DNA from: Candidatus Gastranaerophilales bacterium
Lineage (GTDB): Bacteria; Cyanobacteriota; Vampirovibrionia; Gastranaerophilales; Gastranaerophilaceae
DNA length: 36,379 bases
Direction of reading: 5' to 3'
Assembly (NCBI GenBank): GCA_947625305.1
Contig: CANQNW010000007.1
Span: forward strand, 1 to 36,379
The position numbers were made by a program, and so were the translations under genes. Within the stretch, counting starts at the first letter, position 1. The number at the start of each line of letters is the position of its first letter. The notes below the pieces were generated by a model. That model did not search any database. It saw nothing but the letters and a program-made list of their open reading frames with translations, and was not told where the DNA came from. Shown here one piece after another: positions 1-36,379 of this stretch.

Positions 1-608
1 ATACTTTGATTTGTATCTGAAGTTAATTTTTCAAATTTATTATTTATATCATTTTTGAAATTTGATATATTAAGTTCAGTATTTTGTGTAAAATTTTGAA
101 TTTTTCCGTCAATATTATAATTAATTAATTTTTCACCTTTCTCATCCCATTGGATAACATTATTTGCTTCCGGGTATGGGAAATTAACATCAAGTAAATT
201 TGTACCTTCAGGAATTTTAGCCGATCTATCAGTTTTTCTGGAAATAATTTGAATTAATCTGACTATATAATCAAGTGCAAATTCCAGACTGTAAAGATTA
301 AGTTTTTGAGAAGTTCCAAAAGGAAAGGTTTGAGCAATCGGTAATTGCAGAATCAAACTTATTTTTTCATTTTCGCCTAAGATATTGTAGTCACTGCTTT
401 CTAATGGGAATGTAATAAAACTGCCTTCGCTATTTTTAACGGCATCAATGGAATAATCAATATTATATTTTAATTGTGTTTGTACACCATTAGAATCAAT
501 ATGATAAACAACAAGTTCAGAAACATCATTAATTAAAAAATCAAATTCAAATGTTTTACTTGATCCGTTTCCAGACCATGTATTAACCGGAATGATATCA
601 GGTATCAT
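1..608 (-). CDS. Tail fibre/tailspike N-terminal part (cut by window edge)
   Basis: An open frame starts at an ATG at 608 behind AAAGGAGA, 19 bases after the stop of the giant ejection protein, and stays open to base 1 (about 202 residues visible). The start reads MIPDIIPVNTWSGNGSSKTF, followed by GSFITFPL and, later, NNVIQWDEKGEKL. This pattern (short beta repeats such as W-GNG-FxF, then a QWD-x-G-x-L segment) is typical of N-terminal adaptor domains that dock podovirus fibres or spikes to the tail. The receptor-binding or depolymerase part would lie left of the window, so host specificity cannot be read. Confidence 0.75.
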   Translation of the reverse strand, partial: MIPDIIPVNTWSGNGSSKTFEFDFLINDVSELVVYHIDSNGVQTQLKYNIDYSIDAVKNSEGSFITFPLESSDYNILGENEKISLILQLPIAQTFPFGTSQKLNLYSLEFALDYIVRLIQIISRKTDRSAKIPEGTNLLDVNFPYPEANNVIQWDEKGEKLINYNIDGKIQNFTQNTELNISNFKNDINNKFEKLTSDTNQS

Positions 609-627
609 TATTATCTCCTTTCAAAAA

Positions 628-3600
628 TTATTTTTCTGCAATTTTTTCTGCTCTATACTGAGAATAGCCTGCGGTTTTAATAGTTCCTTTAAGATAATCG
701 CCTTGCGAAATATCATACAAACCGGATGCTGTATTTCCAATAGAATTTACAGGAACACCTGTTGCCGGTTCTGAAAATGCAACTAAAGCATCCCATATAT
801 CTTTTGGTGTTACTTTATCGTTTTTTATATTTCTTATTAATTTATTAACAGATTTTAAATATCTGGAAAATAAATCTTGTGAATTGTATTGTTTCCCGTC
901 AAAAGCATTTAAAACACCTTCTAACAATTCCCCAAATATAGGATGTTGAGTAAGAAGTGAAGAAAAAGTTACCAACGGGTTTAAATCTTTTTTAATATCA
1001 TCATCATCTCCACTAATTAAAGATAATGATGAAACCATATTAAATATTGCAGGGAAAAGCCATCCATATAAAAGAATCATTTTCCCGGCTTTAATAACAC
1101 TAGTTTTATCTTTAGTTTGAATTGCAGACATAACTGCATTAGTAACTTGTCTATAATATTGCCAAGGAGTATTTTGATAAGCAAAAAACATTTTTGTCAG
1201 CGGACTTTTTGAGGCATTTCTTTGCATATTAGACAATGTGGACGGAATACTGGACTGTTGATCATTTACGGTAGTTTCAATAAAAATTTTAAATGCTTGC
1301 TCTTTCGTATAGCCTTTTTTCATTAATACATCAATATACGGCTTACCGCCCAAGATAATAGCTGAAATGTCGCCATATTGAACAGGCATTCCCCAAATTT
1401 CATCCAGTAAACTTATTTTAGAAAACATTCTTGTTTCCAGTTCTCTTTTTAAAGCATCACTGGAACCACCTCGTTTAAATCTGTCACGCAGATATTCATT
1501 TTCAAGCATAAAATCAATATTCTTTTTCCACTCTGACGGGGTGAAAGTTTGCTTTGCAAATGCTTTTAACCATTCTCCGGCAGAAACATATTCATCACCT
1601 TTACCATAATTCATGAATGAAATTATTTGTTTTATTCCAATTAGAGGCTTAAAAAAGATATTACTTTTTACTACATTATTAACTATCTTTCCAAAGAAAG
1701 TTTCCTGAAGAGAGGTTAACATTGCCTGACCGGCAAACATATTTCCCGTAATTTGATTATAAAATTCTTTAGTTATTTTTTCGCCCCAAACGGCTTCAAT
1801 TTTGTTTTTTAAATTTTGTTCGGAAAAAACTTTATTCATTAGGTCTAATTGTTCGCCCATGACAATGATAGTATTAGCTTTTTCAATATGGTCAAATAAA
1901 ACGGCAAGCGCATTAGCCGGAGAAATTCTTATTCCCGGGCCCGCAGTTCTTTGTTTTTGCATACTGTCTGAAGCATTAAAATGAACATAATCATTGAATA
2001 AATCCAACATTTTAACATCTTGTTGTTGGGATTTTCTGGGGTAATAAGCATTAACTTTTTGTAAATCCGTATGATATTTTTTTATATGATATTTGTTTAA
2101 CTCATTAAAGTACTTTTCGGCAGCAAGTTGAAGAATATCACCCATAAGTTGTTCTTGAGGTGTTAATTCTTTAAGCAGATTATCAAATTCTTCTTTATCG
2201 AACTGACCTTTCGGCGGAGTTGTTTCATCTCCCATATCCGTAAGTATTTTATAGGAAACATCATTTTTGGCCTGTATATAATAATACAATAATTCAATTC
2301 TTGATAGTTCAATCGGTTCCGGATCCCATTCTGAATGTATTTCATTATCATTTCTTACAGAAAGAGTTCGTTGTGTATAAGATTGTCCTGTTTGTTCATT
2401 TTCACCAACAATTCTATAAGTACCGTTAACCATATCCGGGGTATATCTTTGTTTTATTTTAAATTCTTTTTTTGTCATATTAATTAAACGATTAAAGAGT
2501 TGTATATCAGAAAAACTCCCTTTATACCCCCAAATATCTTTTAATTTATCAAGAACTTCTCTTCTGTCTTTTCCGACTTTACCGTCTTTTACGGCATATA
2601 AATAATCCAATGAAAATTTATTTTTAATTTTTTCATTAAAAATCATTTTTAAAAAACCGTTTAGATTAGCACCAAACGAATTAGCGACACCGGCCTTTTT
2701 AATAAGCTTGTCTTTTTGGATTTCAGATTTTCTGACATCAACAGCTTTGGCACATTCATCAATAATATTGATTTGTTCCATTTTTCGTTCAAAGTCAAGT
2801 TCATTCCTTGCAACTTTTGCCGTAAATTTAGCGCTTTGAATTCTGTTTAATAGTTCCTGAAGAAATTCGGTAGAGTTATAATAATTACCGTTATATTTGA
2901 ATTCAATATACATTTTTTCTATTATTTCATAATAGTCCTCAGTATTAACATTATCTGATTCATAAGAAGGTTTAATTTCCTCATTTACTTGAGCATCATA
3001 TAAATATTCAATTTCTTCCCCGGATAATTTTTCAATATCTCTTAATCTTGAAAAAAGCTTGTTTGCAGGATAAGTATATTTTGTTTTTTTTATGCCGTTC
3101 TGCCAAGTATGAATTGTTCTTTTAACTTCTCTGACAATATCATCAGCAAGCATTTTTCTTTCTGAAACACTATATAAAGTTTCAGCAAAATCCATAACTT
3201 CATCAAGATTTCTTTGTATATCTGAAAACGAATTAAAATCTTTTAATTTATCAAATATTTTAGCTTTATCAGATTCAGTCATAAAATCAAGCCGTTTAAC
3301 AACAGCTCTTGCGTATTCTGCGAACTGCCAAGAGAAATCACCAAATCCTTTCATTTTAGCAGCTTTAATTTTTAAATCTTCTTTAGCTTGTTCAAATTTA
3401 CTCAAAGACTGATAACGGTCAATTTCATTAGAATCATTTTCCCATTTATTAATAAAATCTTCTTGTAAATAAGGATGAATATTATCAACCCAATTATAAA
3501 AAGCACATAAGACATTTGTTTTGTCATTTTGATTTTTATATTGTTCTATCAAATATTCATATTCATATTGATTTTTTGTAACTTCTTGATTAGTCAAATC

Positions 3601-6600
3601 TTCAAGAGAATTGGTATCATACAGATATTTTTTATTAACAATAACATCCAATGCATTAAGAGCCAATTCGGCATCAGCCCCGACTTGAAGGTTATCATAA
3701 CTTACACCCGGATCATTAAAAAATTCACCCCATTCAGGCAGAAATCCGTCATGAGCAGAAAAAGCATCTTCTGTTTCAGCTAAAATAAGATTTAATCTTT
3801 CAGCTTGTCTTGTTAATCTTTCAGCTTGTCTTGTTAATCTTTTATTCTTTTTATTTGCTTTATTATTACCAAGAATCATTTTTAACTGACTAATATCAGT
3901 TACAAAGTTTCTTGTTTCTTCATTTTTTGAATGTTTAAGTGCATAAAAGATAATGTCGTAAGCAGTATCCCTGTACTGTCTTTGCTTTTCATTAAGTTCA
4001 TTGAACTTTACTTTGCCTTTTTTCGTTTCATCATTTCTTAATCTTAAAAGTGCATTTTCTCTGGATTTTTTAATAATTTCATTGCTTATTTTTTCTTGAG
4101 CATCAACACTTATATCCCCAAGCAGTTCATCAAATACTTTTTTTGTTTCACTGTCAAGTTCAATATTATCAGACAGGGTAATGGAATTATATAAATCATT
4201 AAGCCATTTTCTAAAGTTTTCAAACACTCGTTTCATACTATAAGAAGGGGCTTTTCCGCTTCTTACATAAGCAACAAAACCATTAGCAAATTTTTCGTGT
4301 TGGGCGGTAGTATATTCTTTTCCGTCATAACGAAGCCATCTATTAACCTTATTTAATAAATCTTTGGCCTTATCATTATACTTTGCAATATTATTTAAGG
4401 TTATCAAATAAACGTGTGCAAATTCATGAGGAAGAGTAGATTTATCAGCTTTATTTTTTAACAAAACTATCAAATTATCTTTTGTTGTTCCGTCAAAGTT
4501 TTTGCGTTCGTATGTAAAACCCCGAGCATTTTCAATATTGTCTTTTTCCTGATAATGAATTTCTAAATTATTTTTTAAAGATTGTGAATTTTTATAATCA
4601 TTATTATACTTTTCAACAAGTTTAGACTTGAAAATGTCTTTAATATTTGTTATACTGTAAATATCCTCACGTGGTGCCGATGAGTTTTTCTCAGAAGCGT
4701 AAACAGTTGCGATTTTATCGTAGCCAGGACGTGAGGATTTTTTAATAAGATTTAGAGAATATAAAACTAAATCCCCATTATTTTTTAAGATAAACTCCAG
4801 TAAATAATCTTTGTTACCAACATTAGCAATATTTGCATATCTGGCAATTTTTGTGTTTGTATTTTTCTTTGTATCGTTATAACTTAATATCTTTTGAGAA
4901 CTCTCAAATAGATTTTCTACATTTAAAACAATATTGCAAAAATCGTTATAATATGCATTTTTTACACTTATATTTGATAATGATTTTTCTATTGTCTTAT
5001 TATTTATCTTTGCCGTTTCACCAGTGTTGTTATTGACTGCCTTTATAAATTTGCCGTTGCTAAGACCAAGACTTTTAATTAAACTTTTCTTATTATCAGA
5101 AGGTTTTTGAGAAATTACAAACGGCAATTCAGAAGATATTTTTTGCGGTTCGATTTTATCTACCTTAATATCCTCATTCATTTCAATGGTAATTTTTTCG
5201 CCTGTTACTTGATTTGTAATGTAGTTATAATCTAACGCAGATTTTTTGTTATCAGTTTGATAATGAATATTCGGATTTTCTTCATGATTATTAACATCAG
5301 GGTTTAAATTCGGTACGTCATCTGTTATAATATTATTAAGTTCAGCTCCCAAATCTTGACGACTAAACGTAGGCTTGATTTGTGTAGTAGCAGATTGAGT
5401 ACTAACCTCACTGTTTACATCTGAACTTTTTTCTTTTGATTTTGTAACATCCCAACCTGACAATAACCAAGTTTTTTTGTTCCCGTTTTCATCTAAAGAT
5501 AATACTGCTTCATAATTATCTTTACCTATAATTACAGTTTTTTTCTTATCGGAATATCTTATAACATTACCGTCAATTACGGTATCAAAGACTTTTAACA
5601 GTGTTTTTGCACCGTGTTTTTGTGCAATGTGTTGTATTCCTTTTTTGTTATTACCGAATATAAAAGTTACATCATTCGTACCGCCATATTGTTCTAAGTC
5701 CTTTCTTAAATTTTTTACAGTTTCTTCTTCTGAGCCGTTTGCTATTTTCTGTAAGGCATTTAAAACTTCTCTAGCTTTTTGCGAAGTTTTCTTAGATATA
5801 GCGCCCTGATAATAAATATTTGGACTGTCTTCTTGAATTAAATTTAAAAGTTTTTCAATATCAATTTTATAAAAATCGGTAGAATTATAAAATTTACTTG
5901 TATGATGATAACCGTCTTGTTTTAAATAATTTTTTAAATCATCAACTTTTAATTTATCTAATTTTGATAAATCTACGGGCAAAGAATATTCGTTTATAAT
6001 ATTCGATATTCTTTCAAGTATATTTTTTTTATTCCATTTTGAAATCGGCATACTCCCTTGAGAATATGCTTTTACCGCATTATTACTCATTGAATAAAAA
6101 TTATACCCGTGTCCTATTTTGTCTGTTGAAGTTTTGCTTTCGTAATGTTCAATTATTTCTTCTTTACTTGTTTCTGTTCCTGTATAAACAGGTCGCCAGT
6201 CAGGATTTAATACTTCTTGTGTTTCAATTCTTTCAGGTTTATATTCGCCATGTACTTCATAATTTCCCTTATTGTAAAAATCAAATGCTTTTTGAATTTC
6301 TTCATCGGAAAAATCTGAACTTAAACTTCCGTACTTTTTCTTAAAATCTTGAATTGTATTTAACGTTGATTTTTCTTGTATATTATTAAAGAAAATCATT
6401 CTGACTATTTGTTTTTCTTTTTTGTTCAAATTTTTATCTTTTATAGAAATAGTAGGATAAGAAGCAGATTTTTTAATTTCTTTCTTAATATATTTCGGTA
6501 TATTATTGACAGAATTATCTATACTTTGTCTGAACATTTGTTTTTTTAATTCTTCGTTATCTTTTTCAAATTGTTCGTTAGCTTCCTCGACTGTTAATGA

Positions 6601-8094
6601 TTTAATTACAATATTTGCTTCTTTTTCAATATCATCAAGACTTAGGCCCGTAAGTTTTGCTAAGTTAGCAAAAGATTTAGCATATAATTCAGCATTTACA
6701 TTTGCTTCAACATCATCAGCCCCGGTATTTTTAATTTGATTAAAATATGAATCTTGTAATTTTTTTGTTTTTTCAAATTCTTGTACTGAAGGTAAATCTT
6801 GAACAGATTTTAACAATGTATCAGTGTTTTCTTCAATAAGCTGGAATTTTTCTTCTGAAGTCATTTTTTCGGCCGTTTCTCTTGCCGATTTATCAGTCAT
6901 TCCTTTTTTCTTCAAAATAGTAATTGTTTGAGCAGTACTGCCGACACCGCCTAAAAAAATTGTAGCCCCTGCTCCCATAGAACCGGCTTCAATTATTCTT
7001 TTTACATTTTCGTTAAGAGGAGTAGCTTCAAGCCCTCCTATTTGTCTGGATTTTTCCGCAGCAACTATTGTAACAGCTTCTTGTGCTGCCTCTGTCAATC
7101 CTTCCGACATTATAGAAGTTGAATATTTTTTTAATACTTCAGTTAATTGCGTTCTTATTGCAGGATTTTTTGCTAACTCTCGTAAATTCTTATTTTTCAT
7201 AAGTTTAATAAGATTTTCACTTCCCGGAACTGTACCGAGAAGTTTTTCAAGACTGAACATTTCTAAACCAGCATTAACTCCGCCAACTCCGATTGCCAGT
7301 AAATTCATTTCCTGTTCGGTTAAAGGTTTATTACCTTCCGCAATAATTTCATCATTAATTTGGCGAAGTTCATTTTTGCATAGGCCGGCTTCTATTTCAA
7401 AAATTCTTTTTGCAGAATTAATTCTACCGCCCCATAGAGCCCCAATTCTTGCACCTTGAACAGCCATAGCAAGAGTACTTGCCTTAGTTGTAAGAAGACC
7501 TGCAGCTGCTCCTATTGCTGCGCCTCCGATAGCCCCGACAGCGCTTCCAACTCCTCCTGCCTTTATTGTTTCATATACTATAGGCAAATTCTGCATTGAA
7601 GCGACATAATTTTTTTTTGTATAATTAGGTAATCTTTCCAGTCTTGCATCAAGTCCGCTGCCTTCTTTATACTTATAATTATCTTCAATTATTCCCCAAT
7701 TATTTTCATCATTGTAACGGCTTTTCGTATTTTGATTTTGTAATGAATTTATTTGATTAACATCTGCTTTATTAAGTCCCTTAAAGCCGTTATAAATTCC
7801 TTTCATTTCAATATCTGCAATTTTTATATTATTGCTTTGAGATTTCATTGCATCAGAAGGAATCTGAGTAACCCAATTATATGCATTTCTTATTGCATCA
7901 AATACATTATCAGGTTTATATTCAGAAAATTGAGCGGAAATATTTTTTGAACTGTTATTTTGATTAAATGATGGATTTTCATCTTTTTGAATTACAGCTG
8001 TTGATAAGTCAAAATTATTATTTTGGACATCAGGCATTAAATCAAAATTGTCAAATTGATTTTCAATTTTTGCTGTTTTTATATCAAAAGTCAT
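628..8094 (-). CDS. Giant polyvalent ejection protein (gp16-like) with nuclease and zincin domains
   Basis: A protein of 2488 residues, last of the internal-virion genes, in the place of the T7 gp16 ejection protein. Visible parts: a glycine/alanine-rich membrane-active stretch at about 175-220; a region at about 790-900 with GIQHIAQKHG and KTWLLSGWD, resembling the phage RelE/EndoU/colicin-like (PBECR) nuclease clan; a second charged domain at about 946-1176 that could be another toxin-type nuclease; HEFAH at 1223-1227, a zincin metalloprotease motif; coiled and helical segments with a duplicated RLTRQAE near 1421; and a C-terminus ending GYSQYRAEKIAEK, as in large phage polyvalent proteins. 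PNIYYQ (758), PNIHYQ (941) and LEIHYQ (1177) precede these domains. Known family behaviour: such proteins are injected with the DNA. Inference: the payload acts on the host or on competing elements on entry. Enzyme activities are not proven. Confidence 0.85.
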   Translation of the reverse strand: MTFDIKTAKIENQFDNFDLMPDVQNNNFDLSTAVIQKDENPSFNQNNSSKNISAQFSEYKPDNVFDAIRNAYNWVTQIPSDAMKSQSNNIKIADIEMKGIYNGFKGLNKADVNQINSLQNQNTKSRYNDENNWGIIEDNYKYKEGSGLDARLERLPNYTKKNYVASMQNLPIVYETIKAGGVGSAVGAIGGAAIGAAAGLLTTKASTLAMAVQGARIGALWGGRINSAKRIFEIEAGLCKNELRQINDEIIAEGNKPLTEQEMNLLAIGVGGVNAGLEMFSLEKLLGTVPGSENLIKLMKNKNLRELAKNPAIRTQLTEVLKKYSTSIMSEGLTEAAQEAVTIVAAEKSRQIGGLEATPLNENVKRIIEAGSMGAGATIFLGGVGSTAQTITILKKKGMTDKSARETAEKMTSEEKFQLIEENTDTLLKSVQDLPSVQEFEKTKKLQDSYFNQIKNTGADDVEANVNAELYAKSFANLAKLTGLSLDDIEKEANIVIKSLTVEEANEQFEKDNEELKKQMFRQSIDNSVNNIPKYIKKEIKKSASYPTISIKDKNLNKKEKQIVRMIFFNNIQEKSTLNTIQDFKKKYGSLSSDFSDEEIQKAFDFYNKGNYEVHGEYKPERIETQEVLNPDWRPVYTGTETSKEEIIEHYESKTSTDKIGHGYNFYSMSNNAVKAYSQGSMPISKWNKKNILERISNIINEYSLPVDLSKLDKLKVDDLKNYLKQDGYHHTSKFYNSTDFYKIDIEKLLNLIQEDSPNIYYQGAISKKTSQKAREVLNALQKIANGSEEETVKNLRKDLEQYGGTNDVTFIFGNNKKGIQHIAQKHGAKTLLKVFDTVIDGNVIRYSDKKKTVIIGKDNYEAVLSLDENGNKKTWLLSGWDVTKSKEKSSDVNSEVSTQSATTQIKPTFSRQDLGAELNNIITDDVPNLNPDVNNHEENPNIHYQTDNKKSALDYNYITNQVTGEKITIEMNEDIKVDKIEPQKISSELPFVISQKPSDNKKSLIKSLGLSNGKFIKAVNNNTGETAKINNKTIEKSLSNISVKNAYYNDFCNIVLNVENLFESSQKILSYNDTKKNTNTKIARYANIANVGNKDYLLEFILKNNGDLVLYSLNLIKKSSRPGYDKIATVYASEKNSSAPREDIYSITNIKDIFKSKLVEKYNNDYKNSQSLKNNLEIHYQEKDNIENARGFTYERKNFDGTTKDNLIVLLKNKADKSTLPHEFAHVYLITLNNIAKYNDKAKDLLNKVNRWLRYDGKEYTTAQHEKFANGFVAYVRSGKAPSYSMKRVFENFRKWLNDLYNSITLSDNIELDSETKKVFDELLGDISVDAQEKISNEIIKKSRENALLRLRNDETKKGKVKFNELNEKQRQYRDTAYDIIFYALKHSKNEETRNFVTDISQLKMILGNNKANKKNKRLTRQAERLTRQAERLNLILAETEDAFSAHDGFLPEWGEFFNDPGVSYDNLQVGADAELALNALDVIVNKKYLYDTNSLEDLTNQEVTKNQYEYEYLIEQYKNQNDKTNVLCAFYNWVDNIHPYLQEDFINKWENDSNEIDRYQSLSKFEQAKEDLKIKAAKMKGFGDFSWQFAEYARAVVKRLDFMTESDKAKIFDKLKDFNSFSDIQRNLDEVMDFAETLYSVSERKMLADDIVREVKRTIHTWQNGIKKTKYTYPANKLFSRLRDIEKLSGEEIEYLYDAQVNEEIKPSYESDNVNTEDYYEIIEKMYIEFKYNGNYYNSTEFLQELLNRIQSAKFTAKVARNELDFERKMEQINIIDECAKAVDVRKSEIQKDKLIKKAGVANSFGANLNGFLKMIFNEKIKNKFSLDYLYAVKDGKVGKDRREVLDKLKDIWGYKGSFSDIQLFNRLINMTKKEFKIKQRYTPDMVNGTYRIVGENEQTGQSYTQRTLSVRNDNEIHSEWDPEPIELSRIELLYYYIQAKNDVSYKILTDMGDETTPPKGQFDKEEFDNLLKELTPQEQLMGDILQLAAEKYFNELNKYHIKKYHTDLQKVNAYYPRKSQQQDVKMLDLFNDYVHFNASDSMQKQRTAGPGIRISPANALAVLFDHIEKANTIIVMGEQLDLMNKVFSEQNLKNKIEAVWGEKITKEFYNQITGNMFAGQAMLTSLQETFFGKIVNNVVKSNIFFKPLIGIKQIISFMNYGKGDEYVSAGEWLKAFAKQTFTPSEWKKNIDFMLENEYLRDRFKRGGSSDALKRELETRMFSKISLLDEIWGMPVQYGDISAIILGGKPYIDVLMKKGYTKEQAFKIFIETTVNDQQSSIPSTLSNMQRNASKSPLTKMFFAYQNTPWQYYRQVTNAVMSAIQTKDKTSVIKAGKMILLYGWLFPAIFNMVSSLSLISGDDDDIKKDLNPLVTFSSLLTQHPIFGELLEGVLNAFDGKQYNSQDLFSRYLKSVNKLIRNIKNDKVTPKDIWDALVAFSEPATGVPVNSIGNTASGLYDISQGDYLKGTIKTAGYSQYRAEKIAEK
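3792..3840 (-). repeat. Tandem 21-bp repeat inside the giant protein gene
   Basis: Two exact copies of a 21-base unit (3792-3812 and 3813-3833) are followed by a partial third. In the protein they give RLTRQAE twice and then RLN, within a basic coiled-coil-like stretch. Because the unit is a multiple of three, copy changes keep the frame. It looks like a recent slippage duplication. Confidence 0.85.
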
Positions 8095-8095
8095 A

Positions 8096-10246
8096 TTATA
8101 TTTCCCTTACAACCTTAACAATATTACCGTTATTATCAACTTGAACTATTGCTCTGTTACCATTAGAATCAACAGCAATCTTTTCTGACATAGAATTTTT
8201 AGATTGCTTATTATTGTACACATCAACAGGATTAATAAATTGTCCGTTTTTGAGAGTTGCATAATGTACATGCGGGCCTGTGGATATTCCTGTTGAACCG
8301 GCTTTTCCTATAATGTCACCTTTATTAATTGTCATACCTCTGGAAACAAGAATTTTATTAGCATGACCATAACGATGGATTATTCCTGAAGAATCTTTAA
8401 TATCAACAAAGTTGCCAATTTTACTATTAAATCCGGTATCAACTACAACACCCGCTTCAAAGGCACTAAAAGGCTCATTATTTGAATATCTTAAGTCAAT
8501 ACCTTTATGATTAGTACTTGCACCCTCTTTAGGCGCAGTTCTCAATCCGTATTTACTTGTAATTTTATGACCTTCAAAAGATGAACCGATTTCATTAAGA
8601 ACACTGCTTATTTCATTATTTTGTTCTTGAATTTTTCCGCTTATTCTTTTAGTAATAATTTTATATTTTTCACTATCCGGGGGCATTTGTCCGTTGTGTT
8701 GTGATTGATAATAAACAAAGTCATTCATTACATCACGAACAAAACCGACCCGTTCCGCCATACCTTTTTCAAGCTGTTTATATAACAAAACTCCATCATT
8801 ACCTTTATAACCTAAAGAAGAAGTTATATTCAAAAGTTCATCATCAGTGATTTTTCTTCCTTTTCTGGCTTCAAGTTCTCTTGTTAATGCTCTAATCTCA
8901 GAAAAGGCAGAAGCTTGTTTTTTATCACTTTTCAGTCCGATGGAATGAAGGGCATCTGTGATTAATTTATCATCATCTTTTATATTAGAATAGAATTTTC
9001 CTGTTTTTATATCTTCTTGTTGTTTAACGAAGTATTTATAGTCAGAATCTGAAAGATAACCTCTATATTTATTTAAATTTTCACCGGCAAACCCCTGAGC
9101 ATTATTAATTCTCATATTATAGAGCATTTCCCAATATTCGTTATCAGTTTTAGGATTACCTTCACTTTGAATATAACTTATTAAACTCAATTTAGTTTTA
9201 GCGGTAATATGTTCATCATCAGGTATATCATCAATAGATAAAGCTTCCCCGCTTTGTTTTTTTTGAAGAACAATATTATAAAAATTATCCAGTGCATCTG
9301 ATTCTGCTTGATTTTCAAGTCTTCTTTTCTCAGAAGATTTTTGTCTTATTCTTGATGCCGTTGCATCAGCAATATCAATGTTTTCATTCATATAAGCTTT
9401 TTCCAAAGCTTCTGTTTCATCTTTTGATTCAGATAAATATTTATCAGCAAGTGCATTAGATTTATATTTCAATTCATTATTATTAACAGAATTAAGAATA
9501 GCATTATGTCTTGATTCGGATATTTGATTTTTAAATGTTTCATAATAATTTTTTGCACTTAAAGAACCATCAGCCAATCGGGAATTAATAACATTTTCAT
9601 GAAATTTAGAAGTAAAATCCTGAATTTTTAAATTAATAGTATCATCATCCCAATTTTGGTTTTCACCATGAAGCTTAATAGCTAAAATACCTTGTCTTAA
9701 ATTTTCGGATAATTGGTTATCATCATTTCTGTCGAGTATTGCTTTATTAAGAATATTATTTTCTTTTTCTTGAAATATACTGTTCTGCCATTTATCTGTT
9801 TGGTCTTTATCATATCTGTTGACATACTCATTAATGTTATTTCTTTTAGAATTTACGGTATTCTTAGCCATAAGTAAATAATCAGATGAAAGTCCGGATT
9901 CATCCAGCAATTTTTTTGCATAATTATCATAACCTTGCATAATAACAGGGGATTGACCCATTGCATTTTTGCCGGTTTTATAAAAATATCCGTTATCCTT
10001 ATCATATAAAACTTGTTGAGCATAACTATCAAGATTATTAGTTATTTCAACAATTTTAGCTTTAGAAAGCTTATCATATTGTGTTTTAGCTTTATCGGCC
10101 AAAAATGCTGAGATTTTTGAAGCTGTTGAAGATGCTGTAATTTTAACATTATTAAATGCTTCAGGGTTAACATAAGCATTATCATACCCATGAGCAATAT
10201 GTTTATCACCCACTGAAGGTTGATTAAAAAAAGGGACTTGAGCCAT
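8096..10246 (-). CDS. Internal virion/ejection protein with C-terminal M23 peptidase (gp15-like position)
   Basis: A 716-residue protein. The first 530 residues are helical and charged, as in T7-like internal core proteins. The C-terminal part (about 555-680) is an M23/LytM peptidase: NHKGIDLRY with H580 and D584, RYGHAN, and GPHVHYAT with H659 and H661 are the zinc-binding and catalytic motifs. M23 enzymes cut peptide cross-links in peptidoglycan. Placed between the gp14-like and giant ejection genes, it probably opens the cell wall during DNA entry rather than acting in lysis. It starts with an ATG (MAQVPFFNQPSVGDKHIAHG) after AAGGAAT, and one base separates its stop from the next start. 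The split between peptidase and core functions is inference. Confidence 0.85.
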   Translation of the reverse strand: MAQVPFFNQPSVGDKHIAHGYDNAYVNPEAFNNVKITASSTASKISAFLADKAKTQYDKLSKAKIVEITNNLDSYAQQVLYDKDNGYFYKTGKNAMGQSPVIMQGYDNYAKKLLDESGLSSDYLLMAKNTVNSKRNNINEYVNRYDKDQTDKWQNSIFQEKENNILNKAILDRNDDNQLSENLRQGILAIKLHGENQNWDDDTINLKIQDFTSKFHENVINSRLADGSLSAKNYYETFKNQISESRHNAILNSVNNNELKYKSNALADKYLSESKDETEALEKAYMNENIDIADATASRIRQKSSEKRRLENQAESDALDNFYNIVLQKKQSGEALSIDDIPDDEHITAKTKLSLISYIQSEGNPKTDNEYWEMLYNMRINNAQGFAGENLNKYRGYLSDSDYKYFVKQQEDIKTGKFYSNIKDDDKLITDALHSIGLKSDKKQASAFSEIRALTRELEARKGRKITDDELLNITSSLGYKGNDGVLLYKQLEKGMAERVGFVRDVMNDFVYYQSQHNGQMPPDSEKYKIITKRISGKIQEQNNEISSVLNEIGSSFEGHKITSKYGLRTAPKEGASTNHKGIDLRYSNNEPFSAFEAGVVVDTGFNSKIGNFVDIKDSSGIIHRYGHANKILVSRGMTINKGDIIGKAGSTGISTGPHVHYATLKNGQFINPVDVYNNKQSKNSMSEKIAVDSNGNRAIVQVDNNGNIVKVVREI

Positions 10247-10263
10247 AAAATATTCCTTTATAT

Positions 10264-10890
10264 TTAAGCCATATTTTTATAAGAATCCAGACCACCGGAA
10301 AATAAATTTTTATTTTTCCAAAACTTCCATTTGTCAGAAACTTTCATATTAACATTTCCAAGGCCGTCAATTCCCGAAGCTAATCCTCCAAGACCGGAGG
10401 CAGCTGCCGAGAATTTAGAATTTTTTGAAGCATTTTCACCTGCGATTCTATCCATATATGCCTGTTGTCTAAAATTATCTGCCTGTTGATTATAATTTTG
10501 TGCTGTTCTTGCCGAATTATATTCTGTAGTCAAAGCATCTAATTCACCGAGTTGAGCAGTAGATTCAATCGCATCAAGTGCAGTACCGTCAGTAATATCA
10601 ATATTGTTAGCCGCAAAAGCAGATTGTTGAGAACCGATATTTTGAAGTGTTATCATTCTTTTTCTTCGTGCTTCTTCCAAACCTGATTGTCGTTCCTGTG
10701 CGGCATTAACATCAGCTATTTTTGCATTTTTTTCAGCAATTTTAGCTTGATATTCATTAATTGCTTTTGTTGAATTACCTTGTTGAATGGTAGAGTATGC
10801 ACCTAATATTCCTGAAGCTACAGCGATAACAGAAGTTATAACTTTTGCAGCAGTAATTGCACCAGTTGTAGCACTAACTAATTCACACAT
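10264..10890 (-). CDS. Internal virion protein, T7 gp14-like
   Basis: A 208-residue protein. A hydrophobic N-terminal stretch (about 8-35, KVITSVIAVASGILGAYSTI) is followed by a long alanine/glutamine-rich helix with EYQAKIAEKNAKIADVNA and RRKRMITLQNIGSQQSAFAA. This layout matches the virion core protein of the T7 gp14 family, a small membrane-inserting protein that forms an outer channel part during ejection. Its position just before the gp15-like and giant genes supports this. It starts directly after the stop of the preceding 171-residue gene. Confidence 0.75.
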   Translation of the reverse strand: MCELVSATTGAITAAKVITSVIAVASGILGAYSTIQQGNSTKAINEYQAKIAEKNAKIADVNAAQERQSGLEEARRKRMITLQNIGSQQSAFAANNIDITDGTALDAIESTAQLGELDALTTEYNSARTAQNYNQQADNFRQQAYMDRIAGENASKNSKFSAAASGLGGLASGIDGLGNVNMKVSDKWKFWKNKNLFSGGLDSYKNMA

Positions 10891-11406
10891 TTATTCACCT
10901 AAACCTTTCACAATTCTTTCACGATAAAAGATTTCAAAATCCGAAGGAATTTTTACCGATAAAAAAGCCTTATCAAGCGCATTATGTTTTTTTTCTGATT
11001 GAGGGAAACGAAACCCCGCCCATTTAAGCCAGTTTTTGGCAAGTTTATTTTCTTTATAAAGTTTGTTATATAGAATTGAAAAATCTTCATCATATTTTTT
11101 CAGTTCCTTTTTCATTTCCTTTAAAAAACTAATCTGATGATTTACAATTTCCGGAGTAGATAACATCCAAATAGCACCAATAGAATTATTATTACCTACA
11201 GCCCAAGCGCCAGCAATTAAAACAGGAATTTTATTTGTTTTCGTTTTGGCCAATATAAACTTTTGATTTGAATTTAATAAATCGGAGAGAAGAGATTTTT
11301 TCCAATCTTTACCAAGAGTTGATTCAGCTTCCAGCCTGTCTTCATCTCTGATATTATCCAGAATATATTTAATATCTTCAATTTTTATATTTTTTTCTCT
11401 ATACAT
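10891..11406 (-). CDS. Internal virion protein A-like (T7 gp13/DUF2833 type)
   Basis: A 171-residue protein with a GNAT-like look: IPVLIAGAWAVGNN, then AIWMLSTPEIVNHQ, and near the end NWLKWAGFRFPQSEK. T7 gp13-like proteins (DUF2833) share this degenerate acetyltransferase fold and are needed for virion assembly. The place between tail tube B and the gp14-like gene is the expected one. Acetyltransferase activity is doubtful. Stop and next start are adjacent, so translation is probably coupled. Confidence 0.65.
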   Translation of the reverse strand: MYREKNIKIEDIKYILDNIRDEDRLEAESTLGKDWKKSLLSDLLNSNQKFILAKTKTNKIPVLIAGAWAVGNNNSIGAIWMLSTPEIVNHQISFLKEMKKELKKYDEDFSILYNKLYKENKLAKNWLKWAGFRFPQSEKKHNALDKAFLSVKIPSDFEIFYRERIVKGLGE

Positions 11407-11411
11407 AAGAA

Positions 11412-13679
11412 TTACCCGGCATTTGCCAGCTGAACTTCGGCAGACAGACTGAGAACAGTTAATGGAAGAGGATAAGGCTGTTTAATATGTATTGTTGCTT
11501 CTTCTGTATAAAAACAAGAAACTGTATTATCATTATTATTTGAAAGTAATAATGAAGAATCATTAATACTGTCAAGACTTCTGGGATTTTGATATTCAGA
11601 ACCGTCATTACCGACTATAACAAAATCTTCTCTGGAATTTTCAATTTTTACAGATATTCTGTTAATAATTTTTAATAGCCCATGGGTATTTTCACCTTCA
11701 ACATTAAGAGTTTCAAGTTCAAAAGTATAAGGTAGTCCGACAGAAATTACAGAAGCTTTATTAGAAAGTTTAATTCTGCCATTTTCAACAAGATGTTGTT
11801 CAATTCCGCCATCAGCATTAACATAAACATTTTTACCTTCTAAATGTTCAAGTCCCGAAAGTTCGTCAATCGGAGCGCCTTCATATTTTAAAGCACAATC
11901 AAGAAAAACGGAATCAGTTGATTTATCAATTATTCTTGTTGCCATTCTTTCTACATATCGTTTTGTAATGCCGTTAATATTTCTATTAATAACGAAGTAA
12001 GCAACATCTTCATTACCTTCACGAATACAAACGACACTTTCAAACTTTCCGTCAGTTTCATGTCTTGACCAAGCTGACATTTCCTGCTGGCGATTATAAG
12101 TAAGTACATTAAGAGTTCCGTCTGACATACAGCACCATACAAGCCTATACGGTTCTTTTGCATATGCCATATCAACAATTTGTTTTCCTTTAAAAAGGTG
12201 GTTAGCAAAAATAGTTAATTCACTACCGTCATAGCTGTCAGATACATAGGTATAACCAAGGTCACGAAGAACGGAGCCTCCCGCCTGAACAAATAAAATC
12301 ATGTTACCTGATACAACGGGAGCAACATGAGAACATCCGTAGAAACTTTGCGGTGTAGCAATAAGTGATGAAGTTGCAGAAAAAGAGCCGTCAGCACCAT
12401 TAAGTTTCCATTCCCCGCCTGAAGTTAAAATAACCAAATCATTTAAAGCAATAATATGCCTGATTTCATTTACTTCTCTTTCTGCAATAGTAAGAGAAAT
12501 TGAATCAGTAGAAACAAGAGGCCTTGAAGTATTAAAATTATCGGAAGTTCCTGTTTGAGAAGCAACTATTTTTTGAGGATTATTTTTTAAACATCCGTAT
12601 ACTTTTCTTTGCTGGAAATAATTAACAACAGCAGGATAGTTATTTTCAAAAGGATTTTTTTCAATAGGAGCTGTGGCAGATAGATCAGGTTCAATTTTAT
12701 CATCAATGAAACTGGTTTCTTTAGATGTGCCAATATATCCGAAAACACCGTTAACACTCTTGTAAATATTGTATTCTGCAGCATTGTCAACAGAATCCCA
12801 GGTAATTGTCATTTCCTCGCCAACAGCCCAGGAACTTTCATATCTTCCTTCCGCACTAATTATTTCAGAACGATTACTTTCTTCATCATCATCAGATACG
12901 GCAGTAACTAAATAAGAGTATGTTCTGGGATTTTGGTCTGAACCTTTCCAAGAAGCTTTTAAATTTTGAGGCGGATTAATTTTCGGTTTAAAATTTATTT
13001 CTTTAAGAATCCAATCATAATGAGAATTTCTTGATACTTCAATTTGAGGATGATTATTATGACAAATTGTTAAAACATCCGCATTCTGCGAATATTTTAT
13101 AAACGGTAATTCATCAGTTGTATAAGGTGTTTCAATTTCAGTAATTTGACCTCTTTTAGCAATTTTTTCTTCATCTTTATCAATACTTAATTGCATTGTT
13201 TGCTTATCAATGCCGGTTACTTTACCGTATTCGGTAATAAATTCTTTTTCAAGAAAACAAACAATTCCTTCATCAATCTCTGTTTTAGTATAAATTGTTT
13301 TTTCACCGAGATTATATGCAAAAATTTCTTCAGTGGTTTCTTCAGAATTAACTGAATATACACCATCATAAGTCAGTCCGTAATCATCAGGATAAATTAT
13401 ATAACCACCGTTTGTAATAAATCTAAAATATTTATTTCCTGCTTCAATAACATAAGTTTGTTCGGTATTAAAGGAAAAAGGTATTAAACGAACTTTTTCG
13501 GAGGAGTTTTTAATTTCACCGACAAGTACGGTTCCTGGTCTGTTTGAAACTGCACCTTCTTGATGAACAAAACCGTTTTTTAATATTTTTAAGCCAATAG
13601 CATATTTTTGAATATCATTTCTTGAATAAAGCATGGGTGATAATTCACCGCCGGCAAATGAATTTTGTGTAATTCTCAT
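11412..13679 (-). CDS. Tail tubular protein B-like (nozzle)
   Basis: A 755-residue protein starting MRITQNSFAGGELSPMLYSR and continuing with KNGFVHQEGAVSNRPG. This N-terminus is diagnostic of podovirus tail-tube B/nozzle proteins. A fibronectin-III-like segment (SYLVTAVSDDDEESNRSE, then TWDSVDNAAEYNIYKSV) sits near 255-310, inserted in the beta-rich body. In known tails the nozzle hexamer closes the DNA channel below the adaptor ring. It lies six bases downstream of the tail tube A gene. Confidence 0.88.
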   Translation of the reverse strand: MRITQNSFAGGELSPMLYSRNDIQKYAIGLKILKNGFVHQEGAVSNRPGTVLVGEIKNSSEKVRLIPFSFNTEQTYVIEAGNKYFRFITNGGYIIYPDDYGLTYDGVYSVNSEETTEEIFAYNLGEKTIYTKTEIDEGIVCFLEKEFITEYGKVTGIDKQTMQLSIDKDEEKIAKRGQITEIETPYTTDELPFIKYSQNADVLTICHNNHPQIEVSRNSHYDWILKEINFKPKINPPQNLKASWKGSDQNPRTYSYLVTAVSDDDEESNRSEIISAEGRYESSWAVGEEMTITWDSVDNAAEYNIYKSVNGVFGYIGTSKETSFIDDKIEPDLSATAPIEKNPFENNYPAVVNYFQQRKVYGCLKNNPQKIVASQTGTSDNFNTSRPLVSTDSISLTIAEREVNEIRHIIALNDLVILTSGGEWKLNGADGSFSATSSLIATPQSFYGCSHVAPVVSGNMILFVQAGGSVLRDLGYTYVSDSYDGSELTIFANHLFKGKQIVDMAYAKEPYRLVWCCMSDGTLNVLTYNRQQEMSAWSRHETDGKFESVVCIREGNEDVAYFVINRNINGITKRYVERMATRIIDKSTDSVFLDCALKYEGAPIDELSGLEHLEGKNVYVNADGGIEQHLVENGRIKLSNKASVISVGLPYTFELETLNVEGENTHGLLKIINRISVKIENSREDFVIVGNDGSEYQNPRSLDSINDSSLLLSNNNDNTVSCFYTEEATIHIKQPYPLPLTVLSLSAEVQLANAG

Positions 13680-13685
13680 TAAAAA

Positions 13686-14285
13686 TTAATTCCTATAATC
13701 AATATATGTTCTATCATCTTCATCATATTTTGATGATTCAGAAGCATTCATCTGTTTTGCTTTTAGGATAGCAAGCTGATACGACTGAAAAAGTGATTGT
13801 TTTTTATTATCTCTGCCCGTAATAGAATCTGAACAAAGATAAGCCAAATAAAAGCAAAGAGCATTAACAAATTCTGATGTAAAAAAAGTTTCCGGAATTT
13901 GAGCAGAAAGTTTTCTTGTATATTCAAGTAATGCAGGATTAATATTACATAAAATAATTTTATTACCCTTAGAATCAGTAGAAATATCAAATTTTTTATA
14001 TTCTCCTGCTTTATCAAGCACATACCTTGCCGAAATACAATCATTAGGATAATCGAAAGCATATAAAAATTTTGGATTGGGCGATTTTTCTGAAACAAGA
14101 GTAAGTTCTTTAATTCTGTGTAAAAAATTCCAATTAAAGTCCTTCATAACTTGTTCAAGTGCCAAATTATAATTATTATTTAATACTGTAATTCGAGGTG
14201 TAACTTCAACGGTATTTTGAACTATAGCCGATACACCCAAATTATTCAAAGTAATATTAAAAATCATTTCTTTTGTAAAAGCCAT
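13686..14285 (-). CDS. Tail tubular protein A-like (head-tail adaptor)
   Basis: A 199-residue protein, MAFTKEMIFNITLNNLGV, then LEQVMKDFNWNFLHR and FLYAFDYPNDCISARYVL. These motifs (a short helical start, DFNW, and a Y-P-x-D-C-x segment) recur in T7 gp11-like tail adaptors that join the portal to the nozzle. The size fits the family. Its ATG overlaps the stop of the upstream 120-residue gene by one base, so it is translationally coupled. Confidence 0.82.
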   Translation of the reverse strand: MAFTKEMIFNITLNNLGVSAIVQNTVEVTPRITVLNNNYNLALEQVMKDFNWNFLHRIKELTLVSEKSPNPKFLYAFDYPNDCISARYVLDKAGEYKKFDISTDSKGNKIILCNINPALLEYTRKLSAQIPETFFTSEFVNALCFYLAYLCSDSITGRDNKKQSLFQSYQLAILKAKQMNASESSKYDEDDRTYIDYRN

Positions 14286-14647
14286 TAGAAACTAATTCCT
14301 TTTTTATTAAACTCAGCTTCAAAGAGGCTAAGAGCTTCTTTTTTACTGATTTTAGAATCATCAATTAAAATATCGTATTCAATTCCGATATCTTTATATT
14401 TTTCAAGTTTTAAGTCTAAATTTTCATTTTCAACCGGAGTTTTTCCATCAGTTGAAATAAGTGTTTTTTGTTCAAAGTTATCTTCATTTTTTTTTTGAGA
14501 TTCCGAAGCGGATATATTTAAATTTTCCGAGGAACTTTTAATTTCTTTACCCCAAACGGGGGCATTAATTCCGTCATATTCAATAATATCACCGGGTTTT
14601 CTTATACATTTTTTATAAAAAGCATCATCCGTAACTAATATTTTCAT
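14285..14647 (-). CDS. Small phage structural-region protein, unknown function
   Basis: A 120-residue protein with two parts. The N-terminus MKILVTDDAFYKKCIRKPGD, followed by IIEYDG and APVWGKE, resembles the short beta domain found in many small phage head proteins with a consensus like AFYxGxxxxPGxxxEV. The rest is acidic and low complexity, ending in a helix SKKEALSLFEAEF. It is the first gene after the 14,662 hairpin terminator, with AGAAAGG seven bases before the ATG. The role is unknown; a head-completion part is possible. Confidence 0.6.
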   Translation of the reverse strand: MKILVTDDAFYKKCIRKPGDIIEYDGINAPVWGKEIKSSSENLNISASESQKKNEDNFEQKTLISTDGKTPVENENLDLKLEKYKDIGIEYDILIDDSKISKKEALSLFEAEFNKKGISF

Positions 14648-14661
14648 ATAAACCTTTCTAA

Positions 14662-14697
14662 AAAAGAGGAGGAGATTAATTCCTCCTCTTTTAATAA
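14662..14697 (-). terminator. Strong hairpin terminator between head and tail genes
   Basis: AAAAGAGGAGGA at 14662-14673 pairs perfectly with TCCTCCTCTTTT at 14681-14692 around a 7-base loop. On the minus strand a run of T's follows. It sits in the 51-base gap between the cement protein stop and the next gene, so it probably lowers tail-gene expression relative to capsid. The stem contains GGAGGA, so in the mRNA it is also a decoy ribosome site hidden in a stem. Confidence 0.85.
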
Positions 14698-14698
14698 A

Positions 14699-15097
14699 CT
14701 AAATTTTATTGTGGTAAGACTGCTGAGCGCCATCTGAAATATAAGCAGATATTTTACCTTTGTCAGGTGCAGAACCGTCAACAGTATATTTAAGTTTAAC
14801 ATAACCCATATTTCCTGCCGGCATAAAAGCAATAGGGATTTTTTTTCCTGCTTTTAAATCGTCAGCAACGAGAGTTGCAGAAACAAGATCCTTAGCTGCT
14901 TCCATATTTTCATTTTCATCAGTTTGAACGGTTACTGTTAAACTTGTAAGATTATTAAAATCTTCATTAATTGATATTTCAAGCGGAACAGGTTTACCAA
15001 ATGCTATTTCTCGTTTTCCCAAATAAACAATGTTTTCAGAATCACAAGTTTCTGTAACAGTTTGTTTATCTGAAAAAATTAATAAAGAATCTATCAT
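14699..15097 (-). CDS. Bbp16-family capsid cement protein
   Basis: A 132-residue protein: MIDSLLIFSDKQTVTETCDS, then NIVYLGKREIAFGKPVPLEI, and further on IPIAFMPAGNMGYVKLKYTV. The pattern (a start with SDxQ-x-T, LG-x-RE, LxxGxxIPIxxxPxGxxxYVxLxY, and an end with an Ala-Tyr-Ile-Ser-Asp-Gly-like segment) is that of Bbp16-like cement proteins that trim the capsid of BPP-1-type podoviruses. It directly follows the major capsid gene with 15 bases between, as expected. Confidence 0.8.
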   Translation of the reverse strand: MIDSLLIFSDKQTVTETCDSENIVYLGKREIAFGKPVPLEISINEDFNNLTSLTVTVQTDENENMEAAKDLVSATLVADDLKAGKKIPIAFMPAGNMGYVKLKYTVDGSAPDKGKISAYISDGAQQSYHNKI

Positions 15098-15112
15098 AAT
15101 AAAAACTCCTTT

Positions 15113-16111
15113 CTAAGCAACAGTTTCTTCAGTTTCAAGAATTGAATCGGTACAATGAATAGGAATATTTCTGTAACAGAGAACATCCTCACCGTCAAAA
15201 TTCTTAACGGAAAGCATAACATTTTCTTTTTTAGATATTTCCGCATCCAATCTTTCCAGGAATGCAGAATTACAATAAATAAATGTTTTTTGACCTGATT
15301 TTCTAATATATTTATTTACCTTGTAGTAAGCTTTCCTCAATAAATCAATAGTATTAACAGTACCTTTTGCCAATTCATCCATATCAATATTAGCGATACG
15401 GCAAGTTGTGCGCCAATCTTTAACGGTAAGTCCTAAATCCCATTTAAAGTGATCCTGATAAACTTTTCTTTTAGCCCCATCAGAATTTGTTTCAGTAATA
15501 ATGCCGTCATTTTCATGCTTAATTCCGGCATTTGAGCCTTTAGGATAAATTAAAGCGGTATCTTGTTCAGACCATGTAATAATCCAAGCGGAAGTATTTT
15601 TAGAACCTTTACCGCCTGCATCAACAATATTGAATCCTATTTGATTTTTTTCTGCGGATAATTTTGAATATCTGACAGCCAACCCGTCAAAAGCAGCATT
15701 ATTATCTGTTTTAGAACCATAGAATATTGACTGGCAGGCAGTCTGGCTCATACCTTCAATAAATGCTTTTGATTCGCTTAATCTAAAACCTGCAGGGTCT
15801 TCTGATTTATCAACAAGGTCAACATCAACAGTTGAATATGCTTCAAGCATACCGGTTGAATCTTCGACTTGTTCGGTTTCAGATTTTGAAGTAGGTACAA
15901 ACCCGTATAATTTTCTAAAAACAGCAGCAGGAAGTCCGCTTCTGATAACAGAAATATTTTTCGTACCGTCATTGCACTGTTTAACATGTGCATCTTTAAT
16001 AACGATATTATCTTCCGATAATATTTCAGCGATATCTGTTTCAACAGAATCTTTAACTTTTCTCTTTAACAAATCAACTAAGGTTAAGTGATTTTTTGCT
16101 AATACAGCCAT
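15113..16111 (-). CDS. Major capsid protein
   Basis: A 332-residue HK97-fold-type capsid protein of the GP13-like major capsid family. Visible features: a helical start LTLVDLLKRK, SGLPAAVFRKLYGFVPTSKS, DLVDKSEDPAGFRLSESKAF, and FKWDLGLTVKDWRTTCRIAN, the last strongly conserved in this family. The C-terminus has IPIHCTDSILETE. It lies between the scaffold-like gene and the cement gene and has a strong ribosome site (GAAAGGAGAAT). No separate maturation protease is visible in the cluster. Confidence 0.88.
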   Translation of the reverse strand: MAVLAKNHLTLVDLLKRKVKDSVETDIAEILSEDNIVIKDAHVKQCNDGTKNISVIRSGLPAAVFRKLYGFVPTSKSETEQVEDSTGMLEAYSTVDVDLVDKSEDPAGFRLSESKAFIEGMSQTACQSIFYGSKTDNNAAFDGLAVRYSKLSAEKNQIGFNIVDAGGKGSKNTSAWIITWSEQDTALIYPKGSNAGIKHENDGIITETNSDGAKRKVYQDHFKWDLGLTVKDWRTTCRIANIDMDELAKGTVNTIDLLRKAYYKVNKYIRKSGQKTFIYCNSAFLERLDAEISKKENVMLSVKNFDGEDVLCYRNIPIHCTDSILETEETVA

Positions 16112-16132
16112 ATTTTATTCTCCTTTCAGTTA

Positions 16133-16759
16133 TTAATTTTTACTCATTTCCGGATACCAATCAGCGGCAGTCCGTTCTTTATTAGGTTCACCGGATTGTC
16201 TTATGGTATCCTCTTTAATTTGTTTACCGATTTCCATAAATACTTTAACTATTGCCGGATGTTTATTTAATCCGGTATCAGCAAGAAGTTTAGCCGCTTC
16301 ATCGGAAACGAAAGCGGAATAAGCAACATTTGCATCAGCTAAAGATTTTTTTAATTTTGGCCCGCCTATTTCCGGGTCAGTATTAAGTAAAGTTGCATAA
16401 CTTTTAACTTGATTTTCATGAGCTTCATTTAATAGGCTTTGAAATTTGTCAGTTAATTTTTGGGTTAATTTAACCCCCATAGACATAAACTTGTCAGCTT
16501 TTTTTTGAGAAAGATTCATTTCTTTAGCAGCTTTTGAAAATTCATCCGTAAGTTCTTTGTCAAGTTCAATACCTTCAGGAATTTGAACATCTTTAAAATC
16601 ATAGTTTTCAGGTACTGCATCATCATTAACAGAATCATTAATATTGGCATTTTCTTTTTCAGGGGTTTTTTGAGTGTTCTGTAAACCTTCGATATTATCA
16701 TTAGAATCATTGATAATATCATTTTCCGAAGCAGTAATTTCTTCATCAGTTTTTGGCAT
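16133..16759 (-). CDS. Capsid scaffold-like protein
   Basis: A 208-residue, acidic, largely helical protein. The first 75 residues are low complexity (Asn/Asp/Glu). It then has IPEGIELDKELTDEFSKAAK, NLSQKKADKF, TLLNTDPEIGGPKL and GLNKHPAIVKVFMEIGKQI. The DPEIGG and HPxxVxxF motifs recur in the gene just upstream of podovirus capsid genes, usually called scaffold or capsid assembly protein. Position and composition support this. No protease triad was recognised. Confidence 0.75.
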   Translation of the reverse strand: MPKTDEEITASENDIINDSNDNIEGLQNTQKTPEKENANINDSVNDDAVPENYDFKDVQIPEGIELDKELTDEFSKAAKEMNLSQKKADKFMSMGVKLTQKLTDKFQSLLNEAHENQVKSYATLLNTDPEIGGPKLKKSLADANVAYSAFVSDEAAKLLADTGLNKHPAIVKVFMEIGKQIKEDTIRQSGEPNKERTAADWYPEMSKN

Positions 16760-16761
16760 AT

Positions 16762-16995
16762 TTAGTCCTTTCTAATCATTTTTGTATATTTATCAAAATT
16801 ACTTGTTTTAATTAAATCCAAGATATAAGTTCCAAAATCTTTTTTCCCGCAGATATAATATTGTTTAAGGGTATTATCAAAATTAATACTTCTATCAAGA
16901 CAGCCGGATTGGAATATCAGATATTCAAATAATTGAAAGCCCTCAGCGGTTTCAACAACTTTATTAACAAGTTTTTTTAATTCTTCGTCATTCAT
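16762..16995 (-). CDS. Small Bbp19-like phage protein
   Basis: A 77-residue protein. FEYLIFQSGCLDRSI, then a Y-x-x-G-K-x-D-F-G segment (YYICGKKDFGTYILDLI), matches the small family seen between portal and scaffold genes of podoviruses: a Gly-x-x-x-x-Ser/Phe segment, then GKRxxGxxLL. Called Bbp19-like from memory of that family. Its role is unknown. It overlaps the portal stop by one base. Confidence 0.55.
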   Translation of the reverse strand: MNDEELKKLVNKVVETAEGFQLFEYLIFQSGCLDRSINFDNTLKQYYICGKKDFGTYILDLIKTSNFDKYTKMIRKD

Positions 16996-18635
16996 TACAA
17001 CCCGACCCTTTCAGCTAAATTAGAACCAAAAGCATCAACTCCGCCTACATTTTTAATCATTTCAGTTCCTTGTTTAAGTGTCTGCATTTGCATTTGTTGC
17101 TGCTGAAGTGCAGCTTCTTCATCTCTTTTTTGGTTAATGAGTTCAGCTGAATTTAATTGCGAAGGGTCAATATTAGCGAAATCGGCATAATCGTCAATGA
17201 TTTTATTGCCGTTTAATTTATAACGGAGTGTAGGGTCAAGTGAATTAGCTATATTGATAACGAAAGTAGTAAATCTTTCCATAGCGGAAATTTTAACAAC
17301 TTTTTGAGCCTGAGCGAGTGTAGAAACAAATTCAATTTCTATTTCCCCGCCTTGAATTTGATCGGGAGCTTCAGGAAGTATATCAACAGAAATAAATTCA
17401 TTAAAAACCCAGTCAAAAACTTTATTAAGTCCTGAGTGGATTTGTAATAAAAGAGGTGATAAAAGAACCATTTTTTCCTCTTTTAATTCATTAACTTCTG
17501 TTGCTGTTCTTCCCCGTTCAGCAGTATTTAAAATCATAGCGAACAAATCATTATAAAAATGTTCTTTAATAGTATTTTTCATAGAAATAATATTATTTTC
17601 CAGCTGTAAGATTTGCGGATTAACCTCATGTACAGGCTTTACCCCGTTGCCCTGTTCATCATCAGGAATGTAGAATTCCGGGCTTGAAGAAAGTTTTTTA
17701 TCCTTATACATAGCAGGGCCACGATATTGAGGCGAAACAATTTTTTTAACAGCTTTAGCTTCTTCCTTAATCATGGTAAATAATTGTTTTACATCAGGCA
17801 GTGCATTAATTGCAGGGCTGTCAGAGGGATAAATATCCTCACCGTTAACTTCAGATTCAAAAACCACATACGGGAATTTATCAAATCCGCTGACTGAAAG
17901 AAACTTATCATTTGATGCTTTTTCATAATAAACAGAGATATATTTTTTATTTTTAGCCCAAACTTTTTTGTTATCGTGATTAGGATTAGGCATAACAGCA
18001 TGAATTATTTCAAAATAAGAAAGGGGACTGGAGTTATAAGCTTGTTGAATACTGTTAGAAACATTATTAATTCCAAATTGTTCAACAATATTTTTAGCAG
18101 TTTCGGAATATTCTCTAAAGAGAGTATCAACATTTCCCTTATAATTTTTAGAATATCTATAAGATCCGATAGGAAGGACTTTAGCAATAAATACATCATC
18201 AAAATCAGATTCTAAAGAAAGAGTTGAAAAACCGAATGTCCCAAGTTGTTTGTAAACAAAAGGCAGTTTAGTATAAATCATAGAAGAATTAAATACATCA
18301 CGCATCAGTTTTTCAACTTCGCTGCACCAGATTTTAACTTGATAATCATTTTCCATATTGTAATTTCTAATTTTAAAGCGGAACCAATTTTGAGCGGGAT
18401 TGGTTGCGCCTGACATCATCCCCGAATAGAAATTACGAAGAGCAATAATAGGAGTGGAATCAATAATATAATTATTTCTTTTTTTATTAGTTTTATTAAC
18501 ATCCGTACTTAAAAACTTAACACTTCTAGGATAGAAATATTTAGCCAAATCTTCCAAATCGGACTTAATTTCATTAAAAGGGCCGTCAAGTTCTGCCCTT
18601 CTTAATTCAAAAAATTTAGGAGTTAATTGTTTCAC
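16995..18635 (-). CDS. Portal (head-to-tail connector) protein
   Basis: A 546-residue protein of the podovirus head-tail connector family (PF12236 type). Markers: ELRRAELDGPFNEIKSDLED and YFYPRS at the start, FYSGMMSGATNPAQNWFRFK at about 70, VLPIGSYRYSKN, and GPAMYKDKKL followed by the glutamine-rich tail QQQQMQMQTLKQ. Length and placement after TerL are as expected. It forms the 12-subunit ring through which TerL pumps DNA. Two bases separate it from the upstream 67-residue gene. Confidence 0.9.
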   Translation of the reverse strand: MKQLTPKFFELRRAELDGPFNEIKSDLEDLAKYFYPRSVKFLSTDVNKTNKKRNNYIIDSTPIIALRNFYSGMMSGATNPAQNWFRFKIRNYNMENDYQVKIWCSEVEKLMRDVFNSSMIYTKLPFVYKQLGTFGFSTLSLESDFDDVFIAKVLPIGSYRYSKNYKGNVDTLFREYSETAKNIVEQFGINNVSNSIQQAYNSSPLSYFEIIHAVMPNPNHDNKKVWAKNKKYISVYYEKASNDKFLSVSGFDKFPYVVFESEVNGEDIYPSDSPAINALPDVKQLFTMIKEEAKAVKKIVSPQYRGPAMYKDKKLSSSPEFYIPDDEQGNGVKPVHEVNPQILQLENNIISMKNTIKEHFYNDLFAMILNTAERGRTATEVNELKEEKMVLLSPLLLQIHSGLNKVFDWVFNEFISVDILPEAPDQIQGGEIEIEFVSTLAQAQKVVKISAMERFTTFVINIANSLDPTLRYKLNGNKIIDDYADFANIDPSQLNSAELINQKRDEEAALQQQQMQMQTLKQGTEMIKNVGGVDAFGSNLAERVGL

Positions 18636-18637
18636 TT

Positions 18638-18841
18638 TTATTCCCCTAACAATTTTTTCTTAGATGTTTTAGCTTCTTCATTAATACCTTTAGAAGAAGT
18701 TCTGATATCTCTGCCGGAATTAGCGGCAGCTTTTGCTCTTTGAGTTGAACCGGCCTTAGTAACATTAGCATCTGCCTGTGTAGGAGTAGCAATAGTTTCA
18801 ACATTTGTAGAAGGTGTTGATAATTTTGGTGTAGAACACAT
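18638..18841 (-). CDS. Small basic phage protein next to TerL, unknown function
   Basis: A 67-residue, Thr/Ala/Lys-rich, probably disordered protein. It starts MCSTPKLSTPSTNVETIA, has RAKAAANSGRD in the middle and ends SKKKLLGE. Short proteins with an RxxAAAxxGR core and a KxxLLG end are common between terminase and portal genes in podoviruses. The function is unknown. The ribosome site is AAAGGAAAAA. Confidence 0.6.
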   Translation of the reverse strand: MCSTPKLSTPSTNVETIATPTQADANVTKAGSTQRAKAAANSGRDIRTSSKGINEEAKTSKKKLLGE

Positions 18842-18861
18842 AATTTTTTCCTTTCATTTTA

Positions 18862-20193
18862 TTAATTAAACGGGTCAAAATCTGTATTAACGAAAGTATC
18901 TTTTTCGTTTTTATGGGAAGAAAACATATAAGAATAATGATTAATGGCATAAATACCCATCATTAAAGCATCTGCATAATCCGGGGATTCGCCTTGTTCT
19001 TTTCTAATTTCATCTTTAGATTGGATATAAACTTTACCGTCTCTTTTAGTTTCAGCTTTTATATATTCTAATTGAGTAAGAGTTTTTTGGTGAGTAATTT
19101 TAAGGAAGTTATTGTCAATAAAATCTTTTAAATCCAGATAACCTTCGGCCCTTTGATTAGCTGCATTACAGCGAGGATTTTTTACTTTTCCCGCTCCTCT
19201 AAAAACAACAACTTTATCAGTAGCATTTTTAACTGCGACAGCGACAGCATAGCCGACACCATCCCCATCAATTGAAATAATAAAAGGATTATAAGTTTTA
19301 GACAAATTAATTATTTTACCGATAGTAACATCAGTATCAGGTTCAGACCAGTCAACAGTAAAGACATCTTGCCAAGTTGTACGATTAACTTGTTTAATAA
19401 ACTTAGCGACATTCATATCAGCACCGGAGCCTGCAATATCTACTGAAAGAACAGAAAAAAGATTATTTTCACTATCAGAATAAGGGGTTAATTTTTTAGC
19501 TTCATCCAATTTAGATATAGCGAATAAAGCATTTTTAGATTTATCCATTGGAAGGCCCTTCCAAATATGAAGATAATCCGAAATATTTTTAGCCTTACAT
19601 TTTTCAGCCTCATTAATAAGCACTTCCGGACAAAATGGATTTTCATCATAATTTATTGTAATATGCATACAATCTTTATCATCAATACATTGAACATAAA
19701 CAGGGTCGTTTCTAAAAAGTCGATTCATGGTAAAGAATAAAATCGAATTATTTTTTCTAATTGTCGGGATAATGACATCCAAAGTAGGTTTAGTAATAGC
19801 CTGTGCTTCATCAATCCAAAGGATATCAACCCCCTCAATTCCTTTAATATTAATTTTCCCTTGTTCCCGAAGTCCTTTAAAAATAAAGCTGGAATTAGTA
19901 GTATTATGAATAATGCAATCTTTTTTAGAAGTAAAATTAAGGTTAAATTCATCAATTCTATCATCAAGTAAAGTTTTAACTGAATCGGAAATCGTATTTT
20001 GTATTTCACGACCGCAGCAAACTCTGACTTTTCTTTGTTCTGCGATCCAAAGCAGGATACGAGCAATACTTTGAGATTTAGCCCCACCTCTGCCTCCGTC
20101 AATTAAAAAGATATGGTAATTATTAAGATTAAAAATAATAGGTAAAAGCTTCGGAGGGATATCCAGAATTTTAGGCAGAACTATTTGCGACAT
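18862..20193 (-). CDS. terL: Terminase large subunit
   Basis: DNA-packaging motor ATPase and nuclease. Walker A is GGRGGAKS (residues 37-44 if counted from the upstream ATG at 20205), and Walker B is ILWIDEAQ with the DE at about 132-133. The nuclease part shows SVDIAGSGADMNVAKF, SIDGDGVGYAVA and the C-terminal SPDYADALMMGIYAI, where acidic residues bind metal. I prefer the ATG at 20193 (MSQIVLPKIL) because GGGTG lies just before it. The start at 20205 has no ribosome site but cannot be excluded. The gene overlaps the end of terS, so the two are coupled. Confidence 0.93.
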   Translation of the reverse strand: MSQIVLPKILDIPPKLLPIIFNLNNYHIFLIDGGRGGAKSQSIARILLWIAEQRKVRVCCGREIQNTISDSVKTLLDDRIDEFNLNFTSKKDCIIHNTTNSSFIFKGLREQGKINIKGIEGVDILWIDEAQAITKPTLDVIIPTIRKNNSILFFTMNRLFRNDPVYVQCIDDKDCMHITINYDENPFCPEVLINEAEKCKAKNISDYLHIWKGLPMDKSKNALFAISKLDEAKKLTPYSDSENNLFSVLSVDIAGSGADMNVAKFIKQVNRTTWQDVFTVDWSEPDTDVTIGKIINLSKTYNPFIISIDGDGVGYAVAVAVKNATDKVVVFRGAGKVKNPRCNAANQRAEGYLDLKDFIDNNFLKITHQKTLTQLEYIKAETKRDGKVYIQSKDEIRKEQGESPDYADALMMGIYAINHYSYMFSSHKNEKDTFVNTDFDPFN

Positions 20194-20656
20194 CTTCACC
20201 CACATTCAATTTTAAATTTTTACCGTCATACTGAACACTTCCCATGTTAATAACGAGATTAGATTTTGATGAATCTTTTTCATCAAACAAGCCTTTTATT
20301 TTGCATTTAGTATCAATACAACCTTTAGCGACACTATAAGTTTTAAAAGAGTTCATACACATTTCCTGAAGTTTATTTAATTCATTAAAAGCATCAGAAA
20401 CAGAATAATGAAATTCCTCATCAATATTTTGTTGTGCTTTTTTCTTATAGTAATTAATCCATGGGGTAATCTTAGGGTTTTTTAATAATCTTGAAGCTTC
20501 AACATTAACGGATTCTTCAGACATCTTCAAAGCATTATAAGCGAATCGATAAGCTTCTGAAGCATTATTACCGTTAATAACATATCTCATAACGAAAATT
20601 TTCTGCTTATCTGTTAATTTAGGCAAATCAGGAAAATCGGGAAAAGTATCAAACAT
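20171..20656 (-). CDS. terS: Terminase small subunit
   Basis: A 161-residue protein of the terminase-2 type: LTDKQKIFVMRYVINGNNAS, EAYRFAYNA and EASRLLKNPKITPWINYY form the N-terminal DNA-binding helix-turn-helix and oligomerisation region. It recognises the packaging site and loads TerL. The gene lies directly upstream of terL and overlaps it, and follows the zinc-ribbon gene by two bases. Confidence 0.85.
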   Translation of the reverse strand: MFDTFPDFPDLPKLTDKQKIFVMRYVINGNNASEAYRFAYNALKMSEESVNVEASRLLKNPKITPWINYYKKKAQQNIDEEFHYSVSDAFNELNKLQEMCMNSFKTYSVAKGCIDTKCKIKGLFDEKDSSKSNLVINMGSVQYDGKNLKLNVGEDVANSSA

Positions 20657-20658
20657 AG

Positions 20659-21054
20659 TTATTTTGCTTTAATTTTTTTTACTATTTTTTTATTACCGAA
20701 GAAATCAGAGGAATACTGTCTAACTTGAGTAACTTCCCCTTTCTTATTAACAATTTCTTTATTCACACCATAAATCCAGCCGAATAAATCAGATACATCA
20801 ATTTTAAAGTTTTGAGAAACTAATCTTTTTCTTTCTCTGTAAAGAGTTTTTACTGCATTAATACCTGAAATATTCTTACTAATAAATACTTTATTATCAG
20901 ATATTCTTTTTTCAACGAGAGTAATAATTTGTTCTTTGCAAACAGGACAAACAGCATAAATAAGTTTTCTGGAGGTAAAATTATTTATATCTTTTAAAAA
21001 CCAGACTTCAACCTTAGAAATATTTTTTTTGCAGTGGTTACAAAAAATGTTCAT
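20659..21054 (-). CDS. Zinc-ribbon protein, first gene of the late operon
   Basis: A 131-residue basic protein. C5-x2-C8 (FCNHCKKN) and C36-x2-C39 (VCPVCKEQ) form a probable zinc knuckle pair. A helical middle (NAVKTLYRERKRL) and a conserved-looking WIYGVNKEIVNKKGE follow, with a lysine-rich end. No known family recognised. Being first in the 20-kb late operon, behind a structured leader, it could be a late regulator or a DNA/RNA-binding packaging helper; both are inference. GAGGG precedes the ATG. Confidence 0.65.
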   Translation of the reverse strand: MNIFCNHCKKNISKVEVWFLKDINNFTSRKLIYAVCPVCKEQIITLVEKRISDNKVFISKNISGINAVKTLYRERKRLVSQNFKIDVSDLFGWIYGVNKEIVNKKGEVTQVRQYSSDFFGNKKIVKKIKAK

Positions 21055-21215
21055 AATCCCTCAAAAAGGTACAGTTTACCCCAGTACACCGATAGAGAGT
21101 AACCGTCCGTCCCCGTTTGGCAGCAAGCCAACGTGTATCATCTATCTACTCGTTGAGCGAAATTAGTCTGTTCGCAAACTTTGCACTTGCGAAACAGATT
21201 ATCTTCACTTTACAT
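21055..21215 (-). ncRNA. Structured 5' leader of the late operon
   Basis: About 160 bases between the late promoter and its first gene are clearly richer in G and C than the surroundings and hold several hairpins: TCTGTTCGCAA/TTGCGAAACAGA at 21167-21198 (one bulged base), TTGGC/GCCAA at 21117-21131, and a short GTAC stem (21069-21087) followed on the minus strand by five T's just before the gene. Further short segments (GAGTA, GATAG and TACAC with later TACTC, CTATC and GTGTA) allow alternative pairing. No known riboswitch recognised. It may be an attenuator or antiterminator RNA. Confidence 0.5.
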
Positions 21216-21221
21216 ATTTGG

Positions 21222-21249
21222 AGTATAAATTGTTTTTTAAAAAAATCAA
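21222..21249 (-). promoter_or_regulatory. Candidate late promoter
   Basis: On the minus strand TTGATT (21249-21244) and TATACT (21227-21222) are separated by 16 bases. Transcription would start near 21,214 and read into the structured leader and the late genes. It is close to sigma-70 consensus in very AT-rich DNA, so moderate confidence. Confidence 0.5.
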
Positions 21250-21345
21250 TACTTTTAAATTAAATTAATTTACATTAATTTTTTATTTTGTTGATATTAT
21301 TGGTTTTTAGACTATTAGATGTTTATAAAAGTTAATATATACGGG

Positions 21346-21373
21346 TTGAAAAAAAATAAAAACGAGTTATAAT
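21346..21373 (+). promoter_or_regulatory. Promoter for the antisense RNA facing the toxin gene
   Basis: TTGAAA (21346-21351) and TATAAT (21368-21373) with a 16-base spacer: one of the best sigma-70-like promoters in the window. It points rightward into the 3' end of the leftward small toxin gene, and no plus-strand protein gene follows within reach. Confidence 0.65.
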
Positions 21374-21379
21374 AAAAGA

Positions 21380-21401
21380 AGGGAAAAGCCCTAAAGGCTT
21401 T
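21380..21401 (-). terminator. Hairpin terminator for the toxin transcript
   Basis: AAAGCC (21385-21390) and GGCTTT (21396-21401) form a 6-base stem with a 5-base loop. Reading leftward, the stem is followed by TTCCCTTCTTTTATT. It would end the toxin mRNA just where the opposing RNA begins. Confidence 0.45.
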
Positions 21402-21490
21402 GCGAAATTTCCTTTAAGGCTTACATAACTTCCCTATTTTTTGGAAAGAAGCACTATGATTATCAGCAGAATAAGCCATAGTGCTTTTTC
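21380..21490 (+). ncRNA. Candidate antitoxin antisense RNA
   Basis: Predicted from the promoter at 21346-21373 to start near 21,380. It first meets AGGGAA (21380-21385)/TTCCCT (21430-21435) followed by ATTTTTT, then AAGCACTATG (21449-21458)/CATAGTGCTT (21477-21486) followed by T's, either of which could end it. It is fully complementary to the 3' part and downstream region of the 24-residue toxin gene, as in convergent type I systems such as TxpA/RatA. Existence of the RNA is inference. Confidence 0.45.
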
Positions 21491-21508
21491 AGTTATACTG
21501 AAATCCAA
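21434..21508 (-). CDS. Candidate type I toxin: 24-residue single-span membrane peptide
   Basis: A short frame starting at TTG (21508), behind an almost perfect ribosome site (AAAGGGGGTGAT), and ending TAG. The peptide begins MDFSITEKALW, has a hydrophobic core LILLIIIVLL and ends SKK: one membrane span with a positive tail, the usual form of type I toxins that damage the inner membrane. A GTG inside the ribosome site would add three residues but is less likely. The leader can fold: TCTACA/TGTAGA, and CACC with GGTG, which would hide the ribosome site. An opposing promoter makes an RNA across the gene's 3' end. No family match is known to me. It is too short for standard gene callers. Confidence 0.6.
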   Translation of the reverse strand: MDFSITEKALWLILLIIIVLLSKK

Positions 21509-21589
21509 ATTAATCACCCCCTTTGCCTGTAAATTTCTACATAACCAGTCTGTGCAGGCGGCAGGTGTAGAGAAACTATGCCCCAAATC

Positions 21590-21598
21590 ATTCTATCA
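21590..21598 (-). promoter_or_regulatory. Candidate toxin promoter (extended -10)
   Basis: On the minus strand TGATAGAAT is an extended -10 (TGn plus TAGAAT). The -35 region is a long T-rich run (21601-21625). The start would be near 21,583, giving a leader of about 75 bases before the toxin. Confidence 0.4.
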
Positions 21599-21655
21599 TA
21601 ATAAAAAAAAAAAAAAAAATAAAATAAAATAAAAAAAATTTTTTTTGCTTTAAAG

Positions 21656-21683
21656 AAAAAATATACTATATAGTATATTTTTT
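21656..21683. repeat. Perfect 28-bp AT palindrome
   Basis: AAAAAATATACTA (21656-21668), centre TA, then TAGTATATTTTTT: fully self-complementary. Read either way it ends in T's, so it may be a two-way terminator for the lysogeny operon, or an operator for toxin control. The flanks (21600-21650) are homopolymer A and T runs. Confidence 0.6.
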
Positions 21684-21709
21684 TATTTAATCTTATCTAA
21701 TCTTCTTTC

Positions 21710-21791
21710 ATCTTATTTAATGGCATTGCGTTCGCATTCTCTGTTGTAATGCGTTTGCAATGCGAACGCATAAAAAATTATTAAATAAGAT
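21710..21791. repeat. Nested inverted repeats after the membrane-protein operon
   Basis: Outer arms ATCTTATTTAAT (21710-21721) and ATTAAATAAGAT (21780-21791) and inner arms TGCGTTCGCATT (21727-21738) and AATGCGAACGCA (21759-21770) are both perfect 12-base pairs. The loop carries a further ATGCGTTTGCA copy. The outer arm touches the stop codon of the 99-residue gene. No good T-run follows on the minus strand, so a simple terminator is uncertain. Confidence 0.7.
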
Positions 21792-22090
21792 TATACCTTT
21801 TTATTTTTGTTCTTTATTGCGTAAATAAAAAATATAATTGCAGTAATTATATCAATTATCCGCCAAACATCTTTATCAAGATAAATTGGTACTACCGGAT
21901 TAAAAAGAATAGCAATAATAAAAAAAACAATAAACAAAGTTGTATTTTTATTGTAACAATTAAAGCAGAATAATCCTGCACAAATTGTAACCATCCATCT
22001 TAAAATTTGATAATATGAATATCCTGCGTGCAAATTAGCAAATGCTGTAATTAAAAGCAAAACAGCAACTATGATTAAAAAGTTTTTCAT
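21791..22090 (-). CDS. Small membrane protein, DUF6804-like
   Basis: A 99-residue protein with about four hydrophobic spans: FLIIVAVLLLITAFA, then YYQILRWMVTICAGLFCF, FIVFFIIAILFNPVVPIYL and IIDIITAIIFFIYAI, with a lysine-rich end. The YYQ-LRW and ILFNP-x-P-x-xL motifs followed by a W-x-I-I-D segment resemble the small DUF6804 membrane family. It overlaps the upstream 219-residue gene by ATGA, so the two are coupled. The position downstream of the repressor suggests expression in the lysogen. Confidence 0.7.
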   Translation of the reverse strand: MKNFLIIVAVLLLITAFANLHAGYSYYQILRWMVTICAGLFCFNCYNKNTTLFIVFFIIAILFNPVVPIYLDKDVWRIIDIITAIIFFIYAIKNKNKKV

Positions 22091-22746
22091 GATACCAGTT
22101 CTAATTTTTTTAAAAACTCATCAACTAAACCTATTTTGTATGCGGAAGGCAGGATCATCATATTTAAAGGGCTGCCCGGAGCTATGTGCAATTTTTCATA
22201 AGAACCAATATAAAACACGCAGTTTTCTTCATATTGTATTGCTATATTACACAAATTTTGGAAATTAAAATTGCGAACCTCAAAATCTTCTTCCTTAAAA
22301 ATAAACGTAACACGTGTTATGATAATTTCTTTTATTGTATCGCTATCAATTCCTTTTTGGTTTAAACTGTTTTCTATTATTAGATTTAAAAATTCTTTTA
22401 TACAAATTACAAAAGACATAAATTCAAGACTTTCGTAATATGCTTTTATTTGTTCTTTATTTTGAAATTTAACTAAGCGATTTGAAACATATAATGCAAA
22501 AATATGCAAAGCTAATTCTGCACTATATATAGCAAAACTTACATTATCAAGATGAAGTGCTGAATTTTTTATATGCTGCGCTGATTTTACAAATAATTCT
22601 TGCACAACATCATGCCTTTCAATGGGCTTCATTTTTTTATTAAAATCATTGAAAACCGTTTCTATTTCGGAGTTATTTTCTACCATTTTTGAGAATATTG
22701 TTTTGCATATAAAAAACGCAGGTATTAGTAAAATTAACCAATCCAT
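22087..22746 (-). CDS. Membrane-anchored protein of the lysogeny region, unknown function
   Basis: A 219-residue protein with one N-terminal membrane anchor (MDWLILLIPAFFICKTIF) and a soluble helical body (SAELALHIFALYVSNRL, ESLEFMSFVICIKEFLN) that ends in a segment with CVFYIGSYEKLHIAPGSPLN. No known family recognised. It forms a two-gene unit with the DUF6804-like gene, downstream of the repressor on the same strand and far from lytic genes. By context it may be a lysogenic conversion or superinfection exclusion function; that is inference. Ribosome site AAAAAGGAA. Confidence 0.65.
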   Translation of the reverse strand: MDWLILLIPAFFICKTIFSKMVENNSEIETVFNDFNKKMKPIERHDVVQELFVKSAQHIKNSALHLDNVSFAIYSAELALHIFALYVSNRLVKFQNKEQIKAYYESLEFMSFVICIKEFLNLIIENSLNQKGIDSDTIKEIIITRVTFIFKEEDFEVRNFNFQNLCNIAIQYEENCVFYIGSYEKLHIAPGSPLNMMILPSAYKIGLVDEFLKKLELVS

Positions 22747-22799
22747 TTTAAATTCCTTTTTGCTTTTTTGTCTTTCTTAATAAAGAAAGGAGCATAGTT

Positions 22800-22910
22800 A
22801 TGTCTATTAAAAATCTTCTAAAAGCAGTTTTAAACGCACTTATTAAGACATACGGCAGAGAAAAAGCATTTAAACTTTTTGAAGAACTGGTAAAACTCAT
22901 TTCTCGATAA
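22800..22910 (+). CDS. 36-residue amphipathic-helix peptide opposite the repressor end
   Basis: A short frame with a strong ribosome site (AAAGGAG, seven bases before ATG). The peptide MSIKNLLKAVLNALIKTYGR continues with REKAFKLFEELVKLISR: alternating charged and hydrophobic residues, likely a helix pair. Its last 14 bases overlap the 3' end of the repressor gene on the other strand, and its start is divergent from the 219-residue gene. It could be a small regulatory protein. No promoter for it is obvious. A competing minus-strand frame covers the same bases. Confidence 0.5.
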   Translation: MSIKNLLKAVLNALIKTYGREKAFKLFEELVKLISR

Positions 22911-23193
22911 CTCCGTATTTTTTCATTACATCAACAACCTTCTGCTCCAATTCATCATTATTTAAAGAAGGTTGTTGATTTATAAACATTTCACCCTGAC
23001 CTGCAACGAACCAATTAAGATTTACATTAAAGTTCAAAAATAATGAACGCAAAACATCAACAGAGACAAAAACTTTATCATTCTCAACAGCCGATATTCC
23101 CGACTTTAACATTCCCAATTGTATACCAAACTCGCTTTGTGACATATTATTAGCAATTCTTATGTTTTTAAATCTTTGTCCTATTGTTTCCAT
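22897..23193 (-). CDS. Phage repressor, XRE-type helix-turn-helix
   Basis: A 98-residue protein. Residues 5-60 form an XRE/CI-type helix-turn-helix: IGQRFKNIRIANNMSQSEFG, IQLGMLKSGISAVENDK, and NFNVNLNWFVAGQGEMF, the WF-x-x-GxGxMF end being typical of short phage repressors. A helical tail may dimerise; there is no peptidase domain, so it is not cleaved like lambda CI. It lies divergent to the early genes with twin operators between. Its promoter leaves a leader of only about five bases, so its mRNA may be nearly leaderless. It keeps the lytic promoters off. Confidence 0.85.
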   Translation of the reverse strand: METIGQRFKNIRIANNMSQSEFGIQLGMLKSGISAVENDKVFVSVDVLRSLFLNFNVNLNWFVAGQGEMFINQQPSLNNDELEQKVVDVMKKYGVIEK

Positions 23194-23204
23194 TTTCTAC
23201 TCCA

Positions 23205-23234
23205 ATTATATGAAGTTTTGTAAATAATGTTCAA
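23205..23234 (-). promoter_or_regulatory. Repressor promoter
   Basis: On the minus strand TTGAAC (23234-23229) and TATAAT (23210-23205) with an 18-base spacer. The -35 lies inside operator copy 1, so the repressor probably controls its own synthesis. The expected start near 23,198 is only about five bases from the ATG. Confidence 0.55.
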
Positions 23235-23259
23235 ATAATATTTACTTTGTTCAAATAAT
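23228..23259. promoter_or_regulatory. Twin operator repeats between repressor and early genes
   Basis: TGTTCAAATAAT occurs at 23228-23239 and again at 23248-23259, in the same orientation and exactly 20 bases apart, about two helix turns. Copy 1 covers the repressor -35; copy 2 lies in the spacer of the rightward promoter. Copy 1 is also centred in GTAAATA/TATTTAC arms (23220-23226 and 23239-23245). These are the likely repressor sites. Confidence 0.65.
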
Positions 23260-23268
23260 TTGTATAAT
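23241..23268 (+). promoter_or_regulatory. Rightward early promoter
   Basis: TTTACT (23241-23246) and TATAAT (23263-23268) with a 16-base spacer that contains operator copy 2. It would start the early operon near 23,275. Confidence 0.5.
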
Positions 23269-23280
23269 TAAAATAACAAA

Positions 23281-23304
23281 TTAAATTAAATTACTTTAAT
23301 TTAA
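23281..23304. repeat. Inverted repeat in the early leader
   Basis: TTAAATTAAA (23281-23290) and TTTAATTTAA (23295-23304) are perfect arms around TTAC, just downstream of the early promoter start. It is a possible operator for the ribbon-helix-helix-like protein encoded next, by position only. Confidence 0.5.
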
Positions 23305-23382
23305 CTATATCACAAAAACGGAAATAAGGCATTTATTGCTTATATTCTCGTGCAATTTTTCTATGAAAAAAAAGGAGGAATA

Positions 23383-23565
23383 ATGCAACAAATAAACAGA
23401 AAAGATTATCTATCGATTGGACTATCAAAACAGGAAGCAGATATTATAAGGTTTTATTCAAACGATTTGTTTCGTTCAGTTTCTGAAACTGTACGAATAA
23501 TAGTAATCGACTACATCAAAAAAAATGAATTAGAAAAAAAGTATTCTAATTTACTTAACAAATAG
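23383..23565 (+). CDS. Ribbon-helix-helix-like DNA-binding protein
   Basis: A 60-residue protein starting MQQINRKDYLSIGLSKQEAD; the ATG at 23383 has AAAGGAGG at the right distance, while the upstream GTG at 23350 lacks a ribosome site. A beta strand (YLSIGLS), then two helices (QEADIIRFYS and SVSETVRIIVIDYIKK), is the ribbon-helix-helix arrangement of small phage regulators. As the first early gene it could act like Cro or Arc by lowering early or repressor transcription; that is inference. Confidence 0.6.
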   Translation: MQQINRKDYLSIGLSKQEADIIRFYSNDLFRSVSETVRIIVIDYIKKNELEKKYSNLLNK

Positions 23566-23576
23566 GAATTTAAGAG

Positions 23577-23924
23577 ATGAAAAAAAAGAGTTTTGGCAGA
23601 ACTGTACCTCGAAATGAAAGTTCACCGTTTTCATTTTTGCGGCAGTCTAAAAGGAAAGTTTTAAATTTTTTACGCAAGTTTTCATTGTTAAATTCTTTTG
23701 AGAACAAACAATTAACGGAAGAATATAAAAGCAATGTTAATGCGATTAAAGAAAAAAATTCTCAAGCAATTTTTGAAAGCTATTATCTTCCAAGAGCCAT
23801 TTCGGCAATTTTGAGAGAAGACAATTATTTAACTACTCCAAGTCAAGCTGAACCAAGAGCAACTGCAATGATGTTAGCTGATTATGATAACGGTGTGTTA
23901 GATGAATTTTACAGGTTTAAATAA
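23577..23924 (+). CDS. Hypothetical early protein
   Basis: A 115-residue protein with a strongly basic first half (MKKKSFGRTVPRNE, RQSKRKVLNFLRKFS) and a second half with LPRAISAILREDNY, then TTPSQAEPRATAMMLADYD. No family recognised. The basic start suggests nucleic-acid or membrane contact. Its stop overlaps the start of the replication gene (TAATG), which suggests coupled expression with it. Confidence 0.6.
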   Translation: MKKKSFGRTVPRNESSPFSFLRQSKRKVLNFLRKFSLLNSFENKQLTEEYKSNVNAIKEKNSQAIFESYYLPRAISAILREDNYLTTPSQAEPRATAMMLADYDNGVLDEFYRFK

Positions 23925-24820
23925 TGAAAAAAAATAAATTAAAGCAATTGTATTTTCCGCACGATATTTTTACAGATAAAGACGAAAAAATCATTAAAAT
24001 GTTTTATTATTTTAGGAAACACATTGATGATTTTTCACTTGACTTTATTAAAGATAATTTTTTTCTTGCGAGTTTCGGTTTATTTTGGGAGATTGTTCAA
24101 TATCTGCATCGTAACGAATTAACTGCTGAAGAAATTCCGATGTTAGCAGATGAATTAAGAACAGATGAAAAATTTGTCCGTTTAATTATTGAAAAATTTA
24201 ATTTATTTAGAATTGAAGATAATGGTGTTATTGTTTCAGACAGAATTTTAGAAAATCTTAAAAAAATAAAAGAAAAATCAGAGAAAAATAAAAATTCAGC
24301 ACAAGTACGTTGGTTACTTGCTGCATTCAATAAATCTTATATTGAATTTTTTGGCGAAGAACCGATTTTGGAACGTTCAGAAATAGAAGTTCTTAAAAAA
24401 TATAATGAAAAAATTGAGAATCTAAAGGAATTATTACCTGATATTCTTTATTCATTGAAAGAACTTAAATTTGATACTGATATTAAATTTGTTCCTAATG
24501 CTCATTGGTTACTAAAAGAAAATAATCTTGCAAAATTAATTGATGGTACATATGGCAAATTAAAACACAAGGCAACAGAAAAAGAGATTAAAGAGAAACA
24601 AAGAAAAGAAGCTGAAGCAGAAGCAAAAAGACAAGAACCTTCCGAAATAGAAATTAAAATGTCAGAAATTCAAACACGAGAAGAAGCGATTGAATTTATA
24701 AAAGAATTTTATACGGACAAAAAATTGCAATATATACATCCGGCACATAAAAAATTGTTAAAAAAATTTGACATCACAATAAAGGAACTGGAAGAATTTG
24801 AGGCTAAAAAAAATGCATAA
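23924..24820 (+). CDS. Phage replisome organiser, DnaD/Lin1244-like
   Basis: A 298-residue protein. The N-terminal domain (about 1-110; YFPHDIFTDKDEKIIKMFYY, GLFWEIVQYLHRNE, IIEKFNLFRIEDNGVIVSDR) matches the winged-helix domain of Lin1244/Lin1753-like replication proteins, where Y/F-x-HD at the start and GL-W-ll are usual. A helical middle holds FVPNAHWLLKENNLAKLIDG, and a Lys/Glu-rich linker leads to a short C-terminal helix. Such proteins open the phage origin and recruit the host helicase. No separate helicase gene is visible nearby, so it probably relies on host DnaB. Confidence 0.7.
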   Translation: MKKNKLKQLYFPHDIFTDKDEKIIKMFYYFRKHIDDFSLDFIKDNFFLASFGLFWEIVQYLHRNELTAEEIPMLADELRTDEKFVRLIIEKFNLFRIEDNGVIVSDRILENLKKIKEKSEKNKNSAQVRWLLAAFNKSYIEFFGEEPILERSEIEVLKKYNEKIENLKELLPDILYSLKELKFDTDIKFVPNAHWLLKENNLAKLIDGTYGKLKHKATEKEIKEKQRKEAEAEAKRQEPSEIEIKMSEIQTREEAIEFIKEFYTDKKLQYIHPAHKKLLKKFDITIKELEEFEAKKNA

Positions 24821-25289
24821 AAACATGAATAAAGAAATACTCAAATATTCAATATACTATCTTGAATTAAGAAAAGATGCATACGGAAATGTATTAAATC
24901 CTTACATAGGTTATGCAACATGGATTAAATCAACAAAAGATTATGACCATACAAATTTTGAACTGCATCATGTTATTCCGTTTACAGACTGGGAAAAGAA
25001 TACAAAAAATGTAAGGAATTTAATAAAGAATAATGCATTAATATTACTTCCCAAAGTAATGCATCAGCATTTAGAAAACTCGATATACAGACTAAGCAAA
25101 GAGGATTTTAAAAAGATTTACGGAATAAGCCCGGATAAAATTTTATTTGATATTAACTCCCGATTAAAGCGGGTATCGGAATTATTTTATATGGAATCGG
25201 ACAACAAACAAAAAAAGCTGTTTTTCTCATTAACTGAAGATATTTTCAATGAAGAAGACTGTAAATGTTTTGATTCAATAAGTGCATGA
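24813..25289 (+). CDS. HNH-type nuclease-like protein
   Basis: A 158-residue protein. FELHHVIPFTDWEK, then NNALILLPKVMHQHLEN gives the H-H ... N ... H pattern of an HNH (beta-beta-alpha metal) nuclease. The zinc-binding cysteines of many HNH proteins are missing. I chose the ATG at 24813 because GAGG lies nine bases before it; a TTG at 24798 and an ATG at 24825 are alternatives. It overlaps the end of the replication gene. HNH genes near terminase help packaging; here it sits with replication genes, so the target is unclear. Confidence 0.65.
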   Translation: MHKNMNKEILKYSIYYLELRKDAYGNVLNPYIGYATWIKSTKDYDHTNFELHHVIPFTDWEKNTKNVRNLIKNNALILLPKVMHQHLENSIYRLSKEDFKKIYGISPDKILFDINSRLKRVSELFYMESDNKQKKLFFSLTEDIFNEEDCKCFDSISA

Positions 25290-25298
25290 GGTAAGCAA

Positions 25299-25589
25299 AT
25301 GAGTAAAAGAACATTAAAAAAAAGATTTTACCCGAAAAATTCAAACTCTATTTGGATTGAAAGGATAGTAATATCCGTTGAAGAAATTAAATTATTTGCT
25401 TCAGGGCTTTATAAAACCGTATTTAAATGTAAATCAGAAACTAAAAAAGAAGGCGGAACATATGTTTATTGGAGTTATAAACTTACGGATATAAAAGAAG
25501 GGGATGTGTTACAAATAAACGGTTTCTTAAAAGATGAAGTTTTCATAGTAAAAAATTTAATAAGAATACAATCATCAAATCAAGTTTAA
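25299..25589 (+). CDS. Hypothetical early protein, beta-rich
   Basis: A 96-residue basic protein starting MSKRTLKKRFYPKNSNSIWI. Alternating strands (ERIVISVEEIKLFASG, YKTVFKCKSETK, YVYWSYKLTD, GDVLQINGFLKDEVFIVKNL) suggest a small OB- or SH3-like barrel, perhaps binding single-stranded DNA, but no family motif supports this firmly. It lies between the HNH and zinc-ribbon genes in the early operon. Confidence 0.55.
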   Translation: MSKRTLKKRFYPKNSNSIWIERIVISVEEIKLFASGLYKTVFKCKSETKKEGGTYVYWSYKLTDIKEGDVLQINGFLKDEVFIVKNLIRIQSSNQV

Positions 25590-25604
25590 AAGGAATAAGG
25601 AATA

Positions 25605-25859
25605 ATGAACAAATATGAGGAGTTTAACAGCAGAAGAGAATACATAAATAAATATCCGAGCGGGATATATATATGCAGTTATTGTAAAAACCCGACACCA
25701 AACCCGTATATATGTCCGTATTGCGGAGGTCAAGCGAATAAACTTATCCATAATGAAGAAACATACAGATATTTAATTAAAGGCGAACAAAAAGAAATCC
25801 AACAAATATTTAAGCCGGTTGAATTAATAAAAGAAAGCGAGAAAAAAGAAAATGAGTGA
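25605..25859 (+). CDS. Small zinc-ribbon protein
   Basis: An 84-residue protein with a compact zinc ribbon: ICSYCKNPTPNPYICPYCGG gives two CxxC pairs about 14 residues apart. The rest is charged and helical. Role unknown; such ribbons in phage early genes are often nucleic-acid or protein adaptors. The ATG follows AAGGAATAAGGAATA. Its end overlaps the next start by eight bases. Confidence 0.6.
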   Translation: MNKYEEFNSRREYINKYPSGIYICSYCKNPTPNPYICPYCGGQANKLIHNEETYRYLIKGEQKEIQQIFKPVELIKESEKKENE

Positions 25860-26520
25860 AAAAGAAACCAAAGAACAATTAATCGAAAAAGCAAAACTTA
25901 TTCAAGAAGACATTGACAGATTACAAAAAATTGTTGACGCAAGTTCGGAAACAACTTTTGAAATCATACTTGAAGACTTGAAAAGTCAAATGATTGAAAA
26001 CGTCAATATGGAATCGTGGCAAACATTAAAAGCAAATATTAAAGAAGTTGATTCAATCAAAGGCACGCAAGATTTTATCGCAAAACAATCAACATTATTA
26101 AATAAGAAAAAAGAAGAACTCAAAGAACTAAACGAAAAAATAAGCAATTATCAATGCGGATTGTTTGATAACCTTATTAATCAAGAATTAAAAACAGAAC
26201 CGACTGGCTTTAAAAGAGGTGATTCAATGATATGTGTCGGTGATATTTATAAATATCAAGAAGACGATCAAGAAGTTTATTATTTAATAAAGAAAACGAA
26301 AAAAGGTAAATTCGCCTTTTCAAGTTCAGTAGATCCTGAAGGCGAAATGCAACTTCAATACCCTGCAAATTTACAAGTGTTAAATGATACTGTCTATCTC
26401 GGCAATATTCATATTAAAGATTGTGATTACGAAAAAGCACTTCAAGGATTAAAGAAAATTGAAGCAGAACAAAAAAGTTCAGAGGGGAATGGGGAAAACG
26501 ATAATCAGCAAGACGACTGA
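25852..26520 (+). CDS. Hypothetical coiled-coil early protein
   Basis: A 222-residue protein. The first 110 residues are a coiled coil (KEQLIEKAKLIQEDIDRLQK, LLNKKKEELKELNEKI). A beta-rich domain follows (RGDSMICVGDIYKYQEDDQE, YYLIKKTKKGKFAFSS, VYLGNIHIKDCDYEKAL). Not recognised. It is the last gene before a strong terminator. Confidence 0.6.
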   Translation: MSEKETKEQLIEKAKLIQEDIDRLQKIVDASSETTFEIILEDLKSQMIENVNMESWQTLKANIKEVDSIKGTQDFIAKQSTLLNKKKEELKELNEKISNYQCGLFDNLINQELKTEPTGFKRGDSMICVGDIYKYQEDDQEVYYLIKKTKKGKFAFSSSVDPEGEMQLQYPANLQVLNDTVYLGNIHIKDCDYEKALQGLKKIEAEQKSSEGNGENDNQQDD

Positions 26521-26533
26521 TTACTGATTTCAT

Positions 26534-26573
26534 GAGGGCAATCTCCTCCATTTTATAATGCCCTCTTTTTTTT
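26534..26573 (+). terminator. Terminator splitting the early region
   Basis: GAGGGCA (26534-26540) pairs with TGCCCTC (26559-26565), followed by eight T's; the loop is 18 bases. It ends the replication part of the early operon. No clear promoter is seen before the methyltransferase gene 24 bases on, so the following genes may depend on read-through or antitermination. Confidence 0.8.
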
Positions 26574-26596
26574 AACATTCAAACAAGCAGGTAAAA

Positions 26597-27136
26597 ATGA
26601 CAAACGAACATATAAGAAAATCAAAAGGAAATAATGACGAATGCTATACATACAGATACGCGGTTGAACCGTTGCTTGAATTTTTAACTCCGTTTAAAAA
26701 TCAAATAATATGGTGTCCTTTTGATACTGAAGAATCGGAATTTGTAAAGGTGTTCATAGAAAACGGTTATAAAGTAGTTAATTCACATATTGATTTTGGT
26801 CAAGATTTTTATACTTATCAACCGGCAGAATTTGATGTGATAATTTCAAACCCACCATTCACAAACAAAACGGAAATGTTTAAAAGATTATTAAGTTTTG
26901 ACAAGCCTTTTGCCATACTTATGTCAATTTTATATCTCAATGATAATCAACCGTACAAATTGTTTAAAGATATAGATTTGCAATTATTAATGTTTAATCA
27001 ACGAATGGAGTTTAAAAATCAACCAAAAGAAAAAGTGATTAACTTCAAATCAGCTTATTTCTGCAAAAACTTTTTACCAAAACAAATTGAATGGCGAGAT
27101 TTTTCAAACAGAAATCAGCAAAAATTATTTAAGTAA
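26597..27136 (+). CDS. Adenine-specific DNA methyltransferase-like protein
   Basis: A 179-residue protein. DECYTYRYAVEPLLEFL, then QIIWCPFDTEES (a motif I-like region) and DVIISNPPF at 80-88 with the catalytic NPPF motif of N6-adenine methyltransferases. This compact form is common in phages, where it methylates phage DNA and hides it from host restriction. The FxGxG form of motif I is degenerate, so the S-adenosylmethionine site is less certain. The ribosome site is weak (CAGGTAAAA). Confidence 0.7.
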   Translation: MTNEHIRKSKGNNDECYTYRYAVEPLLEFLTPFKNQIIWCPFDTEESEFVKVFIENGYKVVNSHIDFGQDFYTYQPAEFDVIISNPPFTNKTEMFKRLLSFDKPFAILMSILYLNDNQPYKLFKDIDLQLLMFNQRMEFKNQPKEKVINFKSAYFCKNFLPKQIEWRDFSNRNQQKLFK

Positions 27137-27162
27137 GAAATATCCATGAAAGGTGATTACAA

Positions 27163-27255
27163 ATGGAATGTGATGAATCAATGTTAATTGAAGACATTAA
27201 AGAAAGATTTCAATCGTTAAAAAATACGAAAGTAGAAGGATGTGTAAGAGAATGA
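27163..27255 (+). CDS. 30-residue peptide ahead of an early gene
   Basis: A short frame, MECDESMLIEDIKERFQSLK and ten more residues, with AAAGGTGAT before the ATG. Its stop overlaps the ATG of the next gene (ATGA). Helical and charged. It may be a real small protein or a leader for coupled translation. Confidence 0.4.
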   Translation: MECDESMLIEDIKERFQSLKNTKVEGCVRE

Positions 27256-27542
27256 GGGATTTAAGTGTATCCTGGAGAAAAAAACCTGAAGAGGAAAGTT
27301 TAAAAAAACAGTTAAAAGCATTAATCAATGTATATTACTCCAGGCCAAAACATATACAAAAAATGAGTTCAATATATATATCAAAGTATGTAAATTCAAT
27401 TTTAATGAAAAACGATAAAATTAAACCCGATACGATGGAGTATATTCAAAATTATATGGGTGTTCCTATAGGAATCGATAAAAAACTAAAAAATTTTTGT
27501 ATCGAATTAAGGTCTTTAAAAAAGGAACAAAATGAAATTTAA
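27252..27542 (+). CDS. Hypothetical early protein
   Basis: A 96-residue basic helical protein starting MRDLSVSWRKKPEEESLKKQ; an ATG at 27240 would add four residues but has its AGAAGG directly adjacent. Contains QKMSSIYISKYVNSILMKND and a C-terminal LKNFCIELRSLKKEQ. No family recognised. It is coupled to the preceding small frame. Confidence 0.5.
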   Translation: MRDLSVSWRKKPEEESLKKQLKALINVYYSRPKHIQKMSSIYISKYVNSILMKNDKIKPDTMEYIQNYMGVPIGIDKKLKNFCIELRSLKKEQNEI

Positions 27543-27633
27543 AGATAAAAACGGGGAAATTACAATTTTCGGATATATTTTGATTTTCGGAGCAATCAAC
27601 ATAATAACAATGATTTTAGAAACAATTTTTTAA
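27532..27633 (+). CDS. 33-residue single-span membrane peptide
   Basis: Starts MKFKDKNGEITIFGYILIFG and is hydrophobic to its end (ending ETIF). AAAGGA precedes the ATG, which overlaps the end of the previous gene by 11 bases. A charged head and one membrane span suggest a small inner-membrane protein. Function unknown. Confidence 0.5.
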   Translation: MKFKDKNGEITIFGYILIFGAINIITMILETIF

Positions 27634-27641
27634 GAGGAAAC

Positions 27642-27980
27642 ATGGTAAGAGTAAAAGATAAAAATGAACCGAATTTTAATGAAAACTATTGTTACACGCA
27701 ATGGAAAAATTTTACAACTCTAACAGAACAAGAACTAATTAATTTAAAAGAAATAATTGCAATAAAAATAAAAAAAGAGGAAATCAATATAAAAGAATTA
27801 TATCCAAACAAGCGGAATAGAATTTACCAAGGGAAAAAATGTTTTTGCCGGGAAACAAAAATTATATACAATTCACAAACAGAATGTGCATATGCGTTTA
27901 ATGTTACCAATTATGCAATCTACAAGGCAATAAAAAGAAATACAGCAATACAAGGGAAATATCATATTTCGGAATTATAA
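27642..27980 (+). CDS. Hypothetical protein with NUMOD-like C-terminal module
   Basis: A 112-residue basic protein. The C-terminal third (IIYNSQTECAYAFNVTNYAI, then YKAIKRNTAIQGKYHISEL) resembles the NUMOD1-type helix-turn-helix module attached to homing endonucleases: S-x-x-E-A, then V-x-x-xI-x-x-A-x-K, then G-Y/H. No GIY-YIG or HNH catalytic motif is present, so it is probably only DNA-binding, or a remnant of a homing nuclease. Ribosome site AAGAGGAAAC. Confidence 0.55.
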   Translation: MVRVKDKNEPNFNENYCYTQWKNFTTLTEQELINLKEIIAIKIKKEEINIKELYPNKRNRIYQGKKCFCRETKIIYNSQTECAYAFNVTNYAIYKAIKRNTAIQGKYHISEL

Positions 27981-27989
27981 GGAAGTGTT

Positions 27990-28856
27990 ATGAGTAAAAT
28001 CGAATGGACTAATGAAACTTGGAATATAATTACAGGCTGCAATAAAATTTCAGAAGGCTGCCAAAATTGTTATGCCGAAAAATGGCATTATAGATTGCAA
28101 GCTATGGGGCAAGAAAAATATTACTATCCGTTTTGTAAAGTAATTTTTCATTATAGCGAACTTTCAAGAAGAATTACGGGAAAAAATAAAATGGTTTTTG
28201 TTAATTCAATGTCAGACACATTTAATGAAAAAATAAGCGGTGAACAAATTATAAAAATCCTTGCAGCTTGCAAAGGACAGTATCAACATACATGTCAGAT
28301 TTTAACAAAAAGGGCAAAACGAATAACAGGTTTTACATATCCTGAAAATGTTTGGCTTGGTGTAACGGTTGAAAAAGCAAAATATAAAAACAGAATTGAT
28401 TATTTAAAACAAACAAACGCAAAAATTAAATTCTTAAGCTGTGAACCGTTGCTTGAGGATTTGGGCGAGCTTGACTTAAAAGGCATTGATTGGGTAATTG
28501 TAGGCGGTGAAAGCGGAAAGAACGCAAGACCGATGCACCCCGAATGGGTAAGAAATATTCAAAGACAATGCAAAGAGCAAGGAGTAGCTTTTTTCTTTAA
28601 ACAATGGGGCGAATGGAAAGTTGTATATGAAAGAGATAAAGCCGGAACTGCCTTTAATTATTTCAATGATACTGAAACTAAATATTACAACAAATACCGA
28701 AGATTAAATTTTAACGGTGGTTGTGGTTTTCATGGTGAAAATCTCTGTTATATAGAAAAAGTCGGCAAAAAATATGCAGGATGTTTGCTTGACGGCAAAG
28801 AGTACAAAGAATATCCAAAGATTAAACAATGGTTAGAAAGCGAGTGTAAGGAATGA
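27990..28856 (+). CDS. Phage Gp37/Gp68 family protein (DUF5131)
   Basis: A 288-residue protein beginning MSKIEWTNETWNIITGCNKI. Cysteines C17, C24 and C27 (GCNKISEGCQNCYAEKW) recall iron-sulfur clusters of radical-SAM enzymes. Further conserved parts are MVFVNSMSDTFNE, QILTKRAKRI, VWLGVTVE, FLSCEPLLEDLG and DWVIVGGESGKNARPMHPEW with FFFKQWGEW, all hallmarks of the Gp37/Gp68 family widespread in phages and mobile elements. The biochemical function of the family is not established to my knowledge. It overlaps the next gene by ATGA. Confidence 0.9.
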   Translation: MSKIEWTNETWNIITGCNKISEGCQNCYAEKWHYRLQAMGQEKYYYPFCKVIFHYSELSRRITGKNKMVFVNSMSDTFNEKISGEQIIKILAACKGQYQHTCQILTKRAKRITGFTYPENVWLGVTVEKAKYKNRIDYLKQTNAKIKFLSCEPLLEDLGELDLKGIDWVIVGGESGKNARPMHPEWVRNIQRQCKEQGVAFFFKQWGEWKVVYERDKAGTAFNYFNDTETKYYNKYRRLNFNGGCGFHGENLCYIEKVGKKYAGCLLDGKEYKEYPKIKQWLESECKE

Positions 28857-29176
28857 GAAATAAAATAAACATTGACAACCTTATTATTATAAATATGTGG
28901 GATAGACCTTGTATGCACTTAATAGCAGAGATTTTACCTGACGGAAAAATTAAATATATAAACAAAATTTTAAGAAAAGAATATCCTATATTAAAAAAGG
29001 GTAATGGTTGGGCAAGCATTAAGGATTATGGCTTTATATATGATGAAACAACTAGCAAATTTATATTAAAAAACAAAAGTGTAGCAAAGTGGGTTGACGG
29101 TAGAAACCATAACTGGCAAGGCTTAACCGAGTTTACTTATGATGATATTGTTAATAGTTCAAAGTGGGGTGATTAA
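28853..29176 (+). CDS. Hypothetical early protein
   Basis: A 107-residue protein, MRNKINIDNLIIINMWDRPC, with beta-like strands (HLIAEILPDGKIKYINKIL, YGFIYDETTSKFILKN) and a conserved-looking WVDGRNHNWQGLTEFTYDDI. Not recognised. Coupled by an ATGA overlap to the Gp37/Gp68-like gene, so it may work with it. Confidence 0.55.
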   Translation: MRNKINIDNLIIINMWDRPCMHLIAEILPDGKIKYINKILRKEYPILKKGNGWASIKDYGFIYDETTSKFILKNKSVAKWVDGRNHNWQGLTEFTYDDIVNSSKWGD

Positions 29177-29178
29177 TT

Positions 29179-29538
29179 ATGACAGAACCAATAATAATTA
29201 ACGGTGTTGATGTTAGTGAGTGCGAATGTTTCATAAATATGGGTTCGCAATGCGGATATTCAAACTTACCGGATGATATTATGATACCGAATGATTTAAA
29301 TAATTTAAATTTAGGCTGTTGCCGAAATAATCCTAACTGCTACTATAAGCAACTCAAACGCAAAGAGCAAGAACTTGAAACACAGAAGCAGACGAACGAA
29401 GACTGCGAAATTGAATATCGCCGAGTTGTAACTCAATATAACGCAGTTATTGAACAAAATCGACAACTTCAAACCGAGTTGAATAATTTTGTTCATATAG
29501 ATAAAGGCGATATTTTTGACGAATATTTTGGAAAATAA
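29179..29538 (+). CDS. Hypothetical cysteine-rich/coiled-coil protein
   Basis: A 119-residue protein. The N-terminal half has spaced cysteines (CECFINMGSQCGY, LGCCRNNPNCYYKQLKRK), followed by a coiled coil of about 50 residues (KEQELETQKQTNEDCEIEYR). This Cys-rich head plus coil resembles small phage proteins of unknown function whose genes cluster with early accessory genes. Confidence 0.55.
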   Translation: MTEPIIINGVDVSECECFINMGSQCGYSNLPDDIMIPNDLNNLNLGCCRNNPNCYYKQLKRKEQELETQKQTNEDCEIEYRRVVTQYNAVIEQNRQLQTELNNFVHIDKGDIFDEYFGK

Positions 29539-29550
29539 ACGAGGTGGAAA

Positions 29551-29691
29551 ATGGATTACAGAGGGATAAGCAATTTTTTATTATTTATAACGGTTACGTG
29601 GCTTATTATGTTACCGTTTGCAATATGGAAACTTGTAGAAATCATTATATGGTTTATACAACATTTTAGCATACGCATTATTTTAAGTTAA
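29551..29691 (+). CDS. 46-residue membrane peptide
   Basis: Starts MDYRGISNFLLFITVTWLIM and carries two close hydrophobic stretches, the second around IIIWFIQHF, separated by WKLVE. GAGGTGG sits at the right distance before the ATG. Probably a small inner-membrane protein; function unknown. Confidence 0.55.
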   Translation: MDYRGISNFLLFITVTWLIMLPFAIWKLVEIIIWFIQHFSIRIILS

Positions 29692-29734
29692 TAAACGAAG
29701 TGAAGAATGAAATTGAACTTATTGAGGGTGGATC

Positions 29735-29983
29735 GTGTCGGATATAATCTTAATCAAAGGAAAAGTTTTAATTGAAACTGCCGATATTCAAGAAGTACGA
29801 GGTCTTGAATATCAAGGCAAGTCTGATTATGATTTAACCGGCAAATTTGTTGTGCGTGTATTTAGCAAAACACCTTTTATTGATATTGTTTGCGATTCGC
29901 TTCCTGAAGCACAACAACTTTATAAAAACATTTTAAAATCGCGGCATATAGTTGATATTAATGAAATGAGGTATGGGAAATGA
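29735..29983 (+). CDS. Hypothetical small early protein
   Basis: An 82-residue protein with GTG start behind GAGGGTGG. Beta-rich: SDIILIKGKVLIETADIQEV, GKFVVRVFSKTPFIDIVCD, then a helix EAQQLYKNILKSRH. Not recognised. Its stop overlaps the next start (ATGA). Confidence 0.5.
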   Translation: MSDIILIKGKVLIETADIQEVRGLEYQGKSDYDLTGKFVVRVFSKTPFIDIVCDSLPEAQQLYKNILKSRHIVDINEMRYGK

Positions 29984-30141
29984 AAAAGCCTTGTTTCAAT
30001 ATTATTTTTGAAGACGAAAAAATAACTATACCAGAAATTGATGATATTGATTTTTTGAATTTTAGTTTGGTTTTCATGAAAATTCAAGAACGTGAAACTT
30101 CAAAAAAGATTTCAGATAATTTGAAAAATATGCGTTTTTGA
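29980..30141 (+). CDS. 53-residue protein before the integrase
   Basis: Starts MKKPCFNIIFEDEKITIPEI and ends helical and basic (ISDNLKNMRF). Coupled by ATGA to the upstream gene. Because the recombinase lacks its own ribosome site 14 bases on, this small gene may help translation of it. Function unknown. Confidence 0.5.
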   Translation: MKKPCFNIIFEDEKITIPEIDDIDFLNFSLVFMKIQERETSKKISDNLKNMRF

Positions 30142-30155
30142 TTTAAACTTTTTTC

Positions 30156-31775
30156 ATGAAATCAGCAGTATTATATATTCGTGTTTCAACTGAAGAACAA
30201 CGAAAGTTTGGCTTCAGTATTGAAACTCAAACACAAACTTGTCTTGAATTTGCACAAAGAGAAGGTTTTTGTGTGCGAAGAATCTTTACTGAAGACGAAG
30301 GGTTAAGTGCAGGTAATCTTAACCGCCCTGAAGCACAAAAAATGTTGAAATACTGCAATGATAAAAATAATAAAATTAATGCAATTATTGTTTGGAGATT
30401 AGAACGACTTTCAAGATTTAATGTAGATTATCATGGCACAATTAGACCGATTTTAATAAACCGCAATATCAAACTTCTTTCGGCAACTGAATTTAATGCT
30501 GATACCATAGAAGGCGAATATATGCGTAATATAATGATGTGCAATGCCGAATATGAATTGTCTTTGATTCGTTTCAGGACAAAAGAAAACATGAAAACTA
30601 TCGCAAAAGGCGGAAGACGACCTGCAAAAGCACCTATCGGTTATTTGAATTATCATGAAAAAGTTGATGAAAAAACTATAAAAAAATATATTATTGTTGA
30701 TGATAAAATTGCACCCTTTATAAAACGTGCATTTGAACTTTATTCAACTGGAATGTATTCATTTGAAACTTTGGGTGATTATCTTTATCTTGAAGGTTTT
30801 AAAAATCCAAAAACAGGCGAAAAATATCCTGCAAGAAAATTTGAATGGTTATTACATAACCCGTTTTATATAGGCAAATTTACATGGGGTGGTGAATTAT
30901 ACGAAGGAAATCATACACCGATTATTTCAAAAGAATTATTTTACAGGGTGCAAGCAATGTTTGAAAATATTGACCGAACAAAAAAGCACGATGTTCAATT
31001 TGCATATACCGGCTTAATAAAGTGTGCTGATTGTGATTGTTACTATACCGCACAATTTAAACGCGGAAAGAATAAACGCGGTCATTATGTTTATTACAGT
31101 TGTTCAAATTCAAAACACTTTCATAAAAAATTAAAATACTATCGTGAAGAATATTTTGATAATACTTTTGCAAACATTCTTGAAACAATACATATTAAAA
31201 AAGAACATATCGAACGATTAAGAGTTCTTGCAAGTGATTATTTGAAAGAATTTAGCGAATATGAAAAGAAAACAACTTCAGATATAAGAAAGCAAATAGA
31301 TACTCTTTCAAAGAGAATAAAGAACAGTTATATTGATAAACTTGAAGGAAGATTACCTGCAAGTATGAGTGAAGAAGAATTTAATTCAATGCACAGGGAA
31401 TGGCAAGAAGAAAAAGACCGTCTTTTAATGAAATTGGAAGAAGGTAATATTAGCACAAAATTTGTTTACAACAGAATTGACCAAATTTTAAAATTTTCAG
31501 AAAATTTGCCCGAGTTGTTTTTAAAAGGCACTCCCGAAGAAAAGAAATTAATTATAACAACAATGACAAAATCAATTAAATTTGACGGTGAAAATTTAAT
31601 TGTAAATCTCAAAGATACTTTCAAGGCATTACAAAATGTTAAGAAAACTGCTAAAAATACCCTTAGAAATGACAACCTTAGAACCCCTTACAATTCAAGT
31701 ATAATAACAAAAAAAGACGTTTCAGAAACGTCTTTTGAAAATGGGGCGGGCAGTGGGATTCGAACCCACGCATAA
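30156..31775 (+). CDS. Large serine recombinase (phage integrase)
   Basis: A 539-residue site-specific recombinase. The resolvase-type catalytic domain (about 1-150) has YIRVSTEEQ with nucleophile S11 and later VWRLERLSRF. A recombinase domain follows (RRPAKAPIGYLNY, HNPFYIGKF). The zinc ribbon is around C290, C293, C295 (KCADCDCYYT) with YYSCSNSKHFH, and a coiled-coil stretch follows. It integrates and excises the prophage between short attP and attB sites. No ribosome site is seen before the ATG. The frame runs through a hairpin and into the tRNA-His gene, ending GAGSGIRTHA; that tail is tRNA sequence read as protein, so the C-terminus in free phage would differ. Confidence 0.93.
   Translation: MKSAVLYIRVSTEEQRKFGFSIETQTQTCLEFAQREGFCVRRIFTEDEGLSAGNLNRPEAQKMLKYCNDKNNKINAIIVWRLERLSRFNVDYHGTIRPILINRNIKLLSATEFNADTIEGEYMRNIMMCNAEYELSLIRFRTKENMKTIAKGGRRPAKAPIGYLNYHEKVDEKTIKKYIIVDDKIAPFIKRAFELYSTGMYSFETLGDYLYLEGFKNPKTGEKYPARKFEWLLHNPFYIGKFTWGGELYEGNHTPIISKELFYRVQAMFENIDRTKKHDVQFAYTGLIKCADCDCYYTAQFKRGKNKRGHYVYYSCSNSKHFHKKLKYYREEYFDNTFANILETIHIKKEHIERLRVLASDYLKEFSEYEKKTTSDIRKQIDTLSKRIKNSYIDKLEGRLPASMSEEEFNSMHREWQEEKDRLLMKLEEGNISTKFVYNRIDQILKFSENLPELFLKGTPEEKKLIITTMTKSIKFDGENLIVNLKDTFKALQNVKKTAKNTLRNDNLRTPYNSSIITKKDVSETSFENGAGSGIRTHA
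31640..31745. other. Probable right attachment junction (attR region)
   Basis: Somewhere here phage DNA (recombinase) changes to host DNA (tRNA-His). The hairpin at 31712-31736 suits tRNA-His as its own terminator, which would put the crossover left of it. No second copy of the tRNA end exists in the window to fix the core. Confidence 0.45.
31705..31736 (-). terminator. Terminator of tRNA-His
   Basis: AAAAGACGTTT (31712-31722) pairs with AAACGTCTTTT (31726-31736) around a 3-base loop. On the minus strand seven T's follow. It lies just after the tRNA 3' end and also inside the recombinase reading frame. Confidence 0.8.
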
Positions 31776-31818
31776 TGGAACCACAATCCATGGTCTTAAC
31801 CACTTGACGATGCCCGCC
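31742..31818 (-). tRNA. tRNA-His (GTG anticodon)
   Basis: The minus strand gives an 8-pair acceptor stem with the extra G-1 opposite C73 that marks tRNA-His. The anticodon loop is TTGTGGT, the T arm is GTGGG-TTCGAAT-CCCAC, and CCA is encoded (31744-31742). The gene is intact, so phage insertion did not break it. Confidence 0.96.
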
Positions 31819-31830
31819 ATCTGTATAAGC

Positions 31831-31859
31831 AATATAAAACAAACATACCTTTTTTTCAA
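31831..31859 (-). promoter_or_regulatory. tRNA-His promoter
   Basis: On the minus strand TTGAAA (31859-31854) and TATATT (31836-31831) with a 17-base spacer, ending 12 bases before the tRNA. Confidence 0.6.
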
Positions 31860-31872
31860 CTTTTTTATTCAT

Positions 31873-31902
31873 AAAAAAAGAGCCTCAAAAAAGGCTCTTT
31901 TT
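31873..31902 (-). terminator. glnA terminator
   Basis: AAAAAGAGCCT (31875-31885) pairs with AGGCTCTTTTT (31892-31902) with a 6-base loop and a T-run on the minus strand, 16 bases after the glnA stop. Confidence 0.88.
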
Positions 31903-31917
31903 CCAAAAATTAAAGAA

Positions 31918-33267
31918 TTAGTATCTTTCAAGGTATAAATCAAGTTCGTAAGGTGATACGGAGGTTCTAAATCCGTCCCATTCAATAAGTTTAGATGACA
32001 TAAATTCTTTAAATATATGCTCACCCAAAGCGGATTTTACAATAGCGCTCTTTTTCATAAGCATTAGCGCATCATATAAATTGCCCGGTAAAGTTTCTAT
32101 TTTAGCACGTTTTCTTTCTCTGTCATCCATTTTAAATATATTTTTATCTATATCTAACGGCGGTTTTGTTTTCTTTTGAACACCGTCTAATATTGATTCT
32201 AAAATAACAGCTAAAGCTAAATAAGGATTACAAGACGGGTCAGGTGAACGAAGTTCTACTCTTGTTGCGTTTCCTCTCTTAGCGGGAACTCTTATTAATG
32301 CCGAACGATTTGCCAGTGACCATGCCAGATAAACGGGAGCCTCATACCCCGGAACAAGTCGTTTATAACTGTTAACTGTCGGATTTGTAATAGCCGTAAA
32401 GTTTCTTACATGGTCTAATAAACCGCCGATGGCATATAAAGCTGTTTCTGACAGCTGATGTGCTCTTTTTGCATCATAGAAAGTGTTTTTCCCGTTTTTA
32501 AATAACGATAAGTTGCAGTGCATACCTGAACCGTTAATTCCGAAAATAGGTTTGGGCATAAATGTTGCATGTGAGCCGTTAAGATTTGCAATTGCTTTAA
32601 CCGCATATCTAAATGTTATTATATTATCGGCACTTGTAAGTGCATCGGCATATTTAAAGTCTATTTCATGCTGTCCTGCCGCTACTTCATGGTGGCTTGC
32701 TTCTACCTCAAAGCCCATTGAACTGATTGTACGAACAATTTGTTTTCTTATGTTTTCGCCCATATCATCCGGTGCAACATCATAATATCCTGCTCTGTCA
32801 TGTGTTTCCATTGTAGGACGGCCGTTTGCATCTCTTTTAAATAAGAAAAATTCTGCTTCAGGCCCTACATTCATTTCGTAGCCCAAATCTTTTGCCTTTT
32901 TCATAACTCTTTTTAAGTTTGCTCTCGGGCATCCTTCAAACGGAGTTCCGTCGGGATTATGAATATCACATATTATTCTTGCTACATTTGTTCCTGCGGT
33001 TTTATCTTCTCTGAAAGGAAGCAGAGTAAATGTTGATAAATCAGGATAAAAATACATATCGGATGTTTCAATATTTCTAAATCCTTTTATTGATGAACCA
33101 TCCAGCATTGTTTCATTATTTAAGATTTTATCAATCTGAGAACTTGGCAGGGACATATTTTTTACCTGTCCGTTAATGTCACAGAATTGAAGTTTAATAA
33201 ATTCTACTTTCTTTTCTTTAATGATTTTTTTAATATCGTCTTCACTATACTTTGGTTTTGTACTCAT
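31918..33267 (-). CDS. glnA: Glutamine synthetase, type I-alpha
   Basis: A 449-residue enzyme joining ammonia to glutamate with ATP, in the cytoplasm as a dodecamer. Active-site motifs are all present: DGSSIKGF, GPEAEFFLF, NGSGMHCNLSLF, NPTVNSYKRLVPGYEAP and RVELRSPDPSCNPYLALA. Length and the short C-terminus (LYLERY) match class I-alpha, which is controlled by feedback and lacks the adenylylation loop of the I-beta class. A promoter at 33300-33328 and a terminator flank it, so it is transcribed alone. It is a host housekeeping gene. Ribosome site AAAGAAAGGTCGAAAC. Confidence 0.97.
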   Translation of the reverse strand: MSTKPKYSEDDIKKIIKEKKVEFIKLQFCDINGQVKNMSLPSSQIDKILNNETMLDGSSIKGFRNIETSDMYFYPDLSTFTLLPFREDKTAGTNVARIICDIHNPDGTPFEGCPRANLKRVMKKAKDLGYEMNVGPEAEFFLFKRDANGRPTMETHDRAGYYDVAPDDMGENIRKQIVRTISSMGFEVEASHHEVAAGQHEIDFKYADALTSADNIITFRYAVKAIANLNGSHATFMPKPIFGINGSGMHCNLSLFKNGKNTFYDAKRAHQLSETALYAIGGLLDHVRNFTAITNPTVNSYKRLVPGYEAPVYLAWSLANRSALIRVPAKRGNATRVELRSPDPSCNPYLALAVILESILDGVQKKTKPPLDIDKNIFKMDDRERKRAKIETLPGNLYDALMLMKKSAIVKSALGEHIFKEFMSSKLIEWDGFRTSVSPYELDLYLERY

Positions 33268-33299
33268 GTTTCGACCTTTCTTTTTAACTTCCGAATTTT

Positions 33300-33328
33300 A
33301 TTATAATTTTTTTGGGAGTAAAACACAA
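33300..33328 (-). promoter_or_regulatory. glnA promoter
   Basis: On the minus strand TTGTGT (33328-33323) and TATAAT (33305-33300) with a 17-base spacer; start expected near 33,293, giving a leader of about 25 bases. Confidence 0.6.
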
Positions 33329-33345
33329 GCAAAATTTTAACTTTA

Positions 33346-33393
33346 ATAAAAAATGCACTAAAAAAATGACAAAAATGTCATTTTTTTAGTGCA
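33346..33393 (-). terminator. Strong hairpin terminator of the glycosyltransferase operon
   Basis: TGCACTAAAAAAATGACA (33354-33371) pairs over 18 bases with 33376-33393 around AAAA. On the minus strand TTTTTTATT follows. It isolates glnA from the upstream membrane-protein genes. Confidence 0.85.
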
Positions 33394-33456
33394 GCTTGTC
33401 TTATTTTTAATACATTTTATGTTATCTTAACACTTTTAACACAATTTGCACTTTTT

Positions 33457-34974
33457 TTAATTTTTCTTGATATGAAATATATAAATATTACCCTCAAGTA
33501 TTTTTATATATTTTGATTTATTTTTCATTAATTCATTTTCTATAAACTGTATATCAGGTGATAATCTTGTAGTAAAACTATTGTCTAGTCTTCCTATAAC
33601 CCATAGACCTTTTGAATTATTTTTTAGAAAGTTTAAAAATAATTTTTCTATTTCTTGTTTTGTGCTTAAATTATCGAAACAATTTATTTTTTGAGGGATA
33701 ATATAGTGCATATAATTTATATTAAGTTTATCTAAAGAGGCATAATACTCTATACTTGTGTAAAATTCATATAGAGATATTATATCTTCCTCGGGTTCAT
33801 AATTTTTTAAAATATATTCTGATGTATTTTTTACGGATATTCTATCTGTTAAAATCCATCTTTCATTTGTCATTATATCTTTATCAAGGTTGGTATTCAG
33901 ATATTTTAAATATAATGCTTGATAGTTTAATATTGACAGTATTATGAAAATTATAATCGAATATATTTTTGTATGTGATTTAAAATAATAAGCATAATCC
34001 GTTATTTTACAGATAATAATTATACAAATCGGAATTAAAAATAAAACTAATCTTTCCGAACTTGGATATATTTTTAAGAAAGAGGCAATAATAATATTAA
34101 AAATTATGAAAAATAAAACTAAATTTTCTTTCTTCTTTTCAAAAAAGAAACAGATACTTCCCAATAATATCAGCATAATAAATAAATAAGGATTTACATG
34201 ATGCTGTACCCAAAATTCTAAAAAGTTGTTTATTATTATAAAAGGACTTTTTAAATTAAATAATAAAAATCCTTTGTATCTTGTCCAAAAGTCAAACATA
34301 AATTTATATGTTGTCATGTTAGTCAAGAAAAGTATTCCGCAAGAAAGAACTAAGCCGCCTATTATCCATATTGCTTTATAATTAAAAATTTCTTTATTTA
34401 TATATTTAGATAATATAATTGCGGGAATTATAAAAATTACGGAAAATGAAAAATTAACCAATAACATTGTAATAACTGTATAAATAATAATATATTTATT
34501 GTCATTAAAATTTAAATTAACTTTTTTATAAAGTAAAAGTAGAATTAAACAAATAAATACATCAGTTGAATATGGTTTGAATTCACCGCAATAATATATT
34601 AATGGCGGACATACACTAAAAAGAAATAACCCCATTATTATTCCGGCTTTATTTTTTATAAATTCTTTTAAAACAAAATAAAATACAAATTCAGATAATA
34701 TTCCAAATACAAAAGGTATTAACCTTAGACTATATTCATTAAAACCGAATATTTTTCTGATTATTAAGATAAGAAAACTGAATAATGGCGGTGCCATCTG
34801 GTTTTCCTCCAATGAAGTAAATATATTAATAAAATTTCTGACAATAAATGATAGACCATACAATATTTCATCGCACCAAAATGGCGGTTTAAACAGATAG
34901 TATCTAAATCTTAAATATATTCCAAAGGCAATAATTATAAATATTGTAAAATAATATATTATTTTTTTATTCAT
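33457..34974 (-). CDS. ArnT/PMT-like membrane glycosyltransferase (GT39/GT83 type)
   Basis: A 505-residue protein with about ten membrane spans. The first loop has KPPFWCDEILYG, where the acidic DE pair is the catalytic site of lipid-linked-sugar transferases of this fold; MAPPLFSFL, FGFNEYSLRLIPF and YYCGEFKPYSTDV are further family motifs. The C-terminal 120 residues are soluble. Such enzymes move a sugar from a polyprenyl carrier to protein, lipid or polysaccharide outside the membrane; the acceptor here is unknown. It is the second of two tandem paralogues, 22 bases after the first, with a weak ribosome site. Confidence 0.8.
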   Translation of the reverse strand: MNKKIIYYFTIFIIIAFGIYLRFRYYLFKPPFWCDEILYGLSFIVRNFINIFTSLEENQMAPPLFSFLILIIRKIFGFNEYSLRLIPFVFGILSEFVFYFVLKEFIKNKAGIIMGLFLFSVCPPLIYYCGEFKPYSTDVFICLILLLLYKKVNLNFNDNKYIIIYTVITMLLVNFSFSVIFIIPAIILSKYINKEIFNYKAIWIIGGLVLSCGILFLTNMTTYKFMFDFWTRYKGFLLFNLKSPFIIINNFLEFWVQHHVNPYLFIMLILLGSICFFFEKKKENLVLFFIIFNIIIASFLKIYPSSERLVLFLIPICIIIICKITDYAYYFKSHTKIYSIIIFIILSILNYQALYLKYLNTNLDKDIMTNERWILTDRISVKNTSEYILKNYEPEEDIISLYEFYTSIEYYASLDKLNINYMHYIIPQKINCFDNLSTKQEIEKLFLNFLKNNSKGLWVIGRLDNSFTTRLSPDIQFIENELMKNKSKYIKILEGNIYIFHIKKN

Positions 34975-34996
34975 AAATTTATAAATAACAATTTTA

Positions 34997-36379
34997 TTAT
35001 CTTTTAACTTTTGTATTTATTATATAAATTTCCTTATTATAAGATAACATTAATTGATAGTTTAAATCCTCCATATTTAATAATTGCTCAATTTCTTTAT
35101 GTGAAGCACATCGAAAATACTCATCGTTATCTCTTCCGATAAACCATATTTTAGATTTATTTTTATTTTCTTTTATAAAGTCTTTGGCTATAATGTATGC
35201 TCTACATCTTTCAATATAACTATCTCTAAAGCCATAGGTGGAAAAATTTATTTTTTTCAAATTATATCTTTTTATATAATAATTAATAAAATAAATAAAC
35301 TCTTCAGAGGCCAATATTTTATCACCCTCCCTATAATTATTTATAATATATAAACTTGCATCTTTAATACATATTCTTTCTATATAAGATCTGTTTCTAT
35401 CGTTGTATCTGTAAACCAATTCCTTTTCGGGAATATTAATTAAAGGAATTTTTATAACTAATAAAAAGAGAAGGATACATACAAATTCTTTTATTAATAT
35501 TCTTGCAGTATCATTTTTAATAACTTTTGATTCTAATGACTTTACAATTAAAATAATTAAAATAGGGAGCATGTACAATACAAGCCTATTTTCAAAAGGA
35601 TACATTTTTATAAGTGAAGTTATAACAGGAATTATAAATAAAAAGCTAAAAAGGAATAAATAGTTATTTTTTTCTTTATATAATGTATAAAAACCTATAC
35701 AAAATAAAATCGGAAAACATATCTTAAAATAAAATGTATAATTATTAAACAAAAAACTAAAAGAATTAATTATTCGTGAACAAATGAAAAAATCATTAAA
35801 CCAGAAACTTTTCATAAAATTATTAGTATATATATCGGATAATCTAAAATGTATATAAATTCCGATAATTCCTAATAAAATTAATACGGCATTTACAGAT
35901 ATTTTTTTTTCTTCTATACATTTAGCAGCAAGCATAGCAGGAATAATTATACCCGCAGTGTATGAGAATAACACGAATATGACCGAAATAAAAGTATATA
36001 AAATTGTTTTCTTAAATGATAAATTTTTGAGATGAATATATTTATAAGATAACAATAAAATTATACAAACCAGTATATCCAGTGAATAAGATTTAAATTC
36101 AGCCGCATAATAAATTGACTGTACGGAAATTGCAAATAAATATAAACCCAACAAAATACAAAATTTATTTTTTAAAAATTGTTTTAACAGGAAATAAAAT
36201 GCGATTAATGAAGATATACTTGATAAAAATGGAATCAGCCTGAAACTATATTCATTAAACCCAAATAATTTAACTATAATAAAAGTACAAAAAAGAAATA
36301 ATGGCGGTGATTTTTGACCGCAATCCAAGGGATTAAATATTCCCCATATATTTCTATCTATGAAAGAATGGCTCATCAT
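34997..36379 (-). CDS. Paralogous membrane glycosyltransferase (N-terminus cut by window edge)
   Basis: At least 460 residues, a clear paralogue of the downstream gene: SPPLFLFCTFIIVKLFGFNE, YSFRLIPF and YYAAEFKSYSLDIL align with its MAPPLF, FGFNEYSLRLIPF and EFKPYSTD segments. The Met at the very edge aligns near residue 40 of the paralogue, so the true start and the catalytic DE loop lie outside the window. About ten spans and a soluble C-terminal part. Probably co-transcribed with the next gene. Confidence 0.8.
   Translation of the reverse strand: MMSHSFIDRNIWGIFNPLDCGQKSPPLFLFCTFIIVKLFGFNEYSFRLIPFLSSISSLIAFYFLLKQFLKNKFCILLGLYLFAISVQSIYYAAEFKSYSLDILVCIILLLSYKYIHLKNLSFKKTILYTFISVIFVLFSYTAGIIIPAMLAAKCIEEKKISVNAVLILLGIIGIYIHFRLSDIYTNNFMKSFWFNDFFICSRIINSFSFLFNNYTFYFKICFPILFCIGFYTLYKEKNNYLFLFSFLFIIPVITSLIKMYPFENRLVLYMLPILIILIVKSLESKVIKNDTARILIKEFVCILLFLLVIKIPLINIPEKELVYRYNDRNRSYIERICIKDASLYIINNYREGDKILASEEFIYFINYYIKRYNLKKINFSTYGFRDSYIERCRAYIIAKDFIKENKNKSKIWFIGRDNDEYFRCASHKEIEQLLNMEDLNYQLMLSYNKEIYIINTKVKR

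Follow-up and report, generated by a model that had tools for sequence, protein, structure and literature searches.

The window, meaning the whole stretch of 36,379 bases that was analyzed (G000:C7:1-36379), lies on a contig of 103 kb in a Gastranaerophilales genome; the GTDB contigs that supplied relatives were titled Candidatus Gastranaerophilales. It looks like an integrated podovirus-like prophage, since a large serine recombinase gene (30156-31775) terminates within a tRNA-His gene (31742-31817). The overlap between the end of the recombinase gene and the tRNA gene (30156-31817) marks a probable integration site. A search of a phage DNA collection returned no match.

A 20-kb operon on the minus strand, running from 21054 to about 628, encodes a zinc-ribbon protein, the small and large terminase subunits, portal, capsid (GP7), nozzle-like and T7 gp14-like proteins, and an M23 peptidase protein. 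Its leader (minus strand, ~21215-21055) occupies the interval from the promoter (21249-21222) to the first ATG (21054). A bidirectional terminator-like hairpin (14666-14688) was found within the operon, between the open reading frames 14285-14647 and 14699-15097. The relevant features, with the basis of each assignment, were the following:

21222..21249, minus strand: sigma70-like late promoter TTGATT-16-TATACT, with a predicted start near 21215 (sequence)
21156..21209, minus strand: hairpin P0, AGTGAAG...TTTCGCT, with inner CTGTTTCGCAA/TTTGCGAACAG (fold probabilities, shuffles)
21091..21146, minus strand: domain closed by helix P2, GATAGA (21146-21141) with TCTATC (21096-21091) (comparison with relatives)
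21117..21131, minus strand: hairpin P3, TTGGC-TTGCT-GCCAA (comparison, fold)
21108..21115, minus strand: CG-GGGA-CG, a possible GNRA-capped mini hairpin (sequence)
21063..21090, minus strand: weak terminator-like stem GGTGTAC..GTACC followed by TTTTT (sequence)
21058..21062, minus strand: Shine-Dalgarno sequence GAGGG of the zinc-ribbon gene (sequence)
20659..21054, minus strand: zinc-ribbon protein, 131 aa, first gene of the late operon (family search, AlphaFold, weak zf-LITAF-like match)
20171..20656, minus strand: terminase small subunit (Terminase_2, E 1.5e-10)
18862..20205, minus strand: terminase large subunit (Terminase_3, E 5.4e-25)
16995..18635, minus strand: portal / head-tail connector (PF12236, E 1.3e-109)
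15113..16111, minus strand: major capsid protein, GP7 family (PF20911, E 1.6e-108)

Divergent from the late operon, the plus-strand segment 21346-21496 carries a strong promoter, TTGAAA-16-TATAAT (11/12), after which a structured RNA of ~110 nt (z -3.5) ends in a hairpin and T-run. This is a candidate small RNA, and DNA resembling it is present in several other genomes, partly repeated.

A preliminary description of this DNA had reported a late promoter followed by a GC-rich leader in otherwise AT-rich DNA, and both were confirmed. The promoter lies at 21249-21222, and the GC content of 21055-21214 was 44.4% compared to 29.8% window-wide, a value reached by only 0.7% of 160-nt windows. A comparable AT tract and a TTTAAACT..CAAAATGTAAA start region were observed in the late promoter region of relatives. 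Upstream of the prophage late promoters in L111-L117, TTAG/TCAA tetranucleotide repeats were also noted, together with a shared TTTTTTAAAAAA tract that is a possible activator site.

With an MFE of -42.7, the leader ranked in the lowest 0.3% among equal-length minus-strand windows. This extreme value was due mainly to base composition, since the stability of the whole leader was unremarkable against dinucleotide shuffles (z -0.89). The two good hairpins described earlier were only partly substantiated: both regions exist, P0 having an outer stem with pair probabilities of 0.85-1.0 and an inner hairpin with z -2.3 (core alone), but the 21146-21091 domain (folded as 21160-21084) yielded z 0.35. 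Alternative pairings had rightly been anticipated, P2 being one among several in the isolated window fold, with a probability of only 0.15, while P3 was likely there (0.29-0.84). The stem before five T's is likewise present as sequence, but it is weak, as the fold of 21098-21070, a stretch that omits the stem's last three bases, gave -3.4 kcal/mol and z 0.10, and it was not conserved among the relatives' leaders. Because the shuffle z-score, the 21146-21091 domain and the T-run stem are all weak, the case for leader structure rests on comparison and not on energy. None of the Rfam 15 covariance models matched the leader above the gathering threshold, the only match being tRNA-His elsewhere. 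A leader peptide, MIHVGLLPNGDGRLLSIGVLG at 21140, was rejected, as L033 was judged by eye to contain no equivalent reading frame.

Leaders were collected upstream of the zinc-ribbon/small-terminase gene pair in prophages, IMG/VR contigs and host genomes, with upstream DNA taken for about 100 zinc-ribbon relatives. The protein family was present in 206 of the 383 genomes of the order, mostly in single copy, and on several IMG/VR contigs; some members are without the cysteines. AlphaFold predicted a small, beta-rich zinc-ribbon protein with a pLDDT of 88.7. Its best match in the Foldseek search of the PDB had E 0.2, and VIA-align gave a best Z of 5.6, with weak WGR/Sm-like structural neighbors. 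No likeness to known antiterminators was observed in these structure searches.

Nearly all collected upstream regions contained a conserved, structured-looking leader, although its class varied. Assigned partly by eye, from alignments made by sequence on MAG contigs, the classes were the genus type (the window's genus, g1), the g22 type, the g25 type, and prophage classes A (the window), B and C/D. Class tracked the element or protein type and not the host: three classes accompany the different copies in genome G003, and class C/D leaders were found in at least four genera. In genus g22, the leader was present in 28/28 genomes, nearly always as one copy, and the control had no matches. The class-A motif yielded three matches in the 383 genomes, all upstream of a zinc-ribbon gene. 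A CAGGGNTARTRTG motif, resembling a Shine-Dalgarno sequence plus start codon, was found downstream of many leaders, while a U-run after the element was absent in most leaders other than that of the window. A mini-ORF after the element was rejected as a conserved feature, its start codon being missing at several loci.

It was evident that in two classes, the genus type and C/D, the helices carry compensatory changes far above controls. In genus-type leaders (helices P1 and P2, with P2b and a hairpin that varies), 97.2% of cells were paired and five pairs had both sides changed (0/500 shuffles), and the signal collapsed when helix partners were slid. With second-site copies and L114/L174 included and the alignment fitted to the model's own structure, covariation was 0.380 compared to 0.193 in the control (0/500 shuffles). 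A covariance model, R1, was derived from the genus (host) leaders; in a tree-aware simulation of its matches, the highest-ranking of the 1,653 pairs fell within the structure (E 0.07), and single-pair significance in genus-type leaders is modest. For class C3, the best pair had E 0.08. Class C/D leaders were 97.1% paired, with both sides changed in 11 of 14 pairs and a covariation of 0.721 compared to 0.246 in the control (0/500 shuffles), the pairs having been picked from the tested sequences themselves, which biases these values towards structure. Internal-loop sequences were conserved within the covarying helices, namely AGUA opposite GAA, and GNRA loops. An H-type pseudoknot in the genus leader (GACTT/AAGTC) was discarded for its five C-A mismatches; a nested GATTT/AAGTC helix fits. 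RNA structure is preserved in related leaders, which accompany the zinc-ribbon/small-terminase pair.

Class A consists of the window leader, L117, L116, L221, L222 and L103 and, more distantly, of L033 and L111, which lack the full sequence frame. The window leader has P2 with compensatory changes, the GTAGATA..TATCGGTGTA frame and the zinc-ribbon gene next to it. For P2, the one helix tested, 93.6% of cells were paired in 8 sequences and covariation was 0.351 compared to 0.216 in the control (1/500 shuffles), with one misaligned row counting against structure; counterparts in relatives read GATAAG/CTTATC, GATAGG/CCTATC and GGACAGG/CCTGTTC. Counterparts of P3 occur at the equivalent position in L117 and L033 (CTGAC/GTCAA and TGCGA/TCGCA), and across three sequences 14/15 were paired, compared to 0.47 with strands swapped between elements. 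Hairpins of different sequence were seen by eye at the P0 position in L117, L111, L221 and L222. GGGGAC was recurrent across many leaders, and the class C/D stem equivalent to the 21108..21115 mini hairpin, of 3 bp, covaries (columns 60-62/67-69). Judged from these sequence comparisons, the support for structure in the window leader is real but limited. A covariation check in homologues, as proposed in the preliminary description, did yield covarying pairs, the support from class A, that of the window, being modest. The suggestion of a regulatory RNA connected with the zinc-ribbon gene was also supported, in that the leaders are structured, two classes covary strongly, and all g22 genomes carry one.

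Kinship among the classes was examined with R1 and with R2, a model from prophage class C/D leaders. Because R1 found the prophage leaders L174 and L114 (E 0.001-0.003) and R2 found L113 (1.6e-11) and L295 (9e-4), a second-site leader of the host that R1 also matched, the host-cluster and prophage leaders of the R1/R2 classes are likely related. The window leader gave no match to either model at E<=1, so its kinship rests on position and architecture; it would be grouped with the other classes on the strength of where it lies, the genes beside it, the GGGGAC motif and a closing helix that encloses an inner hairpin. By position, it belongs to a set of leader RNAs heading zinc-ribbon/TerS/TerL operons. 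This set was previously unlisted and spans podovirus-like prophages and, in Gastranaerophilales, a phage-like cluster fixed in the chromosome.

Almost all species of the host genus carry a prophage-like cluster with the leader at its head, located at a single chromosomal site (rlmH); rlmH was upstream of the main cluster at 30/34 tested loci. The single locus examined in full, L267 (G021:C3:121000-140900), had TerS, TerL, portal and capsid genes, and no integrase was found there. The rlmH-linked cluster, with zinc ribbon, TerS, TerL, portal and capsid, occurs genus-wide (L267, L265 on G033:C1, and L064-L099). It resembles a gene transfer agent (GTA) or a domesticated prophage, for which it is a candidate; in the open-access subset of the literature, no report of a GTA from Gastranaerophilales was found.

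R1 also matched about ten loci in the genus away from the zinc-ribbon gene, a count obtained with this single model and rough E-values. Pfam identified LPD3, a papain-fold glutamine deamidase toxin domain and phage lysozyme among the second-site genes, and a radical SAM protein at one locus. Several second-site proteins and main-cluster proteins of G033 and G004 share a QRRA(D/E)LLYP-like motif; it lies near the N-terminus of differing proteins (LPD3, deamidase toxin, others; L286-L295, L265, L095) and may be a cargo or packaging signal. At both genus zinc-ribbon loci and second sites, P1 begins a few nt past the predicted -10 box, while the distance from the RNA to the downstream gene start is 9-61 nt at the former and about 100-210 nt at the latter, where the adjacent start codon was GCG in 3/10. 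In the genome that contains the window, R1 gave only weak matches at second sites (E 0.27-0.87), and a weak match on contig C11 sits in an apparently unrelated stretch. The recurrence of the leader at toxin-like and lysozyme loci would suggest a multi-locus regulon.

The preferred reading, at somewhat less than even confidence, is that the leader acts in cis as a recognition element at the 5' terminus of the late transcript, serving processive antitermination in the manner of put or nut sites. The leader would be transcribed from the promoter at 21249-21222 and recognized, as it emerges, by RNA polymerase together with an element-encoded or host factor, for which the first-encoded zinc-ribbon protein is the obvious candidate; the polymerase would thereby read through the long operon. 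A transcription-level role is favored because the position of P1 is fixed near the -10 box while the distance to the gene start varies; such a role, antitermination being one example, is also indicated by the shared transcript-start position, the recurrence at several loci, the gene distance at second sites and the terminator-like hairpin inside the operon. Against this stand the zinc-ribbon protein, unlike any known antiterminator in the searches made, the failure of R1 and R2 to find the window leader, and the CAGGGNTARTRTG motif after many leaders, which could mean translational control. Such control is the main rival and nearly as good: the zinc-ribbon protein, or another element protein, would bind the leader and repress or activate translation of its own message, in the manner of ribosomal protein leaders or Mu Com; this is possible rather than probable. 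The leader lies directly upstream of the zinc-ribbon ribosome site at most loci, its class follows protein type rather than host, a Shine-Dalgarno-like motif follows the element, and a small, beta-rich zinc ribbon with weak WGR/Sm-like neighbors would suit such binding. However, the remote gene starts and GCG codons at second sites fit poorly, as do the family members lacking cysteines and the inconsistent occlusion of the Shine-Dalgarno sequence. Sequestration of that sequence was rejected, its accessibility being overall no different from that in shuffled leaders and the window values varying with the length of transcript folded.

The other explanations carry far less weight. A 5' mRNA stabilizer, in which a 5'-terminal stem slows decay without a dedicated regulator, agrees with the start of genus-leader P1 at or beside the predicted transcript start, but invariant internal-loop letters and class-specific elaboration would imply specific recognition, which renders it improbable. 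These same conserved loops could instead point to a riboswitch or another ligand- or temperature-sensing leader; this is quite improbable, given neither a conserved terminator or Shine-Dalgarno switch nor an Rfam match, classes that differ widely among the elements of one host, and a gene context of phage packaging. Least probable is a transcription attenuator with its terminator just upstream of the first gene, an option raised in the earlier account. The GGTGTAC..GTACC stem and five T's speak for it, but their folding energy is that of shuffled sequence, most other leaders are without a U-run, and no conserved terminator follows the element, so that the option was not upheld.

Under the antitermination reading, a wider model can be put forward tentatively: the same RNA may head both a podovirus-like particle cluster passed on vertically and separate loci, several with toxin-like or lysozyme cargo, all co-switched by RNA-dependent antitermination, while prophages carry diverged versions. 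If this is true, a phage-like particle system of an uncultured gut lineage is under an RNA element common to main cluster, cargo loci and prophages, and the leader provides a sequence handle for locating all genes of that system. It would also offer a model of RNA-level antitermination or autoregulation beyond the classical coliphages.

Among known systems, the put RNAs of HK022 represent RNA-encoded antitermination; put sites act at the start of early operons and require no phage-encoded protein. As in the leaders described here, a structured RNA lies at the phage transcript start of more than one operon, and, as in the model proposed, long-range transcription requires it. In contrast to put, the window leader heads a late operon, and its function is predicted. 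The Com protein of phage Mu is a small zinc-binding protein that exerts translational control of the next gene, mom. Both cases combine a small zinc-binding protein of phage origin with structure around a translation start, but Com controls mom, whereas the window leader lies ahead of the zinc-ribbon gene itself.

Ribosomal protein leaders, such as that bound by L10(L12)4 on rplJL, are similar in that a structured leader heads a protein-coding operon and, putatively in the present case, binds a product of the operon (PMC4538822). In Caulobacter, GafYZ controls the GTA cluster by antitermination, with GafZ acting via a DNA element between -35 and -10 (PMC11150451). That system shares with the present one a chromosomal cluster of phage type and, as would follow from the reading preferred here, terminators within the cluster, joint control of accessory genes at other sites, and antitermination; it differs in using a DNA site and not an RNA after the start site, and it belongs to an unrelated lineage (PMC11150451).
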